A DNA stretch of 64,000 bases from a virus. The notes below the pieces were generated by a model, which did not search any database, was not told where the DNA came from, and saw only the letters and a program-made list of their open reading frames with translations. Each line of letters starts with the position of its first letter. Within the stretch, counting starts at the first letter, position 1. Below, piece by piece: positions 1-64,000 of this stretch. The stretch is taken from IMG/VR virus record IMGVR_UViG_3300043411_000715, positions 1 to 64,000 of that record; one strand, 5' to 3'. The position numbers and the translations under genes are program-made.

Positions 1-1
1 G

Positions 2-88
2 GTTGTCGGCCTGCAGCACGCGGCCGATTGTGTGGTGGCGCAGTACGAGCGCGAGGCCATGCTGGTCTGCGGTGGGAGCATGCAATGA
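2..88 (+). CDS. 3' end of small conserved lysis-cassette protein (partial)
   Basis: Only the last 28 codons are inside the window. They end in the residues CGGSMQ and are identical to the C-terminus of the 72-aa protein at 58474-58692. A diverged relative lies at 25286-25495 (ending CGGSVQ). The stop overlaps the next start in an ATGA arrangement. Function unknown. It always sits between a tiny Trp-rich peptide gene and an HTH-like gene, just upstream of the spanins, so a lysis-cassette accessory role is inferred from position only. Confidence 0.75.
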   Translation, partial: VVGLQHAADCVVAQYEREAMLVCGGSMQ

Positions 89-303
89 AGCCAGAGCGAC
101 GTGGTGGACGACGCAACTTCTGGACGCGGTTCGATGACGCGTTGCTGCGCGACAACTTCGACCGCATGAGCTTGGCCGAGCTGTGCCGCATGCTGGGGCG
201 CGATCCAGGCGCCATCGGCGCGCGCTGCGGCAAGCTGGGCATCACCGCGCGCGAAGGCGGCTCCCAGGCGCTGCATCAAGCATGGTTCGGGGTGGCGCAA
301 TGA
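85..303 (+). CDS. Small HTH-like protein of lysis cassette 1
   Basis: 72 residues, start ATG overlapping the preceding stop. The basic N-terminus (MKPERRGGRRNFW) precedes a segment, LAELCRMLGR followed by a second helix, that looks like a short helix-turn-helix of the GcrA/SANT-like kind. It is a divergent allele of 58689-58910. The first 42 nt are nearly identical, then the sequences drift apart. Its stop overlaps the i-spanin start. DNA binding is inferred from the helix pattern; no partner is visible. Confidence 0.6.
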   Translation: MKPERRGGRRNFWTRFDDALLRDNFDRMSLAELCRMLGRDPGAIGARCGKLGITAREGGSQALHQAWFGVAQ

Positions 304-815
304 TCCCCGTCCGCGCTTACATCGCCGCCGGCCTGGTCGCCGCCTTGCTGGCCTTGGCCGGCTGGTGGCACCTGTCGCGTGTGCACGCGGCTGAACGAGC
401 CGTGCACGCCCACTATGCCGTGGTGCTGGCCGAGATCAGCGCCAAGACAGCGAAAGCTGAAACCGAGTTCCGCGCCACTGAGACGGCGTGGCGAGATGCT
501 TTTGACAAGGAGGCCCGAGATGGTCGAGAAAAGATTGCTGCCGCGCATGCTGATGCTGACGCTGCTCACGCTGCTGGTGAGCGCATGCGCGCAGCCCTCG
601 CACGTTATCGCGCCGCCGCCCGTGCCACCGCAGGTGCCGTCGCTTCCCAGCGAAGCGCGGGTGAGCTTGATTCCCGTGCCGCCGATCTGCCAGCCGAGCT
701 GCTCGCAAGGCATACGCGAGAGCTTGAGCAGGTCGGCCGATTTGCTGACGAACTCCGCGCCCGTGGACTCACCTGCGAGCGCAGCGCCGATGCGCTGACG
801 GGCGCCCAAAAATGA
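300..815 (+). CDS. Rz: i-spanin (Rz-like), cassette 1
   Basis: 171 residues. One N-terminal transmembrane helix (about residues 7-24) is followed by a long Ala/Glu/Arg-rich periplasmic coiled coil, the usual Rz layout. The protein would sit in the inner membrane and pair with the o-spanin nested in another frame at 520-798 to fuse inner and outer membranes at the end of lysis. The start overlaps the preceding stop (ATGA). It differs clearly from the other two i-spanins, which share an N-terminus beginning MTLN. Confidence 0.8.
   Translation: MIPVRAYIAAGLVAALLALAGWWHLSRVHAAERAVHAHYAVVLAEISAKTAKAETEFRATETAWRDAFDKEARDGREKIAAAHADADAAHAAGERMRAALARYRAAARATAGAVASQRSAGELDSRAADLPAELLARHTRELEQVGRFADELRARGLTCERSADALTGAQK
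520..798 (+). CDS. Rz1: o-spanin lipoprotein (Rz1-like), nested in Rz, cassette 1
   Basis: 92 residues read in a different frame wholly inside the i-spanin gene, as in lambda Rz/Rz1. I chose the ATG at 520 because AAGGAGG lies 6-7 nt upstream. The signal peptide ends in a lipobox (LLVSAC), followed by the Pro-rich segment typical of o-spanins (APPPVPPQVPSLP) and a conserved-looking CQPSCSQ that recurs as CLPSCSQ in cassette 2. It should be an outer-membrane lipoprotein. Confidence 0.85.
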   Translation: MVEKRLLPRMLMLTLLTLLVSACAQPSHVIAPPPVPPQVPSLPSEARVSLIPVPPICQPSCSQGIRESLSRSADLLTNSAPVDSPASAAPMR

Positions 816-946
816 CCCCATACGCACAACTGACCGGCGACGCTTGGTTCGTTCTTCCAACGATCGGCATGATCAAGCACGAGGACGGCGAGCACATGCT
901 GGCGCTGATCTGGCTGAGCATGGAAGTCGGTTTTCGTTGGTATTGA
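812..946 (+). CDS. 44-aa small protein upstream of tail genes
   Basis: 44 codons, starting 4 nt before the i-spanin stop. It has a mixed hydrophobic sequence with two Trp-Phe/Trp-Leu patches and no recognised domain. The position links the lysis cassette to the tail block, and the following gene has its own RBS (GAGAGGA). Function unknown. Confidence 0.5.
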   Translation: MTPYAQLTGDAWFVLPTIGMIKHEDGEHMLALIWLSMEVGFRWY

Positions 947-958
947 GAGGACGATACG

Positions 959-3463
959 ATGGCTGTCATTCAGATCAAGAACTTTGCCGGCGAAATGCCG
1001 CGCATGCCGGCGCGCGCGCTGGGCGGCAATGGCGCGCAAGCCAACGAGAACTTGCTGGCGACAGCGACCGAGTTTCGTCCTTTGCTGGGCGATGTGACGG
1101 CGGCGGCTGGGCTGGCCGGCGCCAAGACGCTGTACCGCCTGAGCCGCAACGCCGACGGCAGCCTGCGCGCCAACGACGATACGAGCGGGTGGATCGTGGA
1201 GGCGGCCGAGAAGAACTACGTCAAGGGCCAGCTCAACGACGATGCCACGGAGCGCACGGCGGTGACGTGGGCTGATGGCACCCAGGCGCCGCGCGTGATC
1301 GACGCCAAGGGCGCCGACCGGGTGCTGGGCGTGCCCAAGCCGCCCAAGCCAGGGGTGACGCTGGTGGCGGTGGCGCAGTTCACGATGGATGACGCGCTGA
1401 CCTGGCTGTCCAAGGACTTGATCCCGGCCCTGAAGACCGCGCTGGCGGATCGTCTGGTTGAGGCGCGCGTGAGCGGCGGCCAGTCGGTGGCGGGGTCAAC
1501 AAGCCTGTTTGGTATGTCGGTCAAGCCTGACGAGCCGTGGCTCGTGTACAAGACGCGCACGCGCGTCGAGGCCGAGGCGCTGGGCCTGACGAGCCCGGAG
1601 CTGGCTGGATGGGACGCCGGCGGCGGGCAATGGGCGGTGAATATTGAACTGCTGCCGATGTGGGGGCGCGTGACGGACAAGCCCGGACTGAAGACTGCGG
1701 TGCAGGCAATCACCCTGCCAAGCGGGGATGCGGCGTTCACGTCGGAGCAGGCCGACAAGCTGACCGACAAGCTGGCGGCGCTGTTTGACCCGGAAGGCGA
1801 CAGCCTCAAGGCCCGTCGCACGGACTTGACGGCACAGGGGCAGAAATTTTCGGACCTCATGTCCTCCGCGGCTGGCGCGGCCACGCCGCGCCCGGTCGAG
1901 CCGACAAAGCCAGCCGGGCCTGAGTTTGTGTCGCAGCCGGACGAGGGCTACGTGCGCACGCCGGCCTGGGTGCAGTACGACGCCGACATGGCGGCTTATC
2001 GTGCGGCGCTGGCTGATTGGCAGGCCGCCGGCGGGGCGCAGGCGCAAAGCGCGGCGGACACGGTTGCAGCGCTGCAGACAGTGCGCATCAGGGCTGAGGC
2101 GTTGTCCAACGACATCGAGGCGGAATACTTTCGGCGCAAGGACAAGATTGGCGATCTGATCCAGTCGATGATCGACGGCGAGCCGTTGTTTGGTGGCGAG
2201 GATGGCGAGGCGATGATCAAGGTGGACCCGGACCGCATCATCGACACGCGCTTTTACGTGGCCACATACGTGACAGATTGGGGCGAGGAGTCGCAACCGT
2301 CCGAGGTGTCAGAGATGCTGGAGGTTGACCAGAACGACCAGGTGACGGTGACGGTGGCCGCGCCGCCGGCCGGGCGCAACGTGCAGAAGTGGCGGCTGTA
2401 CCGCTCGAACGTGGGATCGCAGTCGGCGGCGTTTCAGTTCGTCGATGAGTTCCTGGTCACAACCCTGAGCTACACCGACGCGCTGAAGGGCGAGCAGTTG
2501 GGCGAGCCGTGCCCGACGTTCACCTGGGCTGAACCGCCGGTGCGCTTGGATCAGGGCAGCGCGGCAGCGATCAAGCCGCCCAAGGGGCCTGACCCGTACC
2601 TGCGCGGGCTGGTCGGCATGCCCAACGGCATCCTGGCGGGCTTCATCGACAACTACGTGGCGTTCTGCCACCCCTACCACCCCTATGCCTGGCCGGTGGA
2701 GTACCAGATCACGACCGAGCACCCGATCGTCGGGCTGGGGGCGTTTGGACAGACGCTGTTCGTGGGCACGATGGGGCATCCGTACCTGATCAGCGGCGCG
2801 GACTCGGCCAGCATGTCGGCGCAGAAGCTGCCGCACTTTCAGGCCTGCGTGGCGCGCCGTTCGATCGTGGGCGTGGGGGATGGCGTGGTGTATGCCAGCC
2901 CGGACGGCCTGTGCCTGGCCAGCGCGCGCGGCGTGGAGGTGCTGACGCAGGGCTTTTTCTCGCGCGAGGACTGGCAGGCGCTGAACCCCGGCTCGATCGT
3001 GGCGGCCGAGCACGAGGGGGTGTACTACTTCTGGACGGGCGCGGGCTGCTGGGCGCTGGATTTTCTGGCCAAGAAGCTGGGACGCGTGACGGATGCGCCG
3101 GTGACGGCGGTGTGCCGCGACATCCTGGCTGACCACTTGTTTGCCGCCGTGGGCGCGAACGTGGTCAAACTGTTTGCGGGCGGCCGGCGCGAGGGGCGCT
3201 GGCGCTCGGGCACGATGGTGATGCAGGCCCAGGCGCCGCTGGCCTGGGTGCAGGCCGATGGCGACCAGAGCCCGTCGAATCCCGTGCAGGTGCGCTGGTA
3301 CGGCGATGGGCAGTTGCGTCACACGGCGGTGCTAGACGGCATCGAACCCAAGCGCCTGCCGCCGGGCCGCTGGCTGGAGCAGGAGGTGGAGGTGGTGAGC
3401 CGCGCGCGCCTGACCAAGGTGTTCATGGCCACCAGCACAGCCGAGCTGAAGGGGGCTGACTGA
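959..3463 (+). CDS. Large tail/virion structural protein, beta-propeller-like
   Basis: 834 residues, RBS GAGAGG upstream. The N-terminus (FAGEMPRMPARAL...AQANENLLATATEFRPLLG) has the pattern of podoviral tail-hub or tail-nozzle proteins in which many short beta-repeats follow. A fibronectin-like stretch around residues 430-510 contains the phrase WRLYRSN. The C-terminal half has repeated Gly/Val-rich blades (residues about 560-760). It probably forms part of the short tail, in a role like P22 gp10 or T7 gp12. The family call rests on pattern only. The next gene overlaps by one base (TGATG). Confidence 0.6.
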   Translation: MAVIQIKNFAGEMPRMPARALGGNGAQANENLLATATEFRPLLGDVTAAAGLAGAKTLYRLSRNADGSLRANDDTSGWIVEAAEKNYVKGQLNDDATERTAVTWADGTQAPRVIDAKGADRVLGVPKPPKPGVTLVAVAQFTMDDALTWLSKDLIPALKTALADRLVEARVSGGQSVAGSTSLFGMSVKPDEPWLVYKTRTRVEAEALGLTSPELAGWDAGGGQWAVNIELLPMWGRVTDKPGLKTAVQAITLPSGDAAFTSEQADKLTDKLAALFDPEGDSLKARRTDLTAQGQKFSDLMSSAAGAATPRPVEPTKPAGPEFVSQPDEGYVRTPAWVQYDADMAAYRAALADWQAAGGAQAQSAADTVAALQTVRIRAEALSNDIEAEYFRRKDKIGDLIQSMIDGEPLFGGEDGEAMIKVDPDRIIDTRFYVATYVTDWGEESQPSEVSEMLEVDQNDQVTVTVAAPPAGRNVQKWRLYRSNVGSQSAAFQFVDEFLVTTLSYTDALKGEQLGEPCPTFTWAEPPVRLDQGSAAAIKPPKGPDPYLRGLVGMPNGILAGFIDNYVAFCHPYHPYAWPVEYQITTEHPIVGLGAFGQTLFVGTMGHPYLISGADSASMSAQKLPHFQACVARRSIVGVGDGVVYASPDGLCLASARGVEVLTQGFFSREDWQALNPGSIVAAEHEGVYYFWTGAGCWALDFLAKKLGRVTDAPVTAVCRDILADHLFAAVGANVVKLFAGGRREGRWRSGTMVMQAQAPLAWVQADGDQSPSNPVQVRWYGDGQLRHTAVLDGIEPKRLPPGRWLEQEVEVVSRARLTKVFMATSTAELKGAD

Positions 3464-5436
3464 TGGCGGACATCAACACCTCGATCAAGCTGCAAGATCG
3501 CCGGGCACTGTCGGCGCAGCCCGATACGGGCGTGGCCAAGCTGCCGGGCCTGGTGCGCCCAACCTTGGACGACGCGGCCATGGCGCGCTGGGTGGATGCG
3601 GTGTCGGAGCGGCTGGAGGTGCGCGAGGGTGCGCGCGGCAACGATGCCGAGCGGGTGGTGACGCAGCGCCAGATCAAGAACATCGAGATGGCGGTCAACT
3701 TTCTCAAGGACAAGAACAAGCAGGACGGGCCCGACAGCGTGACGGTGCCGCTGGGCGGCGGCCTGTCGGCGACGCTGGCAATCAAGAAATTCGAGGACTT
3801 GATTCGGGCCACCAAGCTGTATCAGGACCTGAAGAAGCGCCTGGACGACCCGAGCCGGTTTGATGACCTGCCACAGGCGGTGCGCGACTACGTGAGCCTG
3901 AGCCTGTCGGAGGAGGCGGCCAAGCGCGGCACGGCCATCACGCGGGTGGAAAAGATCATCAACGAGCGCTACACCTCGATGGCGATCCAGGTGGATACGC
4001 TGACCTCGATGGTGGACCAGGCGGCGGCCGGGGTGCGCGAGACGCGCTGGGCGGTGAGCGAAACCAACCGCGCGCAGGCCGGCAAGATCACCCAGCTGGA
4101 GGCCAGCCTGGGCAACTACTACCAGGACGGCAAGCCGGGGCGCGTCCTGCTGGAAGAGCAGATGACGGTGACGGCCGACCGGGTCGCCGGCCTGAACGCG
4201 CAGTACACCCTGAAGGTGCAGGCTGGTGGTGCGCTGGCTGGCTTCGGCATCGCGGCCACCGAGGTCGACGGCGTGCCCAGCAGCGCCTTCATCATCGCGG
4301 CCGACAAGTTCGCCATCGTCGACCCGAGCACCTACACCGGCGGCCTGACCAACACGCCGGACAACTCCAAGATTCCGTTCGGGGTCGATGCCAACGGCAT
4401 CTACTTGAACTCGACCGTCTACGTGCGCGGCTCGATGCGAGTGGATACCGGAGGCAAGACGCTGATCGACGGCCTGCGCGGCTCGGTGTCGGTGCTGCAG
4501 ACCTCGGGTGCATGGAGTGACACGGTCGCGCGCCAGCTCGTCTGGAGCAAGATCGGCAAATCGGGCAGCCCGACCAACAGCAACTTCCTGGTGATCGGCG
4601 ACACAGCCACCATCGGCTCCGTCACCAAGACCTGGAACGGGTCTGCGTGGCTGGACGCCGGGATGTTCATTAACGGGAACGTGGTGGTGGACGGATCGAT
4701 TGCGGCGCAGAAGATCAACACCAACGGGCTCGATATACGGGACAACGCGGGGAATGTTATTTTTTCATCCGGCGTCAATCTAAACGTCGGGCGAGTCAAC
4801 GGGCTGGGATCGCTGGCGACGCGGGATACCGTCAACATCGGGTGGTCTGATATTTATAGCGATGTGACTGTCGATGGCGTGAAGTTGAAAACCAGTGACT
4901 TCGTTCACGCTCTAAGCAAGATCAACGCCACCAATATTTCGACGTTCATCGACTCGGCAGCGATTGGCAACGCCTACATCGGCAGTGCGTTCGTGGGAAA
5001 TGCGTCAATCGACACGCTGCGCGTGCGGGGCGGGGCGGTAACTGCATTGCGTGCAGGATTGGGGGCCAGCAAAACGGTTTCGACGGCCGACGCGATTGCC
5101 CTTGTTGTGGTTGACCCTATGCCACCAGATTCAAGTGGGGTGGTGATTACAGGGGCCACCTCGGTCACATCCAGTGACCCCACTCCGCCAGCCGCCGGGT
5201 GGGCCGAAATGAGCGTGGTGCGCGACGATGGCGCGGTGGTCGAGAACAAAAAAATTCACATCGCGGGCAAGACGTTTGACCCTTGGGTGGCGTCGATTAC
5301 GGTTTTTGACGCCGCTCCGTTGAACCGAACGACGACGTATTACCTTGGCATCACGATCATCCCAAACTACAACGGTGACAACAAAGAGCTGGTGTTCAAA
5401 AACTCCATGATGACCGCCACCGGGGGCAAGCGATGA
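3463..5436 (+). CDS. Tail tip/fibre protein with J-type (DUF1983-like) domain
   Basis: 657 residues. The N-terminal third is charged and partly coiled-coil (residues about 40-230). Residues about 245-330 carry the DUF1983 signature of host-specificity protein J: AQYTLKVQ, GFGIA, AFIIAADKFAIVDPS and PFGVDANGIYLN. The C-terminal third is beta-rich with short repeats (IGNAYIGSAFVGNASI), as in fibre shafts. It likely binds the host surface. The gene overlaps its neighbours by a few bases at both ends, so it is co-translated with the tail block. The 3' portion (4.7-5.4 kb) is visibly less GC-rich, suggesting exchange of the receptor-binding end. Confidence 0.7.
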   Translation: MADINTSIKLQDRRALSAQPDTGVAKLPGLVRPTLDDAAMARWVDAVSERLEVREGARGNDAERVVTQRQIKNIEMAVNFLKDKNKQDGPDSVTVPLGGGLSATLAIKKFEDLIRATKLYQDLKKRLDDPSRFDDLPQAVRDYVSLSLSEEAAKRGTAITRVEKIINERYTSMAIQVDTLTSMVDQAAAGVRETRWAVSETNRAQAGKITQLEASLGNYYQDGKPGRVLLEEQMTVTADRVAGLNAQYTLKVQAGGALAGFGIAATEVDGVPSSAFIIAADKFAIVDPSTYTGGLTNTPDNSKIPFGVDANGIYLNSTVYVRGSMRVDTGGKTLIDGLRGSVSVLQTSGAWSDTVARQLVWSKIGKSGSPTNSNFLVIGDTATIGSVTKTWNGSAWLDAGMFINGNVVVDGSIAAQKINTNGLDIRDNAGNVIFSSGVNLNVGRVNGLGSLATRDTVNIGWSDIYSDVTVDGVKLKTSDFVHALSKINATNISTFIDSAAIGNAYIGSAFVGNASIDTLRVRGGAVTALRAGLGASKTVSTADAIALVVVDPMPPDSSGVVITGATSVTSSDPTPPAAGWAEMSVVRDDGAVVENKKIHIAGKTFDPWVASITVFDAAPLNRTTTYYLGITIIPNYNGDNKELVFKNSMMTATGGKR

Positions 5437-5855
5437 CGTATTTTGTGCAGGTGGACGCGCAGGGGCGCATTTTGTTTGCCGGGGATATGCGCGGGAGTAT
5501 CACGTCATTGGTCGGCTATAGCCCTGACACACACAAAACAGTGCCAGCGCCGCCAGGCGAGATTGATTTGTGCTATTGGGATAACGGGGTGCAGCACATG
5601 CCGCCACAGCCCAGCCCGCACCATCGGTTTGACTACATCACCAAAAATTGGGTGCTTGATGTGTCTACTGCTTGGGCTGTTGTGCGCCATAAGCGCGACG
5701 CTCTGCTAATCCAGTCCGACTGGGTTGTTTTGCGCGCAGCCGACCGCAGCGAGCCAGTGCCGCCCGCGTGGTTGGCCTATCGCCAGGCGCTGCGCGACGT
5801 GACCGAGCAGCAAGACCCGTTGAATATCGCCTGGCCGGTGGCGCCGGCGGCTTGA
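5433..5855 (+). CDS. Tail fibre assembly chaperone-like protein
   Basis: 140 residues. The C-terminal half has the Phage_tail_APC-like pattern: RHKRDALLIQSDW, WLAYRQALRDVTEQ and IAWPVAP. Such proteins sit right after a fibre gene and help it fold, and this one overlaps the end of the J-like fibre gene by 4 nt. Lower GC than flanking genes matches the fibre 3' end, so the two may move together. Confidence 0.7.
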   Translation: MTYFVQVDAQGRILFAGDMRGSITSLVGYSPDTHKTVPAPPGEIDLCYWDNGVQHMPPQPSPHHRFDYITKNWVLDVSTAWAVVRHKRDALLIQSDWVVLRAADRSEPVPPAWLAYRQALRDVTEQQDPLNIAWPVAPAA

Positions 5856-5867
5856 AAATCTAGACCG

Positions 5868-5890
5868 CGCCGATTCCCGCATGGCCCACT
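5868..5890 (+). repeat. Intergenic late-gene repeat, copy 1
   Basis: GC + GATTCCCGCATGGCCCACT in the 42-bp gap before the GNAT gene. The same core occurs at 44501-44521 and, degenerate, at 47390-47410 and near 48671-48680, each time in a gap in front of a late gene. Confidence 0.6.
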
Positions 5891-5897
5891 TCAGGCC

Positions 5898-6296
5898 ATG
5901 CCCCTGAGCTTTGACTTCGAGCGCATCGCCCGCTTTGTGAAAGAGCGCGTCCCGGTGGACGTGTGCGAGCGCATGCGGGCCTTCGGCTGGGAGCGCGACG
6001 GGGTGCTGGTGGCCGGCGTGCTGGTGTACGGCTGGACGGGGCCGGCGGCCTGGATTCACGCGGCCGGCGACGGGCAATGGCTGACCCGAGGCTTTGCCCG
6101 GACGGTGTTCGGCTACGTGTTCCGCGACATGGCCTGTGCGCGGCTGTTTGCCTGCGCCGAGGCATCCAACTCGAAATCCATCGCGTTCATGGGGCGCCTG
6201 GGCTTCACTGTGGTCGGACGCCTGGACGGCGCGGCGCGCGACGGCGGCCCGATGCTGATCAATCAACTTCTCAAAGAGGACTGCAGCTATGGGTAA
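5898..6296 (+). CDS. GNAT-type N-acetyltransferase
   Basis: 132 residues. The C-terminal half has the GNAT acetyl-CoA fold signature: an alpha helix rich in small residues, a strand with ARLFACAEASN, then SIAFMGRLGFTVVGRL, the usual N..S..F..KLGF motif. It would transfer an acetyl group from acetyl-CoA to an amine; the substrate is unknown. It lies between the fibre chaperone and a virion gene whose start it overlaps (7 nt), so it is made late. Modification of a virion or host protein is inferred. Confidence 0.8.
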   Translation: MPLSFDFERIARFVKERVPVDVCERMRAFGWERDGVLVAGVLVYGWTGPAAWIHAAGDGQWLTRGFARTVFGYVFRDMACARLFACAEASNSKSIAFMGRLGFTVVGRLDGAARDGGPMLINQLLKEDCSYG

Positions 6297-7074
6297 AGGC
6301 GCTGACGTTCCAGCTCCCGATCCGCGCTTGATCGACGCTCAGATCAAGAGCTTGGGTATTCAGGATCAGGCGATCCAGTACATGATCGACGCATCGAAGG
6401 ACATGGCGCCGCAACAGCGCCAGATGATGCAGGACTCGATCGACCGGTCGAAGGTGCTGTGGCAGCAGTCGCAGGAAGACCGCGAGTTCGCGCTGGGCAA
6501 GCGGGCGCAACTGGCGGGCATCCAGAACGCCATCGTGCGAGACGCCAATTCGTTCAACACCGAGGATCGGCGCGCCGAGCTGGCCGGCGAGGCCATGGGC
6601 GACGTGAACCAGGCGTTTGCCAATGCGCGCGGCCAGAGCCAGCGCGAAATGGCGCGCATGGGCGTGAACCCGAACGATGGCCGACAGGCGGCGATGAGCG
6701 GCCAGATGGCGGCCCAGCAGGCGCTGGGGCTGGCCACGGCCGGCAACAAGGCCCGTGTGCAGGCGCGCCAGGAGGGCTACCAGCTCACCGACCGGGCCAA
6801 CAACGTCTTGGCAGGCTACCCGTCGATGTCGGCCAGTTCGGTCGGGGTGGGTGCGGGCGTGGCCGGCATGGGGCAGCAGGCGCTGTCGCAGGGCCAGGCC
6901 GGCATTCTGGCCCCCAGTCAGGCGATTGTCAGCGGGGCCGGCGCAATGTCGGCCAATGCCGGCAACATCTGGGGCCAGCAGAACCAAGCCTACCAGCAGG
7001 CGCAGCAGCAGGACGCGGCGGCTGGCGGCATGTTTGGCAGCGCCCTGGGGACCATCGGCATGATTGCGATGTGA
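6289..7074 (+). CDS. Putative internal virion protein (Gln/Ala-rich)
   Basis: 261 residues, starting ATG within the last codons of the GNAT gene. The N-terminal two thirds are helical and Gln/Met/Arg-rich. The C-terminal third is Ala/Gly/Ser-rich with hydrophobic patches (SASSVGVGAGVAGMG; GGMFGSALGTIGMIAM at the very end). The layout resembles small ejection proteins such as T7 gp14 that enter the host envelope. No catalytic motif is seen. Confidence 0.5.
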   Translation: MGKGADVPAPDPRLIDAQIKSLGIQDQAIQYMIDASKDMAPQQRQMMQDSIDRSKVLWQQSQEDREFALGKRAQLAGIQNAIVRDANSFNTEDRRAELAGEAMGDVNQAFANARGQSQREMARMGVNPNDGRQAAMSGQMAAQQALGLATAGNKARVQARQEGYQLTDRANNVLAGYPSMSASSVGVGAGVAGMGQQALSQGQAGILAPSQAIVSGAGAMSANAGNIWGQQNQAYQQAQQQDAAAGGMFGSALGTIGMIAM

Positions 7075-7075
7075 A

Positions 7076-7819
7076 ATGACGGCTCTTGAAACAGCCGCCG
7101 AGGCATTCAACCGTCACACCCGAATCGCCTTCCAGTTCTCTGGTGGGCGCGATTCCACCGCTGCCCTGCACGTGCTGCGCCCGCTGTGGGACAAGATGGC
7201 GATCTACACCCTGAACACGGGGGATGCGTGGCCTGAAACGCTTGGCGTCACGGCCGCCATGGAACAACTGGTTGGCCGGCCGTTCACGGTCATCCGAAGC
7301 GACGCACCGACGTACTGGCGGGTCATGGGGAACCCCTCCGACGTGGTGCCGACCGGGCGCACGCCCATGGGTTTGCTGGTGAAGGATGGCGAGCCCATTT
7401 CTGATCGCTTTGCCTGCTGCACGGCCAACATCATGCGCCCGATGCACGAGCGCATGGCGGCGGACGGCATCACCCTGATCGTGCGCGGCACGCGGGCGGC
7501 GGACTACGTGGTTCCTCCGGTGCTCTCGGGTGAGCGCGACGATCAATTCGAGTACCTGTACCCGATCGAAGACTGGTCGGATGCGCAGGTGGCCGAGTAC
7601 ATCGAGCATCACCAGCTTCCGGTGTCGCCGGTCTACGCCGCTGGCGCGCCGCACGGCAGCGACTGCCTGCACTGCACGGCCTGGTGGGACGACGGCCGCC
7701 TGCCGTACCTGCGCGAGCACTACCCGGTGGCGTTTCAGCGGTTCGAGCGCCATGTTGCGCGCGTGCATGACGCGATCACCGAGCAATTCAAGCCACTGAC
7801 CGAGGGGGCCAACTCATGA
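7076..7819 (+). CDS. PAPS-reductase-like PP-loop enzyme
   Basis: 247 residues. The PP-loop ATP-pyrophosphatase signature FSGGRDST is at residues about 20-27, followed by TLNTGDAWPET and, near the middle, RGTRAAD, matching the phosphoadenosine phosphosulfate reductase superfamily. Two Cys pairs (CC near residue 117 and CLHC near 201) could bind metal or a cluster, as in DndC-like proteins. The classical PAPS-reductase C-terminal Cys motif is not seen, so sulfur or nucleotide chemistry on DNA or RNA is as likely as sulfate reduction. I chose ATG 7076 over the upstream TTG. It overlaps the next gene by 4 nt and lies among virion genes. Confidence 0.75.
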   Translation: MTALETAAEAFNRHTRIAFQFSGGRDSTAALHVLRPLWDKMAIYTLNTGDAWPETLGVTAAMEQLVGRPFTVIRSDAPTYWRVMGNPSDVVPTGRTPMGLLVKDGEPISDRFACCTANIMRPMHERMAADGITLIVRGTRAADYVVPPVLSGERDDQFEYLYPIEDWSDAQVAEYIEHHQLPVSPVYAAGAPHGSDCLHCTAWWDDGRLPYLREHYPVAFQRFERHVARVHDAITEQFKPLTEGANS

Positions 7820-9288
7820 GTAGAGGTTTCAACAGCAATTTCCTTGCCGGCCTGGTGTCTGGCGGCCTGGGCACGTACCTGAAAATGAAGGACGTGGAAC
7901 GAGCCGACGCACGCGAGAAGCGCGAGCAGGAGGCGGCTGAATACCTGGCAGAGCAGCGTGGACGCGAGCGCACGCGCCAGCGAAACATCGACGCGGCGAT
8001 GGATGACTATGCGGCGATGGAGGGCTCGGGGCAGGTTCTGGACAAGAACGCCAGCGGGTTCTCGCCGTCGCAGGTGACGCAGCTCATGGGCCAAGGCGGA
8101 CAGGCCGCGGTAGACGCCGAGGCCACCAAGATCGCCGATGCCGAGATGGCGGCCGGCGGCCCGCCCAGCAAGGTGTCGTCGATGATCCCGAACTTTGCCG
8201 ATCCGGGCGGCGCTCCGGCGCAGGGCGCGCCCACGGTGGCCATGCGCGACGCCACCAACGCGGACCGCATCGGCGGCCTGCAGCGCATTGCCCTGGCCTC
8301 GCGCGATGCCGGCGCCATCGAGCGCCTGGGGCAGGCGAGGATGCAAGCCAAGTACGGGCAGGAGGACATGGCCGCCGCCGCTGCCGTGATGAAAGACCCG
8401 ACGGGACCGCAGGCGCAGGCGCTGGTCGGCCTGGTCAAGCAAAGCGTGCCGGGCGCCAGCCTGGACTTCGACAATACGACCGGCAACTTTGTCGGCTCGA
8501 TCGGCAACAAGGCGGTGAATCTGTCGCCGGCCCAGCTTGGGCAACTGGCCGTGGCGCAGAACCAGTTCAGCCGCGCCGATCCGGCCGCGCTGCAAACCAT
8601 CGCCGGGATCGACAAGGACTTGGCCGGCGCGGCTGCCGGGGCTTGGCAAACGCAGCTCAAGATGGCTGAGTTCGGGCAAAAGCAGAAGTACCAGGGCGCG
8701 CAGATCACGCACATGCAGAACCAGGACGCGAACCAGGCGCTGACCGCTGGCGCGAATGCCGTGCACATGCAGCAGCAAACCGCCGACTTGCAGCGCAAGG
8801 CGGCCACGGAAGCCGAAACCCGCGGTGTGGTGGAGCGGCTGTACAAGGCCAAGAACCCGAACGCGAGCGACGACGAGGTAAAGGCGGCCGGCCTGCGCGT
8901 GATGGATGGCCTGGTGGACAAGAACGCGCCGGCCGAGGTGAAGTTGGCCAGCGCCATGGTGAAGTTCGGTGTTGCCCCCGACATGAAAACGGCGCTGGAG
9001 CGCTCCATGTCGAGCAAGGAAGCATCGCCCGACAAGCTGCGCGCCGATGTCTACAAGGCAGCGCTCACGGCCAATTTTGGCGACGCCAAGAAAGCGGAGG
9101 CGGTCGCCGATCAATTCATGGCGTACATGGCCCAGTTCGGCAAGCCGAGCACGTCCAACCCGCAAGCCGTCACGCCATCCAGCGTCACTGGCAGACGAAC
9201 CGGGCCGACCGCCGGCGCCGTGGTGAGCGGATTCCGCTTCAAGGGCGGCAATCCGAATGACAAGGCCAACTGGGAACCTGCGAAGTAA
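7816..9288 (+). CDS. Putative internal virion protein
   Basis: 490 residues. The N-terminus has a short hydrophobic segment (FLAGLVSGGLG), then a highly charged helix. The rest is helical and Ala/Gln-rich with coiled-coil character, without enzymatic motifs. It lies between a small virion protein and the giant polyvalent gene, the position of T7 gp15-type ejection proteins. This role is inferred from order and composition only. Confidence 0.5.
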   Translation: MSRGFNSNFLAGLVSGGLGTYLKMKDVERADAREKREQEAAEYLAEQRGRERTRQRNIDAAMDDYAAMEGSGQVLDKNASGFSPSQVTQLMGQGGQAAVDAEATKIADAEMAAGGPPSKVSSMIPNFADPGGAPAQGAPTVAMRDATNADRIGGLQRIALASRDAGAIERLGQARMQAKYGQEDMAAAAAVMKDPTGPQAQALVGLVKQSVPGASLDFDNTTGNFVGSIGNKAVNLSPAQLGQLAVAQNQFSRADPAALQTIAGIDKDLAGAAAGAWQTQLKMAEFGQKQKYQGAQITHMQNQDANQALTAGANAVHMQQQTADLQRKAATEAETRGVVERLYKAKNPNASDDEVKAAGLRVMDGLVDKNAPAEVKLASAMVKFGVAPDMKTALERSMSSKEASPDKLRADVYKAALTANFGDAKKAEAVADQFMAYMAQFGKPSTSNPQAVTPSSVTGRRTGPTAGAVVSGFRFKGGNPNDKANWEPAK

Positions 9289-9300
9289 AGGCGCGTGGAC

Positions 9301-12300
9301 ATGACCAACCCCTGGGAACAAGACTGGAGCGGCGCCGCGCCGCAGGCGAACGACAAAGCCCCTTGGGAGCAGGATTGGGGCAAGCCGTCCGATGTGACCA
9401 AAGGCGGCGTGCTGGATACCGTGCGCGACTACACCCTGGCGGGCCTGAGCAAGGCGGGCCAAGGCAGTATGCAGGCGATCGCCGGCATGGCCGATACCGT
9501 GTCGGCGCCGGTGGCCAAGACGCGCGCCATGCTGACGGGCGCGGCGGCGCTGGCCGATCGCTGGCTCCCGGGCGACATCAACCCAACGTTGCAGGAGTTG
9601 GCGCAGGATGACGCCGCCGCGGCCGAGGCCAAGGCCCAGCAGAACGCCCTGAACAACCCGCTGGCGCGTGGGACGATGGCGTTGCGCGACGCCGCGCGCG
9701 AGCGCGGTCAGATGCTTCAGGACTTCGACAAGGAGTTCAACCCGGAGTTGGTGCGCCAGGAAGGGGAGATGTCCAAGGCGCAGGGCTTTTGGGAGAACGC
9801 CAAGGCCATCAAGGACAACCCGCTGGCGTTCTATGGCAACCTGATGCAATCGGCCCCTGCCATGGCGACCGGCATCGGGATGAGCAGCGGGGCCGCGCGC
9901 GCTGCTGGCGCGCTCGGCAAGGTTGCCGGCATGAGCGACGAGGCCGCGCTGGCGCTGGCCACGCGCAGCGCTGGCGCTGTCGGCACAGCTTCGGAGGCGG
10001 CGCTGTCTGGCAGTCAGGCGCGCGAGGGCATCCGATCCAACATCCTTGCAACGCCACATGCGCAGCTTGCCGAAAATTCGCCGCGCTATCAGGAGTTGAT
10101 GTCGCAACCCGGCATGACGCCAGCGCTGGCGCGCGACACGCTGGCCAACGAGGTGAGCACGTCGGCGTCCTTGCTGACATCGGCGGCAACCGCGCTGGGA
10201 TCGACTGTCACCAACCGGGTGTTCGGCAACCTGGAAGCGCAAATGATCGCCGGCAACAAGTTGGGCGCCAAGGACGCGCTGCTCAAGATGCCGGCCAAGG
10301 AAACGGCCGAGGAATCCGCCCAGGGGATGGGCGAGGACTATGTGCAGCATCGGGCGATGTTGCCGGCCGACAAGACCAACGCCTACGACCCGGGTGGCTC
10401 GTTTGTGCAGAACGCTGCGGCCGGCCTGGCCATGTCCGGGCCTGGGTCGGTGGGCGGCTACGCGCGCCAGCAGTACAACGCCTCGCGCGGGCTGAACCCG
10501 GACGGAACCAAGCCGGCGACCCCGCCTGCCGCGCCGCCGGCCGACGTGGCCATGGACATTCGATTCCCTGATGGCACGGTATCCAAAGACCCCGCTGGCG
10601 GCGCGTTCGACTACGCCAGGTATGACCAGTACCGCACAGCGCTGGAATCTGGCGGCCGGGCCGATGCCAAGAACCCGAACAGCTCGGCCACCGGCCTGCA
10701 CCAGTTCACCGAGGGCACGTGGCTGGCGATGGTCGAAAAAGCCAAGCCGGCCTGGGCCGAAGGCCTGAGCCGCGACCAAATTTTGGCCGCGCGTACCGAT
10801 GCTGGCAAGTCCACCGAAATGGTGCGCGTGCTGGACAGCGAGAATTCCGCGCGCCTGCGGGCGGCCGGGCAGCCGGTGAACGAGCACACCCTGTACGCGG
10901 CGCACCACTTCGGCTCCGGCCGGGCCATCGACTTTGCCAAGGCGGGCGACGACGCGTTGATGAGCAACATCTTGTCGCCGTCGCAGATGCGGGCGAACCC
11001 GTACCTGGAAGGTCTGACCAAGGCGCAGGCGATTGCCAACTGGGACAGCCGCGCGGGCGGCGCGGCGCCCGCGGCAAGCCCAGCGACAAAGCCGGCGGCC
11101 GAAAGCGACATCGCCAGCACCGAAACCGACGCCGCGGCCGAGGCCCTACAGCCGCGCGAGGCCGCGGACGTGGACAAGGTGTCCGCGCTGGACAAGCAGG
11201 CCCAGGCGCTGCAAAGCCGCTGGAACGACCTGAACAAGCCCGAGTACGGCCCCGCCTTCGACACCGAGCGGGCCGATTTGCAAAGCCAGATCGCGGCGCT
11301 GCGCGGCGAGCGTGACCAGCTGGCCCGCGACTGGCCCAAACCCGAGTACGGCCACCCCACCAGCTTCGCCACCGAATCCGGCGTGCGGCTGGATGGCCGC
11401 TATGCGCTCGTGGATGCCGATGCGCTGGTGACCAGCCACAACTCGCTGCTGAACAAGAACGGCGCCTACCCGCAGGAGCTGCAGCCGCGCGAGCGTGACC
11501 GCGCCGCCAGCGAAGCGCAGATTTCGGGCATCGTCAACAAACTTGACCCGGCCCGCCTGGGCATGAGTGCGGATGCCGCCACTGGCGCGCCGATCATCGG
11601 CGCCGACGGCGTGGTGGAGTCGGGCAACGCCCGCACGATCGCCCTGATGCGCGCCTACGAGGCCAACGGCCAGAAGGCGGCCGAGTACCGCCAGTTCCTG
11701 AGCGACAACGCCAACCAGTTCGGCCTGAGCGCTGAGCAGGTGGGGGCGCTGAAGAACCCGGTGCTGGTGCGCGTGCGCGACACACCCGTGGATCGTGCCG
11801 AGTTCGCGCGCCAGGCCAACGCCAGCACGGTGGCCGCCATGTCGCCGTCGGAGCAGGCGCGCTCGGACGCGCAGCGCATCGACAACATGGAGGACTTGAC
11901 GCCCAACGACGATGGCGACTTTGCCACCTCGCGCGACTTCATCCGCCGCTTCATGGCGCGCCTGCCGATGACCGAGCAGGCCGGCATGGTGGATTCGTCG
12001 GGCGCGCTGTCCACGGCGGGCTACGCGCGCGTGCGCAATGCCGTTCTGGCCAAGGCCTACGGCGATTCGCCGGTGTTGCAGCGCCTGACCGAAAGCATGG
12101 ACGACAACCTGCGCAACATCAGCAAGGCGCTGGTGATGGCGGCGCCCGAGGTGGCAAAAATGCGCAGCGCGATCGACGCGGGCGCGCGCTTCGACGTGGA
12201 CATCACCCCTGACCTGATGGCTGCCGTGACCGAGCTGTCGCGCCTGAAAGACGCCGGCACCAGCGTGCAGGACGCCATCGCGCAGGTCGGCATGTTCGGC

Positions 12301-15300
12301 GAATACTCGACCGAGGTCCGCGATCTGCTGCAATTCCTGGCCGACAACATCCGCCGGCCGCGGCGCATTGCCGATTTCGTGCGCGCCTACTATGCTGCGC
12401 TGGATCAGGCCGGCGACCCCAACCAAGGCTCGCTCCTGGGCGAGAAGCAGCCGCCCGCCAAGGGCGATCTGATGACTGCCGCGCGCCAGGACGCGCAAGG
12501 AGAACTGCTCGATGGCAATCCCGCAACCGCAACCCGATCCGCAGCAGATGCAGCGGGCGATCAAGGCCGTGCGCAAGCTGGCCCTGAAGGTCGAGTCCAG
12601 CGCCCGGATGAAGCGCGCCGTGGCCATGGCGATCAAGTCGATGGGCCTGCCCGATCCGAAGCCGCAGTAGACAAGCAGCCGTCGCCGACCGGTCAATGGC
12701 GCACCTTCCCGCCCGACATGGGCAGCCTGGGCATTCCGCGCGCCGAGATGCCGCAGATCAAGGGCGAGCATCGGGGAGCATTCATCCAGTTCCTGAAGGG
12801 CCGCGGCATCGAGGCCAGCGAGCAGCACGAGGTTGACGCTGCCAAACTCAAGCCGACGCAGGCCGAGTTCTCCATGGCCAAGGTCGAGGGGTTCCTGAAG
12901 AAGGGGCTCGGATCGGGTCGCTCCGTTCTGGTGTCGTCCGATGGCTACGTGCTGGACGGACACCACCAGTGGATGGCGCACGCCGTCGCCAACCAGGACA
13001 TCCCGGTCATCACCCTGAACGCGCCGATGCGTGAGCTGCTGGCGGTGGCGCACGAGTTCCCGAGTGTGCAGCGCAGCGAAGGCGCGGCCAACGACCCGAA
13101 CGCCAGCCGGCGCGAAGCGGTGCAGGACTTCAAGGCCGCCATGGCCGATCTGGCCGACATCGCCACCAAGTGGCAGCGCGCGGCCCTGGTGCCCGAGAAG
13201 GACGCCGATCTGATGCCAGTGCTGGCGCGGCTGTTCGATGCCGCCATCCGCATCGTGGGCACCGATCTGAAGGCGGCCACGCGCTGGGTGAAGGACCAGC
13301 TGCGCGCGAACCCGGCAACCAAGAAGCTGGTCAACAAGGTCGAGCCGATGAGCTTTCGCAAGGCGGCCGAGCAGGCGCTGGAGGCCATGAGCGAGCCACC
13401 GGCCCAGGGCGGGCTGTTCGACAGCCCGGAGCAGGCCAGCGAGGCGGTGCAGGGCGACATGTTCGGTCTGCCCGAGGCGCGGCCCTATGCGCAGTTGAGC
13501 GCGGACGAAAAGGCGGCGTTTGATCGGCGGCAGGGCATTCGAGCGTCGGATCGTGGGCGCGTCAGCGCGGCGAACTACGACACGGCGCGCGACAACTACA
13601 GCCCGCCGGCGGTCGAATCGTTCATGCCCAAGGAGGCGCTGGCGGCGGCCGACAAGGTGATTGCCGAGCATCAGCCGGAAAAACGAAATGATGCAGCGCC
13701 TGCGCTTAGTGTCGAAGATCGCGCACGCGCCGAGTCTTTGCTGGCACCGGTTCTGGCGAAGGCGGCCGAAGCGAAGGCTGAGTTCGATCAGAAAGTGATC
13801 GACATCGCCCAGCGCGTCGGAGCGCTGGGGCAGCAGTTGGCGCCTCTCAAGGGCCTGAAGCGCGGTGCCGAGAAGCTGGTCGAGGAAAAATTCGACGTCG
13901 GTGGCATGAAGGACTTGCTGCGTTCGACGATCGTGGTGCGCAGCTACGCCGATGCCCAGGCCGTGGTGGATGCGATCGAGAGTGAGTTCAAGCTGCTGCG
14001 CGCGCCCAAGAACCGCACGGGCGACGTGCCGCTACGCGCCCAAGGCGAGGATGTGGCTCCAGAAGACCCGGCGAAGTACGCCGGCTACAGCGACATCATG
14101 GTCAACGTGGTGATGCCCAACGGCACGATCGCGGAAATCCAGATCAACACCCCCGACATGTTGGCCGCCAAGGGCGCGCAGGGGCACAAGCTATATGAGG
14201 TGCTTCGCGCTGAACCGAAAGGTAGCGCGACGTTTGACGTGGTGAATGCGGCGAGCCTGGCGTTTTACGCCGAGGCGCGGGCTGCGGCGAGAAATTCCTC
14301 TTCGGTCATGCGAGACCAGTCGGCTGGCCAGAACCCGTTGGCGGGTTTGAGCCCTTCCCAGGGGGCTTTCTCGTCAAGCCAGAACCGCTTGCCGTCCGGG
14401 AACTCGACATACGACCGCTCGATGCCGTCGCCGTCGGCGCGATCCATGCCGAAAACGCAGCCGGGCGGGAATTTGTCAGGGACTTTCATGGGTTCCTCCG
14501 ATGCCTCCATTGTACCCGGCCAGGGCGCGGGACGCAGCGCCACTAGTGCAGCCGCGCAACAAAGTCAAGCGCAAAATCGCGCCTCGCGCAACAATTCGCA
14601 GAACGACCTGTTTGGAGCCCAAGATGCCAGTGCTGAAGGAAACCGTCCGCCGGGCGATGCAGGCGCAGGCGCCGCAGCTGTACCGGCAACTGGAGCGCAG
14701 CGGCAAGCTGGCCAGCTTCGTGAAGGAGCAGGCGGACGCGCTGAACGCGGAAATCCACGACGCGGTGATGCAGCGGATGATGGAGCCCGACATGCAGGCG
14801 CTGCCCGATCTGGAGCGGCCCAAGCGGGCCGCGGCGCTGGATCAGGCGCACACCGAAATCGCGCTCGCGCAGATGGCGTTCCCGTCAGCCGAGACATCCC
14901 CGCCAAGTCCGGGCGAAACTACAGCTTCTCAGGCCCCGACGACCTGAGCTACACCGGCTCGTGGGCGAAGAAGGCCGAGGCCAACGTCGCCGCCGTCGAG
15001 CTGCTGCGCGACCTCATCGCCGACAAGCGCCAGGCCACGCCCGATGAACAGGCCGTGCTGGCCAAGTTCGTCGGCTGGGGCGCGTCGGAGCTGGCCAACA
15101 ACCTGTTCGGCGACAAGCTGAACGCTCCGGCCCAGGCGCTGCGCGAGTACGAATCAGCCAGCAAGGAAATGGACAAGCTGGGCCGTGGCTCGTTGTCCAA
15201 GGGCGGACAGTACCGCGGCCAATATGCCGACCCGGGCTATTACCAGGCGGTGGGCGTGTTGCGCGCGGCGGGCAAAGTCGCCCCGCACGAGTTCCCGCCG

Positions 15301-18300
15301 AGCGTGACGCGGGCGCAGTTGGACGCGGCCAAGCCGGACGCGGGCGTGCAACGCTGGATCGCCCTGCGCGATCGCCTGAAGGTGGCGATGACGCCGACTG
15401 AGTGGAAGGAAGCCGCGCGCACCACGCAGTACGGCCACTACACCAGCAAGGCGGTGGTGCAGTCCATGTGGGCGGCCATGCAGCGCATGGGCTTCAAGGG
15501 CGGCGCGGTGCTGGAGCCGGGCGCCGGCATTGGCGTGTTCCCGGGCCTGATGCCGGCCGACGTGGCGGCCAATTCGACCTACACCGGCATCGAGTACGAC
15601 ACCTTCACCGGCAACGTGCTCAAGCAGCTGATGCCCGACGAGCGCATCGTCATCGACGGCTATCAGAACGTGGCGCTGCCCAAGGACTTCTACGACGTGG
15701 CGATCGGCAACCCGCCGTTCGCCTCGATGTCGGTGCTGAACGACAACGAGTACAAGCGCAACGCCTTCAAGCTGCACGACTACTTCTTTGCCAAGACGAT
15801 CGATCGCGTAAAGCCGGGCGGCCTGATGGCCTTCGTCACCAGCCGCTACACCATGGACAAGCTGGACGACAAGGCGCGGGCCTACCTGGCCGAGCGCGCC
15901 GATCTGGTGGGCGCCATCCGCATGCCGCAAACGGCGTTCAAGCAGAACGCGGGCACCGAGGTGGTCACCGACGTGCTGTTTCTGCGCAAGAAGGTGCCGG
16001 GCGAAGTCTTCGAGCACGCGCAGCCCTGGGCCAAGTCCACGCCGATGCAGGTGGACGGCGAGAGTTACCCGGTCAACGAGTATTTCCACGCGCACCCCGA
16101 GATGGTGTTGGGCACGCACAGCAGCCGGGGCAGCATGCGGGCGGCCAACGAATACACGGTGCTGCCGGGCGAGGGCGACATCGAAGCCGCTTTTGCCAAG
16201 GCTGCGGCCACCTTGCCGGCCGACGTGTACCGCGCCGAGATCGGCAGCGCCGCGCAGGCCGCGCAGGTGCGCGAGATCGACTTCAATCCGACGGCGAAGA
16301 AGGAAGGCAACTTCTACGTCACCGACAAGGGCGTGCTGATGCAGCGCGAAGGCGGCGCCGGCCTGCGCGTCGAGGGCTTGAAGCCGGCCGACGAGGCGAT
16401 CGTGAAGGCCTATGTGCCCCTGCGCGACGCCGTGAAGCAGGCCCAGTATGACCAGCTCAATGGTGGGCCTTGGGAGCAGTCCCTGGCCGCGCTGCAGGCG
16501 GCCTACAAGGCGTTCACCGACAAGCACGGCCCGCTGTTGCAGGCCAAGGCCTACACCGTCACGACGACCGAAACCGACCCGGAAACCGGCGAGGCGGTGA
16601 AGGTCAAGGACACCCGCTATCGGCACCCGCTGGAGGCGTTGCTGCGCTCCGACCCGGACGCCTACCTGACGCTGGCGCTGGAGCGCTTCAACGAGGAAAC
16701 CGGCCAGATCACGACCACGGACGCGCTCACCAAGCGCGTGCTGGAGGCGCCTGTGCACGCGCGGGTCGAGACGGTGCACGACGCGCTGCTAACCTCGCTC
16801 AATGACCTGGGGCGGGTGGACATCGCGGCCGTGGCCCATGCCGTCGGCCTGTCGCAGAAGGACGCGATCGAGGCCATGGGCACGGCGATCTACCAAGACC
16901 CGAGCGCGGGCTGGCAGATGGCTGACGAATACCTGTCGGGCAACGTGAAGAAGAAGCTGGCCGAGGCGCGCGCCGCGGCGCAGTCGGACGCCCGCTACGA
17001 GCGCAACGTTGCCGCGCTGGAAGCGGCGCAGCCGGCCCCGAAGACCCCGGCCGACATCAACGTCGGGCTGGGCATGAACTGGGTTCCGGCGCCGTTCTAC
17101 GAACAGTTCCTGCACGACCTGGCCGGCACGACCGTGAGGGTCAACTTCAACACGGCGACGCGCGAATGGTCGGTGGAGAAGGTCGATGGACACAAGACCC
17201 CGGCGGCCATTGCCGACTGGGGCACGGGTGACCGCGACATTGCCGATTTGCTGGTGCACGCGCTCAAGGGCACGCCGATCGACATCTCGCGCACCGAGAT
17301 CGCCGACGGCAGCAAGAAGACCGTGAAGGATCACGCGGCCACCGAGGCCGCGAACGAAAAACTCAAGGCGCTGCGTGAGCGGTTTGAGGGCTGGGTGTGG
17401 GAGAACCCCGAGCGCTCGGACAAGCTGGTGCAGCTGTACAACGACAAGTTCAACACCACGGTGCCGCGCCGCTTCGACGGCCGCCATCTGACGCTGCCGG
17501 GCACGACCAGCACGGTCACGGTGTTCGATCACGTCAAGCGCGGGGCCTGGCGCATCATCCAGTCGGGCAACACCTATCTGGCCCACGCCGTTGGATCGGG
17601 CAAGACCTGGCAAATGGTGATCAGCGCCATGGAGCAAAAGCGCCTGGGGCTGATCAAGAAGCCCATGTTCGTGGTGCCCAACCACATGCTGCAGCAGTTC
17701 GCGTCGGAGTGGATGCAGCTGTACCCGGCCGCGCGCCTGATGGTGGCCGACGAGGAGAACTTTCACACCAACAACCGCCGCCGCTTCGTGTCGCGCGTGG
17801 CGCTGTCCGACCTGGACGGGGTGATCATCACCCAGTCGGCATTCAAGATTCTTGACCTGGCCCCCGAGTTCAAGGCCAAGATCATCCAGGAGCAGCTTGA
17901 CCAGCTGGAGGCCTCGCTGCACGATGCCGATCCGAGCCTCAAGCCGGGGCAGAAGTCGCGCGATCCGACGGTCAAGCAGATTCAGGCCAAGATCGAGAAG
18001 CTGGAAACCCGGCTGCAGGCGGCCATGTCGAGCGAGGGCAAGGACAAGAACGTCATGTTCGACGAGCTGGGCGTGGACATGCTGTACGTCGATGAGGCGC
18101 ACGGCTACCGCAAGCTGGACTACGCCACCTCGCGCAAGGTCAAGGGCCTGAGCAGCGACGGCAGCGCCATGGCCTTGGACATGTACGCCAAGGTGCGCTA
18201 CCTTGCCGAGAAGAACCCCAAGCGCAATCTGGTGATGGCCTCGGGAACGCCCATCACCAACACGATCGCCGAGCTGTACAGCCTGCAGCGCTTCATGGCG

Positions 18301-21300
18301 CCCGAAGGCCTGGAGGAGCGCGGGCTGACCGACTTCGATTCCTGGGCCGCGCAGTACGGCCGCGAGGTGACGGCGCTGGAGGCCGGGGCCGATGGCAAGT
18401 ATTCCCCGGTGACGCGCTTTCAGCGCTTCGTGAACGTGGGCGACCTGACGATGGCGTTTCGCCAGTTCGCCGACGTGCTGACGGCCGATGACTTGGCCGC
18501 GATCCTGGGCGACAAGCGGCCCAAGGTGAACACGGGCGCGCGCCAGTTGCTGCTGACGCCCAAGACCGATGGCTACCACGAGTACCAGAAGGTGCTGGCC
18601 GAGCGCACCGAGGCCTCGCGCAAGTGGCGTCCCAGCAAGGACGAGCCCAACAACCCCGACCCGATCATTGCCATCATCGGCGACGGCCGCCTGGCGGCGA
18701 TCGACACGCGCTTTGTGACCCCGGGCGCGGGAAACGACCCGCAGTCCAAACTCAATCAGATGATCGACAAGCTGGTCGAGCGCTACAAGGAAACCGCGGT
18801 CAACACCTACATCGACAAGAAGACCGGCCAGCCCGAGCCCTTGAAGGGCGGCACGATGATGGTGTTCTCGGACATCGGCTTTGGCGATGGCGTTCGCCTG
18901 AACCGTGGCTTCGACACGCGCGCCTGGGTGAACAAGCGCCTGGCCGAGGCCGGCGTGGATATGAAGCAGGTCGCCTACATGAGCGACTACAAGGCGTCGG
19001 CGGACAAGCTCAAGCTGTTTCGCGACGTGAACGCCGGCAAGATTCGCATCCTGTTCGGCACGTCGAAGAACATGGGCACCGGCGTGAACGCGCAGCAGCG
19101 CCTGACGACGATCTTCCACCTGGACCCGACCTGGTATCCGGCCGACATCGAGCAGCGCGAGGGCCGCGCCGTGCGCCAGGGCAACAAGAACCCGTCGGTC
19201 GATCTGTACGCCTTTGCCACCAAGGGCACCTACGACCAGAACATGTGGCAGATGATCGCCCGCAAGGCCGCGTTCATCGACCAGATCATGACGGGCGACG
19301 GCAGCATCAACGAGGTCGAGGACGTGGATTCCGAGTCGAACTACTCGGTGCTGGCGGCGATGGTGGCCGACGATCCGCGCGTGCTGGAGCTGGCCGGGCA
19401 GGAAAACGAGGTCAAGCGCCTGGAGCGCCTGTATCAGGCCCACGAGACGCAGCGCCAGTCGTTCATCGACCGCTACCGGCAGGCCGAGTGGGCCGTCCAG
19501 GGTGCCGAGAAGTCCCTTCCTGCCGCCGAGGCCGCGGCCAAGAAGGCGCGCGACCTGAGCGGGGACAACTTCACGGCCAAGGTGGGCAAAGCCACCATCA
19601 CCGAGCGCGCGAAGTTCGGTGAGGCGTTGATCGGCCAACTCAACGAATTGTCCGGGCGCGTGGTGACCGAACCTACGCCCGTGGGTGAGATTGGCGGCAT
19701 GCCGCTGGTGTTCCACGGCTCCAAGGTGGGCTCCGCGTTCAGCGCCTGGATCGAGCTGCAGGCCGGCGAGCCGATGAATCTCGTGTCCAACCCGGGCGAG
19801 TCCCCGGCCGGCATCGCCATGCGCGCACAAAACGCCGTGGCCGCGGTGGCGCGCCGCCCCGACAAGCTGCGCGAGCGCATCGCCGAGCAGAAGGCGGTCA
19901 TGGAGTCGATCAAGGATCGGCGCCAGGCGCCGTTCCCGATGGCGCAAATGCTGACGGACGCCCGCGCGCAGGTGCAGAGCCTGAAAGCCACGCTGGCCGC
20001 CGAGGGCGCCGCCCAGGCCGAGCCGGCCGCCAACGTCCCAACGATGTCGCGGGGCGTGGCCGAGCAGGACGGCGCAGGCGTGAAGCTGGCCGACGTGCAA
20101 GCCATGGCCGATCGCGTGGCCGCGGCGCTGCCCAAGCTGCCGGGCGTCGAGGTGCTGCAGTCCACCCAGGATGCACCGCCGGCCCTGCTTGCCTACCTGG
20201 AGCAGCAGGGCGCCATGGATGACACCGAGGGCGCTTTCCACGACGGCAGCATCTACCTGTTCGCGGGCAACCTGGCAAGCATGGAGCGCGCCGAGCACGT
20301 GCTGGCCACGCACGAGGCGGGGCACGCCGGCCTGGCCGCGATCCTGGGCGCTGACCGCGCGCGGGTGATGCAGTCGCTGCTGAACCTGAACGACGACCTG
20401 AACCGCCGCGCAAACGCCGTGGCCAAGCGCCTGAAGGTGCCGGTCACCACGGCCGTCGAGGAACTGCTGGTCGATGTGCCGCCGGCCGATCTGGTCAAGC
20501 TCAAGGGCTGGCGCCGGGTGGCCCACAAGGTGCAGCAATGGCTGGCGCGTTCGGGCTTCACGGCGCTGGCCGCTCGCATGGGCCGCTGGCTGGAGAGTCG
20601 GCTGTCAGACCAGCAGAAGGCGGACCTGCTGGCGGCCGAGCTGATGACGGCCGCGCGCGAGCACCTGGCCGGACGCAAGCCGGCCGTGCGCAGCATGGCC
20701 GCGGACGCACAGCAGCAATCCCGGTGGCTGAACAAGCAGGCCGCCCAGCGGGGCTACGAGAATGCCGACGCCATGGCGCTGGCCGACTTCGACGGCCTGG
20801 AATCGCTGATGGCGCAGTGGCGCGGCAAGAACCCGGCGGCGGCGATGCTGGCGCGTCGCATCGTGCGCGACGGCTACCGCACGGTGAACGATTCGGTGAT
20901 CCCGGAGACGCCCGAGTACGATGGCAACTTGACGGGCGATCTGGCGCAAGTGCCCGCAGGCAAGACTGTCAAGGCGGGGCCGATTCGCCTACCTGTTGGA
21001 GTTGCTGAGGGCGCGCATCGCGGACTTGGCATCGAGCACATGGCCGACAACACCAGACGCGACGCCACGCGCATGCCGAAAAAACAAACGGGAGACCTGG
21101 CCGAAGACCTGGTGCGGCAGGCGGTGGAAGTGCTGCGCGGAGTGAAAGAGGTTCACTACGACGGCAGCAAGTTCATATTCCCGAACCCGCTGATGAAGCA
21201 AGCCGTGGTGGCTGTGTGGCGTGGCGATCACTATTCGATCACGACCGTGCGACCGTACCGCAACGCTCAGAACTTGTGGGGGAATCCGGAGAAGGTGGGG

Positions 21301-24300
21301 CGCCTAACCTTCCCCACCCGTGACGCTGAAGCCACGTCACCTTCAATTGCTGTCGCCAAGGAATCTTCGCTTCACCCTGACCGCTTCGGGCTAGAAGTAG
21401 CCTCCGAACGCTTCGATTTTAACACCGACAAGCCAAAACCAGCAACTCAGGTTGTTGTCAAAAAGAAGCGGTCGATCCAGGTTCCTGATGGCGCGCCGCG
21501 CCTGAGCCGCGCCGGGGCGTTGCCATCGGCCGCTGCCGGCCAGCAGGCCCAGTTGACCCCGGCCGATCGTGCTGAGGTGCTGATCCAGAAGTCCGCCCGC
21601 ACCGCGCAACCGCTGGACGCGGTGGCTCAGGCAATCACGCGCGCCACGGGCGTGGAATGGGCCGCCAAGAAGGTGGGCAGCGTCATCGCGGGCGCTCTGA
21701 ACCGCTACACGCCCGAGTCGGTCAAGGCCGGGCTGGTCAGTGACTACGGGCTCGATCCGCGCGTGCGCGACGAGCGTGTGCTGATGCAGGCGCGCCAGCA
21801 GGTGCAGCTGCGCAAGGCCGGCGAGATGATCGACAGTCTGGCCAGCCTGACGCGCGAGGAGTCGGCGGCGGCCTACCGCTGGATGAACGAAACCGACCCC
21901 GACAAGATCATCCGTGGCATGGACGAGCTGCCCGAAGGCAGCGCGGAGAAGCTGCAGGAAATCCAGCGCGTGATCGACAAGTTGTCGCAAGAGGCGGTGG
22001 ACCTGGGCCAGCTGGATCAGCGCAGCTACGAGCGCAACAAGTTCGCCTACCTGCACCGCAGCTATGCCAAGCATGTGCTGGAGCCCAAGGGCGCGAAGGC
22101 GGCGCGGGCGCGCACCGTGGCCATCCTGGGCAACCAGTACAAGGGCCGCGGTACGACCGAAACCGTCGCCATGTCCATGGTGCGACAGACGGCGCCTGAG
22201 TGGTGGGACGTGGCGCGCAAGGCCGGTAAGGCCGATCCCAACCTGATCGGCAAGAAGCTGACGCGCTACGATCGCCTGGCGCCAAGCGGTGCCGGCACGC
22301 AGACGCTGCCGGGCATGGATGGGCGCAGCGATGGCCGGGTGCTGGAAACCGTGTACCTGCCGGCCGATCGCGCGGCGCCGAAGCAGTATGCCGAGTGGCG
22401 CAAGGGGGCCACCTTCGAGGTGCGCGATGTCAAGCGCGGCGACTTGACGCTATGGCGCGACTGGACCGCCGATGAGCGCCAGAAGATGGGCGAGATCGAC
22501 GAGGCGCGCTTTGCCATCGCCAAGACCCTGCACGGCATGATTCGTGATGTCGAGGTCGGTCGGTTCTTGGGCTGGCTGTCGCGCACGCAGGCCAAGCCCA
22601 CCGAAGCCCAATTGCCGGCCGGCGCGTCCATCGTGGATGCGTCGGAAAGCCTGCTACGCGCCTTCAAGCCGGGCGAATGGGTGAAGGTGCCCGAGACCAC
22701 CATCGCTGGTACGGCGGTGAAGAAGTACGGCGAGCTGGCCGGAAAGTACGTCGAAGGGCCGGTGTGGAACGAGGTGCGCCAGGCGCTGCACACGGCGCAG
22801 GGCTTCGGCAAGGTGTACGGGGCCATCCTCAACGCCTGGAAGCTGTCAAAAACTGCGTTGTCGCCCACGGTTCACATGAACAACATCATGTCGAACTTTG
22901 TGATGGCCGACTGGCACGACGTGACGGCCGGGCACGTGGCCAAGGCGCTGCGGATCATCATGGGCGCCCACGATTCGACCAGTGTGCAGGGGATCATCGG
23001 TCTGGCTGGCAAGGGGATGAAGGCCGCCGCCGGCATGGCTGACCAGGACGCCGCGCGCGAGCTGGTGAAGCGCTACAAGGATTCCGGCGCCGAACTGGGC
23101 TCGTTTGTGGTCAACGAAACCATGAAGGCGCAGGTCGATCCGTTGCTGGCCGCCATGGAAGCCGAGCTGCGGGCCGATCCGAACTCGACGGCCGCGCAGG
23201 TTGGCGTCATGTCGGCCCTGCAACTGTTGCGCCAAGGCGAGGTGGGCGCAGCGGCGAAGGCGGCGGCCGGCGCGCAGGGCGTGCGTCAGGTGATCCGCGA
23301 GGGCGGGAACATGATCGACCTGTACCAGTCGGAGGACTCGGTGTTTCGCCTGGCGTCCTGGCTCAAGGCCAAGGAGGAAGGCAAGACCGACATTGAGGCC
23401 GGTCGGATCGCTCGCCATTCGTTCATGGACTACAACATCAACGCGCCCTGGGTGCAGGCGGCGCGCAAGACGGTGCTGCCGTTCATCTCGTACACCTACC
23501 GCGCCGCGCCGATGCTGGCCGACATCGCCATGAACAAGCCGCACAAGATTCTGAAGTTGATGGCCGTGGCCGGGGCGATCGACCTGCTTGGATCGCTGCT
23601 GGCAGGCGGCGGCGCGGACGACGACAAGGTGCGCAAGCTGCTGCCCAAGGAGAAGGCCGGCGGCGTGTGGGGCATGGTGCCCAAGTTGATCCGCATGCCG
23701 TGGAACGACAACAACGGCTCACCGGTGTTCCTGGACATCCGGCGCTGGGTGCCTATGGGCGACGTGTTCGACCTTGGTCAAGGCCACGCAGCCCTGCCGA
23801 TTCCGCCGTCCCTGATGCCGGGCGGCCCGCTGGCGTTGGCTGGCGAGTTGATCGCCAACAAGTCGCAGTTCACCGGCAAACCGATTGTGCTGGAAACCGA
23901 CACGGCCGGGCAAAAGGCCGGCAAGGTGGCTGATTTCGTGTACAAGTGGGCGGCGCCGAACGTGCTGGGCCTGCCTGGCAGCTACGCCACCACCGGTGTG
24001 ATCGACGCCGCCAAGGGTCGCACGGACGCCTTCGGGCGCGAGCGCAGCGTGGCCCAGGCCATCGCCTCGTCGATTGGCGTGAAGGCGGCAAGCTACCCGC
24101 GCGACATCCTGGAGCGCAACATCATCCTGGAGTCCAAGGGCAAGCAGGCCGAGTTGGAGCGCGGCATGCGGCAACTGGCGCGGCAGCGGTCAACGAACGC
24201 GATCAGCGACGCCGAGTTCGAGCGGGCCATTGGGGTGGAGCAGGGCAAACTGCGCAAGCTGCGGGAGGAGACGCAGGAGCGGCTGGAGGCTGGTCGGACG

Positions 24301-24306
24301 CACTGA
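9301..24306 (+). CDS. Giant polyvalent protein (lysozyme, ParB-like, Rel/Spo-like, N6-MTase, helicase, zincin, PBECR, LPD38)
   Basis: About 5001 residues in one frame. ATG 9301 was chosen because AAAGG lies 9 nt upstream; GTG 9295 is too close. Order: twin PWEQDW motifs (residues 4-9, 21-26); transglycosylase-like domain about 440-580, likely catalytic Glu449; ddrB-type ParB domain about 690-1050; second ParB-like segment with DGHHQW at 1219; RelA/SpoT-like domain about 1480-1640; low-complexity linker about 1640-1880; N6-adenine methyltransferase with EPGAGIG (about 2072) and NPPF (2137-2140); SNF2/strawberry-notch-type helicase with GSGKT (Lys2768), DEAH (2931) and REGRAVRQ (about 3286-3293); zincin HEAGH (3671-3675); PBECR-like nuclease about 3890-3990; LPD38-like C-terminus from about 4505. 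Such polyvalent proteins are thought to be injected with phage DNA to counter host restriction. Small genes in other frames at 12512, 14265 and 14624 raise the question whether all of it is one chain. Confidence 0.8.
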   Translation: MTNPWEQDWSGAAPQANDKAPWEQDWGKPSDVTKGGVLDTVRDYTLAGLSKAGQGSMQAIAGMADTVSAPVAKTRAMLTGAAALADRWLPGDINPTLQELAQDDAAAAEAKAQQNALNNPLARGTMALRDAARERGQMLQDFDKEFNPELVRQEGEMSKAQGFWENAKAIKDNPLAFYGNLMQSAPAMATGIGMSSGAARAAGALGKVAGMSDEAALALATRSAGAVGTASEAALSGSQAREGIRSNILATPHAQLAENSPRYQELMSQPGMTPALARDTLANEVSTSASLLTSAATALGSTVTNRVFGNLEAQMIAGNKLGAKDALLKMPAKETAEESAQGMGEDYVQHRAMLPADKTNAYDPGGSFVQNAAAGLAMSGPGSVGGYARQQYNASRGLNPDGTKPATPPAAPPADVAMDIRFPDGTVSKDPAGGAFDYARYDQYRTALESGGRADAKNPNSSATGLHQFTEGTWLAMVEKAKPAWAEGLSRDQILAARTDAGKSTEMVRVLDSENSARLRAAGQPVNEHTLYAAHHFGSGRAIDFAKAGDDALMSNILSPSQMRANPYLEGLTKAQAIANWDSRAGGAAPAASPATKPAAESDIASTETDAAAEALQPREAADVDKVSALDKQAQALQSRWNDLNKPEYGPAFDTERADLQSQIAALRGERDQLARDWPKPEYGHPTSFATESGVRLDGRYALVDADALVTSHNSLLNKNGAYPQELQPRERDRAASEAQISGIVNKLDPARLGMSADAATGAPIIGADGVVESGNARTIALMRAYEANGQKAAEYRQFLSDNANQFGLSAEQVGALKNPVLVRVRDTPVDRAEFARQANASTVAAMSPSEQARSDAQRIDNMEDLTPNDDGDFATSRDFIRRFMARLPMTEQAGMVDSSGALSTAGYARVRNAVLAKAYGDSPVLQRLTESMDDNLRNISKALVMAAPEVAKMRSAIDAGARFDVDITPDLMAAVTELSRLKDAGTSVQDAIAQVGMFGEYSTEVRDLLQFLADNIRRPRRIADFVRAYYAALDQAGDPNQGSLLGEKQPPAKGDLMTAARQDAQGELLDGNPATATRSAADAAGDQGRAQAGPEGRVQRPDEARRGHGDQVDGPARSEAAVDKQPSPTGQWRTFPPDMGSLGIPRAEMPQIKGEHRGAFIQFLKGRGIEASEQHEVDAAKLKPTQAEFSMAKVEGFLKKGLGSGRSVLVSSDGYVLDGHHQWMAHAVANQDIPVITLNAPMRELLAVAHEFPSVQRSEGAANDPNASRREAVQDFKAAMADLADIATKWQRAALVPEKDADLMPVLARLFDAAIRIVGTDLKAATRWVKDQLRANPATKKLVNKVEPMSFRKAAEQALEAMSEPPAQGGLFDSPEQASEAVQGDMFGLPEARPYAQLSADEKAAFDRRQGIRASDRGRVSAANYDTARDNYSPPAVESFMPKEALAAADKVIAEHQPEKRNDAAPALSVEDRARAESLLAPVLAKAAEAKAEFDQKVIDIAQRVGALGQQLAPLKGLKRGAEKLVEEKFDVGGMKDLLRSTIVVRSYADAQAVVDAIESEFKLLRAPKNRTGDVPLRAQGEDVAPEDPAKYAGYSDIMVNVVMPNGTIAEIQINTPDMLAAKGAQGHKLYEVLRAEPKGSATFDVVNAASLAFYAEARAAARNSSSVMRDQSAGQNPLAGLSPSQGAFSSSQNRLPSGNSTYDRSMPSPSARSMPKTQPGGNLSGTFMGSSDASIVPGQGAGRSATSAAAQQSQAQNRASRNNSQNDLFGAQDASAEGNRPPGDAGAGAAAVPATGAQRQAGQLREGAGGRAERGNPRRGDAADDGARHAGAARSGAAQAGRGAGSGAHRNRARADGVPVSRDIPAKSGRNYSFSGPDDLSYTGSWAKKAEANVAAVELLRDLIADKRQATPDEQAVLAKFVGWGASELANNLFGDKLNAPAQALREYESASKEMDKLGRGSLSKGGQYRGQYADPGYYQAVGVLRAAGKVAPHEFPPSVTRAQLDAAKPDAGVQRWIALRDRLKVAMTPTEWKEAARTTQYGHYTSKAVVQSMWAAMQRMGFKGGAVLEPGAGIGVFPGLMPADVAANSTYTGIEYDTFTGNVLKQLMPDERIVIDGYQNVALPKDFYDVAIGNPPFASMSVLNDNEYKRNAFKLHDYFFAKTIDRVKPGGLMAFVTSRYTMDKLDDKARAYLAERADLVGAIRMPQTAFKQNAGTEVVTDVLFLRKKVPGEVFEHAQPWAKSTPMQVDGESYPVNEYFHAHPEMVLGTHSSRGSMRAANEYTVLPGEGDIEAAFAKAAATLPADVYRAEIGSAAQAAQVREIDFNPTAKKEGNFYVTDKGVLMQREGGAGLRVEGLKPADEAIVKAYVPLRDAVKQAQYDQLNGGPWEQSLAALQAAYKAFTDKHGPLLQAKAYTVTTTETDPETGEAVKVKDTRYRHPLEALLRSDPDAYLTLALERFNEETGQITTTDALTKRVLEAPVHARVETVHDALLTSLNDLGRVDIAAVAHAVGLSQKDAIEAMGTAIYQDPSAGWQMADEYLSGNVKKKLAEARAAAQSDARYERNVAALEAAQPAPKTPADINVGLGMNWVPAPFYEQFLHDLAGTTVRVNFNTATREWSVEKVDGHKTPAAIADWGTGDRDIADLLVHALKGTPIDISRTEIADGSKKTVKDHAATEAANEKLKALRERFEGWVWENPERSDKLVQLYNDKFNTTVPRRFDGRHLTLPGTTSTVTVFDHVKRGAWRIIQSGNTYLAHAVGSGKTWQMVISAMEQKRLGLIKKPMFVVPNHMLQQFASEWMQLYPAARLMVADEENFHTNNRRRFVSRVALSDLDGVIITQSAFKILDLAPEFKAKIIQEQLDQLEASLHDADPSLKPGQKSRDPTVKQIQAKIEKLETRLQAAMSSEGKDKNVMFDELGVDMLYVDEAHGYRKLDYATSRKVKGLSSDGSAMALDMYAKVRYLAEKNPKRNLVMASGTPITNTIAELYSLQRFMAPEGLEERGLTDFDSWAAQYGREVTALEAGADGKYSPVTRFQRFVNVGDLTMAFRQFADVLTADDLAAILGDKRPKVNTGARQLLLTPKTDGYHEYQKVLAERTEASRKWRPSKDEPNNPDPIIAIIGDGRLAAIDTRFVTPGAGNDPQSKLNQMIDKLVERYKETAVNTYIDKKTGQPEPLKGGTMMVFSDIGFGDGVRLNRGFDTRAWVNKRLAEAGVDMKQVAYMSDYKASADKLKLFRDVNAGKIRILFGTSKNMGTGVNAQQRLTTIFHLDPTWYPADIEQREGRAVRQGNKNPSVDLYAFATKGTYDQNMWQMIARKAAFIDQIMTGDGSINEVEDVDSESNYSVLAAMVADDPRVLELAGQENEVKRLERLYQAHETQRQSFIDRYRQAEWAVQGAEKSLPAAEAAAKKARDLSGDNFTAKVGKATITERAKFGEALIGQLNELSGRVVTEPTPVGEIGGMPLVFHGSKVGSAFSAWIELQAGEPMNLVSNPGESPAGIAMRAQNAVAAVARRPDKLRERIAEQKAVMESIKDRRQAPFPMAQMLTDARAQVQSLKATLAAEGAAQAEPAANVPTMSRGVAEQDGAGVKLADVQAMADRVAAALPKLPGVEVLQSTQDAPPALLAYLEQQGAMDDTEGAFHDGSIYLFAGNLASMERAEHVLATHEAGHAGLAAILGADRARVMQSLLNLNDDLNRRANAVAKRLKVPVTTAVEELLVDVPPADLVKLKGWRRVAHKVQQWLARSGFTALAARMGRWLESRLSDQQKADLLAAELMTAAREHLAGRKPAVRSMAADAQQQSRWLNKQAAQRGYENADAMALADFDGLESLMAQWRGKNPAAAMLARRIVRDGYRTVNDSVIPETPEYDGNLTGDLAQVPAGKTVKAGPIRLPVGVAEGAHRGLGIEHMADNTRRDATRMPKKQTGDLAEDLVRQAVEVLRGVKEVHYDGSKFIFPNPLMKQAVVAVWRGDHYSITTVRPYRNAQNLWGNPEKVGRLTFPTRDAEATSPSIAVAKESSLHPDRFGLEVASERFDFNTDKPKPATQVVVKKKRSIQVPDGAPRLSRAGALPSAAAGQQAQLTPADRAEVLIQKSARTAQPLDAVAQAITRATGVEWAAKKVGSVIAGALNRYTPESVKAGLVSDYGLDPRVRDERVLMQARQQVQLRKAGEMIDSLASLTREESAAAYRWMNETDPDKIIRGMDELPEGSAEKLQEIQRVIDKLSQEAVDLGQLDQRSYERNKFAYLHRSYAKHVLEPKGAKAARARTVAILGNQYKGRGTTETVAMSMVRQTAPEWWDVARKAGKADPNLIGKKLTRYDRLAPSGAGTQTLPGMDGRSDGRVLETVYLPADRAAPKQYAEWRKGATFEVRDVKRGDLTLWRDWTADERQKMGEIDEARFAIAKTLHGMIRDVEVGRFLGWLSRTQAKPTEAQLPAGASIVDASESLLRAFKPGEWVKVPETTIAGTAVKKYGELAGKYVEGPVWNEVRQALHTAQGFGKVYGAILNAWKLSKTALSPTVHMNNIMSNFVMADWHDVTAGHVAKALRIIMGAHDSTSVQGIIGLAGKGMKAAAGMADQDAARELVKRYKDSGAELGSFVVNETMKAQVDPLLAAMEAELRADPNSTAAQVGVMSALQLLRQGEVGAAAKAAAGAQGVRQVIREGGNMIDLYQSEDSVFRLASWLKAKEEGKTDIEAGRIARHSFMDYNINAPWVQAARKTVLPFISYTYRAAPMLADIAMNKPHKILKLMAVAGAIDLLGSLLAGGGADDDKVRKLLPKEKAGGVWGMVPKLIRMPWNDNNGSPVFLDIRRWVPMGDVFDLGQGHAALPIPPSLMPGGPLALAGELIANKSQFTGKPIVLETDTAGQKAGKVADFVYKWAAPNVLGLPGSYATTGVIDAAKGRTDAFGRERSVAQAIASSIGVKAASYPRDILERNIILESKGKQAELERGMRQLARQRSTNAISDAEFERAIGVEQGKLRKLREETQERLEAGRTH
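12512..12670 (+). CDS. 52-aa gene nested in the giant ORF (module seam 1)
   Basis: Read in a different frame from the giant ORF, with AAGGAG 9 nt before the ATG. The product is basic and amphipathic (MAIPQPQPDPQQMQRAIKAV... then KRAVAMAIKSMGLPDPKPQ) and looks like a real small protein. The giant frame here reads as Ala/Gly/Arg/Asp low-complexity sequence, as expected of a shadow frame. It lies exactly between the ddrB-ParB domain and the next ParB-like segment. Function unknown. Confidence 0.55.
   Translation: MAIPQPQPDPQQMQRAIKAVRKLALKVESSARMKRAVAMAIKSMGLPDPKPQ
14265..14489 (-). CDS. 74-aa antisense gene inside the giant ORF
   Basis: On the minus strand, GGAGG then AACCC then ATG gives a near-ideal ribosome site. 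The product is balanced and Trp-rich (MKVPDKFPPGCVFGMD..., FPDGKRFWLDEKAPWEGLKP, FWPADWSRMTEEEF). The sense frame over the same bases is only a Ser/Asn/Pro-rich linker of the giant protein. It looks like a small independent phage gene placed head-on in the seam between the Rel/Spo-like and methyltransferase parts. Function unknown. Confidence 0.55.
   Translation of the reverse strand: MKVPDKFPPGCVFGMDRADGDGIERSYVEFPDGKRFWLDEKAPWEGLKPANGFWPADWSRMTEEEFLAAARASA
14624..14947 (+). CDS. 107-aa gene nested in the giant ORF (module seam 2)
   Basis: Different frame from the giant ORF, with a GGAG ribosome site before ATG 14624. The product is a normal-looking acidic/helical protein (MPVLKETVRRAMQAQAPQLY, then RSGKLASFVKEQADALNAEI). 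From memory, small proteins with a PQLYxxLxxSGxL pattern sit next to strawberry-notch/methyltransferase genes in other phages. The giant frame here is Gly/Ala/Arg-rich low complexity. The gene stops just as recognisable methyltransferase-module sequence resumes. Likely real. How the downstream module gets translated is open. Confidence 0.65.
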   Translation: MPVLKETVRRAMQAQAPQLYRQLERSGKLASFVKEQADALNAEIHDAVMQRMMEPDMQALPDLERPKRAAALDQAHTEIALAQMAFPSAETSPPSPGETTASQAPTT

Positions 24307-24443
24307 CCTCGATGGCCAGCGCCTGCTGGCCGTCCTGAGCCGCGACGGCGCGCCGGTGGCACACCACGACTTCAGCAAGCCAGCGCCGCCCGATCCAGGC
24401 AGTAATCCGGCGCGCTGGTGGCGAGGCCGCGCTTGATGCCAAG
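24307..24443. other. Short gap after giant gene
   Basis: GC-rich, with no convincing start codon plus RBS. The giant protein stops at 24306. One frame stays open to 24436 (ending RWWRGRA) without a clear start. Nothing else seen. Confidence 0.4.
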
Positions 24444-24560
24444 ATGACGCGCCGCTGGTATCGCGCGGCGGCGCACATGTTGCGCGGCTGCGGCCGCATC
24501 ACCACGGCTCGAATTGCCGAGAGCAAGGCGCGGCGGGCACGCAAAGGAGCATTCGATTGA
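24444..24560 (+). CDS. 38-aa basic small protein
   Basis: ATG at 24444 leads to a 38-residue Arg/Ala-rich peptide (MTRRWYRAAAHMLRGCGRIT...). Its stop overlaps a TTG that could start the Gp49-like gene. No good RBS is visible. Possibly real because it fills the gap and couples to the next frame; function unknown. Confidence 0.35.
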   Translation: MTRRWYRAAAHMLRGCGRITTARIAESKARRARKGAFD

Positions 24561-24601
24561 GTACCAACAATGCCGATCTGAACTCGGCCAACTTAGGAGC
24601 C

Positions 24602-24982
24602 ATGATGAACCACACCACTGAAACTGAAATCGCGGCCGCATCGACCGCAGAGCGCGTGACGCCTGCGGACATCGAGGCAGAGATTTCCAGCGAGCACTTC
24701 TTCACGGCGCGCGAGGGCCGTGCGGGCGCTCTTGAGTCCGACACCTACGTGGGCCGCGAGCGCCCCACCGCAGATAACTCCGACCTCCTGCCGCTGGAGC
24801 TGCTGACCTTCTGCGTCCTGGTGCTGCGCAACGGCTTCACCGTCACTGGCGAGAGTGCGTGCGTCAGCCCGGAGAACTTCAATGCCGAGATTGGCCGTCG
24901 CGTCGCCCGCGAACACGCGGTCAACAAAATCTGGCCGCTGCTGGGATTTCGTCTGCGCGACAAGTTGGCGTCAAGGTCATGA
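24602..24982 (+). CDS. Gp49-like family protein
   Basis: 126 residues from ATG 24602, chosen because TTAGGAGCC precedes it; an upstream TTG at 24557 would add 15 residues. The C-terminal half matches the Phage Gp49/66 family pattern: LTFCVLVLRNGFTVTGESAC, FNAEIGRRVAREHA and IWPLLGFRLRDKL. The molecular function of the family is not established. It opens lysis cassette 2 and overlaps the holin start by 4 nt. Confidence 0.75.
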   Translation: MMNHTTETEIAAASTAERVTPADIEAEISSEHFFTAREGRAGALESDTYVGRERPTADNSDLLPLELLTFCVLVLRNGFTVTGESACVSPENFNAEIGRRVAREHAVNKIWPLLGFRLRDKLASRS

Positions 24983-25209
24983 GCACCCTGCAAGACTTCG
25001 GCGGCTACCTGGGCCGTGTGTTTGACGCCAAGACGCTGATCGCGCTGGCCCTGATCGGCTGCGCGACCTACCTCGCTTCGATCCGCATCCTTGACGCCGC
25101 CGCATGGGTGAGCATGTGCACCACCGTGGGCGCGTTTTGGGGCGTGGGTGCGGTGGCATCTTCGCCCAGTGGCATGCAGGCGCTGGCGAAACTGGGAGGA
25201 TCGAAATGA
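24979..25209 (+). CDS. Putative holin, cassette 2
   Basis: 76 residues with two predicted membrane segments (about residues 19-36 and 43-60), a short charged C-terminus and no signal peptidase site, fitting a class II holin. It would make the inner-membrane lesion that starts lysis. The start overlaps the Gp49-like stop and its stop overlaps the tiny gene at 25206. No endolysin gene lies in this cassette. Confidence 0.65.
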   Translation: MSTLQDFGGYLGRVFDAKTLIALALIGCATYLASIRILDAAAWVSMCTTVGAFWGVGAVASSPSGMQALAKLGGSK

Positions 25210-25289
25210 TCGACATCGGCGAATGGATCGACTGGGCCATCAGCATCTGGCTGCGCTGGATGATGGGTGTGCGGGAGCGGTGGGCATGA
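25206..25289 (+). CDS. 27-aa Trp-rich peptide gene, cassette 2
   Basis: The peptide MIDIGEWIDWAISIWLRWMM plus a short basic tail is bracketed by ATGA-type overlaps with genes on both sides. An analogous 18-aa peptide (MLDFWDWCISTWLAWWCA) stands in the same slot at 58421. The shared pattern is M-hydrophobic-D, W at two spacings, then a W-rich hydrophobic end. It could be a small membrane peptide that tunes the holin; this is inference. Confidence 0.6.
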   Translation: MIDIGEWIDWAISIWLRWMMGVRERWA

Positions 25290-25495
25290 TCGTATTCGGA
25301 GCCATCCAGACCGGCGCTGACGGCAAGCAATACGGCGTACGCTACCTGCTCACGCGCGAGGAGCTGGCCGGGCTGCAGGCGGCCGGCCTGGTGGGCGAGG
25401 TCGAGCAGATCGACGGCATGCAAGCCGTGGCCGATGGCATCGTGGCGATGTACGAGCGCGAGGCGGTGCTGGCCTGCGGCGGGAGCGTGCAATGA
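25286..25495 (+). CDS. Conserved 69-aa lysis-cassette protein
   Basis: Homologous along its length to 58474-58692 and to the partial gene at 2-88. Shared features are YGVRYLLT / YAVRYLLT, a repeated GLQ-A-GL-G segment, a D-A--V--YEREA motif and the C-terminal CGGS. It overlaps both neighbours. Function unknown; conserved order implies a role tied to the cassette. Confidence 0.65.
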   Translation: MIVFGAIQTGADGKQYGVRYLLTREELAGLQAAGLVGEVEQIDGMQAVADGIVAMYEREAVLACGGSVQ

Positions 25496-25782
25496 GCGCA
25501 TGGAGCGTGACCGACGATGCCGCGATGCTGGATTACGGCACGGTGCCGGTGCGTGCACTGGCCCAGCGCCTGCGCCGCTCGATTGGCAAGGTGTACGACC
25601 GTGCGCGGACGCTTGGGCTGACGCGCAAATACCGTGGCGGAGAGCCATATGGAGGCACCATGAAGCCGAAGAAAACGCATGTGCGCTATCGCAGCGCGAT
25701 CACTGGGCGCTGGGTGACCGAGGCCTACGCCAAGGCGCATCCCGCGACGACCGTGCGCCACATTATCAAGGGGGGCGTGTGA
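25492..25782 (+). CDS. HTH-like protein fused to small basic module
   Basis: 96 residues. The N-terminal about 55 residues (VPVRALAQRLRRSIGKVYDRARTLGL) look like the HTH-type protein found in this slot in the other two cassettes. The C-terminal 40 residues (RYRSAITGRWVTEAYAKAHP) match a small phage protein that is usually free-standing. An internal ATG at 25661 with GGAGG upstream would yield that 40-aa protein alone, so two products are possible. Confidence 0.6.
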   Translation: MSAWSVTDDAAMLDYGTVPVRALAQRLRRSIGKVYDRARTLGLTRKYRGGEPYGGTMKPKKTHVRYRSAITGRWVTEAYAKAHPATTVRHIIKGGV

Positions 25783-26351
25783 CCCTCAACTTGCTCCCTT
25801 GGTGGGCTTTTGCCGCCGCCGGCGCCGTGGCCGGTGCTCTGCTGGCCGGTGGCGTGCAGCAAACGCGCGTCAGCAATGCCAAGGCGGAACTGGCGCAGGT
25901 ACGCGAGCAGCACGCCAAGGCCGTTGCCGACGCCGCGCTGGCCAAGGCTGCAGCCCACGCCCGCGCCCTCGAAATCGAGCGCGAGCTGACCGCGCGCGAG
26001 CAGGCCCTGCAAGCCACGATTGACAAGCAAGATCAGGATGCCCGACATGCTCAAGCCCAACACGCTGCTGACCGCGCTGCTGCCGCTGCTGCTGCTGACC
26101 GCCTGCGCGAGCAACTCGCCACTATCACCCGTGCCGCAAGTGCCGGTGCTCGTGTCCAAGCAGATTCAAATTCCAGAGCTGCCCGAGAGCGCGAAGCAGC
26201 CGACGCCACCACCCGAATGCTTGCCGAGCTGCTCGCAAGCGCTAGCGACCGAGCGGGAACGCTGGCTGTCTTTGCTGACGCCGCCCACGCCGCCGGCACA
26301 AGCTGCGAGCGCGCCTACACCAGTGCCCGCGAGGCCGTGACCGTACGCTGA
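25779..26351 (+). CDS. Rz: i-spanin (Rz-like), cassette 2
   Basis: 190 residues from a GTG that overlaps the previous stop (GTGA). The N-terminal membrane segment LPWWAFAAAGAVAGALLAGG is almost the same as in the cassette 3 i-spanin (LPWWAYAAAGAVAGALLAGG). The coiled-coil remainder is different, so the gene looks recombinant. It hosts the nested o-spanin. Confidence 0.85.
   Translation: MTLNLLPWWAFAAAGAVAGALLAGGVQQTRVSNAKAELAQVREQHAKAVADAALAKAAAHARALEIERELTAREQALQATIDKQDQDARHAQAQHAADRAAAAAAADRLREQLATITRAASAGARVQADSNSRAAREREAADATTRMLAELLASASDRAGTLAVFADAAHAAGTSCERAYTSAREAVTVR
26038..26340 (+). CDS. Rz1: o-spanin lipoprotein (Rz1-like), nested, cassette 2
   Basis: 100 residues in another frame inside the i-spanin gene. 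The signal peptide (LLTALLPLLLLTAC) has lipobox LTAC, followed by a Pro-rich region and CLPSCSQ, which echoes CQPSCSQ of the cassette 1 o-spanin. ATG 26038 was preferred to a TTG at 26020. Confidence 0.85.
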   Translation: MPDMLKPNTLLTALLPLLLLTACASNSPLSPVPQVPVLVSKQIQIPELPESAKQPTPPPECLPSCSQALATERERWLSLLTPPTPPAQAASAPTPVPARP

Positions 26352-26430
26352 TTTCGTACACTTGCACGGCGCTGGCGACGATGCCCTGCAGCTCGGCTGG
26401 GCTGAGTTGGATCATGGTGATGGCGGTCAT
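26242..26430 (-). pseudogene. Truncated small early gene running into the spanin gene
   Basis: The start (26430) overlaps the stop of the upstream leftward gene in an ATGA coupling. The first about 28 residues (MTAITMIQLSPAELQGIVAS...) look like a genuine small phage protein. Beyond about 26350 the frame only reads the antisense of the i-spanin gene (Arg-rich nonsense). This marks a junction where the leftward operon was cut off against lysis cassette 2. Confidence 0.5.
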
Positions 26431-26702
26431 TTGTTGATCCTTCCATTAATCCAATTCGTCGCACCGGACTGCTTCTCAGCCGGTGAACCCTCAGTACCGG
26501 AGCCGAAATATTTGTTCGGGCTGCAGGTGAGCCAAATGACTCGCTCGGGTTCCACAATGATGTCGGTGACTCGCGTGCTCTTGTACCGCCAATAAAACGC
26601 ACGGCCGAGTCCATCAACATGAACCCTCGCAATGCCGTTGTCGGCGGCATTTGCCCATGCCACATAGTCGTACCCAAAGAAAAAATTGAGCAGCTTCCAC
26701 AT
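26427..26702 (-). CDS. Hypothetical early protein
   Basis: 91 residues, aromatic-rich (MWKLLNFFFGYDYVAWANAA, then GRAFYWRYKSTRVTDIIV). No recognised domain or membrane segment. It is the last intact gene of the leftward operon before the truncated gene at 26430. Confidence 0.6.
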   Translation of the reverse strand: MWKLLNFFFGYDYVAWANAADNGIARVHVDGLGRAFYWRYKSTRVTDIIVEPERVIWLTCSPNKYFGSGTEGSPAEKQSGATNWINGRINK

Positions 26703-26728
26703 CGCTTATTTTTTCCCTTGGCCCTCGT

Positions 26729-27136
26729 TCAGGGGAAGTACAGCTTTGGTTCGCCCTCGATGACCACGACGACGTAGAAGTCGTCCGGGTCGCTCGTGGC
26801 GGCGCCGCTGTTGTGCTCGCTGGCCAGATGTTGCTGGGCGGCACGAGCGGCTTCGGCGGGTGAGTCGGCCTCGCCCTCCCAGAAGTAGTGCTCATGGCCG
26901 TAGTTGTTGGCGATGTGGTCGGGGTAAAGCAGGACGACGGTGTAGGTGTTCATGGTGTTGTGTAGCCTTAACTGAAATCGCTGTTCCCCCTGTGCTGCTG
27001 GGGCTGCGCCAGCAAGGGCAGCGCGCCCTTGGACTACCGTGTTGTGTCTCTCGCCAAAGTGCAATGCGTTGTGCTCTACGCATATCCACAGCGCCTCGCG
27101 CAGGGCATCCGCCCCAATGGGAGTTGTGTTAGGCAT
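26729..27136 (-). CDS. Two-module early protein (fusion)
   Basis: 135 residues with GGAGG upstream. The N-terminal module (LREALWICVEHNALHFGERH, NTVVQGRAALAGAA) recurs nearly unchanged at 61226-61501, joined there to a different C-terminal part. After the linker PAAQGE comes a module starting at an internal Met (MNTYTVVLLYPDHIANNYGH) that could be a separate 74-aa protein. Function unknown; evidence of module swapping. Confidence 0.6.
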   Translation of the reverse strand: MPNTTPIGADALREALWICVEHNALHFGERHNTVVQGRAALAGAAPAAQGEQRFQLRLHNTMNTYTVVLLYPDHIANNYGHEHYFWEGEADSPAEAARAAQQHLASEHNSGAATSDPDDFYVVVVIEGEPKLYFP

Positions 27137-27269
27137 TCGAGCCTCCGTGTATATAGGTTTTGCGCAGTGCGCTATGGGGTGGCTGATTTGGCGGCGCGGA
27201 TGGTTGCGCTGCTCGGTCAGTCGATGCGTTTCGATGATGACGCGGGCGGGAGCGGCTGGAGGTGGTCAT
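27129..27269 (-). CDS. 46-aa basic small protein
   Basis: A short Arg/Pro/His-rich frame (MTTSSRSRPRHHRNAS...) whose ATG overlaps the upstream stop (ATGA at 27266-27269). Its stop overlaps the start of the next gene by a few bases. Composition is low-complexity, so it may serve mainly as a translational link. Confidence 0.35.
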   Translation of the reverse strand: MTTSSRSRPRHHRNASTDRAAQPSAPPNQPPHSALRKTYIHGGSNA

Positions 27270-27715
27270 GATTCATCCCTTTTGCCGGCCCACCAGTCCG
27301 CGCCTGGCGGGTGGTCGGCTTCGTATCCGGCTTCGATTGCGGCCTCGATGCCTTTGCGCAGCGCGTTTTTGCCTCCCAAGGCATTGCGCAGCGTTTTGAA
27401 CGCCGCCTGCACCTTGTCGTTGTCGCGCTCCGTCATCCACAGCAGCCCGAGGGCCAGCAGAGCGGCGGATTCAATGTGCTGCAGGCGATGCAGGTCGATC
27501 TCCGCCTCTTGAACGCAGTCGTCGTCTCCACGAGATGCAGCGAAGCCGCGCAATACAGCCAGCTCGCGCTTCAACGGGCCGGGATGCAGGTCGAGCGCGA
27601 TCTCATCGATGCGCGATCTGTCGCCCTTGGCATAGGCCAGCGCCAGCGGATAGTGACCAACGACGGTTCGTGAGCCGTCGGGATGCATCACGCGCCAGAC
27701 CGTGCTTTCAGCCAT
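27266..27715 (-). CDS. Hypothetical early protein
   Basis: 149 residues, mostly helical. A 'W-V-HPDG-R' start is followed by two long helices and the C-terminal GADWWAGKRDES. No known family recognised. It overlaps the Lar-like gene by 8 nt. Confidence 0.6.
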   Translation of the reverse strand: MAESTVWRVMHPDGSRTVVGHYPLALAYAKGDRSRIDEIALDLHPGPLKRELAVLRGFAASRGDDDCVQEAEIDLHRLQHIESAALLALGLLWMTERDNDKVQAAFKTLRNALGGKNALRKGIEAAIEAGYEADHPPGADWWAGKRDES

Positions 27716-28106
27716 GCTTGGCTCCTTCCTTGGCTACGCGGGCGCGCAGGTATTTGACGGCCGCGTTATGGGCGTCCGCCACGTACTCCGCATTAGGCAT
27801 CCTCACGATTTCTGTCAGGGCGGCGATGTGCTTTGCGTCACAAGCATCCCCCTGTGCTGCTGGGGCGGGCGCTGCCTGGGTGGTGGGCGCGCGGCGGTTC
27901 CAGGCGGCGATTGCGCTTGCGCGGTCCTTGCCAACTCGCTCGATGGCGCGGCTTGGTTGGCCGGGTGTCGCCTCGCAATGGTGAAGCACGGAAACGCTTG
28001 AGGGCTCCCCGTACTTCATGCCCTGCCAAATGAGGCCATTCTCTCGAATGACTGTAGTGCCCGCTCCGCAAAACGGGCACGGCGCCAGGGTGTTGGTGTC
28101 AGTCAT
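27708..28106 (-). CDS. Lar-like restriction-alleviation domain plus variable module
   Basis: 132 residues from ATG 28106. The N-terminal about 75 residues have the Lar family pattern: PCPFCG, a later H-C, and IAAWNRR. Lar proteins of lambdoid phages modulate type I restriction. After the linker QAAPAPAAQGD the C-terminal module (CDAKHIAALTEIVRMPNAEY, VADAHNAAVKYLRAR) is also found at the end of the protein at 61226-61501. Hence a Lar-like head on a mobile tail module. Confidence 0.65.
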   Translation of the reverse strand: MTDTNTLAPCPFCGAGTTVIRENGLIWQGMKYGEPSSVSVLHHCEATPGQPSRAIERVGKDRASAIAAWNRRAPTTQAAPAPAAQGDACDAKHIAALTEIVRMPNAEYVADAHNAAVKYLRARVAKEGAKHG

Positions 28107-28722
28107 TTGAGTCTTTCTGCGCATTGGTGCGGGAGGCGTCGATCTGTGAGTCGGTGAGAGGCATTCGCTCAGGCTGCGCGGGTTCTTCTTTGGGGGCGGC
28201 TGCGAGGGTAGATTGGATCGCCATCCAGGCGTCCAGTCCTTCGTTTGAGATTTGTTCGCACGCCTCAAGCATCATTTGCTCGTCGCCTTGAGCAGCCGTC
28301 TCTGCTTCAACCTTCATGCTGTTGATTGCTCTCTGAGCGCCGATTAACGCTTGAACCAGCGCCAGAGCACTCGATTCCAGATACACCGGCACATCTCCGT
28401 CGAGCGCGCTCGGCCCGAACTTTGCACTTCGGAGTTGCGCGCCGTGCCCAGAGTGCAATCGACTAAGCTCATAAGCCGGCAGGTAGCCGACTGGCCTGTC
28501 ATAGATGCGGTCGCTGTCGTCTCGTGGCTCTGCCGGGTCTCCGGTCAATGCTGGCGGCTGTGCTGCGGTGGAGAGTGCCGCACGGCGAAGCTCTGCGCGC
28601 CACCAGTATTTGCCCGCGCCTTCCGGCGTTTCGCCGAATTGAAACCCGTTGAGAGGGCCGTCGCCCATCAGGAAATTGATGACGGTCTTGAGGTCAGGGG
28701 CGGCATTGGTGTTGGTGGTCAT
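28099..28722 (-). CDS. Hypothetical early protein with linker module
   Basis: 207 residues from ATG 28722. The N-terminal part has GPLNGFQFGETPEGAGKYWW, then ALSTAAQPPA, a linker that also occurs at both protein and DNA level in 62077-62460. A helical middle and a Pro-rich C-terminus follow. No function known. It overlaps neighbours on both sides. Confidence 0.6.
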   Translation of the reverse strand: MTTNTNAAPDLKTVINFLMGDGPLNGFQFGETPEGAGKYWWRAELRRAALSTAAQPPALTGDPAEPRDDSDRIYDRPVGYLPAYELSRLHSGHGAQLRSAKFGPSALDGDVPVYLESSALALVQALIGAQRAINSMKVEAETAAQGDEQMMLEACEQISNEGLDAWMAIQSTLAAAPKEEPAQPERMPLTDSQIDASRTNAQKDSND

Positions 28723-28970
28723 TCGTCGTTCTCCCAATAGCTCATGTCTTCATCTGCGACATCGTCAGGAGACTCCCAGTTATCGATATCAATGCCATTG
28801 GATTTGGCCTGTTTATCCGCGCACGCGGCAGCAAAGTACGCAGCTATCTCTTGATCTAGTTCCCACGCGGTCATGTACCTTTTGGCGCATGCTTCGACCC
28901 ACTGATCGCGCGTGAGAGCCGTGATGCTGGCTTCGGTCATTCCTCGCCCCCATTGTGGGTGTGGTGTCAT
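28719..28970 (-). CDS. Small acidic early protein
   Basis: 83 residues from ATG 28970, which overlaps the stop of the YqaJ gene; Met at 28940 is an alternative. Helical start, strongly acidic end (DNWESPDDVADEDMSYWEND). Function unknown; coupled to the recombination genes. Confidence 0.55.
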   Translation of the reverse strand: MTPHPQWGRGMTEASITALTRDQWVEACAKRYMTAWELDQEIAAYFAAACADKQAKSNGIDIDNWESPDDVADEDMSYWENDE

Positions 28971-30811
28971 GCTGCCTCCAGCTCGCCGCGCATGGCGTCG
29001 GTAGCGCACCGGACAATGGCCTGGCAAAGCTGCTCGAACTGAGACTGGCTGTACAACTTTGCGGCCTTCTTCGTCGCCAGCGGCTCGATGCCGAATTCGG
29101 CCAGGCCGGCTGCGCTGATGCTGATCGGGTGCAGGCGCTCGTTGATGGCGCCGAGGGTAAGGGTAGGAGCTTCATCGGCCGCATCGCCAGTTGCCGCAGC
29201 GTTAGCAATGCCAGCGGCCACAGGCGCGGCAGCGGTCGGTGCAGGTGCAATGGGCTTTCCCGGCGTGGCCTCTTTTTCTCGTTCGATCGCTTCCAGTGCT
29301 CGCGTTACGGCTGGTTTGGCGGCTTCGGCCAGGATTCGCTCGCGCCGAGCCGCTGCTTCGCGCTCGGCCGCTTCCGCTTGAGCCTTCTGTTGCTCCTCGG
29401 CCCGAATGCGCGCCCGCTCGGCTTCGGCCTTGGCCTCGGCGGCGGCATGGGCCTTGCGTTCTTCCTCCTGGCGGATGCGCTCGCGTTCGGCCTCGATGCG
29501 AGCCGCCTCGGCATCCACCCGCTTTTGCATCAGCAGCTCCAGCGTCTCGGCGTCCTTGTAGGCCAGCTCCTGCCGATCGGCAAAAAGGTGGGCGTACTGC
29601 GGCACGCTGTCCAGCGTTTTCAGGTTGTTGATGATCCGGATGGCGATGGTGTTGGCCTCGGCCCTGCCGGCGATCAGCGCGGCGGTCAGCTTGTCGTCGA
29701 TGCTGGACAGGCTGCTCAGGCCCTTGATGGCCGCGCCGAAATCCGGCATGGGCACATTCAGGAGAACGCCCTTGATGTCCAGCTGGCAGGCGGCGACATG
29801 CTTGTCAAACGCCTGGCGCGCCGCCACGACTTTCTCGGTGCGGCGCGCGTCCTTCTCGGCCTTGACCAGCTTCTCGGTGGCCAGCCGGGTGGATCGTGCC
29901 AGCTCTTTCAGGTCGGCCACGGTGCGGCGCATTACTTCCACGTCGCTGATCTGCGCCAGTGCGCCGTCCTCGGCCTGGGCGAGCGCGTCCTCGGCTTTGC
30001 GCAGCGCCTTGCACGCGGCCTCAGCATCTGCGAACTGCTGATCGGTGGCGGGCCTGGCCGGGATGCGCTCGATGAATGCGCGCAGGGCCTGCCCGAAGGC
30101 GGGCAGGTTGCCGGCGACCGTGAGGGCGCCTTGCACCTGCACCACCACGGCGGGCAGGCTTTCCATGGGCGCGGCCACGGCCTGGGCGGGGCGCTCGGCT
30201 GCTGGGTTGTAGGCGGCTACGTCCTGCTCAAACTGCGCCCAGCCAGTAACCAGGCGCTGGCGCATATCGGGGTCTGGCGTGTACCAGCAGTGGCGCCCTT
30301 CGCTGATTTCGTCGCCGTCCAAACTTGCCGCCGTGAACAGGATGCGCTCGCAGCCCGAAACCATGGCCTGCTGCTCAAGCTGCGCACGATAGTGCTCGGG
30401 CAACTGGTGGCCGCTTTCCGGGATGCCGTCAAGTCGATTCGGGATGGCGTCGCGCAGCGCGGCGTTGAGTGTTTTGCACTCCCATGCTGTGTCGCCCTCG
30501 AATGTCAGGCCGTCGAAGCTGGCGCTGTACTTGCCATCGGCCAGCACCAGCGGGGCCAGTTCTTCACCGATGATCTGCTCGGCCAACGGGCGGGCAAGTG
30601 CCTCGATGCGGTGGCCATCGGCAAAGCGGCGCGCGGTGGCCGCGTCAATCTCGGCGTCAACGATGCCGGTGGCCACTTCGTGCAGCAGCGCTTGGCGGGT
30701 TTTGTAGGGGCTGCAGCCCAGCATGGCGGGGGCGTCGCTGGCGTTGAAGTGCTCGCGCCGGTGCTGGTGCCAGGCGGCACTGCCTTGTTCGTGGTTGATG
30801 ACTTGTCGCAT
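28967..30811 (-). CDS. YqaJ-type phage exonuclease with long coiled-coil tail
   Basis: 614 residues. The N-terminal about 200 residues are a YqaJ/lambda-exo-type PD-(D/E)XK nuclease: SAAWHQHRREHFNASDAPAM, then YSASFDG and WECKTL, which carry the expected metal-binding D, E and K. The remainder is a long Ala/Glu/Arg coiled coil (about 330-540), unusual for this family. With RecT next to it, this would resect dsDNA ends for single-strand annealing. A second copy of the tail half lies at 62696-64000. Confidence 0.85.
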   Translation of the reverse strand: MRQVINHEQGSAAWHQHRREHFNASDAPAMLGCSPYKTRQALLHEVATGIVDAEIDAATARRFADGHRIEALARPLAEQIIGEELAPLVLADGKYSASFDGLTFEGDTAWECKTLNAALRDAIPNRLDGIPESGHQLPEHYRAQLEQQAMVSGCERILFTAASLDGDEISEGRHCWYTPDPDMRQRLVTGWAQFEQDVAAYNPAAERPAQAVAAPMESLPAVVVQVQGALTVAGNLPAFGQALRAFIERIPARPATDQQFADAEAACKALRKAEDALAQAEDGALAQISDVEVMRRTVADLKELARSTRLATEKLVKAEKDARRTEKVVAARQAFDKHVAACQLDIKGVLLNVPMPDFGAAIKGLSSLSSIDDKLTAALIAGRAEANTIAIRIINNLKTLDSVPQYAHLFADRQELAYKDAETLELLMQKRVDAEAARIEAERERIRQEEERKAHAAAEAKAEAERARIRAEEQQKAQAEAAEREAAARRERILAEAAKPAVTRALEAIEREKEATPGKPIAPAPTAAAPVAAGIANAAATGDAADEAPTLTLGAINERLHPISISAAGLAEFGIEPLATKKAAKLYSQSQFEQLCQAIVRCATDAMRGELEAA

Positions 30812-30822
30812 GGTGGTTCCTT

Positions 30823-31815
30823 TCAGGCGAAGCTGGCTTGGGTGTCTTCGTAGATTGCGGTGAGTTCCTGCCGATGCTGCGGGTTCTCGACCGCGCCGAT
30901 CAGGGTGGCGATCTCGTCCAGCTCATCCAAGTTGGCGGCGTTTTGCAGGCGCCCGGCCAGGCCGGCATAGGTGACGGTGGGCGCGGCCTCGGTCTTTGGC
31001 TGCACGTCCTGGACTTCATCGGCGGGCGGCACGGCCTTGACGGACAGCAGCCGGGCTTTCTGCTCTTCAGTGAAGGGCTCGCCTCGGGTGGCGGCGAAGT
31101 CGATGTAGTCCTTGGCGCTCTTGCGGCCCTGCTGGATGGTTTCAGCCCACTTTGGCAGGTTGTGGTCGAACTTGGCGGGGTCGTAGAACTTGACCGGTGC
31201 GGGTGCTGGCTGCACCACGTCAGCCGGCCCCATGTGCTTCTCGGTCGCATCAACGATGCGCTCGGCCTCGTCCTGGTCGTAGATGCCGCCATAGCCGAAG
31301 GCCAGGCGAGCGCACTGGATCATGGACTTGTGACGCAGGAAACGCTTGGTGTGCGTCTGCCAGGGGCCGGTCACCTCGCCGTACTTGCCCTTGAAGGGCG
31401 CGCGGTACACCTCGTCCAGGTATTCGCGCACCACAATGGGCCGGCTGCGGTCCTTGCGGTAGATGTGGCACTCGATCCACTCGGGCGCTGGCTTGCCACC
31501 GGGCATCGTCACAAGTTTGTCGGCGTGGTGAAACTCGATGCCGTCGAACTGAGGATGCGAGTTGATGATGCGGCTCCAGCCGTCCACCCCGACCACGGGC
31601 ACGATGCCGTTGTTCTTGTCGGGGAAGGCATAGATTTCCTTCGTCCAGGGGTTGAGGCCGTACTGATTGGCCACCACCAGCAGCGCGGTCATTTGCGCGT
31701 CGGTCACTTCGCCCTTGAAGGCGGTGGCCTTTAGGGTTTCAATCAGACCTTCGCCGTCGCCCATGTCGAGTTTGGTGGCGAGGGTTTGGGTGAGGGTGGT
31801 GAGGGCGTTGGTCAT
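30823..31815 (-). CDS. recT: RecT/Bet single-strand annealing protein
   Basis: 330 residues from ATG 31815 (AAGGAA upstream). Bet/RecT family signatures are visible: MTALLVVANQYGLNPWTKEIYAFP, VVGVDGWSRIINSHPQFDG and the RFLRHKSMIQCARLAFGYGG region. It binds ssDNA and anneals complementary strands, working with the YqaJ nuclease 12 bp downstream. The C-terminus is variable. Confidence 0.92.
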   Translation of the reverse strand: MTNALTTLTQTLATKLDMGDGEGLIETLKATAFKGEVTDAQMTALLVVANQYGLNPWTKEIYAFPDKNNGIVPVVGVDGWSRIINSHPQFDGIEFHHADKLVTMPGGKPAPEWIECHIYRKDRSRPIVVREYLDEVYRAPFKGKYGEVTGPWQTHTKRFLRHKSMIQCARLAFGYGGIYDQDEAERIVDATEKHMGPADVVQPAPAPVKFYDPAKFDHNLPKWAETIQQGRKSAKDYIDFAATRGEPFTEEQKARLLSVKAVPPADEVQDVQPKTEAAPTVTYAGLAGRLQNAANLDELDEIATLIGAVENPQHRQELTAIYEDTQASFA

Positions 31816-31828
31816 GATGTTTCCTTGG

Positions 31829-32041
31829 TCATTTGTGCCCACTGGCCGCCAGCAGCGCCAGCGCCTGGGCTTGGTGGATTTTGGCCCGAGCCTGTTGCTG
31901 GGCGTCGCGCAGGTCGGCGGCGGTGTCCTGCAGCGCCTCGGTGTCGCTGGGGCCGGGCATCAGCCACATCCCCAGCACAAACGCCAGCACGCACAGAATC
32001 AGGGTGAGCCAGACGGCCCAGTGGTCGGCGCGCTCGGTCAT
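31829..32041 (-). CDS. Small single-pass membrane protein
   Basis: 70 residues. One strong transmembrane helix (WLTLILCVLAFVLGMWLM) is followed by an Ala/Gln-rich helix. The start overlaps the ASCH-type gene stop (ATGA). An early membrane protein upstream of recT; function unknown. Confidence 0.6.
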   Translation of the reverse strand: MTERADHWAVWLTLILCVLAFVLGMWLMPGPSDTEALQDTAADLRDAQQQARAKIHQAQALALLAASGHK

Positions 32042-32655
32042 GGCTTGATCCTCTTGAATTCGACGATCCATACCCATGGATTGGCGTCCCATGAGCCGGG
32101 GCCGTTGATGGACTGCCAAAGCGCCTGGAAGTCGCAGCGCGGCGTAGCACGGCGCATTTCATCCAGGATGGCGGATACCCCCTCGGCAAGCGCATCCGCT
32201 TCGCTGATGTCCTGCAGCCGCTCCACGCGCACGCCAGTCACCTCAAGGGTTATGCGGCTGGCCCAGCGGGGCATGTGGATGCTGGGGCGCCATCGGGGCG
32301 GAGGTTCGTGGCCCTCCGGAACTGTGGCGGCGTATTCGATCCAGCCACGCGACGGATGCGGCTCGGTCATGATTCGCAGGGCAAGTTCGTTGCCGTCGAT
32401 GGCCTGCCAAGTCTCACGCACCCACAGCTGATCGCCGGGCGCCCCGTAGGGGCACTCGGCCAAGATTCTTTCGCGCGCATTCGGCCACAGCCAGAAGCCG
32501 TCGCCTTGGCGCTTTTTGAATCCCAGCATGTTGCCGATCTGCTCAATGTTGCGGCGCTCGGGCTGCGGCTTCACAACCCGCCGCGTTTGACTCTTCGATC
32601 CGCTCAGGATTGCTCTGACCATCGGCGCGGAAAACAAAATTGGCCTTTCACGCAC
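32038..32655 (-). CDS. ASCH-domain-like phage protein
   Basis: 205 residues from a GTG at 32655 preceded by CAGGAGG. The N-terminus (MRERPILFSAPMVRAILSGS, KSQTRRVVKPQP) and LWVRETWQ are typical of phage ASCH-like proteins, which have a beta-barrel related to PUA folds and may bind RNA or nucleotides. Exact role unknown. Confidence 0.7.
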   Translation of the reverse strand: MRERPILFSAPMVRAILSGSKSQTRRVVKPQPERRNIEQIGNMLGFKKRQGDGFWLWPNARERILAECPYGAPGDQLWVRETWQAIDGNELALRIMTEPHPSRGWIEYAATVPEGHEPPPRWRPSIHMPRWASRITLEVTGVRVERLQDISEADALAEGVSAILDEMRRATPRCDFQALWQSINGPGSWDANPWVWIVEFKRIKP

Positions 32656-32694
32656 GGCGGGCCTCCTGAGATTGATGGGGGCAAACGCCGCCGT

Positions 32695-32832
32695 TCATGG
32701 CAGCGCCCTCCAGCGAGGCCCCAGCGCGCGCACCTGGCGAACCCACTGACGGATGTTGTGACGCTGGGTGTGGCGCGGCGTGAGGTCGTTGCAAAACAGG
32801 CGGCGGGCCTGGGTCAAGCGGGTGGTGTTCAT
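32695..32832 (-). CDS. 45-aa basic protein
   Basis: Arg-rich 45-residue product (MNTTRLTQARRLFCNDLTPR...) whose ATG overlaps the previous stop (ATGA). No domain recognised. Confidence 0.45.
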   Translation of the reverse strand: MNTTRLTQARRLFCNDLTPRHTQRHNIRQWVRQVRALGPRWRALP

Positions 32833-33104
32833 TCGATCGACTCCTGAACGTAGGTTTTCAGACGCAGCAGGGCGCGCACGCCGGGCGCGCAGGTGGCCAG
32901 CTGGGCATTGGCCTCTTGCCAGGCGCGCGCCTCGCCCCGCAGGTCGCCGCTGCGCCAGGTGGCGCAGTCCAGCATCTCCAGCGTGAGGTTGATGTCGTCG
33001 GCGGCGGCCATGGCATCGGGGTGGCCGCAGCTGGCGGTGGCCAGCAGCACGTTGACGGTGCGCGCCGCACGGTCGGCCAGCCAGGCGCGGTGCAGGGCGC
33101 TCAT
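32829..33104 (-). CDS. Hypothetical early protein
   Basis: 91 residues, helical, two Trp and several Cys (CGHPD, LDCATW). No family recognised. It overlaps the next gene by one base and is co-translated within the leftward operon. Confidence 0.55.
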   Translation of the reverse strand: MSALHRAWLADRAARTVNVLLATASCGHPDAMAAADDINLTLEMLDCATWRSGDLRGEARAWQEANAQLATCAPGVRALLRLKTYVQESIE

Positions 33105-33310
33105 CAGAACTCCTGGTGTTGAAGTTCGAGGCGCTCGGCCTCACGCTGGCGCCGCTGCTCGTACAGCTCGGTGCGCCGGTTGAAAAACTGCGGGTCGCGC
33201 GCCGGGCCGGCCAGGTAGCGGTCGGCTTCCAGTAGCTGCGCTTCGGTGAAGGCGTCGGGTGGCGCGAATGGCGCAAGCGCGGCGGCGAAGGCGGGGTGCA
33301 GGTTGTTCAT
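33104..33310 (-). CDS. Small helical early protein
   Basis: 68 residues from ATG 33310, chosen because AAGGAG lies 6 nt upstream. A Pro/Phe-rich start (FAPPDAFTEAQLLEADRYLA) is followed by an Arg/Glu/Gln helix. Function unknown. Confidence 0.6.
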   Translation of the reverse strand: MNNLHPAFAAALAPFAPPDAFTEAQLLEADRYLAGPARDPQFFNRRTELYEQRRQREAERLELQHQEF

Positions 33311-33320
33311 CTCCATCTCC

Positions 33321-33695
33321 TTAATTGAGCGTGCTGTAACCACGGCCAGACATGCAGCGCAGCACCACGGCGCGCTGGTTTGCCTCGCCTGCGCCAGCTC
33401 CTTGCAGCCCACCAGCGACAGCTCCTGCAGCAGCCCAGCGGCCATGCCCACCGCCGCCCAGGATGGCGCTCAGCACGCCCATGACAATTGCGCCGCCCAC
33501 CGCGCCCGCGACAGCGCCGTCACCAGCGCCTGCCGCGCGCTGGGCGTACTGCTGGCAATCAGCCAGGTCTTGCTCGTACACGCCTATGCGCGTGCCGGTG
33601 TCGACCATGGGGCGGTAGTTCGCGCCTCCGGGTGATGTGGCGCAGCCGGCCAGCAGGGCGATGGCTGCGGCAGCGGCGATGGTTTTGATCCGCAT
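33321..33695 (-). CDS. Small lipoprotein with glycine-zipper repeats
   Basis: 124 residues, AAGGAGA before ATG 33695. The signal peptide has a lipobox (IALLAGC). A C-terminal stretch of Gly/Ala repeats (GAVAGAVGGAIVMGVLSAIL) resembles glycine-zipper outer-membrane lipoproteins. Expressed early, it might alter the host envelope (superinfection exclusion is a guess). Confidence 0.7.
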   Translation of the reverse strand: MRIKTIAAAAAIALLAGCATSPGGANYRPMVDTGTRIGVYEQDLADCQQYAQRAAGAGDGAVAGAVGGAIVMGVLSAILGGGGHGRWAAAGAVAGGLQGAGAGEANQRAVVLRCMSGRGYSTLN

Positions 33696-33901
33696 CTGTC
33701 TCTCCTTGATTGGTTGATGGTCCCCGTCTTTCCGGGGTGTCACCACTGAGTTCCCATGTCCCTGGCCGGTGGTTGGCCGCGGTTAGCGCTGCATGGTGGA
33801 GGGCAAGATCGGCTGTAGGCTCGCCGCTTGCATGAGCAGGGTTTCCACCCTGTGCCTACTCTCACAAATCGTTGGCCCCGGCACTGCCGGGGAGTGGGGG
33901 G
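33696..33901. other. Non-coding gap with several hairpins
   Basis: 206 bp without a credible gene. It contains CCCCG/CGGGG (33722-33726/33733-33737), a two-layer element (33815-33859) and CCCCGG/CCGGGG (33876-33881/33887-33892). Probably leader or terminator structures of the leftward operon. Confidence 0.5.
33815..33859 (-). promoter_or_regulatory. Two-layer RNA hairpin element
   Basis: Outer stem GTAGGC (33815-33820) with GCCTAC (33854-33859) encloses an inner stem CAGGGT/ACCCTG (33837-33842/33847-33852) with loop TTCC. Both stems are perfect. It lies in the leader of the lipoprotein gene. Role unknown. Confidence 0.4.
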
Positions 33902-34084
33902 TTACAGCGCGGCTTTGGCCTTGCGCCGCACTTCGGGATTGGTGTCCAGCATGGACGGCTTGCCGATGCGCTTGGCATGTTTTTCATGCGGCGGTGCCAG
34001 CCGGTCCCACGCCTCCATCACAAGGTCGGCGTACTTGCGCCTATCGTTCTGCTTACGGCGTGCGGCGAGATCCGTGACTTTCAT
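33902..34084 (-). CDS. 60-aa basic early protein
   Basis: Lys/Arg-rich helical protein (MKVTDLAARRKQNDRRKYAD...). Its ATG overlaps the stop of the Zn-binding gene (ATGA). Nucleic-acid binding is possible from charge; no family recognised. Confidence 0.55.
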   Translation of the reverse strand: MKVTDLAARRKQNDRRKYADLVMEAWDRLAPPHEKHAKRIGKPSMLDTNPEVRRKAKAAL

Positions 34085-34365
34085 GCCGCCACCAGCCGCT
34101 GCGGGCTCCAGCCGTTGCGCTCCTTCCATGCGGCAGATGCGCTGGCGCGCTTGCCGATGGACAGCACGGCATCAGGACTGAGCTTGTGGCGCTTGCCTTG
34201 GTACACCTGGCGCATCAGCTTCGATGCGCAGATGCAGCCGACGTTGAATTCCTCGCCGTGCTCATTCGTGACAGCCACGGCGCGCGTGAGATTCGTTTTG
34301 CCGCAGCAGTCGCAGACCGGGTAGTCCGTGCTGCCAGTGACCGTGAAAGACTGGCCTTCGATCAT
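34081..34365 (-). CDS. Small Zn-ribbon-like early protein
   Basis: 94 residues, AGGAGA before the ATG. The motif CDCCGKTNL with VGCICASKL gives a likely four-Cys zinc site in the N-terminal half, followed by a basic helix. It is the first gene of the leftward operon, so it would be made first after infection. Function unknown. Confidence 0.65.
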   Translation of the reverse strand: MIEGQSFTVTGSTDYPVCDCCGKTNLTRAVAVTNEHGEEFNVGCICASKLMRQVYQGKRHKLSPDAVLSIGKRASASAAWKERNGWSPQRLVAA

Positions 34366-34393
34366 TTATCTCTCCTGTGTGTGGTGGGGGTTG

Positions 34394-34428
34394 AAAACCT
34401 CAGCCGCCTGTCACGCGGCTCAGGTTTT
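34394..34428. terminator. Bidirectional terminator-like hairpin
   Basis: AAAACCT-C-AGCCGC, loop CTGTCAC, GCGGCT-C-AGGTTTT: a 13-bp stem with a single C-C mismatch, with T-runs on either strand. It sits about 30 bp upstream of the first leftward gene, so it could act as an attenuator or insulate the two operons. Confidence 0.6.
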
Positions 34429-34559
34429 GCCCCTGTTCCCAGGGGCTTCGCGGACATCACCCGGCGTTGCCGGCTCCCGCTGCCCACTGGCTGGGCTTTG
34501 CTGATCAACATCAGTGCCGTGTCCACGCGACTTCCAATCCCCACCTGGGGCAGTCGCGT
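34429..34559. other. Array of consecutive hairpins
   Basis: Perfect stems in a row: GCCCCTG/CAGGGGC (34429-34446, loop TTCC); CCGGC/GCCGG (34461-34473); GCCCA/TGGGC (34482-34496); CTGAT/ATCAG (34501-34514); and a nested pair ACGCGACT/AGTCGCGT (34525-34532/34552-34559) enclosing CCCC/GGGG. Likely a structured leader or an untranslated RNA. Confidence 0.5.
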
Positions 34560-34788
34560 TCCACCGGCTTGCTGCTCTAGGCTGCCGGCCCCATCACCCG
34601 CTGCTCTCGTCGCGGTTCACGCCCTGCCATCAGAGGCCCGGGAAGTTGGCTTTTTAAGGATCGTCGGGCTCGGCTCGATCGCTTGGCCCGGTGCCGCTTC
34701 GGAGAACATCTCCTGCACCCCCTCCCGCTTCCGCTCGGTTCGCCCCGGTATCGCTAGGGCTGGGTGGTTTTGCTGCGTTAGGGTGTAA

Positions 34789-34885
34789 TGTAAGCGCGCT
34801 AACGCAATCTGTCAAGTGCGCTAACCGAATAATTTAAAATTCACTGTCAGTGTGCTTGCGCATTGACTGTAAGGGTGCTAACATA
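34789..34885 (+). promoter_or_regulatory. Operator-like direct repeats before cro-like gene
   Basis: Three copies of a TGTNAAG-NG-GCTAAC-type site: TGTAAGCGCGCTAACG (34789-34804), TGTCAAGTGCGCTAACCG (34810-34827) and TGTAAGGGTGCTAACAT (34869-34885). An inverted half site GCGTTA lies just upstream. The last copy ends 8 bp before the Cro-like ATG. They probably bind the Cro-like protein and/or a repressor. Confidence 0.6.
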
Positions 34886-34892
34886 GGCGCCC

Positions 34893-35111
34893 ATGAGAAA
34901 GCAACAAGCCATCAACTTGCTTGGCGGGTCGGTATCCGGGGCGGCTGAAGCCATAGGCGTCAACAGTCAGGCTATATCGCAATGGCCCGACGATCTGCCG
35001 CGACGTCTGGTTGACCGCGTGATCGCCGCGCTCGTCCGCCTTGGGAAAGATATTCCAGACGAATTGCGCACCACCCCCACCCCCCAAGAGACAAGCGGGG
35101 AGGTGACGTAA
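34893..35111 (+). CDS. Cro-like transcriptional regulator
   Basis: 72 residues. The helix-turn-helix (AINLLGGSVSGAAEAIGVNSQAIS) spans residues about 5-28, followed by QWPDDLPRRLVDRVIAAL, typical of small phage Cro/YdaS-type proteins. First gene of the rightward operon, directly behind three operator-like repeats, as expected for an autoregulated early switch protein. A strong terminator follows at 35164. Confidence 0.75.
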   Translation: MRKQQAINLLGGSVSGAAEAIGVNSQAISQWPDDLPRRLVDRVIAALVRLGKDIPDELRTTPTPQETSGEVT

Positions 35112-35163
35112 GTGCCCACCCAACAAGTTGACTCCAGCGTCGGGCACCAACCCGCCGTGGTTT

Positions 35164-35195
35164 GCCCGCTGGCCTTCGGGCCGGTGGGCTTTTTT
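35164..35195 (+). terminator. Strong rho-independent terminator after cro-like gene
   Basis: GCCCGCTGGCC (35164-35174), tetraloop TTCG, GGCCGGTGGGC (35179-35189), then six T. All eleven positions pair (two G-T). Passing it would need antitermination or a downstream promoter, as with lambda tR1. Confidence 0.85.
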
Positions 35196-35210
35196 GCAAA
35201 GGATTGGTCG

Positions 35211-35711
35211 ATGCAGATTCCACTCGGTCACGGGCGTTTTGCTGAGATTGATGAAGACGTTTTTTGCTTGGTACAGCAATACAAGTGGCGTCTTCTCGGT
35301 GGCCCGAATGCACGCTGGCATTACGCCGCCGCCACCACAAACAATAACGGCAAGCGTTCCGTTGTGCTGATGCATCGGCTCATCGCAGGAGCTGGAGCTG
35401 GAAGCGTCGTTGACCACGCGGACGGAGATGGTCTGAATAACAGACGATCGAATATCCGGGTTTGCACGCACGCAGAGAACATGAGAAATAGGTCTGTTGC
35501 ATCGTCGAACGCGCTTGGAATTCTCAATGTTTATGCAGAGACTCGTTTGAACCGATCGACTCTCTATGTGGTTCAGGTAGTAACGAACGGGGAGAGGGTT
35601 CGCCGTCGTTTTAAGAGCATGGATGACGCAATTCGCGCTGCGCAGCGCATGCGTGCCGAAGCCCATGGCGAGTTTGCAACACATCAGTTCCGCACAACGC
35701 GATTTTCCTAA
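35211..35711 (+). CDS. HNH homing endonuclease
   Basis: 166 residues from ATG 35211 (AAAGGA upstream). An upstream GTG at 35112 would start inside the terminator region and is disfavoured. The HNH core is MHRLI, VDHADGDGLNNRRSNIRV and ENMRN. The C-terminal part resembles an AP2-type DNA-binding segment. Noticeably lower GC than its neighbours. A free-standing homing endonuclease dropped between the terminator and the early genes. Confidence 0.85.
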   Translation: MQIPLGHGRFAEIDEDVFCLVQQYKWRLLGGPNARWHYAAATTNNNGKRSVVLMHRLIAGAGAGSVVDHADGDGLNNRRSNIRVCTHAENMRNRSVASSNALGILNVYAETRLNRSTLYVVQVVTNGERVRRRFKSMDDAIRAAQRMRAEAHGEFATHQFRTTRFS

Positions 35712-35714
35712 GCC

Positions 35715-35927
35715 ATGGCCGAAAAAACAGAGTTGCGCTTTGAGATGTCCGCATCTGAGTTGGCCGTGCTCGATGGCTACTGCAACGCGACGGGTCGCGC
35801 GCGCACCGACGTAATGCGCGAGATGCTGGCCAAGTGGAGCGCTGAAAAGCTGCATGAGTCCACTGTGATTTGCCGCGTGGCGGGCGTCAATCCGCTGGCA
35901 GCGGACTCCTTTGGAGCGGACTCCTGA
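35715..35927 (+). CDS. Small ribbon-helix-helix-like protein
   Basis: 70 residues. LRFEMSASELAVLDGYCNAT, then GRARTDVMREMLAKW, fits an RHH/MetJ-Arc-type DNA-binding fold, followed by a less ordered tail. A transcriptional role in the early operon is inferred. Its end overlaps the next start by one base (TGATG). Confidence 0.6.
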   Translation: MAEKTELRFEMSASELAVLDGYCNATGRARTDVMREMLAKWSAEKLHESTVICRVAGVNPLAADSFGADS

Positions 35928-36253
35928 TGGGCGGGCGCGATGTGTTCGGCTGGCAGCTTTCTCAGTTGCGCCGCATGGCCGGCGATGCATATCAGCGCCG
36001 CCCGCGCATTGCCTTCAACCCCAAGCCGGCCGGCTCGATGCAGCACGGCTCTTACACGCACCGCGCGCTGCTGGTGCTGCGCGAGGCCCGCGGCAACTGG
36101 ATCAGCTATGGCGAGCTGCTGGAGCGCATGGGCGAGCGCAAGGGCCGGTCAATTCACTGGGCGCTGGCGCTGCTCATCGAGCGGGGCTCGATCGAGTGCT
36201 CGAACGCCGACTGCCGCAATCCGCGATACGCGATGTACCGAGCGAAGGGGTGA
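35927..36253 (+). CDS. Winged-helix-like early protein
   Basis: 108 residues. The C-terminal half (THRALLVLREARGNWISYGE, LLERM, IHWALALLIERGSIECSNAD) looks like a winged helix. Located just before the replication initiator; DNA binding is inferred. Confidence 0.5.
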   Translation: MGGRDVFGWQLSQLRRMAGDAYQRRPRIAFNPKPAGSMQHGSYTHRALLVLREARGNWISYGELLERMGERKGRSIHWALALLIERGSIECSNADCRNPRYAMYRAKG

Positions 36254-36257
36254 CTGC

Positions 36258-36488
36258 ATGAGCACCGAACCAAAAACATTGTCACCGGCCGATCAGGAGC
36301 GCGAGCTGCGCATCCAGGCCGAGGGCTTGCTGATGCAAGCCGAGATGCTGGCCTGGGAGCGCACGGGATACCTTGGCGCGCGTGCTGGGGCGGACTATCA
36401 CCGCATGCGCATGGAGCAGCTGATTGCCGAGCGATCGCCGGAGGCGGTGGCGCGGATGGAAGACGCGAGGGGGCTGCCTCATGCGTGA
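36258..36488 (+). CDS. Hypothetical early protein
   Basis: 76 residues, helical and acidic/basic mixed (LSPADQERELRIQAEGLLMQ). No family recognised. Overlaps the initiator gene by 8 nt. Confidence 0.5.
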   Translation: MSTEPKTLSPADQERELRIQAEGLLMQAEMLAWERTGYLGARAGADYHRMRMEQLIAERSPEAVARMEDARGLPHA

Positions 36489-37284
36489 CTACGGCAAGGT
36501 CTACAGCACGTTCTGGTCAAGCCAGACGACGGGCAGCATGTCGGACGACGCAAAGCTGCTGGCCCTGTACCTGATGAGCTGTCCTCACAGCACCATCGCG
36601 GGCGTGTTCCGGTTGCCCGATGGGTATGTTTCGGAAGACCTCGGTTGGCCTTTGGAAAGGGTTGCGAAAGGGTTTGCGGAACTGTTCGACAATGGTTTCG
36701 CCAACCGTTGCGAAACCACGAAATGGGTGTGGATTCGCAAGCATTTGGAGTGGAACAAACCGGAAAACCCGAACCAGCGCAAGTCGGCCGCCAAGATTGC
36801 CCTGTCGATACCCATCGAATGCGGATGGAAGCGTGAGTTCATGCGGGTTTGCGGCGAAGTGCTCGCTCTCCCATCTGTCGATGAACCGAACCCTTCCGAA
36901 ACCCTTCCGAAAGGGTTTCGTAACCAGGAACAGGAACAGGAACAGGAACAGGAAGAAGGTAGCGCCGACCTCTTGGTCGAGGTCGCCGCCGACGTTCCGC
37001 CGCCGGTCGCAGTCGCGCTGATCCCGCTGAACGACGGAACCGAGTTCTCGGTGACGGAGGCGATGGTGGCCGAGTGGGATCAGGCGTTTCCGGCGGTGGA
37101 CGTGCCGCAGAAGCTGCGCGAAATCCGGGCATGGTGCCTGGCGAATCCCGGACGACGAAAAACGCGCCGTGGCGTTGCGGCGTTCATAAACCGCTGGCTG
37201 GGCAAGGAGCAGGACTCGGGGCGCGGTGCGTTTGCGCGCCCGCTGGCCGCCCAGCAGGACTCCGCGCTTGGGAGCTTTGTCTGA
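36481..37284 (+). CDS. Replication initiator (lambda O / DnaD-like)
   Basis: 267 residues from ATG 36481. The N-terminal winged-helix-like start (YGKVYSTFWSSQTTGSMSDD, AKLLALYLMSCPHSTIAGVF) is typical of phage O-type initiators. A Gln/Glu linker (from five CAGGAA hexamers at 36925-36954) leads to a C-terminal domain with WCLANPGRRKTRRGVAAFIN, typical of helicase-loader-interacting regions. Iteron-like repeats lie within the gene, so it probably carries and recognises the origin. Next genes: small unknown, then DnaB-like helicase. Confidence 0.75.
   Translation: MRDYGKVYSTFWSSQTTGSMSDDAKLLALYLMSCPHSTIAGVFRLPDGYVSEDLGWPLERVAKGFAELFDNGFANRCETTKWVWIRKHLEWNKPENPNQRKSAAKIALSIPIECGWKREFMRVCGEVLALPSVDEPNPSETLPKGFRNQEQEQEQEQEEGSADLLVEVAADVPPPVAVALIPLNDGTEFSVTEAMVAEWDQAFPAVDVPQKLREIRAWCLANPGRRKTRRGVAAFINRWLGKEQDSGRGAFARPLAAQQDSALGSFV
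36656..36920 (+). other. Candidate replication origin: iteron-like repeats inside initiator gene
   Basis: AAAGGGTTGCG (36656-36666) and AAAGGGTTTGCG (36667-36678) stand in tandem. GGTTTCG/CGAAACC (36694-36700/36711-36717) form an inverted pair. CGAAACCCTT/AAGGGTTTCG (36897-36906/36911-36920) form a 10-bp palindrome. All share a GGGTTTCG-like core. Lambda also keeps its ori iterons inside gene O. Confidence 0.5.
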
Positions 37285-37685
37285 TGAGCCTGGACGCCCT
37301 GCGCTCGATCCGACGCCAGCGGCTGCGCCCGCCGGAAGTTTTCCTGGTGACGCGCGAATGCCCGCGGCCCGACTGGCGCTGGAAGCGGGACGACCCGCAG
37401 GCGCTGTGGCTGTCGCCGCGGCGCGACCTGCGCGCCTACGACCTGCGCGCGATCGTCGGCCTGCCGGTGACGGCGCTGGTGGGCGACTTGGAGCGCGAGC
37501 GGACGGGCGTGGTCGATGTCGTGGCGGAGGCCGGCGGGGTGCTGGTGGGCGTGGCCGATGCGTTCCGCGCCGAGGTGACGGACGCGCATCCGTGGGCCAG
37601 ATACGCCGATTTGCTGGGGCCGGACTGGCGCGCCCAGGTGGCGCCGGTGCTGCTGGCTTTTCACTATTGTTTTTGGAGCAACTGA
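37284..37685 (+). CDS. Hypothetical replication-region protein
   Basis: 133 residues; ATG overlaps the initiator stop by one base. Arg/Asp-rich, ending in AFHYCFWSN. It stands between initiator and helicase, where helicase loaders or accessory factors are often found, but no loader (AAA+) motif is seen. Confidence 0.5.
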   Translation: MSLDALRSIRRQRLRPPEVFLVTRECPRPDWRWKRDDPQALWLSPRRDLRAYDLRAIVGLPVTALVGDLERERTGVVDVVAEAGGVLVGVADAFRAEVTDAHPWARYADLLGPDWRAQVAPVLLAFHYCFWSN

Positions 37686-37686
37686 C

Positions 37687-38673
37687 GTGGAATTTTTGAC
37701 CGACGAGATGATCGATTTCCGCCTGTACGAGGAGGAAACGGACACCCAGCAGCGGGTCAAGCCGGCCGCGGTGTGGGTGGCCGAGCTGATCGAGAACCTG
37801 CGCAACCCGCCCCAGCGTGCGCGGCATCAGGTGCTGCCGTGGGCCAAGACGCACGGGTTGATCCAGTTTCGCCCCGGCGAGGTGACGCTGTGGGGCGGGG
37901 CGAACGGTGCGGGCAAGAGCCTGATCACGGGGATGGTGGCGCTGAACCTGATTGCGCAGGACCAGCCGGTGTGCATGGCCAGCTTCGAGATGAAGCCGCG
38001 CAAGACCATCGAGCGCATGGCCCGGCAGTGGAGCGGGTTCGACCAGAAAAACCCGAGGTTTGCCGGCGGTGATGCGGCCACGCGCCAGATGATCGACGTG
38101 TACGAGCAGTTCCGCGACTGGTCGAGCACGCTGTTTTTGTACGACCAGCAGGGCACCGTGACGGCGAAAAAAGTGGCTTCGGTGGTGCGCTACTGCGCCA
38201 CGGAAAAAGGGGTGAAGCACTTCTTCATCGATTCGCTGATGAAGTGCGTGGCTGGCGAGGACGACTACAACGGCCAGAAGGCGTTTGTCGACGAGCTGAC
38301 GGCCATCGCCCGCGACCACGAGATGCACATCCACCTGGTGCACCACATCCGCAAGCCGGCCGATGAAAGCCACAAGCCCAGCAAGTACGACTACAAGGGC
38401 ACGGGCGCGATCACGGATCAGGTGGACAACGTGATCAGCGTCTGGCGCAACAAGGCCAAGGAACGCAAGTTGGCCGAGAACAAGCACGTCGAAGTCAACG
38501 AGCCGGACACCCTGCTGATCTGCGACAAGCAGCGCAACGGCGAGTGGGAGGGATCGATCGGCTTGTGGTTCGACAAGGCCAGCCAGCAGTACCTGGGCAA
38601 CGAAGGGGACGAGCCGCTGGTGCTGTATCGCTCCGCGCGCAGCACCGCACCGTCCTACGACCCGGATTTTTGA
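37687..38673 (+). CDS. DnaB-like replicative helicase (RecA-fold ATPase)
   Basis: 328 residues from a GTG. Walker A GANGAGKSLITG is at residues about 72-83, then MASFEMKPRKTIERMARQ (DnaB motif), Walker B-like FFIDSLMKC, IHLVHHIRKPAD and a GTGAITDQVDNVISVWRNK stretch near the end, as in DnaB/RecA motor domains. The DnaB N-terminal domain is missing, so it is closer to gp41/Twinkle-like minimal motors. It unwinds DNA at the fork, probably loaded by the initiator upstream. Confidence 0.85.
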   Translation: MEFLTDEMIDFRLYEEETDTQQRVKPAAVWVAELIENLRNPPQRARHQVLPWAKTHGLIQFRPGEVTLWGGANGAGKSLITGMVALNLIAQDQPVCMASFEMKPRKTIERMARQWSGFDQKNPRFAGGDAATRQMIDVYEQFRDWSSTLFLYDQQGTVTAKKVASVVRYCATEKGVKHFFIDSLMKCVAGEDDYNGQKAFVDELTAIARDHEMHIHLVHHIRKPADESHKPSKYDYKGTGAITDQVDNVISVWRNKAKERKLAENKHVEVNEPDTLLICDKQRNGEWEGSIGLWFDKASQQYLGNEGDEPLVLYRSARSTAPSYDPDF

Positions 38674-38713
38674 CCCGATCCCAAACCACCCATCCCCCAC
38701 CACCCAAGGAGCC

Positions 38714-39403
38714 ATGAGCATGAACCCGAAACCCGAATTTGCTTTCCGCACCACGACCGACGTGATGCTCACGTCCGTGAACTTCCGCAAGGAGCTGCAC
38801 GGCGACGAGCACGTGCAGGCCGTTGATTTGACGATGGGCGTGGACGTGCCCAACACGCTGCTGGACACGATCCAGCCGGGCCTGCGTGAGGCGCTGTACT
38901 GGAACCAGGATGCCGAGGCCGGCCAGGCCGCCATCGATGGCGTTGACGCCACGCTGCCGAACCTGCGCTTTCCGCGCCTGAACGGCGGCAAGTTCGCCCT
39001 GGACGACAAGAAGAACAAGCTGGCGGGCTACGAGCTTGAGGTCGAGTACGGCCTGAACGACGTTCGCAGCCGGATGCAGTTCGACTGCTGCAAGGTGGCC
39101 AAGCGCACGATCGAGACCAAGGAGGGCGGCACGGTGCACCTGAGCTGGCAGGTGCAGTACAGCGGCGACCGGCTGGATCAGGAGACCTGCGGCAAGCTGG
39201 CGCTGCTGGAGCAGGACTTGATCGCGATCGTTCTGATTCCGCCGGTGGTGGCGGTGGAAGACGAGCCCGAGGCGAAGCCGGAGAACCCGCTGTACATGGG
39301 TGAGGACGAGGAAGCCGAGGCGACGGCGGAAGACCTGTTCATCGCCGGCGAGCCGAGCGACGAGGACGCGCAGGCGGCGGCGCTGGAAGCGGACGCGCGG
39401 TGA
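38714..39403 (+). CDS. Conserved early protein, possible ssDNA-binding role
   Basis: 229 residues with a strong RBS (AAGGAGCC). The N-terminal two thirds are beta-rich (FRTTTDVMLTSVNFRKELHG, ...LEVEYGLNDVRSRMQFDCCK). The last 45 residues are very acidic, a feature of SSB-type proteins. Located between helicase and RusA. An SSB-like function is inferred from these two traits only. Confidence 0.5.
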   Translation: MSMNPKPEFAFRTTTDVMLTSVNFRKELHGDEHVQAVDLTMGVDVPNTLLDTIQPGLREALYWNQDAEAGQAAIDGVDATLPNLRFPRLNGGKFALDDKKNKLAGYELEVEYGLNDVRSRMQFDCCKVAKRTIETKEGGTVHLSWQVQYSGDRLDQETCGKLALLEQDLIAIVLIPPVVAVEDEPEAKPENPLYMGEDEEAEATAEDLFIAGEPSDEDAQAAALEADAR

Positions 39404-39407
39404 GTCG

Positions 39408-39863
39408 ATGATCGTTCTGATCCTTCCGTACCCGATTTCGGCCAACCGCTACTGGCGCCCGGTCAACTTGGGCAAGCACATCAGCATCGTGCCGACCAAG
39501 GAGGCCAGGCAGTACCGGGAGCAGGTGGGCTGGATCGCGCGCGGCGCGGGCGCGAAAGCGCCGCTGCAGGGCCGGCTGGCGGTCGATCTGAAGCTGTACC
39601 CGAACCGGCCGCAGGACTGGCGAACCCGCCAGCGCAAGTTCGGGGCGGCGTGGGACGACAGCGTGCAGTGCATCGACCTGACCAACGCCGAGAAGGTGCT
39701 GATGGACGCCCTGAACGGCGTGGCCTTCAACGATGACAAGCAGGTGCGCCGCTACACCGCCGAGCGGATGGAGCCGGACGAGCGCGGTGCGCGCGTGGTG
39801 CTGACGATTCAGGCGATTGCCGAGCCGGCGGCGCAGCGGGAGCTGGAGGTTGAGGCGCAATGA
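39408..39863 (+). CDS. rusA: RusA-type Holliday junction resolvase
   Basis: 151 residues from ATG 39408. RusA family features: ILPYPISANRYWRP at the start; central region with acidic residues DLTNAEKVLMDALNGVAFND DKQV (the D..N..K...DAL-G....DD motif that binds metal). It cuts four-way junctions and resolves replication or packaging intermediates. It overlaps the next gene by 4 nt. Confidence 0.88.
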   Translation: MIVLILPYPISANRYWRPVNLGKHISIVPTKEARQYREQVGWIARGAGAKAPLQGRLAVDLKLYPNRPQDWRTRQRKFGAAWDDSVQCIDLTNAEKVLMDALNGVAFNDDKQVRRYTAERMEPDERGARVVLTIQAIAEPAAQRELEVEAQ

Positions 39864-40084
39864 CCACCCAAGCCTTTGCCGCCCGCATGGGGCCGACCAT
39901 CAAGGCGCTCGCCGCCGTGAAGACCAAGCACTGTGCGCCGCCCACCTACCGCCCGGCCGGGCCGGTGTCCGGCCACATGGCTTGCCCGCGTTGTGGCAGC
40001 CGCCTGAGCTACACCGTGGACGCGGATGGGCTGTCCAGCGGGCGCTGCGTGGCGGCGGGTTGTGTCCGGTGGAGCCTGACGTGA
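39860..40084 (+). CDS. Small Zn-ribbon protein
   Basis: 74 residues with MACPRCGSRLSYTV and a second Cys pair near CVAAGCVRW, a likely zinc ribbon. Function unknown. Overlaps both neighbours. Confidence 0.6.
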   Translation: MTTQAFAARMGPTIKALAAVKTKHCAPPTYRPAGPVSGHMACPRCGSRLSYTVDADGLSSGRCVAAGCVRWSLT

Positions 40085-40233
40085 CCTTGATTCTTGTCCC
40101 GCCCGGGCGCGGCAACTGGAGCCAGACCATGGTGCAGATCACCGGCCGCCGCGCGGCGCCGCTGTTCTTCAAGGTGGGCGCCATGTTCGAGCTGGGCGGG
40201 CGGATGTTCCGCATCGCAAAGGTGCTGCCATGA
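40081..40233 (+). CDS. 50-aa early protein (GTG start)
   Basis: A GTG overlapping the previous stop (GTGA) opens a 50-residue beta-rich basic product (MTLILVPPGRGNWSQTMVQI...). No family recognised. Its stop overlaps the next ATG. Confidence 0.5.
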   Translation: MTLILVPPGRGNWSQTMVQITGRRAAPLFFKVGAMFELGGRMFRIAKVLP

Positions 40234-40700
40234 GCAAGGTCACCCTGATCAAGGACGAGACGGGCAAGCTGCGTGGCGTCGACCCGGCGCATCAGCGGGC
40301 TTGGGCCAAGTTCAAAAAGCAGATGACCGATCTGCCGGTTGGCCAGACGCTTGGCTTTTCCTACCGGATGCCGCGCGCGCCGGCGCACCACCGCAAGTTT
40401 TTCGCGCAGATGAATGCGCTGCTGGATCGAACCGAGGCGTTCGGCGACCTGGACAAGCTGAGGTACTGGGTCACGATGGGCGCTGGCTATTTCGACCTGG
40501 TGCCGGGCTTTGACGGCAAGCCCAACGCGATCCCGAAAAGCATCGACTTTGAAAGCCTGGACGAGGCCGAGTTCTCGGAGCTGCACCGGGCGGCGGATGA
40601 ATTCCTGATGACCGAGCGCGCGGTGCGTATCTTGTGGCCGCACCTGCACGCGGCCAATGGCCTGGGTATGGCAGAGGCGCTGATTCGGGAGTTCATGTGA
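40230..40700 (+). CDS. DUF1367-like early/recombination-region protein
   Basis: 156 residues. The pattern of a basic start followed by PRAPAHHRKFFAQMNALLDR and LRYWVTMGAGYFDLV resembles the DUF1367 proteins of lambdoid phages that replace NinB-type functions. The cluster (RusA, this, Ref-like HNH) parallels the lambda nin region. Function not established. Confidence 0.6.
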   Translation: MSKVTLIKDETGKLRGVDPAHQRAWAKFKKQMTDLPVGQTLGFSYRMPRAPAHHRKFFAQMNALLDRTEAFGDLDKLRYWVTMGAGYFDLVPGFDGKPNAIPKSIDFESLDEAEFSELHRAADEFLMTERAVRILWPHLHAANGLGMAEALIREFM

Positions 40701-40981
40701 GCACCAAGGCCGAACACCAGCACATGGGACGGGTGGCCGCGCTGGGCTGCTACCTGTGCCGGGAGCTGGGCCACGGCCCCACGCCGGCGCAGGTGCACCA
40801 CGTGCGCGAAGGGCTTGGCATGGGGCAACGCGCCAGCAACTGGCTGACGGTGCCGCTGTGCGACCGCCATCACGCAAATTCGAGCCCGGACGGCTGGCAC
40901 GGCCAGCGGCTGGCATGGAAGCAGGCCGGGCGCGACGAGATGGACGCCTTGGCCGACACGATCATGAGGTTGATGAAGTGA
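40697..40981 (+). CDS. Ref-like HNH nuclease
   Basis: 94 residues from GTG 40697 (overlapping stop). ALGCYLCRELG, VHHVREGLGMGQRASNWLTV, PLCDRHH and GWHG fit the P1 Ref / recombination-enhancement nuclease family, whose HNH site cuts DNA under RecA control. Likely acts in recombination with RusA. Confidence 0.75.
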   Translation: MSTKAEHQHMGRVAALGCYLCRELGHGPTPAQVHHVREGLGMGQRASNWLTVPLCDRHHANSSPDGWHGQRLAWKQAGRDEMDALADTIMRLMK

Positions 40982-41301
40982 AGAACGATCCGAATTACTA
41001 CGGCTTTCCGGGCGGGCGCCCGAAGTGGCCGTTTGCCCGCGTAGCGAAGCCAAAGCCCGAGCCGGTCACGGCACCAACGGTGCGACATGGCATGGCCATC
41101 TTGCGCTTGGTGTCGGGCGGGGCGGACACGCTGCGCACGATTGCGCCAGGGCTGGGCATGCAGCGGGCCGATTCGGCGATGGGGCTCATTGCTGCCCTTG
41201 ATCGTGACGGGTACATCACCCGAACGCGCAACGATGGCCGCAATGAGCGGGTGATGAGCCTGACGCAGAAGGGCCGCAAGGCGCTGGAGGCAAATCCATG
41301 A
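40978..41301 (+). CDS. MarR/winged-helix-like protein
   Basis: 107 residues from GTG 40978. The C-terminal 75 residues form a winged-helix pattern: MAILRLVSGGADTLRTIAPG, then DGYITRTRNDGRNERVMSLT and QKGRKALE. Probably a DNA-binding regulator of the early-late switch; target unknown. Confidence 0.65.
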   Translation: MKNDPNYYGFPGGRPKWPFARVAKPKPEPVTAPTVRHGMAILRLVSGGADTLRTIAPGLGMQRADSAMGLIAALDRDGYITRTRNDGRNERVMSLTQKGRKALEANP

Positions 41302-41747
41302 AGCCCAGGCGCCGCAAATTCAGCGGCTGCTCCCCGGTGGAGCGGGCCATCATCGCCCAGCAGTGGGAGGACACGGCGGTGCGGGCGCGCATCCACGCCT
41401 TGATCGGCCAGGACTCGGATCAGTTCGTGAGTGCGGCCGGGAGAGTGTTGTTCGTGGTACTTGGCGCGCTGCTGATCGAGCAGATCGACCCCGACATGGT
41501 GGAGGTGCGCATCGTGCGTGGGGCCTGCAACGCGCTGATCGAGCAGGCGGGCGAGCCGCGCATCGACCCGCAGCGGCGGGCGTCGATCCGCGCCGGGCTG
41601 GAGGCGGCTGGGCAACTGCTGGCGGTGCTGCCGCGCAAGGCGCGCGTGGATGCGGCGGTGGACCTGCGGGACAAGCTGGATCGCGGCGATGTGTGGGCGA
41701 GCGACTACCAGGCGCTGCTGGGCCGGGTTGAAGGGAGCGCCGCATGA
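41298..41747 (+). CDS. Hypothetical protein before terminase
   Basis: 149 residues, mainly helical (VLFVVLGALLIEQIDPDMVE, then an Arg-rich end). No recognised family. Four-base overlaps with both neighbours. May be a late-gene regulator by position, but this is speculation. Confidence 0.5.
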   Translation: MKPRRRKFSGCSPVERAIIAQQWEDTAVRARIHALIGQDSDQFVSAAGRVLFVVLGALLIEQIDPDMVEVRIVRGACNALIEQAGEPRIDPQRRASIRAGLEAAGQLLAVLPRKARVDAAVDLRDKLDRGDVWASDYQALLGRVEGSAA

Positions 41748-41998
41748 GCTGTGAGCACTGCGCGAGCGCCCAAAAGGATGCCGACTGGGCCGGATACCAG
41801 GCCCGGTGCCGGGGCTGCCAGGTGCGTGCCCTGGCCAATGGGCCGGCGTTCTTCGAGTCGGCGCGGGCGCACAAGATCACACCGGCCTACCGCGGCGCGC
41901 TGGAAAAACTGTTTGGCGCGGACTGGCAGGCGTCGCATCGGGAGGTGCGGGCGGAGTTTGAGCGTTTGCAGGCGATGAAGAATGGGGGCGCAGCGTGA
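41744..41998 (+). CDS. Small Cys-rich protein
   Basis: 84 residues. CEHC at the N-terminus and CRGC at residues about 22-25 make a plausible zinc site, followed by helices. Function unknown. Confidence 0.55.
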   Translation: MSCEHCASAQKDADWAGYQARCRGCQVRALANGPAFFESARAHKITPAYRGALEKLFGADWQASHREVRAEFERLQAMKNGGAA

Positions 41999-42444
41999 AG
42001 CAGTCCGAAACCGAAACCCGCAATCTTGGAATCCGGGTGCCGACGGTGCGGGGCGATCGCTCGCGCGGGGCATCTGGCCTGGCGCGGGCCGGGAAGAGCA
42101 GGCGATCGAAGCACGCGAACATCCCTGTGATCGACCCGGTGTACGGCCGCTTCGATTCGAAGTGGGAGCATGCCTGCTGGATGAAGCTGGTGGCGCGCCA
42201 AAAGGCCGGTGAGATTTCCGAGTTGGAGCGCCAGGTTCCTTTCGAGCTGGTTCCGGCGCAGGTGGCGCCGATCAGCGGCAAGAAGGTGCGGCCGTCGCAC
42301 TACATTGCCGACTTCGTGTTTGCCGAGAATGGCCGGCTTCGGGTACTGGACGCCAAGGGGCAGCGCACCGATCACTACAAGGACAAGTGGAAGCAGATGC
42401 TGCACGTGCACGGGATCGAGGTTGAGGAGTTGTCGAAGAAATGA
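41995..42444 (+). CDS. DUF1064-type PD-(D/E)XK nuclease-like protein
   Basis: 149 residues from GTG 41995. DSKWEHACWMKLV (E near the N-term), ISELERQVPFELVP, SHYIADFVF and LRVLDAKGQ follow the DUF1064 pattern, with the D and D-x-K residues of a PD-(D/E)XK nuclease. Such proteins often sit just before terminase genes. It overlaps terS by 4 nt. Confidence 0.75.
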   Translation: MKQSETETRNLGIRVPTVRGDRSRGASGLARAGKSRRSKHANIPVIDPVYGRFDSKWEHACWMKLVARQKAGEISELERQVPFELVPAQVAPISGKKVRPSHYIADFVFAENGRLRVLDAKGQRTDHYKDKWKQMLHVHGIEVEELSKK

Positions 42445-42899
42445 CCGCAAAGCTGACGCCAAAGCAGCGCGCCTTTGTCTCCGAGTACGTCGTGGACAAG
42501 AACGGCGCGCAGGCCGCGATCCGGGCGGGTTACAGCGCGGCCGCAGCAAAGGAACAGGCGGCGCGCCTGTTAACGAAAGCTAACATTCAAGCGGCCGTCT
42601 CAGAATTGCTTGAAAAAGCCGCCCAACGGACGGAATGGACGTTCGATCACTGGATTCAAAGGCTGGGCGAGGAGGCCAATGATTTCTCTGAAATGGCCAG
42701 CCACTCGGCGCGGATTGGTGCGCTCAAGGAGATTGGCAAGGCGCTCGGGCACTATGCCGAGGACAACAGCCAAAAGGGAAGGGCGCAGGCCGAGGCGTTC
42801 AAGTCCATGCTGGGCTCGATGTTCGCGGCTGGCGCGCAAGCGATCGTGAAGCCGGCCGCCGATGCCGCGACCTACAACAAGGACGGCGATGACGACTGA
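42441..42899 (+). CDS. terS: Terminase small subunit
   Basis: 152 residues. LTPKQRAFVSEYVVDKNGAQ, AAIRAGYSAAAAKEQAARLL is the classic terminase small subunit (Terminase_2) HTH that binds the packaging site. A second helical part (residues about 60-110) would form the ring. Ends 11 nt inside the large subunit gene. Confidence 0.9.
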   Translation: MTAKLTPKQRAFVSEYVVDKNGAQAAIRAGYSAAAAKEQAARLLTKANIQAAVSELLEKAAQRTEWTFDHWIQRLGEEANDFSEMASHSARIGALKEIGKALGHYAEDNSQKGRAQAEAFKSMLGSMFAAGAQAIVKPAADAATYNKDGDDD

Positions 42900-44490
42900 C
42901 GCCGCTTGGGCCGAGGAAATGGTCGCCAAGTTCGGCGATGCCAGCATCCGCCTGGCGTCGCTCTACAAGATCGTGACCAAGGGGGAGTCGCCCGAGGATG
43001 GCCTGGTGGTCACGTTCCGGCCGAACTTGGCCCAGCGCCGGTTTCTGCGGCGCTTGTGGTCGCGCAACATCATCTTGAAAGCCCGCCAGCTTGGCTTCTC
43101 GACGTTGGCCTGCATCCTGTGGCTGGATACGGCCCTGTTTTCTGCCGACCCGATTGCCTGCGGCATCGTGGCGCAGGACAAGGACGCGGCCGAGAAGCTG
43201 TTTCGCAAGGTGACGTTTGCCTACGACAACCTGCCGGCCGAGCTGCGCCAGCACGCGGCGCTGGCCAAGCGCACCGAGTCGGAGGTCGTGTTCGCGCACA
43301 ACGGCGCCAGCATCCGCGTGGCCACGTCGATGCGTTCGGGCACGATCCACCGGCTGCATGTGTCGGAGTTCGGCAAGATCGGGGCCAAGTACCCGATGAA
43401 GGCCAAGGAGGTCATCACCGGCTCCATTCCGGCCGTTCCGATGGAGTCGGGCATCGTCATCATCGAGTCCACCGCCGAGGGCGCGAGCGGGCGTTTCTAC
43501 GACATGAGCATGGCGGCCAAGAAGCTGATGGACACGCCGGGCCATGTGCTGAACCCGCGCGAGTACCGCATGCACTTCTACCCGTGGTGGCAGGAGCCCG
43601 GCTACACGCTGCCCGCCGACGCGGTGCGACTGGATGAGACGGACGCGGCCTACTTCGCCAAGATCGAGGGCGAGCTGGGGCGCCGGCTCGCACCGGAGCA
43701 GAAGGCCTGGTACGTGGCGACGCTGCGCGCCGACTTCGCGGGCGAGCGGCCTTTGATGTGGCAGGAATTCCCCAGCACGATCAATGAGCCGTTTCAGGTG
43801 TCCACCGATGGCGTGTACTTCGCCAAGCAGCTGACCATGGCCAGGCAGCAGGGGCGTATTGGCGCGCTGCCGATCGAGACGGGCGTGCCGGTCAACTCGT
43901 TTTGGGACTTGGGGATCAACGACAACATGGCGATCTGGCTGCACCAGCGGGTGGGCCTGCAAAACCGGTTCATCGGCTTCAAGAAGGAGAGCGGCGAGCC
44001 GCTGTCGCACTTCTCGCGCTGGCTGATCGAGTGGGCCAACACGCACGGGGCCACGTTCGGCGCTCACTTTCTGCCGCATGACGCCGGAGTCAAGCGCATG
44101 GGCCTGCACCCGGATTTGAACCAGTCGGTCGAGGATATGCTGCGCGAGCTGATGCCGGGGCACCGATTCGAGATCGTCCCGCGTGTCACGTCGGTGCTGG
44201 CCGGGATTCAGGCGACGCGTGAGGCGTTCGCGTCGGCCTGGATCGACGAAGACCGCTGCGCCGAGGGACTGGCCGACCTGAGCATCTACCGCAAGCAGTG
44301 GGACGACAAGCGCGGCACTTGGAAGGACGCGCCGTTCCATGGCCCGGAGTCCGACAGCGCGGACGCCTTTCGCCAGTGGGGGCAGGTGGTGGCCGCGGGC
44401 GGACAGTTCGCCGCGTCGGTGGCAAAGCCGGTGAGCAGCGGCGGCAGTCGCTGGCGCGCCAAGCGTCGCGGCTCCGGGATGGCTGTGTAG
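42889..44490 (+). CDS. terL: Terminase large subunit
   Basis: 533 residues from ATG 42889, overlapping terS by 11 nt. The ATPase half has a KARQLGFSTLAC Walker A-like motif (about residue 60) and the IIESTAEG coupling motif. The nuclease half starts at about residue 335 with SFWDLGINDN (first metal Asp) and has further acidic residues downstream. It powers DNA entry into the capsid and cuts the concatemer, so headful packaging and circular permutation are possible. Confidence 0.93.
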   Translation: MTTDAAWAEEMVAKFGDASIRLASLYKIVTKGESPEDGLVVTFRPNLAQRRFLRRLWSRNIILKARQLGFSTLACILWLDTALFSADPIACGIVAQDKDAAEKLFRKVTFAYDNLPAELRQHAALAKRTESEVVFAHNGASIRVATSMRSGTIHRLHVSEFGKIGAKYPMKAKEVITGSIPAVPMESGIVIIESTAEGASGRFYDMSMAAKKLMDTPGHVLNPREYRMHFYPWWQEPGYTLPADAVRLDETDAAYFAKIEGELGRRLAPEQKAWYVATLRADFAGERPLMWQEFPSTINEPFQVSTDGVYFAKQLTMARQQGRIGALPIETGVPVNSFWDLGINDNMAIWLHQRVGLQNRFIGFKKESGEPLSHFSRWLIEWANTHGATFGAHFLPHDAGVKRMGLHPDLNQSVEDMLRELMPGHRFEIVPRVTSVLAGIQATREAFASAWIDEDRCAEGLADLSIYRKQWDDKRGTWKDAPFHGPESDSADAFRQWGQVVAAGGQFAASVAKPVSSGGSRWRAKRRGSGMAV

Positions 44491-44500
44491 GTTGCTCCCC

Positions 44501-44521
44501 GCGATTCCCGCATGGCCCACT
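44501..44521 (+). repeat. Intergenic late-gene repeat, copy 2
   Basis: GCGATTCCCGCATGGCCCAC in the gap after terL, 25 bp before the next ATG. Matches copy 1 at 5868-5890 over at least 20 bp. A short inverted repeat (GGTCAACTTCCGGGCC) follows. Confidence 0.6.
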
Positions 44522-44546
44522 CGCCCGGTCAACTTCCGGGCCTGCC

Positions 44547-44957
44547 ATGGGAATCACAATCAACACCGCCAAGGCGCACAAGTGGCGCGCCAATGGTGAA
44601 GTCACGCAACTGCTGACCTGGGTCAACGGCGAACGCGCCATGGTGCTGCTGGCGACGCACCGCAAGGGCTCGCCGTGGTACGTGCTCATGGATTCGGCCG
44701 CGTGGGAATGCCTGCAGCCGCAGGGGCTGGCGGCCAAAGCCGTGAAGGCGGCTGAGGTGCTGGGCCTGGATGGCGGCGCCGCGCACATCGGCGGGATGAT
44801 CGAATCCTGGCTGGATGACCTGGTGACGATGCCGAGCGCGCCCGAGGCCGAGCTGTCGAAGGCAACCTATGGCCAGCTGATCGCCAGGGCCGACGGCCAG
44901 ATGATCGGTGGCGAGGAGCTGCGCGTGCCGGTGCGGGAGGGCGCAAGCTATGGCTGA
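44547..44957 (+). CDS. Hypothetical late protein upstream of portal
   Basis: 136 residues. The N-terminal half is beta-rich (VTQLLTWVNGERAMVLLATH), the rest helical. No family recognised. It lies between terL and portal and overlaps the portal start by 8 nt; a virion or packaging accessory role is inferred. Confidence 0.55.
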   Translation: MGITINTAKAHKWRANGEVTQLLTWVNGERAMVLLATHRKGSPWYVLMDSAAWECLQPQGLAAKAVKAAEVLGLDGGAAHIGGMIESWLDDLVTMPSAPEAELSKATYGQLIARADGQMIGGEELRVPVREGASYG

Positions 44958-47373
44958 GAACACGCGCGACGGCTGGCCGGATGGCAAATTCGACGGCACA
45001 GGGAACTCCAACACCATGCCGGCAATGACGGACAAGGCGCACGCGCTGGACAGCGAAGAGATGCAGCGCCTGCATTCCAAGCTGCTGTCCTGGTACTACA
45101 CCGAGCGCGACCTGCAGGCCGAGAACCGCTCAGAGATGGAAATCGACGCCGGTTTCTACGACGGCATGCAGTGGGACCCGGAGGATGCGGCCATCTTGCG
45201 CGAGCGTGGCCAGATGCCGCTGGTGTACAACGAAATTGCGCCGATGGTGGACTGGATGATCGGCACGGAGCGGCGCACGCGGCTGGACTGGAAAATCCTG
45301 CCGCGCACCGAGGATGACCTGCAAGCAGCCGATGTCAAGACGGCCGGGCTGAAGTACCTGAGCGATGCCAATGCCATGCCGTTTGTGCAGTCGCAAGCGT
45401 TCGCCGAGGCCATGAAGGCTGGCCTGGGCTGGATCGATACGGGCCTGCGCGACGACCCGACGCAGGAGCAAATCTACGTCGAGTATGAGGACTGGCGCCG
45501 GGTGCTGCACGACAGCCGGGGATCGCAAAAGCTGACGCTGGATGATGCGCGCTATGTTTTTCGCTGGCGCCGCGTCGATCTGGATGTGGCCCTGGTGATG
45601 TTCCCGCACCGCGCCGCGCAGCTGGAGCGCGCGGCCGACGACATGCTGGCGCTGAACGACCTGGACGACGACGAGCCGCAGGGATGGGGTGGGCCGTGGG
45701 ATGGCTACAACAACGCCCGCCAGCGCATCGCCGGGCGAACCAGCGTGAGCGGGGTCGATGCCAGCCACACGCGGCGCATGGTCAAGCTGATTGAGTGCCA
45801 GTACCGCATGCCAGCCAAGACCAAGATCGTGGCCAGCGGGACCTTCCAAGGGGCCATCGTTGGGCCTGGTGATGCGATCCTGGCCGAAGCGGTTGCAGCT
45901 GACCCGACGCTGACCCTGATCGACAAGGTGATGATGCGCGTGCACACTGCGATCTTCACCGAGGGCGACATGATCGCCCATGGAATCAACGCCTACCGCC
46001 ACAACCGATTCAGTCTGGTGCCGATCTGGTGCTATCGGCGCTCGAAGGACCGGATGCCTTATGGGATGGTGCGGCGCGTGCGCGACATCCAGCAGGACAT
46101 GAACAAGCGCGCCAGCAAGGCGATGTTCCTGCTGAACTCGAACCAGGTGATCATGGACGAGCAGGCGGTCGATGACATCGACGTGCTGCGCGAGGAGGTG
46201 GCGGCGCCCGATGGCGTGATCATCAAGAAGGCCGGCAAGGAGCTGGTGATTCGGCGCGACAGCGAAGCGGCCAACGGACAGATCGAGATGATGGGTCTGG
46301 CGGCCCAGTCGATCCAGAAGTCGGCCGGCGTGGCGCAGGAGAACCTGGGCCGGCAGACCAACGCCGTCTCGGGAGAGGCCATCAAGGCGCGCCAGAACCA
46401 GGGAAGCGTCGTCACGACCGAGCCGTTCGACAACCTGCGCCTGGCAAAGCAGGCCATCGGCCAGCGCGTGCTCTCGCTCATGGAGCAATTCATGACGGAG
46501 GAAAAGACGCTGCGCATCACGGGCTCCAAGGACGCGATCGACTGGGTGAAGGTCAACGTGCTGGAGGTCGGCCCGGACGGCCAGGTGCGGGTGATGAACG
46601 ACATCACGGCCAGCATCGCCGATTTCGTGGTGTCCGAGCAGGACTACGCCGGCACGCTGCGCCAGGTGATGTTCGACTCGATCAACGGCATGGCGCAGAA
46701 GGTGACGCCCGACGTGGGCCTGCGGCTGCTGACGATCGCCATGGAGTTCAGCGACCTGCCCAACAAGGACGAAATCGCCAACGCGTTCCGGCGCATCACC
46801 GGCGAGGCCGATCCCAACAAGAGGCTCACGCCCGAGGAGCAGCAGCAGGCCGCGCAGCAGCAGCAGGCGCAGCAAGAGGCCATGGAGTTGCAGCGCCAGA
46901 CCGCCATGGCCACCCTGGCTGAGGCGCAGGCCAAGGCGCGCCACATCAACGCCCAGGCCGCCGAGCTCGAGGCCCGCGTCGGCACCGCGCCACCCACCGG
47001 CAACCCCGAGGCCGATCAGGCCATGCAGGGGCAGATGCAGGAATCCATGAAGGCCCGAGCGGCCGCGGCGGACACGATCGACACCCTGAATGAGCGCATC
47101 GGCAAGCTGACCGCCGATCTGACGGCTGCACGCACGCAGGCCGACAGCAGCGTGCAGGTGGCGCGCATCAACGCCGACGCTCAGGAGCGGGTGGCCAAGA
47201 TCAAGGCGGCCAGCGACGACATTCTGGACGCCCTGCAGGAGCGCATCGACAACGCCCTGCGCGCGGTGAACGAGACGATCAAGGCCGAGGCTGACAAGCG
47301 CGAGCGAGGGTTTGCCGCGCTCAACGAGAAGGTGACTGGCGCTGCCAAGAAGCCCACGGCGGACAAGCCCTGA
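44950..47373 (+). CDS. P22-type portal protein
   Basis: 807 residues from ATG 44950. YYTERDLQAENRSEMEIDAG, FYDGMQWDP and MVDWMIGTERRTRLDWKILP at the N-terminus are typical of P22-like (Phage_P22_portal) portals. The long C-terminal region (about 625-800) is an Ala/Gln coiled coil, possibly a barrel reaching into the capsid. Twelve copies make the DNA entry ring and joining surface for the tail. Confidence 0.88.
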   Translation: MAENTRDGWPDGKFDGTGNSNTMPAMTDKAHALDSEEMQRLHSKLLSWYYTERDLQAENRSEMEIDAGFYDGMQWDPEDAAILRERGQMPLVYNEIAPMVDWMIGTERRTRLDWKILPRTEDDLQAADVKTAGLKYLSDANAMPFVQSQAFAEAMKAGLGWIDTGLRDDPTQEQIYVEYEDWRRVLHDSRGSQKLTLDDARYVFRWRRVDLDVALVMFPHRAAQLERAADDMLALNDLDDDEPQGWGGPWDGYNNARQRIAGRTSVSGVDASHTRRMVKLIECQYRMPAKTKIVASGTFQGAIVGPGDAILAEAVAADPTLTLIDKVMMRVHTAIFTEGDMIAHGINAYRHNRFSLVPIWCYRRSKDRMPYGMVRRVRDIQQDMNKRASKAMFLLNSNQVIMDEQAVDDIDVLREEVAAPDGVIIKKAGKELVIRRDSEAANGQIEMMGLAAQSIQKSAGVAQENLGRQTNAVSGEAIKARQNQGSVVTTEPFDNLRLAKQAIGQRVLSLMEQFMTEEKTLRITGSKDAIDWVKVNVLEVGPDGQVRVMNDITASIADFVVSEQDYAGTLRQVMFDSINGMAQKVTPDVGLRLLTIAMEFSDLPNKDEIANAFRRITGEADPNKRLTPEEQQQAAQQQQAQQEAMELQRQTAMATLAEAQAKARHINAQAAELEARVGTAPPTGNPEADQAMQGQMQESMKARAAAADTIDTLNERIGKLTADLTAARTQADSSVQVARINADAQERVAKIKAASDDILDALQERIDNALRAVNETIKAEADKRERGFAALNEKVTGAAKKPTADKP

Positions 47374-47389
47374 AACGACCCTGGCGCCG

Positions 47390-47410
47390 CGCGATTCCAG
47401 CATGGCACCT
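47390..47410 (+). repeat. Intergenic late-gene repeat, degenerate copy 3
   Basis: GCGCGATTCCAGCATGGCAC between portal and scaffold, 43 bp before the scaffold ATG. Differs from copies 1 and 2 by two bases in the core. Confidence 0.5.
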
Positions 47411-47452
47411 TCCGATTTCCCCCAACCCTGAACCGATACAGGAGTGATTGAA

Positions 47453-48460
47453 ATGGCTGCTGACACCGAAAAGACCACCGGCATTTCCGCCGAAGAAGCG
47501 CACGCTCGCTCGCTCATGACGCCCGAGGAGCTGGAGATCATGGACTCCGGCCTGGGCGACGATGAGGATTCCGCCGAAGATCGCGATGACGGAGACGAAG
47601 ACGAAATCGTCATCGTGGATCACAAGAAGGCCAAGGCCGACGAGAAAGAAGAAGACGGCGACGAGGATGATGAGGCCGATGACGAAGAGCCAGCGGAAGA
47701 CGACGAGACAAAGGACGCCGCGGGCGCCGACGATGGCAGTGGCGACGGTACCGAAGATCCCAGCGATGCCCCTGCGCCGAAGCCGACCTATGTCCTGCCC
47801 GAGGATCATCAGGCGCGCCGCGAGGCCTTGGACATCCGGTTTGCCGAACTGGAAACCAAGTTCGACGAGGGCGACATCCAGCGCGCCGAATATGCCGCCG
47901 AGAACCGCAAGCTCATGCGCGAACAGGCCGATCTCGATCGTGAGCAGATGCGCGCCGATACGGCGCTCGATGCCTATCAAGCGCGCGTGTCAGCCATGTG
48001 GAAGGATGCGTTCGACAAGCACATGGCCTGGGCAGCCACGGCCGAGGGCGGTGGCGTGAAGTACGGCCCGAGCGAGTCGCTGCGCGTCCTGCTCGGCGCT
48101 GAGGCCGACAAGATCGCCGGCGCGAACCCGAATCTGGCCCCGGCCGCCGTGTGGCGTCAGGCCGACGCCGCGGTGCGCGAAAGTCTGGGCCTGAACATGC
48201 CGGCGCCAGGCCAGGCCGCAGTCAAGCCAACCGTGGATGACGCGGCAGCGAAGCAGGCCAAGGCCGACAAGGCCAAGGCGCGCACGCAAGACAAGTCGCA
48301 GGTACCGCAGAACCTGGGCGGCGTCACCGGTGAGTCGGCCGAATCGGATGTGAGCGGCAACGAGTTCGCCTACCTGGACAAGCTGCAGGGCGAGGCGTTC
48401 GAGGCGGCGTTCGCCAAGCTGTCGCCGGCCAAGCGCGAAGCCTACATGGCGATGGAATGA
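47453..48460 (+). CDS. Scaffolding-like protein
   Basis: 335 residues from ATG 47453 (AGGAG upstream). Residues about 25-110 are extremely acidic (DDEDSAEDRDDGDEDE and more). The middle and C-terminus are helical and basic. Position between portal and capsid plus this composition fits a head scaffold that is removed or reused during assembly. Confidence 0.75.
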   Translation: MAADTEKTTGISAEEAHARSLMTPEELEIMDSGLGDDEDSAEDRDDGDEDEIVIVDHKKAKADEKEEDGDEDDEADDEEPAEDDETKDAAGADDGSGDGTEDPSDAPAPKPTYVLPEDHQARREALDIRFAELETKFDEGDIQRAEYAAENRKLMREQADLDREQMRADTALDAYQARVSAMWKDAFDKHMAWAATAEGGGVKYGPSESLRVLLGAEADKIAGANPNLAPAAVWRQADAAVRESLGLNMPAPGQAAVKPTVDDAAAKQAKADKAKARTQDKSQVPQNLGGVTGESAESDVSGNEFAYLDKLQGEAFEAAFAKLSPAKREAYMAME

Positions 48461-48669
48461 CGCACACCGTGCGCCTGATCGACCTGCGTCCCGGCGATGC
48501 CGTCTCCGTGACCGGTGAAGCCCGGATCGAGGTCGTCCACAAGTCGGGGCGCGTGACCCGGCTGCGCATCACCGCGCCGCCCGAGGTTGTGATCTGGCAG
48601 CACGGCGGCCTGGCCAACGATGCGCTGATGCGCGAGCTTGTGAAGTCCGAATCCCGCATGCCCCAATAG
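48457..48669 (+). CDS. Small beta-rich late protein
   Basis: 70 residues; ATG overlaps the scaffold stop. VRLIDLRPGDAVSVTGEARI, EVVHKSGRVTRLRI looks like a small SH3-like barrel. Function unknown. The DNA just after it has another weak copy of the late repeat (CCCGCATGG at 48673). Confidence 0.5.
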   Translation: MTHTVRLIDLRPGDAVSVTGEARIEVVHKSGRVTRLRITAPPEVVIWQHGGLANDALMRELVKSESRMPQ

Positions 48670-48734
48670 CGCTGCCCGCATGGAGCGCATGAGTGCCCTG
48701 ACGGTTGGAATCCATCAACCCACAGGAGTAATTC

Positions 48735-49850
48735 ATGGCTCGTACCATCGTCGGGGTCAACGACCCCAAAGCAGTCAAGAAGTACAGCGCCGCACTGGCG
48801 CTGGACGCATCGCAGAAGGCCTACTGGAACGGCCGCTTCATGGGCTCCGGCGCCAATGCCGAGGTGCCGCTGCAGGTCCACACGGACCTGGAGCAGGACG
48901 CCGGTGAGGAGATCAAGTACGACCTGCTGGCCGAGCTGCGCATGGAGCCGGTCGAAGGTGACGACATCCTCGAAGGCAAGGAAGAAAACCAGCGCTTCTA
49001 CACCGACTCGGTGTACGTCGATCAGGCCCGTTGTGGCGTGAATACCGGCGGGCGCATGACGCGCAAGCGCACGATTCACAACCTGCGCGAGAAGGCCAAG
49101 CGCCAGCAGTCGGGCTGGTGGGCGCGCTTCTTCGATGAGCTGGTGTTCATCTACCTGAGCGGCGCGCGCGGAGTGAACGACAACTTCATCACCCGCCTGG
49201 GCTACGCCGGCCGTGCCGGCAACACCCTGGTAACGGCGGACACGAACCACTACTTCTGCGGTGGCTCGGCAACGGCGTTCAACAACATCGCCGCGGGCGA
49301 CAAGATGGACCTGGCGCTGATTGACAAGCTGGTGACCCGCGCTGAAACGCAAGGTGGCGGCGCGACTGATGTACCGGTGCTGCAGCCGTGCATGGTGGAT
49401 GGCGAGGAGCACTTCGTGTTCGTCATGCACAAGTTCCAGGAGGACGACCTGCGCAAGGCCAGCGGCGGCAACACGTGGCTGGACATCCAGAAGGCACTGG
49501 CCACGGCGATCGGCCGCCAGAGCCCGATCTTCAAGGGTGGCTTGGGCATGTACCGCAACGTGATCCTGCACTCGCACCGCAACGTGATCCGCTTCAACAA
49601 CGCGGGCTCTGGCTCCAACGTCGAGGCCGCGCGCTCCCTGTTCCTGGGCGCACAGGCTGGCGTGGTGGCTTTCGGCTCGCCCGGCACCGGCATGCGCTTC
49701 GACTGGAACGAGGAAACCCGCGACAACAACAACATGGTTGTCATCTCCACGTCGAGCATTTTCGGCGTGAAGAAAACCACCTATGTGACCGAGGCGGGCG
49801 CGCAGGACTTTGGCCTGTTCACCGCGGACACGGCGGCGGCCAGCCGCTGA
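48735..49850 (+). CDS. Major capsid protein (N4-gp56 family-like)
   Basis: 371 residues, RBS CAGGAG. Features of the N4-gp56/DUF4043 capsid family: early KYSAALALDASQKAYWNGRF, LEGKEENQRFYTDSVYVDQA, then RRT-type basic region TRKRTIHNLREKAKRQQS and a late DWNEETRDNNNMVVIS. It forms the icosahedral shell with the HK97 fold. A perfect hairpin follows the stop. Confidence 0.88.
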   Translation: MARTIVGVNDPKAVKKYSAALALDASQKAYWNGRFMGSGANAEVPLQVHTDLEQDAGEEIKYDLLAELRMEPVEGDDILEGKEENQRFYTDSVYVDQARCGVNTGGRMTRKRTIHNLREKAKRQQSGWWARFFDELVFIYLSGARGVNDNFITRLGYAGRAGNTLVTADTNHYFCGGSATAFNNIAAGDKMDLALIDKLVTRAETQGGGATDVPVLQPCMVDGEEHFVFVMHKFQEDDLRKASGGNTWLDIQKALATAIGRQSPIFKGGLGMYRNVILHSHRNVIRFNNAGSGSNVEAARSLFLGAQAGVVAFGSPGTGMRFDWNEETRDNNNMVVISTSSIFGVKKTTYVTEAGAQDFGLFTADTAAASR

Positions 49851-49858
49851 TGAACCAC

Positions 49859-49879
49859 AGACCGGCGGTCAGCCGGTCT
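49859..49879 (+). terminator. Hairpin after capsid gene
   Basis: AGACCGGC, loop GGTCA, GCCGGTCT: perfect 8-bp stem, no T-run. More likely an RNA-stabilising or partial termination structure. Confidence 0.5.
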
Positions 49880-49913
49880 GGTCACATCAACCCATCATCT
49901 TCGGAGAACCATC

Positions 49914-50366
49914 ATGACTTTCGCAAGCAAAAACGACGTCATCAGCAACCGCGTGCCGGCGCCCACCCCGGCTGACTGCGACCTGACCATTCCGGCCTTC
50001 ACGCAGAACTGCGTGACTGCCGACTCGGCGCTCAACAACGTCGGAGTCATCGGCATCCTGCCCGCCGGCTACCTGCCCAAGTTCGCCAGCGTCGATTCGC
50101 TGGCCGGCCTTGGCGGTTCTGCGGCGGTGTCTGTGGGTGTGCTCAATGCCGCGGGCACCGACATTTCGACGGCTGCCGAGGATGGCGGGGCGGCCTGGCT
50201 GACGGCCCAGTCGGTCGGCAGTGCGGCTGTTGGCTCCATCACGCGCACAGCGGCCATGGCCAAGGTCAAGCGCTCGAACGTCGATCGCAAGATCGCCGTC
50301 AAGTTCACGACCGCAGGTTCTGCGGCTGGCGATCTGACGCTGAACCTTGCCTACAGCGCGAACTGA
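49914..50366 (+). CDS. Putative head decoration/minor capsid protein
   Basis: 150 residues, RBS GGAGAACC. Beta-rich and Ala/Val/Gly-rich (VGVIGILPAGYLPKFASVDS), in the place right after the capsid gene where decoration or cement proteins are common. A strong terminator follows at 50386. Confidence 0.55.
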   Translation: MTFASKNDVISNRVPAPTPADCDLTIPAFTQNCVTADSALNNVGVIGILPAGYLPKFASVDSLAGLGGSAAVSVGVLNAAGTDISTAAEDGGAAWLTAQSVGSAAVGSITRTAAMAKVKRSNVDRKIAVKFTTAGSAAGDLTLNLAYSAN

Positions 50367-50385
50367 TTTTCAGCAGCAGCGACTT

Positions 50386-50424
50386 GGGGTTGGCGCGGCA
50401 AAGCGCTCTGCCGGCCCCTTTTTT
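50386..50424 (+). terminator. Rho-independent terminator after head genes
   Basis: GGGGTTGGC (50386-50394) pairs with GCCGGCCCC (50410-50418), all nine positions with two G-T pairs, then six T. Marks the end of the head transcript or a step-down point. Confidence 0.8.
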
Positions 50425-50438
50425 GAACGGAGAACGAT

Positions 50439-50759
50439 ATGCGTCTACTGACCGAACTTCCCCCGCGCGTCGATGGTGTTGTGTTGCTGCAGGGCTCGCG
50501 CGAGTACGAATTCAAGCCCGCCGCTGATGGCCTGGCCTGCGACATCGAGGACGAGGCCGACTTGGCGCTGGCGCTGGGCTCTGGCAACTTCTACCCGGCT
50601 GACAAAGCCGATGAGAAGCGTGCCATGGAAATTGCCGAAGACACGGGCGAGGACGACCTGGACGACGACCTGGCAAGCGACGAAAACGCTCCGCCGATCG
50701 AGGGCAAAACCGAACCCAAGCCAAAGCGCAAATACACCAAGCGGGCGCCCACCGAGTAA
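50439..50759 (+). CDS. Small acidic late protein
   Basis: 106 residues with its own RBS (ACGGAGAACG). Compact beta start (VDGVVLLQGSREYEFKPAAD), an acidic middle (TGEDDLDDDLASDENA) and a basic end (KPKRKYTKRAPTE). Function unknown; between head and connector genes. Confidence 0.5.
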   Translation: MRLLTELPPRVDGVVLLQGSREYEFKPAADGLACDIEDEADLALALGSGNFYPADKADEKRAMEIAEDTGEDDLDDDLASDENAPPIEGKTEPKPKRKYTKRAPTE

Positions 50760-50762
50760 GCC

Positions 50763-51374
50763 ATGCGCCAGCTTTCCGACTTGTACCCGATGATCGTGCC
50801 GCACGTGCCGGGGGCGCCTGACCCACTGATTCGTGCGCACTGCGCGCTGGCGGCTCGCCAGCTGTGCAGCGATCTGCGCTGCTGGTCGGAGTGGCTGGAG
50901 CCAGTGCTGGCTCAAGGGCCGGGCACGGAATACGACATGGATGCGCCGATGGGCGCGAACATCATCCTGGTCGAGCGCGTCACGATCGACGGCAAGGACG
51001 ACCGCCTGGCGTCTTGGCGCACCTACAAGAACGATCCTTCCGTGGCCGGCGGCGACATGCTGGTGCCAACGTCGCACGTGGCGTTCCAGATCGGCAGCAG
51101 CGTGCCGGCCGGCTCCGAGATCCGCTTGCGCGTGGTGCTGGAGCCCACACGCGACGCGACCGCGCTGCCCGATCACGTGCTCGATCTGTACGGCGAAACC
51201 ATCGCCAACGGCACCATCGCGTCCTTGATGCTGCTGCCAGGCCAGCCCTTCAGCAACCCACAAATGGCCGGTGTCTATGGCGGCGCCTTCGCCCAAGCTG
51301 TGGCGGGCTCCCACGCGCGCGAATGGCGCTCGCGCACGAACGTGACGCCGCGCACGCGGCCGACGTGGTGCTGA
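50763..51374 (+). CDS. Head-tail connector-type structural protein
   Basis: 203 residues. Early helix with Arg/Cys (RAHCALAARQLCSDLRCWSE), then beta segments (PMGANIILVERVTIDG, VAFQIGSSVPAGSEIRLRVV) as in connector or adaptor proteins of podoviruses. It pairs with the next gene. The function is inferred from position. Confidence 0.55.
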   Translation: MRQLSDLYPMIVPHVPGAPDPLIRAHCALAARQLCSDLRCWSEWLEPVLAQGPGTEYDMDAPMGANIILVERVTIDGKDDRLASWRTYKNDPSVAGGDMLVPTSHVAFQIGSSVPAGSEIRLRVVLEPTRDATALPDHVLDLYGETIANGTIASLMLLPGQPFSNPQMAGVYGGAFAQAVAGSHAREWRSRTNVTPRTRPTWC

Positions 51375-51375
51375 C

Positions 51376-52035
51376 ATGACGATTGCGGCCTCCAGAATCA
51401 TTGCCGACTGCCAGCGCGAGCTGCAGGACGAGGACGGCGTGCGCTGGCCAGCCGCCGAGCTGGTGGGCTACCTGAACGATGGCCAGCACCTGACGGTTAC
51501 CTTGAACCGCGGCGCCTCGGCAAAGAACGACGTTCTGACCCTGGTCGAAGGCGTGGAACAGCAGGCTCCAGCCGGCGTGGCCGAGGTCATGGACGTGCTG
51601 ACCAACGTCGATGGGCGCAAGCGTGCCGTTCGGCAGGTGGCCCGCTCGATGCTGGATGCCTGCGAGCCGGGGTGGATGGCCAAGACGCCGGCGGGCGAGG
51701 TCGCGCACTTCATGAAGGATGCGCACCTGCCCACGCAGTTCGAGGTCTATCCGCCCGCGCGCGCCGGCGTACGCGTGCTGTGCAAGCTGTCCATGGAACC
51801 GGTCGATGTCGCGCTGCCGGCCGGCCCGACTGCCGCCGCGGTGCTGGGCGACGTGTCCCTGCGCGACGAATTCATTGAGCCGCTGCGCAACTACGTGCTG
51901 TATCGCGCTTGGTCGAAGGACGCTGAGTACGGCGGCAATGCCGCGCTCGCGCAGGCGCACTACGCGCTTTTCAATGCCGCGCTGGGAGCCGATGTCGCGG
52001 CGGCCACCACGGCAAACACCAAATCCCCCGCTTAA
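51376..52035 (+). CDS. DUF6682-like phage structural protein
   Basis: 219 residues. The N-terminal helix (RIIADCQRELQDEDGVRWPA, AELVGYLNDGQ) and the end (EFIEPLRNYVLYRAWSKDAE, YGGNAALAQAHYALFNAALG) match a widespread podoviral adaptor family I know as DUF6682. Probably part of the head-tail junction. Confidence 0.65.
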   Translation: MTIAASRIIADCQRELQDEDGVRWPAAELVGYLNDGQHLTVTLNRGASAKNDVLTLVEGVEQQAPAGVAEVMDVLTNVDGRKRAVRQVARSMLDACEPGWMAKTPAGEVAHFMKDAHLPTQFEVYPPARAGVRVLCKLSMEPVDVALPAGPTAAAVLGDVSLRDEFIEPLRNYVLYRAWSKDAEYGGNAALAQAHYALFNAALGADVAAATTANTKSPA

Positions 52036-52051
52036 CCACTGGAGCCCACCC

Positions 52052-52486
52052 ATGATTTCCAACGCCTTCGCCAACGATCTGCTGAAGTTGATCTTCAACG
52101 CCACCAGCATCTCGAACCTGGCCGACAACGCCGGCTCGTCGCCGTTGACCAACCTGTATATCGCGCTGCACACAGCCGATCCTGGCGCCGCCGGCAACCA
52201 AAGCACCAGCGAGGTGAACTACACCGGCTATGCGCGCCTGTCGGTGGCGCGAGGCGCTGGCGGCTTCACGATCACGTCCAACGTCATGAACCCGGCCGCG
52301 ACGATGGAGTTCGGCGAAATGACCGCCGGCACAACGCAGACTGCCACGCACATGACCATCGGCACGGCGACGAGCGGCTCCGGCAAGGTGCTGTTTCGCT
52401 TCACGATCTCGCCATCAATCTCCCTCCAGGTCAATACCGTTCCGCGTCTGCGCACCACGACGACCCTGACCGCTGTCACGAGCTGA
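52052..52486 (+). CDS. Phage virion protein, decoration/fibre type
   Basis: 144 residues, GGAG upstream. LYIALHTADPGAAGNQSTSE, VNYTGYARLSVARGAGGFTI is a widely shared beta-rich phage family found among head-tail and fibre genes. Likely virion-associated; exact place unknown. Confidence 0.65.
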   Translation: MISNAFANDLLKLIFNATSISNLADNAGSSPLTNLYIALHTADPGAAGNQSTSEVNYTGYARLSVARGAGGFTITSNVMNPAATMEFGEMTAGTTQTATHMTIGTATSGSGKVLFRFTISPSISLQVNTVPRLRTTTTLTAVTS

Positions 52487-52491
52487 TTGGC

Positions 52492-53505
52492 ATGTCGGCC
52501 CTGGCGGAATTTGCACTGGCCGAGATCGGGGATGCCGAGCTGGCGCTTGACAGCCGTTGGTACGCCGATATTGCAGCCGCATCCAGCCCGTTGTTCACGG
52601 CTTCGGCTAGTGGTGGGCGGGTTGTGTACGCGAGCGCCAGTGCGTCGCTCGGCGTGGCAGAACAGGATCACGTCTCGCGCGTGGTCACGCAGCCGGCAAC
52701 GGCGGATGCAACGTTCTATGCCAGCGCTGGCGGACAGTTGATCGCCAATATCGACCCAAAACAGAACTGGGTCTGGACGCCGGCCGCCGATGGATCGCGC
52801 GCCCTGTTGTCGGGCGGCACGGCCAGCCTGAGCTTTACGGCCGATGCCGTGCCGGTGGGCGATGGGATTTTTGGCGTTGCCAGTTGGGCCTGGTCGAGTT
52901 CAGCCGTCGGCCAGGCGTTCGCCAACGGTGTCGGAGCGACCAGCTTGAGCTTTTCTGCGGTGCCAAGCATGCAGTCGATAAGCAATGCCGCCGGCCTGGC
53001 TTCGCTGTTTTGGTCTGGTGCGAGTAGCGGCGGCGCGGCGCAGATGCGCGTCGGGTACGCCGAGTTCGGCTTCGGATCGCAGGCGCAGGCGCAATCGTGG
53101 AGATGGCTGGACGCTGGCGCAAGCTGGAGCTTTGCGGCCATCGGCGTACTGCAGGCCCGTCGCAGCGCGGCAGGGGCGGCGGCCATGGGTTGGACTCAAC
53201 AAGGGCGGCTTGACGCGAAGACGTTTTTGCCGAGCCAGGCCGCCGCAGAAGCTCTGTTTCTGACCGGGGCTGGCAGCGGCATGGTGGCCGGTATCAACGC
53301 CTTCGCCCCCGTGGGGTTTTCGGCTACCGCCCGCATCAACACAGTTCAGTCCTCGCAGGGGCTGGCATCGCTGCTGTTCGAGACGATCGGCAAGCCGGGC
53401 GGCGCGCTGTTCACCAGCCTGCTGCGCGCGCGCGAGGGCTTTGTCGTGCCGGCCGCGCAAGAGGCCTGGCGCGTTGCGCCCGACCCTGAATTGGAGGATG
53501 TGTGA
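52492..53505 (+). CDS. Repeat-containing virion protein
   Basis: 337 residues with several degenerate repeats of a beta motif around A-(T/S)-LSF-A (TASLSFTA, TSLSFSA, LASLFWSG, ASLLFETIG) about every 30-50 residues. Probably a beta-stranded virion or fibre protein. Start ATG is 6 bp after the previous stop. Confidence 0.5.
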   Translation: MSALAEFALAEIGDAELALDSRWYADIAAASSPLFTASASGGRVVYASASASLGVAEQDHVSRVVTQPATADATFYASAGGQLIANIDPKQNWVWTPAADGSRALLSGGTASLSFTADAVPVGDGIFGVASWAWSSSAVGQAFANGVGATSLSFSAVPSMQSISNAAGLASLFWSGASSGGAAQMRVGYAEFGFGSQAQAQSWRWLDAGASWSFAAIGVLQARRSAAGAAAMGWTQQGRLDAKTFLPSQAAAEALFLTGAGSGMVAGINAFAPVGFSATARINTVQSSQGLASLLFETIGKPGGALFTSLLRAREGFVVPAAQEAWRVAPDPELEDV

Positions 53506-53804
53506 TGGCCCTCGTTGGCAAGGACACCAAGCAGCCCGACGAGGTGCTGGATTGGGATGTGGATTTTGGCGACTGGATGCGCCCAGGCGACACCATCGAC
53601 ATGGTGACGGCCAGCGTGCGCGTGCTCTCCGGCCCGGACACCACGCCATTGATTGTGGATCAGGTGCAGAACACGACGACGCTATCCAAAGTGTGGCTGT
53701 CCGGCGGCGCCAGCGGCGCCAAGTACCGCGTCGAGCTGGAAGTGCGTACCGTCGCCGGGCGCGTGAAAGAGGCCGAGTTCGACATTGCGGTAAAGGAGAC
53801 TTGA
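53505..53804 (+). CDS. Fibre-associated Ig-like protein
   Basis: 99 residues from ATG 53505 (TGATG overlap). DVDFGDWMRPGDTIDMVTAS, VWLSGGASGAKYRVELEVRT, VAGRVKEAEFDIAV is the small beta-sandwich seen beside tail fibre genes in many phages. Probably an accessory virion protein. Confidence 0.6.
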   Translation: MALVGKDTKQPDEVLDWDVDFGDWMRPGDTIDMVTASVRVLSGPDTTPLIVDQVQNTTTLSKVWLSGGASGAKYRVELEVRTVAGRVKEAEFDIAVKET

Positions 53805-53805
53805 G

Positions 53806-54729
53806 ATGGCGCAGAAATTTGCCAACGCCGCGCGAGCCGCCTTGAGCGCTGGCATTGCCGCTGGCGACACCACGCTAACTTTGGATGATGGCGCGGACTT
53901 CCCGGAAGCGACGGTTGGCACTGGCGCGCTGTCTTCGGGCGACTGGTTCAAGATCGTGCTGCAGGACACGTCCGGCATCGAGATTTGCTACGTCCGCACG
54001 CATGCCGTGGCGACGACGCCAAACACCCTAAGCAACGTGATGCGCGGGCAGGAGGGCACGACGGCGCGGGCTTTCTCGGCTGGGTCGGTGGTTGGCCTGC
54101 GCATGACGGCGGCCGACATCGACAAGCTGGCCGGGATCGAAGCCGGCGCGCAGGTCAACACGGTTTCCAGCGTGGCCGGCAAGACCGGTGCCGTGACGTT
54201 GACCAACACCGACGTGGGCGCCGCTCCCGTCAACACCACCCTGACCGACGCCGCCGCAGCCAGCACCTTGCCTGCCACCACGTCAACGGCCCTGACGGCG
54301 CTGCTGCAGACCGTGCGCGACTGCCTCAAATGGCTGCTGGCAAACACCCTGCAGCTGTCGGGCGCGCAAACCGCAGCCGGCGTCAAAACCTTCAGCGACC
54401 GCAGCGTGCACGCCGGGGCCTACACGCCCAGCCTGACGCCTGCGCACAGCGCCACGCCGACGTTTGATTGCGCGGCCAGCAACTCGTTTGAGCCAGGCGT
54501 AATGACGTCCAACGTGACGTCCCTCACGATGTCCAACCCAGTGGCAGGCCAGACCGTGCAAATCATCCGCAAGCAAGACTCCACGGGCGGGCGCACGCAC
54601 GCCGTGCCCAGCGGGGCCAAGATCGACGGCAGCATCAACACCGGGGCCAACCGGGTGAGCATCCTCGTGATGACGTACTACGGGGCTGGGTCGATGTGGA
54701 TTGGCAACTGGCTTCAAATCCCAGCCTAG
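53806..54729 (+). CDS. Tail fibre/spike-type protein
   Basis: 307 residues. The N-terminal domain binds the virion (TTLTLDDGADFP, MRGQEGTTARAFSAGSVVGL). The middle has the fibre phrases GIEAGAQVNTVSSVAGKTGA and VTLTNTDVGAAP. The C-terminal part is beta-rich, ending in a receptor-type domain (YYGAGSMWIGNWLQIPA). Probably a short side fibre. A homing endonuclease follows directly. Confidence 0.7.
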   Translation: MAQKFANAARAALSAGIAAGDTTLTLDDGADFPEATVGTGALSSGDWFKIVLQDTSGIEICYVRTHAVATTPNTLSNVMRGQEGTTARAFSAGSVVGLRMTAADIDKLAGIEAGAQVNTVSSVAGKTGAVTLTNTDVGAAPVNTTLTDAAAASTLPATTSTALTALLQTVRDCLKWLLANTLQLSGAQTAAGVKTFSDRSVHAGAYTPSLTPAHSATPTFDCAASNSFEPGVMTSNVTSLTMSNPVAGQTVQIIRKQDSTGGRTHAVPSGAKIDGSINTGANRVSILVMTYYGAGSMWIGNWLQIPA

Positions 54730-54741
54730 GAGGGCAAACGA

Positions 54742-55347
54742 ATGCCACGAGGAATTTACATCAGAACGCCGGAATACAGGCAGAAGCTGCGTGACGCTTG
54801 GTATTCGAGCGACAAGTGCGCTGCGCATATCAAGACTTTGGCCCAAGCGTCTCAAACGCCAGAGGCCAACGCCAAGAGGTCGGTGTCTCTCAAAAAAACC
54901 CTTAGCACACCAGAGGCCAGAAAGATCAAGTCAGATGCTGCGACTGGGCGCCAAGTTAATGACCACACAAGGGAAAAAATTCGCCGCGCACTCACCAAGT
55001 TGACGCCAGATCAAAGGGCCGCAAATAAACGCGTTACCAGAATTTTCTCGAACCAGCTTCGGAGAATTCTAAAAAAGATGAGCATCAGGAAGAGCGCAAC
55101 CGCAGAGCAAATCCTTGGCTACACGCGGGGCCAGCTTAAGCGACACCTTGAAGCGCAGTTTCGGGCGGGTATGTCATGGGAGTCCGGAGGGTTCCACGTT
55201 GACCACATAAAGCCCGTCGCAGCGTTTTTGCGCGAAGGCGTTACCAATCCAGCGGTCATTCACGCACTAGACAACTTGCAAATTCTGACGCCGCACGAAA
55301 ACTTAACGAAATCAGACAAGTTCCCGTTTCTACAGGTGCCGGCATGA
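54742..55347 (+). CDS. HNH homing endonuclease with NUMOD3-like repeats
   Basis: 201 residues, GGAGG upstream. Two short basic repeats of the NUMOD3 kind (TPEYRQKLRDAW, TPEARKIKSDA) lie in the N-terminal half. The HNH core is FHVDHIKPVAAF, LDNLQILTPHENLTK. The GC content drops sharply against its neighbours. It lies between two fibre-type genes and is probably mobile. Confidence 0.85.
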   Translation: MPRGIYIRTPEYRQKLRDAWYSSDKCAAHIKTLAQASQTPEANAKRSVSLKKTLSTPEARKIKSDAATGRQVNDHTREKIRRALTKLTPDQRAANKRVTRIFSNQLRRILKKMSIRKSATAEQILGYTRGQLKRHLEAQFRAGMSWESGGFHVDHIKPVAAFLREGVTNPAVIHALDNLQILTPHENLTKSDKFPFLQVPA

Positions 55348-55934
55348 GCTTCGCTGTTAGACCCATTGGGCTTTACAAGGGCATGCGCTGGGAGTACGTC
55401 GGCGCGGGCGCGCTGGCGTCTGGCACGGACACCGTTACGGTCAATTTCCCGACCACGGCGCAGGCTGGTGATCTGGCGGTGTTTTGCGGCTCTGTCAAGT
55501 ACTCTGGATCGCCGCCATCGGGCTGGACGCTGATTGCGTCGGGCTCGACGCAGCAGGCGTACAAGGTTTGCGCAGGCGGCGAAACGTCAACAACGTTCAC
55601 CTCAAACATATTGTCGGGCGTGGGCCAAATCCTTCTGTTCCGACCGTCGGGCGGCGCTGCGTCCTTGTACGACGGCAAAACAGACAACCCCACCGCCAAT
55701 CGCAGCATGAGCGCGGGCGCTTCACCATCGGTGATCGTGGCCATCGGCAACAACACAGGATCGGTAGCGTCGTGGAGCCCGACCCTGCCGGGCTCGTGGA
55801 GCGTGGTGCAAAACCGTAGCACAAGCCCTGCCCTGTACGTGGCCTGGCGCTTGATGGAGCCGGGCGAATCGACCGGCACGATGTACCTGGGCGTAAATGG
55901 CCGCCAAACCTTCGGCATCTGGGGCATCACATGA
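55344..55934 (+). CDS. Lectin-like virion/fibre protein
   Basis: 196 residues, overlapping the endonuclease stop by 4 nt. Beta-rich with Ser/Thr/Gly; SGSPPSGWTLIASGSTQQAY and QILLFRPSGGA resemble the beta-sandwich tail-associated family found in many phages. Likely an exposed virion protein. Confidence 0.55.
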   Translation: MSFAVRPIGLYKGMRWEYVGAGALASGTDTVTVNFPTTAQAGDLAVFCGSVKYSGSPPSGWTLIASGSTQQAYKVCAGGETSTTFTSNILSGVGQILLFRPSGGAASLYDGKTDNPTANRSMSAGASPSVIVAIGNNTGSVASWSPTLPGSWSVVQNRSTSPALYVAWRLMEPGESTGTMYLGVNGRQTFGIWGIT

Positions 55935-56449
55935 CGCTGCACCTCCTGCGCCTGCACCTCATGCAATCGCGCCCAGTGCGCCGCTGGTGCGCCCTGCGCG
56001 CCCGAGCGGCCCGTTGGCTGTTCGGCACGCCCACAACGGTGCTGGAGGTGCTCAATGCCGGCCTGCTGCTGGTGTGGGCGCTGGCCGTGCTCGATGACCG
56101 GCTGATCGCGCTGCCGCTGTACTCGACGGCCTTCCGGCTGTACGAGTCGAGTTGGGCCAATGAAGCGGTGTCCGCCGTGTTCTTTGTCGCGCTGCTCTTC
56201 GCCCTGACCGGCATCCGCCGCCACGGGGGCCGCTATGACGTGCTGGCCGGCTACGCGCTGCAGCTCAGCGCCTTGTTGTGGACATGCGTGGCCGCGAACT
56301 TCCTCGGTGCTTACCCGCCGCTGAACACCGGCGCGGTGGCCTATGCGCTGATCGCGCTGATGTGCTGGACATGCGGATGCCACTTGTGGACGCGCGGGAA
56401 GATGTGTCGCCGCGCGCGCAAGCGTGCGGGCGAGGTGGGGCGTGAATGA
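55931..56449 (+). CDS. Multi-pass membrane protein opening lysis cassette 3
   Basis: 172 residues with about four hydrophobic segments (VLNAGLLLVWALAVL, AVFFVALLFALTG, YALQLSALLWTCVAANFLG, AVAYALIALMCW) and basic ends. Could be an antiholin or holin partner. Overlaps the holin gene by 4 nt. Confidence 0.6.
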   Translation: MTLHLLRLHLMQSRPVRRWCALRARAARWLFGTPTTVLEVLNAGLLLVWALAVLDDRLIALPLYSTAFRLYESSWANEAVSAVFFVALLFALTGIRRHGGRYDVLAGYALQLSALLWTCVAANFLGAYPPLNTGAVAYALIALMCWTCGCHLWTRGKMCRRARKRAGEVGRE

Positions 56450-56844
56450 CGCTCGATCAGTTCCTGCGGTCCACCGTGCAACTGGCCATCGCGGGCGCGC
56501 TGGTGGGCGGGCTGCGTGCGGGGGTGATGAGCTGGCGCAAAAACGGCAAGGCGCGAGCCGTGTCGGATGCGCTGATCGGCGTGGTGTTCGCCGTGGGCAT
56601 GGCCGACTGGCTGACCCCGCCAAGCTACCCCAAGCTGGCCGCGCTGATCGGCCTGCTGGCCGGCACCACTGGGGCGCGGGCGCTGGATGCTGCAAGCGAG
56701 CTGGTGCCCGAGTTTGTGCGCGAACTGGCGCTGGGGTGGGCACGCAAGATCACCGGGGGCAGTGGGCAGCGTCCGCAGTGGCAGCCACCCACTGCCCCGC
56801 CGCGTGGGCGCTTCACACGGGACGAGGATCGCAATGACCGCTGA
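56446..56844 (+). CDS. Putative holin, cassette 3
   Basis: 132 residues. Membrane segments lie at about 10-27, 43-58 and 65-80. A long hydrophilic Pro/Arg-rich tail follows. Position directly before the endolysin (11-nt overlap) supports a holin call. Not related in sequence to the cassette 2 holin. Confidence 0.65.
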   Translation: MTLDQFLRSTVQLAIAGALVGGLRAGVMSWRKNGKARAVSDALIGVVFAVGMADWLTPPSYPKLAALIGLLAGTTGARALDAASELVPEFVRELALGWARKITGGSGQRPQWQPPTAPPRGRFTRDEDRNDR

Positions 56845-57436
56845 ACAATGGCGCGCTGCGCTGCTGCAACTGGGCGTCATCACCATGGCTGCTGACGAGT
56901 GGGCGCCTGTGTTTGCCGACGAGATGCCGCGCATGGGGCCGCGCACCACGGCGCACTTTGTCTCGCAGGTGTTGCACGAGTCGGGTGGGCTGCGCTACCT
57001 GGCCGAGAACCTGAACTACAGCGCGGAGCGCCTGTGCGCGGTATGGCCCAAGCGCTTTCCGAACGCTGACCGCGCCAGGCCCTACGCCCACAACCCCGAA
57101 AAGCTGGCCAATTACGTCTACGCCGGGCGCATGGGCAACATCGATCCCGGCGACGGCTGGCGCTATCGCGGGCGCGGCCTGATCCAGATTACCGGGCGCG
57201 ACAACTACGCGCTGGTGCAAGAGCTGACCGGCCTGCAAACGCTGGACGATCCCGACTTGCTGTGCGAGCCCGGGCCGGCGTTGCTGTCGGCGCTGGCGTG
57301 GTGGGGCGAGTCGGTGCCCGACGCCGAAAACCTGAGCGTGGAGCAGGTGACGCGCCGCGTGAATGGCGGCACGAATGGCCTTGACGACCGGCGCCGATTG
57401 TTTGAGCGCGCGCTGCGCGTGTTGGAGGACGCATGA
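56834..57436 (+). CDS. Endolysin, glycoside hydrolase 19-like
   Basis: 200 residues from ATG 56834. GH19/chitinase-type endolysin motifs: FVSQVLHESGGLRYLAENLN (catalytic Glu in HESGG, about residue 49), YSAERLCAVWPKRF, WRYRGRGLIQITGRDNYA and VTRRVNGGTNGLDDRRRLF. It cleaves glycan strands of peptidoglycan. No signal peptide, so it depends on the holin. The only free-standing endolysin in the window. Confidence 0.92.
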   Translation: MTAEQWRAALLQLGVITMAADEWAPVFADEMPRMGPRTTAHFVSQVLHESGGLRYLAENLNYSAERLCAVWPKRFPNADRARPYAHNPEKLANYVYAGRMGNIDPGDGWRYRGRGLIQITGRDNYALVQELTGLQTLDDPDLLCEPGPALLSALAWWGESVPDAENLSVEQVTRRVNGGTNGLDDRRRLFERALRVLEDA

Positions 57437-58158
57437 CATACACCATCATCTGCATCATCGCCGCAATCCTGCTCGTGCCGGCCATCATGGCCGCGCTGCA
57501 ATTCGCCTCGGCCCTCTACACGCGCACCGCCGAGCGCACCGTGCGCGACTCCGGCATGCCCGATGCCGACCAGGCCGCGTGCATGGACAGCATGGACCTT
57601 GCCCGCGAGCGCGAGCTGCCGGTGATCTTCTACGACTGCATCGCGCCGATCTTGATGCTGCTGGTGCTGCCCTTCGTGCCACGCAGCGCGAACAAGCTGC
57701 CTAGCTGGCTGCGCAAGTGGGACAACAACATCTCAATCAACGGCGACTCGGGCGGCGTGCTGATGCCCGATGGATCGTGGGTGGGCTACTACGACGTGCC
57801 GGACTGGGAGGCCGTGAAGGGCTACCCGCAAGTCAGCTACGACGATCCATCCTATGGCGGCGATGCCTACTACGCGCGCGGCCATCATCCGCGCTCATTC
57901 TGGGCGCGCTACGTCTGGCTTGGCTGGCGCAACCGCGCCACGCAGGCCAGCTTCGACGTCGGCATCGACAGCAGTGCGCCCATCGTCACCGCAGCCGAAG
58001 GCGACGGCTGGCGCATCCGCCGCTCCGGTGACCTGTGGGAAGTGTTCAGTCATCGGAGTTGGCTGCGCTGCTATTACGGCTGGAAGGTGTATGAGGCGCC
58101 AGGCCGCGTGCGGCCTGTGTGCATCGGATTCAGTTTTCGCAAAAGGGACGAGCCATGA
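57433..58158 (+). CDS. Phage membrane-associated protein of unknown function
   Basis: 241 residues with two hydrophobic segments (MTYTIICIIAAILLVPAIMA and ILMLLVLPFV). A C-terminal domain has WARYVWLGWRNRATQASFDV, widely seen in phage lysis regions (I recall a DUF7338-type family). Role unknown; overlaps the endolysin stop by 4 nt. Confidence 0.55.
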   Translation: MTYTIICIIAAILLVPAIMAALQFASALYTRTAERTVRDSGMPDADQAACMDSMDLARERELPVIFYDCIAPILMLLVLPFVPRSANKLPSWLRKWDNNISINGDSGGVLMPDGSWVGYYDVPDWEAVKGYPQVSYDDPSYGGDAYYARGHHPRSFWARYVWLGWRNRATQASFDVGIDSSAPIVTAAEGDGWRIRRSGDLWEVFSHRSWLRCYYGWKVYEAPGRVRPVCIGFSFRKRDEP

Positions 58159-58418
58159 TCCGACTTGCATCCATCCTCTTTGCGCTGCTGACCGCGTGCG
58201 TGCTGCTGCTGGCCGCAAGCCAGCCCGCGCACGCCAGCGGCGCGCCAATCGACCTTTTCGACGTCATTAAAGGGCTTTCCCAACGGATTTTCGTTGAAAA
58301 GCCGCCAGAACCCGAAATGACGCCCGATCAGCGGCGCGAGTGGCTGGATCAAGAGCGGGCGTATCGCGCGCAGCAGGCCGCATCAAAGGCGCAAGCCGCA
58401 TCGGAGGCAAATCCGTGA
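58155..58418 (+). CDS. Small exported protein, cassette 3
   Basis: 87 residues from ATG 58155. An N-terminal signal peptide (RLASILFALLTACVLLLAAS, then AHA-SG as a likely cleavage site) leads to a short charged periplasmic part. No family recognised. Confidence 0.55.
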   Translation: MIRLASILFALLTACVLLLAASQPAHASGAPIDLFDVIKGLSQRIFVEKPPEPEMTPDQRREWLDQERAYRAQQAASKAQAASEANP

Positions 58419-58420
58419 CC

Positions 58421-58477
58421 ATGCTTGACTTTTGGGACTGGTGCATCAGCACCTGGCTGGCGTGGTGGTGCGCATGA
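58421..58477 (+). CDS. 18-aa Trp-rich peptide gene, cassette 3
   Basis: MLDFWDWCISTWLAWWCA, five Trp in 18 residues. The stop overlaps the next ATG. Same slot and pattern as the 27-aa peptide at 25206. No clear SD of its own; it is likely translated by coupling. Too short for usual gene finders. Confidence 0.55.
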   Translation: MLDFWDWCISTWLAWWCA

Positions 58478-58692
58478 GCGAGTTCAAGGTTTGGAGCGCA
58501 CCCATCACCGGGCGCGATGGACACACCTACGCGGTGCGCTACCTGCTGACCGACGCGGAGCTGACTGGACTGCAATCGGCCGGCCTGATCGGCGATGCCG
58601 ACGAGGTTGTCGGCCTGCAGCACGCGGCCGATTGTGTGGTGGCGCAGTACGAGCGCGAGGCCATGCTGGTCTGCGGTGGGAGCATGCAATGA
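58474..58692 (+). CDS. Conserved 72-aa lysis-cassette protein
   Basis: Full-length version of the partial gene at 2-88 (identical over the shared 28 codons) and homologue of 25286-25495. Contains YAVRYLLTDAELTGLQSAGL and ends CGGSMQ. Function unknown; overlaps both neighbours. Confidence 0.65.
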   Translation: MSEFKVWSAPITGRDGHTYAVRYLLTDAELTGLQSAGLIGDADEVVGLQHAADCVVAQYEREAMLVCGGSMQ

Positions 58693-58720
58693 AGCCAGAG
58701 CGACGTGGTGGACGACGCAA
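58605..58720 (+). repeat. 116-bp exact repeat of window bases 1-116
   Basis: Identical base for base to 1-116. The first mismatch is T58721 versus C117, then nine further matches, then clear divergence. The repeat may extend left of the window start. See findings. Confidence 0.9.
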
Positions 58721-58910
58721 TTTCTGGACGGCCATCGACGACCAAATCCTGCGCGACGGCTTTGACACCATGACGCTGGCCGAGCTGTGCCGCAAGCTGG
58801 GCCGTAAACCCAGCGCCGTGGCGGCGCGCGCCGGCGTGTTGGGGCTTGAGCCGCATGGCGAGTGCGGCGTGCAGGCGCTGCAGCGGGCGTGGTTCGGGGC
58901 GGCGCAATGA
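58689..58910 (+). CDS. Small HTH-like protein, cassette 3
   Basis: 73 residues, divergent allele of 85-303. Same first 14 residues (MKPERRGGRRNFWT), then LAELCRKLGRKPSAVAARAG as the helix-turn-helix-like part. Overlaps both neighbours (ATGA). Confidence 0.6.
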   Translation: MKPERRGGRRNFWTAIDDQILRDGFDTMTLAELCRKLGRKPSAVAARAGVLGLEPHGECGVQALQRAWFGAAQ

Positions 58911-59434
58911 CCCTCAACATCCTGCCCTGGTGGGCCTACGCCGCCGCTGGCGCCGTGGCCGGCGCGCTGCTGGCCGGTGGGCTGCAGCAGGCGCGGGTGA
59001 GCAATGCCAAAGCCGAGCTGGCGCACGAGCAGGTCATCCGCGCCACCCTGCAGGCCGACATTGCAGCGGCATCCGACAAAGCCCGAGCCGATGTCGATAT
59101 CGCCAGGCAGGCCAAAGCTGATGCCGTGGCCGCCGTGGACACAAAATCTCAAAAGGAGCTGGCCGATGCCCACAAAGAAAATGACCGCCTGCGCGCTGTT
59201 GTTCGCATCTCTGCTGACAGCTTGCGCATCCTCGGCGCCAGTTGTCCAGGCCCCGCCGATCCTGTGCCCGCCGCCGCCAGCGCCAGCGGCGTGGGCGATG
59301 CAGCCCCCCAGCTTGATGCAGGCGTTCGAGAAAATATTCTCGATCTCCGCGCCGCCGTGACCGAGGCCGAGGCAACGATCAAATACCTGCAGGGCTACGC
59401 GCGCGCAGTGGCCCAGCCGTCAAGCAATCCTTGA
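58907..59434 (+). CDS. Rz: i-spanin (Rz-like), cassette 3
   Basis: 175 residues. The N-terminal membrane helix (LPWWAYAAAGAVAGALLAGG) is nearly the same as in cassette 2, then a coiled coil with its own sequence. Inner-membrane spanin subunit. A terminator follows at 59443. Confidence 0.85.
   Translation: MTLNILPWWAYAAAGAVAGALLAGGLQQARVSNAKAELAHEQVIRATLQADIAAASDKARADVDIARQAKADAVAAVDTKSQKELADAHKENDRLRAVVRISADSLRILGASCPGPADPVPAAASASGVGDAAPQLDAGVRENILDLRAAVTEAEATIKYLQGYARAVAQPSSNP
59166..59360 (+). CDS. Rz1: o-spanin lipoprotein (Rz1-like), nested, cassette 3
   Basis: 64 residues in another frame inside the i-spanin. AAAGGAG 6-7 nt before ATG 59166. The signal peptide MPTKKMTACALLFASLLTAC ends in lipobox LTAC, followed by a Pro-rich mature part. 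Unrelated in the mature sequence to the other two o-spanins (no CxPSCSQ). Confidence 0.85.
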   Translation: MPTKKMTACALLFASLLTACASSAPVVQAPPILCPPPPAPAAWAMQPPSLMQAFEKIFSISAPP

Positions 59435-59442
59435 CAGCTCAA

Positions 59443-59482
59443 ACCCGGCAAAGCCTCACGGTTTTGTCGGGTATATTTTTTT
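59443..59482 (+). terminator. Strong terminator after lysis cassette 3
   Basis: ACCCGGCAAA (59443-59452), 10-nt loop, TTTGTCGGGT (59463-59472), with one G-T pair, then ATATTTTTTT. Closes the late transcript. Confidence 0.88.
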
Positions 59483-59484
59483 GC

Positions 59485-59513
59485 TTGCGCCGGTGCAGAA
59501 TCTGCCCCATAAT
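59485..59513 (+). promoter_or_regulatory. Candidate sigma70 promoter
   Basis: TTGCGC (59485-59490), 17-bp spacer, CATAAT (59508-59513), immediately downstream of the terminator and upstream of the gene at 59597. The AT content rises here. Confidence 0.6.
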
Positions 59514-59596
59514 ACAGCCATGCAATCGAAAAAGGTTGCACCCGGCGCCAGGCGGAACCTGGCTTCACTGCCGCACAGGCAGCACAGGAGAGAAAA

Positions 59597-59743
59597 ATGT
59601 GGCAAATCGAACAATATAGCACCGGGAAAGTGATGACAAATACTTTCTTCGAAACGGATCAGTGTGGGCGCTTCATTGAGCTGGTTGCACACATAACGGG
59701 CATTCCAGTGGAAGACCTGGACGCGGTTTTTATTGTCTGCTGA
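59597..59743 (+). CDS. 48-aa small protein
   Basis: ACAGGAGAG before ATG 59597. The product (MWQIEQYSTGKVMTNTFFET...) ends in IPVEDLDAVFIVC. Lower GC than the phage average. First gene behind the promoter at 59485; too short for usual gene calls; function unknown. Confidence 0.55.
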   Translation: MWQIEQYSTGKVMTNTFFETDQCGRFIELVAHITGIPVEDLDAVFIVC

Positions 59744-59758
59744 TGTGGTAGGCGCGCC

Positions 59759-60130
59759 ATGAAAATCCCACTCAACGAAATCTCAACTAATGGGCTCCTG
59801 CGACTTCTGAACGATGTGGCGGCGGAGCTTCATTCACGTCACGACTTTGCCCCACAGGACAAAAAGAAGCCAGCCGTCGCGCAGCCAGACAAAGCAATGG
59901 CCGCGCTGCTGGATGCGCCCGATGCGGACGACGCCGATTTCTGTCTCATGATCGCAGCCCGCATCAGAGGTGGCGGCTACGTCAAAGCCCACGAGCGCGA
60001 GCGGGTGGCTGCCATCGCTCAAGACTATCCGCTGTGGGTGCGCCGCCAGGGCCTGCCCACGGTGCATAACGCTGGAGCTTGGCAGCGCTCTACAGTAAGT
60101 GCCAGCGCGCCACGCGCGAGGGCGCGATGA
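59759..60130 (+). CDS. Hypothetical protein
   Basis: 123 residues. The N-terminal helix (LNEISTNGLLRLLNDVAAEL) and a middle part with RIRGGGYVKAHERERVAAIA resemble a small nucleic-acid-associated protein, but no family is recognised. Overlaps the next gene by 4 nt. Confidence 0.5.
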   Translation: MKIPLNEISTNGLLRLLNDVAAELHSRHDFAPQDKKKPAVAQPDKAMAALLDAPDADDADFCLMIAARIRGGGYVKAHERERVAAIAQDYPLWVRRQGLPTVHNAGAWQRSTVSASAPRARAR

Positions 60131-60573
60131 AGTACCGCATCTTCATCGACGACAATCCAGCCGGGGCAACCGATTGGTTGCCCATCGCACAGGCCGCATG
60201 GCACCGTGCCTGCCGCGACCGTCATGCTGCCCAGCACGGTGGCGATGCTGTTCTGATGATCGACGGCCGCATCGTCGCGTCCGTGCAGCCTCGAACCGGC
60301 GAGGGCCACCCGTGGCCGGTGCGCGATGATCGCGTGATCGGTACGCGTGACATCGCCGCAGCCGTGCAGCAGCTCGCGCGCATCGCTGGCGTTTCGCAAG
60401 CGCAACTGGCCGACGAGCTAACCGTCATGGGCTTGCCAACCGCGCCCGCGCGGCTCAAAAGCATTGCGTCGCAAGAGACGGGCCGCCGTACACACGCAAG
60501 CGCGGCGGAAATCGTCGCGCTGTGCTATGCGGCAATCGCGGCACTCAAAAAGAGTTTCAATGACCCCCGCTGA
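60127..60573 (+). CDS. Hypothetical protein with HTH-like C-terminal half
   Basis: 148 residues from ATG 60127. The C-terminal half (AAAVQQLARIAGVSQAQLAD, ELTVMGLPTAPARLKSI) looks like an HTH. May regulate the neighbouring early genes. Overlaps the XRE-like gene by 14 nt. Confidence 0.5.
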   Translation: MKYRIFIDDNPAGATDWLPIAQAAWHRACRDRHAAQHGGDAVLMIDGRIVASVQPRTGEGHPWPVRDDRVIGTRDIAAAVQQLARIAGVSQAQLADELTVMGLPTAPARLKSIASQETGRRTHASAAEIVALCYAAIAALKKSFNDPR

Positions 60574-60760
60574 CCTGCGCGCCTGGCGTGCTGCCATGTT
60601 CTTGACGCAGCAGCAGGCCGCCGAGGCGCTGGGCGTGTCCCTGCGCACGGTCAAGTCGTGGGAGGCGGGCTTTGCCGCGCCGCCGGCATTCCTGGCGCTG
60701 GCCTGCGCGGCGCTGGCCGCTGGGCTGGGGCCGTGGGTGGATCAATGGTCATCCTCCTGA
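60560..60760 (+). CDS. XRE-family small HTH protein
   Basis: 66 residues. RAAMFLTQQQAAEALGVSLR, TVKSWEAGFAAPP is a standard XRE helix-turn-helix. Probably a repressor or Cro-type regulator of this second early region. It converges on the leftward operon. Confidence 0.75.
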   Translation: MTPADLRAWRAAMFLTQQQAAEALGVSLRTVKSWEAGFAAPPAFLALACAALAAGLGPWVDQWSSS

Positions 60761-60803
60761 GGCCACGGCTCGCGCTTGTCCCTGCGCTGGCGGGATCGGC
60801 GGC

Positions 60804-61229
60804 TCATGATTGCGGCTCCCAGGACCACCTATCCGGGTCGATTTGTGGCGGCTCCCACCCCTCGATCAGCCCATCGGCGCCGATCTTCATGATGATGTAG
60901 TCGCCGTAGGCGGGCTCGCTGACGCCCAGCAGGTCAGGCACGTAGCCCGACATCTCGGCTACAACCCTTTTGCCATCGAGTAGCTCGTATTCGCCGGCGT
61001 CGCACACCTTGTAGTAAATGTCCGCCGTCGTCCCTTCGGGCCAGTCGCGCACGCGGCCGGTATCCAGCTCGATGATCGGCATCCAGCAGTCACCGAAGCG
61101 CAGCGGGATCAGCGCGCCGTCCGTGTCTTCAACACCGTTTACCGTGGCATCTTCCCAATGGCGGACTTCCGCCGTGATGCCGATGGCGGTGACCTCGATT
61201 TCCTTAGTGATTTGTGCTGTGATTTTCAT
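60804..61229 (-). CDS. Hypothetical early protein
   Basis: 141 residues, beta-rich (MKITAQITKEIEVTAIGITA, EVRHWEDATVNG). No family recognised. Last gene of the second leftward operon; start overlaps the preceding stop. Confidence 0.55.
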   Translation of the reverse strand: MKITAQITKEIEVTAIGITAEVRHWEDATVNGVEDTDGALIPLRFGDCWMPIIELDTGRVRDWPEGTTADIYYKVCDAGEYELLDGKRVVAEMSGYVPDLLGVSEPAYGDYIIMKIGADGLIEGWEPPQIDPDRWSWEPQS

Positions 61230-61501
61230 GCTTCGCCTCCTTCCTTGGCTGCGCGGGCGCGCAGGTATTTGACGGCCGCGTTATGGGCGTCCGCCACGTA
61301 CTCCGCATTGGGCATCCTCACGATTTCTGTCAGGGCGGCGATGTGCTTTGCGTCACAAGCATCCCCCCGTGCTGCTTGGGCTGCGCCAGCAAGGGCAGCG
61401 CGCCCTTGGACTACCGTGTTGTGGGTCTCGCCGAAGTGCAATGCGTTGTGCTCTACGCATATCCACAGCGCCTCGCGCAAGGCACCTCGAAAATCAGCCA
61501 T
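61226..61501 (-). CDS. Two-module early protein (shuffled)
   Basis: 91 residues from ATG 61501. The N-terminal module (LREALWICVEHNALHFGETH, NTVVQGRAALAGAA) equals the head of the protein at 26729-27136. The C-terminal module (CDAKHIAALTEIVRMPNAEY, VADAHNAAVKYLRAR) equals the tail of the Lar-like protein at 27708-28106. The joint is at AQAARGD. Function unknown. Confidence 0.6.
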   Translation of the reverse strand: MADFRGALREALWICVEHNALHFGETHNTVVQGRAALAGAAQAARGDACDAKHIAALTEIVRMPNAEYVADAHNAAVKYLRARAAKEGGEA

Positions 61502-61829
61502 TGCTCTCTCCTTGTGCGCTGCGGGCGGCGTCGATGATCGAATCGACCTCATCGGCTGGCGCGCAGCGCAACCAATAAAATACGTCTGTGCTATCCCAGG
61601 TCTTGTATTTCTTGAGATACCGATACCGCGCGGCATCCTCCGCATCCTGAGATGCTGGCGCAGCAGGTTGGGTCGGGCTTTCGGCTTTCCTCTGGATGTA
61701 GGCTTGCAGCCACGCGTCCACGTAGGCGCGCATCTGGTCGGCGGTGTAGAGATAAACCTCGTCGAGGAAAGACTCTTGAACCAACATGAAATGTGCCGGC
61801 AGCTCGGGGTATTGTTTGTTGTCGGTCAT
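61494..61829 (-). CDS. Hypothetical early protein with Ala/Pro linker
   Basis: 111 residues. The N-terminal part (ADQMRAYVDAWLQAYIQRKA) and C-terminal part (DAEDAARYRYLKKYKTWDST) are joined by PTQPAAPASQ. The AARYRYLK segment is common in phage early proteins. Function unknown. Confidence 0.55.
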   Translation of the reverse strand: MTDNKQYPELPAHFMLVQESFLDEVYLYTADQMRAYVDAWLQAYIQRKAESPTQPAAPASQDAEDAARYRYLKKYKTWDSTDVFYWLRCAPADEVDSIIDAARSAQGESNG

Positions 61830-62080
61830 CCTGATTTCGTCCTTGGTTGAATCTCCGTCGCCTGCCAGATCGGCTGCTGGATGCGCTCAAAAGTGATGAC
61901 GCGCTTCATGCCCAATTTCGCCAGCGTGGCGTCACTCGGGGATGATTTTTCGCCGGTGGATAGTCGGAACAGGTAGCTCGATTCGATGCCGATTGCTTTT
62001 GCGGCGGCGCGCACAGAGCCGTGGGTGTTGATCAGTTCGCCGACGCGTGTACGTATGGGGTCGCTGCTGCCCTCGGTCAC
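61826..62080 (-). CDS. HTH protein of second early operon
   Basis: 84 residues. ELINTHGSVRAAAKAIGIES, SYLFRLSTGEKSSPSDATLA has the order of a small XRE/Cro-type HTH. A DNA-binding regulator placed inside the leftward operon. Overlaps both neighbours by 4 nt. Confidence 0.65.
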   Translation of the reverse strand: MTEGSSDPIRTRVGELINTHGSVRAAAKAIGIESSYLFRLSTGEKSSPSDATLAKLGMKRVITFERIQQPIWQATEIQPRTKSG

Positions 62081-62460
62081 GCCTGCTCCTTTGCTGGCTC
62101 CATTTCGTCCCCGATGATTCCCTCAAAAGCATCAAGTGCGTCATTCCAGACCGACATATCGACCATCATTGCCAGTCCATCAGGGCCTTCAATTTCCTCT
62201 CCGCTGTGGAACATGGCGGCGATGGTGTTCAGGGCGCCGTCTGCTGGCGGCTGTGCTGCGGTGGAGAGGGCAGCGAGGATCGCGTCGGCCAATTCAGGGG
62301 GCGTGTCGGACTCGCCCACGTCATCAAAGTCGTCCTGACTCATCGTGCCGAAGTTCCACGCTTCCCAGACGCGCAAGCAGCGGTAGGTGCCGCTCAGATG
62401 TTCAGCAATCATGTCGATCAGCTTTTCGCGCAGGGCGGCGTTGGGGTGGGGTGTGGTCAT
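62077..62460 (-). CDS. Hypothetical early protein with linker module
   Basis: 127 residues. The N-terminal module (ALREKLIDMIAEHLSGTYRC) is followed by ALSTAAQPPA, the same linker as in 28099-28722 at DNA level, then an acidic C-terminal part (SVWNDALDAFEGIIGDEMEP). Function unknown. Confidence 0.55.
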   Translation of the reverse strand: MTTPHPNAALREKLIDMIAEHLSGTYRCLRVWEAWNFGTMSQDDFDDVGESDTPPELADAILAALSTAAQPPADGALNTIAAMFHSGEEIEGPDGLAMMVDMSVWNDALDAFEGIIGDEMEPAKEQA

Positions 62461-62699
62461 TTGATCAGCTCCGTGCGTTCAAAAAAATTGCAGCCGTCCC
62501 AGTCGGGTGGCGGCTCTGCTGGGCGCAGCAGGCCGTGAGCAAGAGCAATGTCTTGCAACTCACCGCCATCAATGCCGCCTTCGGGCCAGGCCTGCATCAC
62601 CTCTTTTGTAAATGCGAGCAGTTGGTCGCGCTGCGCCGTGACGCATTGCTTGCAGTCGCATGCCGGGTCGTGACCATGAATGCCGGCGTCAGCGGTCAT
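62457..62699 (-). CDS. Small Cys/His-containing early protein
   Basis: 80 residues with HGHDPACDCKQC at the N-terminus (possible zinc site) and a C-terminal part with PPPDWDGCNFFERTELIK. Overlaps the YqaJ-type gene by 4 nt. Function unknown. Confidence 0.55.
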   Translation of the reverse strand: MTADAGIHGHDPACDCKQCVTAQRDQLLAFTKEVMQAWPEGGIDGGELQDIALAHGLLRPAEPPPDWDGCNFFERTELIK

Positions 62700-64000
62700 G
62701 CTGCCTCCTCTTGGCGCGCTTCATTGGCCAAGCAGGCGACCTGCTCCAAATGACCCGTCAGTTTTTGTAGCAACTCGTGGAATTGCGCGGACGAATACAG
62801 TTTGGCCTTCTTCGTCGCCAGCGGCTCGATACCGAATTCGGCCAGGCCAGCCGCGCTCACGCTGATCGGGTGCAGGCGCTCGTTGATGGCGCCGAGGGTC
62901 AGGGTGGGCGCGTCATCGGCTGCACTTCCAACTGCCGCAACGGGAGCAATGCCAGCGGCCACAGGCGCGGCAGCAATCGGGGCAGGTGCAAGGGGCTTTC
63001 CCGGCGTGGCCTCTTTTTCTCGTTCGATCGCTTCCAGTGCTCGCGTTACGGCTGGTTTGGCGGCTTCGGCCAGGGTTCGCTCGCGCTGAGCCGCTGCTTC
63101 GCGCTCGGCCGCTTCCGCTTGGGCCTTCTGTTGCTCCTCGGCCCGAATGCGCGCCCGCTCGGCTTCGGCCTTGGCCTCGGCTGCGGCCTGGGCTTTTCGT
63201 TCTTCCTCTTGTCGGATGCGCTCACGCTCGGCCTCGATCCGCGCCGCTTCCGCATCCACCCGCTTTTGCATCAGCAGCCCCAGCGTCTCGCCGTCCTTGT
63301 AGGCCAGCTCCTGCCGGTCGGCAAACAGGTGGGCGTAGGCGGGCACGCTGTCGAGCGTTTGCAGGTTGTTGATGATCCTGGACGCCAAAGTGTTGACCTC
63401 TGCTTGGCTCGAAATCAGCGCGTCAGTCAGCTTGTCGTCGATGCTGGCCAGGCTGCTAAGGCCCTTGATGGCCGCGCCAAAGTCAGGCATAGGCACATTC
63501 AAGCGCACGCCTTTGATGTCCAATTGGCAGGCCGCAACATGCTTGTCAAACGCCCGGCGCGCCGCCATGACTTTCTCGGTGCGGCGCGCGTCTTTCTCTG
63601 CTTTGACCAGCTTCTCGGTCGCAAGTCGGGTTGACCGCGCCAGATCCTTGAGGTCGGCAACGGTGCGGCGCATCAGTTCGACGTCGCTTATCTGCGCGAG
63701 GGCTCCATCTTCGGCCTGGGCCAGCGCGTCCTCGGCTCGCTTGAGGGCCTTGCACGCAGCCTCGGCATCCGCGAACTGCTGATCGGTGGCGGGCCTGGCC
63801 GGGATGCGGGCAATGAAGTCACGCAGGGCCAAACCAAAGGCGTCGAGGTTGCCGCCCACGGTCAGGGCACCTTGCACCTGCACCACCACGGCGGGCAGGC
63901 TTTCCATGGGCGCGGGCGTGACCGGGGCCGGGCGGTCTTCGGGGACGTAGGCGGCGAGGTCGGAGGCGAATTGATCCCAGCCCGCAATCAGGCGCGACAC
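62696..64000 (-). CDS. Second YqaJ-type exonuclease gene (partial, coiled-coil half)
   Basis: Runs off the window, so only the C-terminal about 434 residues are seen. They match the tail of the nuclease at 28967-30811 closely through the coiled coil (LQTLDSVPAYAHLFADRQEL; ARIEAERERIRQEEERKAQA). They diverge after KLYS at the extreme C-terminus. The nuclease core should lie beyond 64000. Confidence 0.8.
   Translation of the reverse strand: MSRLIAGWDQFASDLAAYVPEDRPAPVTPAPMESLPAVVVQVQGALTVGGNLDAFGLALRDFIARIPARPATDQQFADAEAACKALKRAEDALAQAEDGALAQISDVELMRRTVADLKDLARSTRLATEKLVKAEKDARRTEKVMAARRAFDKHVAACQLDIKGVRLNVPMPDFGAAIKGLSSLASIDDKLTDALISSQAEVNTLASRIINNLQTLDSVPAYAHLFADRQELAYKDGETLGLLMQKRVDAEAARIEAERERIRQEEERKAQAAAEAKAEAERARIRAEEQQKAQAEAAEREAAAQRERTLAEAAKPAVTRALEAIEREKEATPGKPLAPAPIAAAPVAAGIAPVAAVGSAADDAPTLTLGAINERLHPISVSAAGLAEFGIEPLATKKAKLYSSAQFHELLQKLTGHLEQVACLANEARQEEAA

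Follow-up and report, generated by a model that had tools for sequence, protein, structure and literature searches.

A 116-bp repeat at the start of a viral contig probably marks an assembly junction between a complete circular Bcep22-like phage and a relative

The DNA analysed here, a window of 64,000 nucleotides, comprises positions 1-64000 of a viral record of 69,491 bp, and base 1 of the window is base 1 of the record, with no sequence further left for comparison. Its first bases recur from position 58605 onwards, which raises the question whether the record describes one long genome or a shorter, circular one that the contig has overrun. Direct comparison confirmed that the repeat is real and bore out the description given in an earlier, sequence-only reading: positions 1-116 and 58605-58720 are identical with zero mismatches, a C at 117 faces a T at 58721, positions 118-126 match again, and the copies then split, with mismatches at 127-130 and many beyond (69% identity over 127-240). 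Among all exact direct repeats of at least 25 bases in the entire 69,491-bp record this tract is the longest; the runners-up (82, 62, 59, 58 and 57 bp) pair the region at 27-32 kb with that at 61-66 kb. At the early-region identity of 0.87, the probability that one chosen 116-bp tract is exact amounts to ~1e-7, and the match is therefore not due to chance. The contig begins with sequence that occurs elsewhere in the same record, as would be expected of a branch in an assembly graph. Its other end, at 69491, has no match elsewhere in the record beyond ~68770, so that no second branch is visible there, and a 25-base exact pattern from the tract matched no other IMG/VR viral contig.

We consider it highly probable that the record is an assembly mosaic, in which a complete circular phage (1-58604, phage A) is joined to a related phage (phage B) by a branch at the 116-bp tract. 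Positions 1-58604 would represent one complete, circularly permuted genome of a Bcep22-like podophage, with base 1 following 58604, and phage B would have been present in the same sample. An exact tract of at least 116 bp common to A and B, which runs from the last part of a small ORF into the beginning of an HTH gene, would have given rise to the branch; alternatively, the contig's second copy of the tract may be A's own up to the switch. The contig would start with one exit from the tract (HTH gene a, spanin a and the internal virion protein), make one turn round A and, back at the tract, leave by the other exit into B (HTH gene c, spanin c and leftward early genes), and the last 10.9 kb of the record would belong to phage B. 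Both the circularity of A and the assignment of the second exit to another phage are what we infer from the sequence.

The contig contains shared stretches of as many as 82 bases in its interior, and the 116-base one lies at its end, as would be expected for an effective word length of 83 to 116. Usual maximum k values are 99, 127 and 141; the overlap, which is 116 when exact and 126 when one mismatch is allowed, coincides with none of these. The earlier proposal that the contig start is a k-mer branch is supported as far as a branch at the contig end is concerned; the overlap may or may not be an exact k-mer one, and a common stretch that exceeds k and is flanked by divergent sequence would account for it equally well. 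According to the COBRA study, assemblers break contigs where paths multiply, leaving end sequences of maxK or maxK-1 (PMC10914622), and the authors of CheckV mention contigs chimeric between closely related viruses as a kind of artefact that awaits detection (PMC8116208).

The small ORF, the HTH gene and a spanin gene occur in three related cassettes, a (58474-58604 continuing into 1-815), b (25.3-26.35 kb) and c (58474-59434). A gene is indeed cut at the window start, as had been claimed, but it is the small ORF (MSEFKVW...), the copy of which in cassette a ends at base 88 and overlaps the HTH frame at 1-303. Because both copies of the tract are identical there, continuity of the frame across 58604 to 1 is not independent evidence for the join. 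The third copy of the small ORF, at 25331-25495, which the earlier reading had left unmentioned, is 77% identical to 58528-58692. The small ORF and HTH gene of cassettes a and c go together, but their spanins do not: BLASTP of spanin a (183-815) against spanin c (58862-59434) found no significant full-length relation and only a short related stretch, so that these two spanins are not the alleles they had been taken for. Spanins b (25.7-26.35 kb) and c have an N-terminal stretch of 44 aa in common (82%), and their remainders are unrelated. The b/c pair (25286-26348 and 58862-59434) thus shows a mosaic joint within a lysis gene.

Table 1. Coordinates of the repeat copies and of the main genes and modules in the window
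Feature	Position	Strand	Remarks
Repeat copy 1	1..126	.	Contig start; putative graph break
Small conserved ORF 1 (MSEFKVW...)	58474..58692	+	On the circle runs from 58604 into 1-88
HTH gene, allele a	85..303	+	PHROG 323, D5-like regulator
Rz-like spanin a	183..815	+	PHROG 312; directly 5' of the internal virion protein
Internal virion protein	959..3463	+	After the lysis module in the Lampropedia and Burkholderiaceae relatives
Giant DarB-like virion protein, 5003 aa	9295..24306	+	46% to BcepIL02 gp70 (best segment)
Second lysis-side module	24557..26351	+	Gp49_66 (PF13876), holin-like ORF (by inspection), copy of small ORF 1, HTH-like ORF, spanin b
Leftward early genes, putative phage A	26729..35990	-	Lar, RecE-like, RecT/Bet-like
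TerS, TerL, portal, major head protein, tail fibre, putative phage A	42441..54729	+	PHROG/Pfam
Endolysin (PHROG 181) and PHROG 35537 protein	56687..58158	+	PHROG 35537 also in the Lampropedia lysis module, before the internal virion protein
Repeat copy 2	58605..58730	.	End of small ORF and start of HTH gene; putative switch point from A to B
Remainder of HTH allele c and spanin c (PHROG 2466)	58721..59434	+	Putative phage B; end-of-genome position as in BcepIL02
Early region, putative phage B	59435..64000, on to record 69491	-	~85% to 26.9-34.3 kb where alignable

Gene order in relatives bears directly on the join. As determined by PHROG and Pfam matches, 1-58604 also carries acyltransferase and PAPS reductase genes in addition to those in Table 1. 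Joined from 58604 to 1, it is collinear after rotation with BcepIL02 (NC_012743), where the matches lie at 17.0 (TerS), 24.2 (TerL), 26.4 (portal), 30.3 (MCP), 36.4 (tail fibre), 40.3 (internal virion protein), 42.1 (acyltransferase), 43.5 (PAPS reductase), 51.8 (giant protein) and 62.3 kb (spanin). The tail fibre gene of Lampropedia aestuarii, like that of a Burkholderiaceae MAG, is followed by a PHROG 35537/o57433-like protein, an endolysin and an Rz spanin, and immediately afterwards by the internal virion protein, with a holin called in the Lampropedia copy of this lysis module. This is the very order that the join produces, and the closure of a 58.6-kb circle, as first proposed from the sequence, is thus supported by BcepIL02, Lampropedia and the Burkholderiaceae MAG alike. 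Another related record has an endolysin shortly 3' of the tail fibre. A scan of bacterial genome contigs with the internal virion protein gave no match, and the relatives in bacterial genomes were found with an MCP profile instead.

The same comparison assigns a place to both exits from the tract. Because the tail fibre and endolysin genes lie 5' of 58604, the sequence there properly pairs with base 1 and what follows it. In BcepIL02, spanin c has a homologue (42%) that lies 3' of the giant gene at the genome end, which on the circle is the position before the leftward early genes; the leftward genes of BcepIL02 begin at the opposite end of the same circularly permuted map (PMC9144972). An early region B preceded by spanin c therefore looks native to B. 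Leaving the tract for early genes suits a cassette at the genome end, and leaving it for the internal virion protein suits one situated behind the tail fibre. Read in this way, both exits would be native, and it would be the pairing of 58604 with the branch at 58.7-69.5 kb that is non-native.

The size of the proposed circle fits as well. The giant protein served to find eleven related records, which contain a single MCP each; ten of them measure 54.7-59.3 kb, a range in which a 58.6-kb genome falls; the remaining one has 71.3 kb. The 54.7- and 71.3-kb records are the same phage, identical over their common part. We considered this pair as a parallel case and rejected it, as no internal repeat was present in the three 20-kb stretches compared. 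In a relative of 59,347 bases, the giant gene is opposite in orientation to the head genes, and the portal and major head protein genes flank that for the acyltransferase. The giant gene of phage A is a single gene of 15 kb, compared with 14.0 kb in BcepIL02, and its Lampropedia counterpart in the same place encodes 2812 aa.

The statement that the circle holds one full lysis set stands for the endolysin, which was found once, but not for the spanin modules, of which circle A has two (1-815 and 25.3-26.35 kb). A PHROG 312 match occurs once each in 7 of the 11 related records and in none of the other four. Set against one such match per record, two spanin modules on the circle make a further junction inside A near 24.3-26.4 kb conceivable, and a small chance of it has to be granted. 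In Acidovorax phage AP1, however, the Gp49_66 gene adjoins a leftward integrase and early genes, an arrangement by which module b looks native in its place. The Gp49_66 gene itself (PF13876, 24557-24979) contains ~140 bases that are 72-85% identical in DNA across 86 phage records from many hosts, a high conservation for so wide a spread.

The reading that comes next after an assembly mosaic is a real recombinant, which we regard as unlikely. It would have arisen where cassette a of phage A crossed over with the cassette at the genome end of phage B, giving molecules that lead from the endolysin region of A straight to the early genes of B, and the contig would be a correct reading of such a molecule. 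The exact tract does lie at a module boundary where three cassettes are related, and the restriction of the similarity between spanins b and c to their N-termini indicates that such modules recombine. Yet between its lysis and early genes the product would have no internal virion protein, acyltransferase, PAPS reductase or giant protein, all of which BcepIL02 possesses; it would thus not be a complete phage of the Bcep22-like kind, and only by coincidence would the contig start at this very tract. Equally slight is the chance we give to the idea that crossovers in the short ORF/HTH tract naturally swap whole early regions or drop the 24-kb giant-protein block, and that the contig has caught one of them.

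The sequence beyond the tract, from 58.6 to 69.5 kb, is a second, diverged lysis-plus-early block with its counterpart at 25.3-34.3 kb. Similarity between the blocks is ~85% where they can be aligned (3.3 kb), and the repeat of 25.3-34.3 kb spans 58.5 to ~68.8 kb. The RecE-like proteins of the two blocks are 75% identical and the RecT-like ones 53%; a dN of 0.22 compared with a dS of 0.69 between the RecE copies suggests that both are functional. Scans with spanin c, and with RecE both as a single protein and as an alignment, brought up no record close to either phage. The early region assigned to B also contains a gene for a pentapeptide-repeat protein (record 66413-67165) with internal direct repeats at 66678-67041. 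A single larger phage or element in which the lysis-plus-early block has been duplicated (24.5-36 kb and 58.4-69.5 kb) could account for a continuous record, for the common order of the alignable blocks and for two apparently functional RecE copies. We nevertheless hold it to be very unlikely: the related records are smaller bar one, the duplication breaks the relatives' order, where the internal virion protein comes after tail fibre and lysis genes, and the copies differ as diverged relatives from two lineages would, not as recent duplicates.

Tandem related prophages in one host chromosome, the alternative offered by the sequence-only reading, are scarcely credible even though related phages occur as prophages in Burkholderiales genomes and in one relative a gene that by inspection resembles a tyrosine recombinase is located between giant and early genes, because the junction falls within the HTH gene, the middle unit would be without 24 kb of virion genes, and neither a tyrosine (PF00589) nor a serine (PF00239) integrase was found in the 69,491-bp record, with controls positive in 14/14 and 13/14 genomes.

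What the locus reflects is most likely an ordinary assembly effect and no new biology. On the mosaic reading, the record should be treated as a circularly permuted genome of 58.6 kb and not as a linear one of 69.5 kb, the genes from 58.7 kb on would belong to a second phage, and it would be wrong to credit a single phage with duplicated recombination genes or three spanins. It would also exemplify a complete circle missed by end-repeat detection, because the contig overran its own start along the path of another strain.

Compared with described repeat-induced breaks and strain chimeras (PMC10914622, PMC8116208), the shared end here does not correspond to a standard maximum k and the record has no end-to-end repeat, so that it would escape circular-contig detection. 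The case would resemble them in that the end is common to two paths, the record is larger than the genome and two related viruses share one contig. The relative JC1 is terminally redundant and circularly permuted, and headful packaging is likely for the group (PMC9144972), so that assembly of genomes of this kind yields circles. By TerL, the best phage relatives are Bcep22-like phages of Burkholderia (61-63 kb), with a top identity of 53.7% aa in the phage collection; no record there exceeds 60%, and similarity to Lessievirus lies below genus level. With the Bcep22-like podophages (genus Lessievirus, BcepIL02) the circle shares the collinear order of head, tail, giant and spanin genes as well as a leftward RecE/RecT region, its proteins being 28-54% identical to those of BcepIL02. 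It is slightly smaller (58.6 compared with about 61-63 kb), carries an additional module of endolysin and spanin 3' of the tail fibre and 5' of the internal virion protein and, unlike Lessievirus, contains no tyrosine integrase (PF00589) and no tRNA, none having been found in the analysed sequence. The prophage of Lampropedia aestuarii differs in its shorter giant gene (2812 compared with 5003 aa) and in a spanin that falls into PHROGs other than those of spanin a, but agrees in MCP (78%), TerL (60%), the position of its lysis module, with the tail fibre on one side and the internal virion protein on the other, and a leftward RecE. Phage A appears to represent a new and only distantly related member of an already known group of phages.
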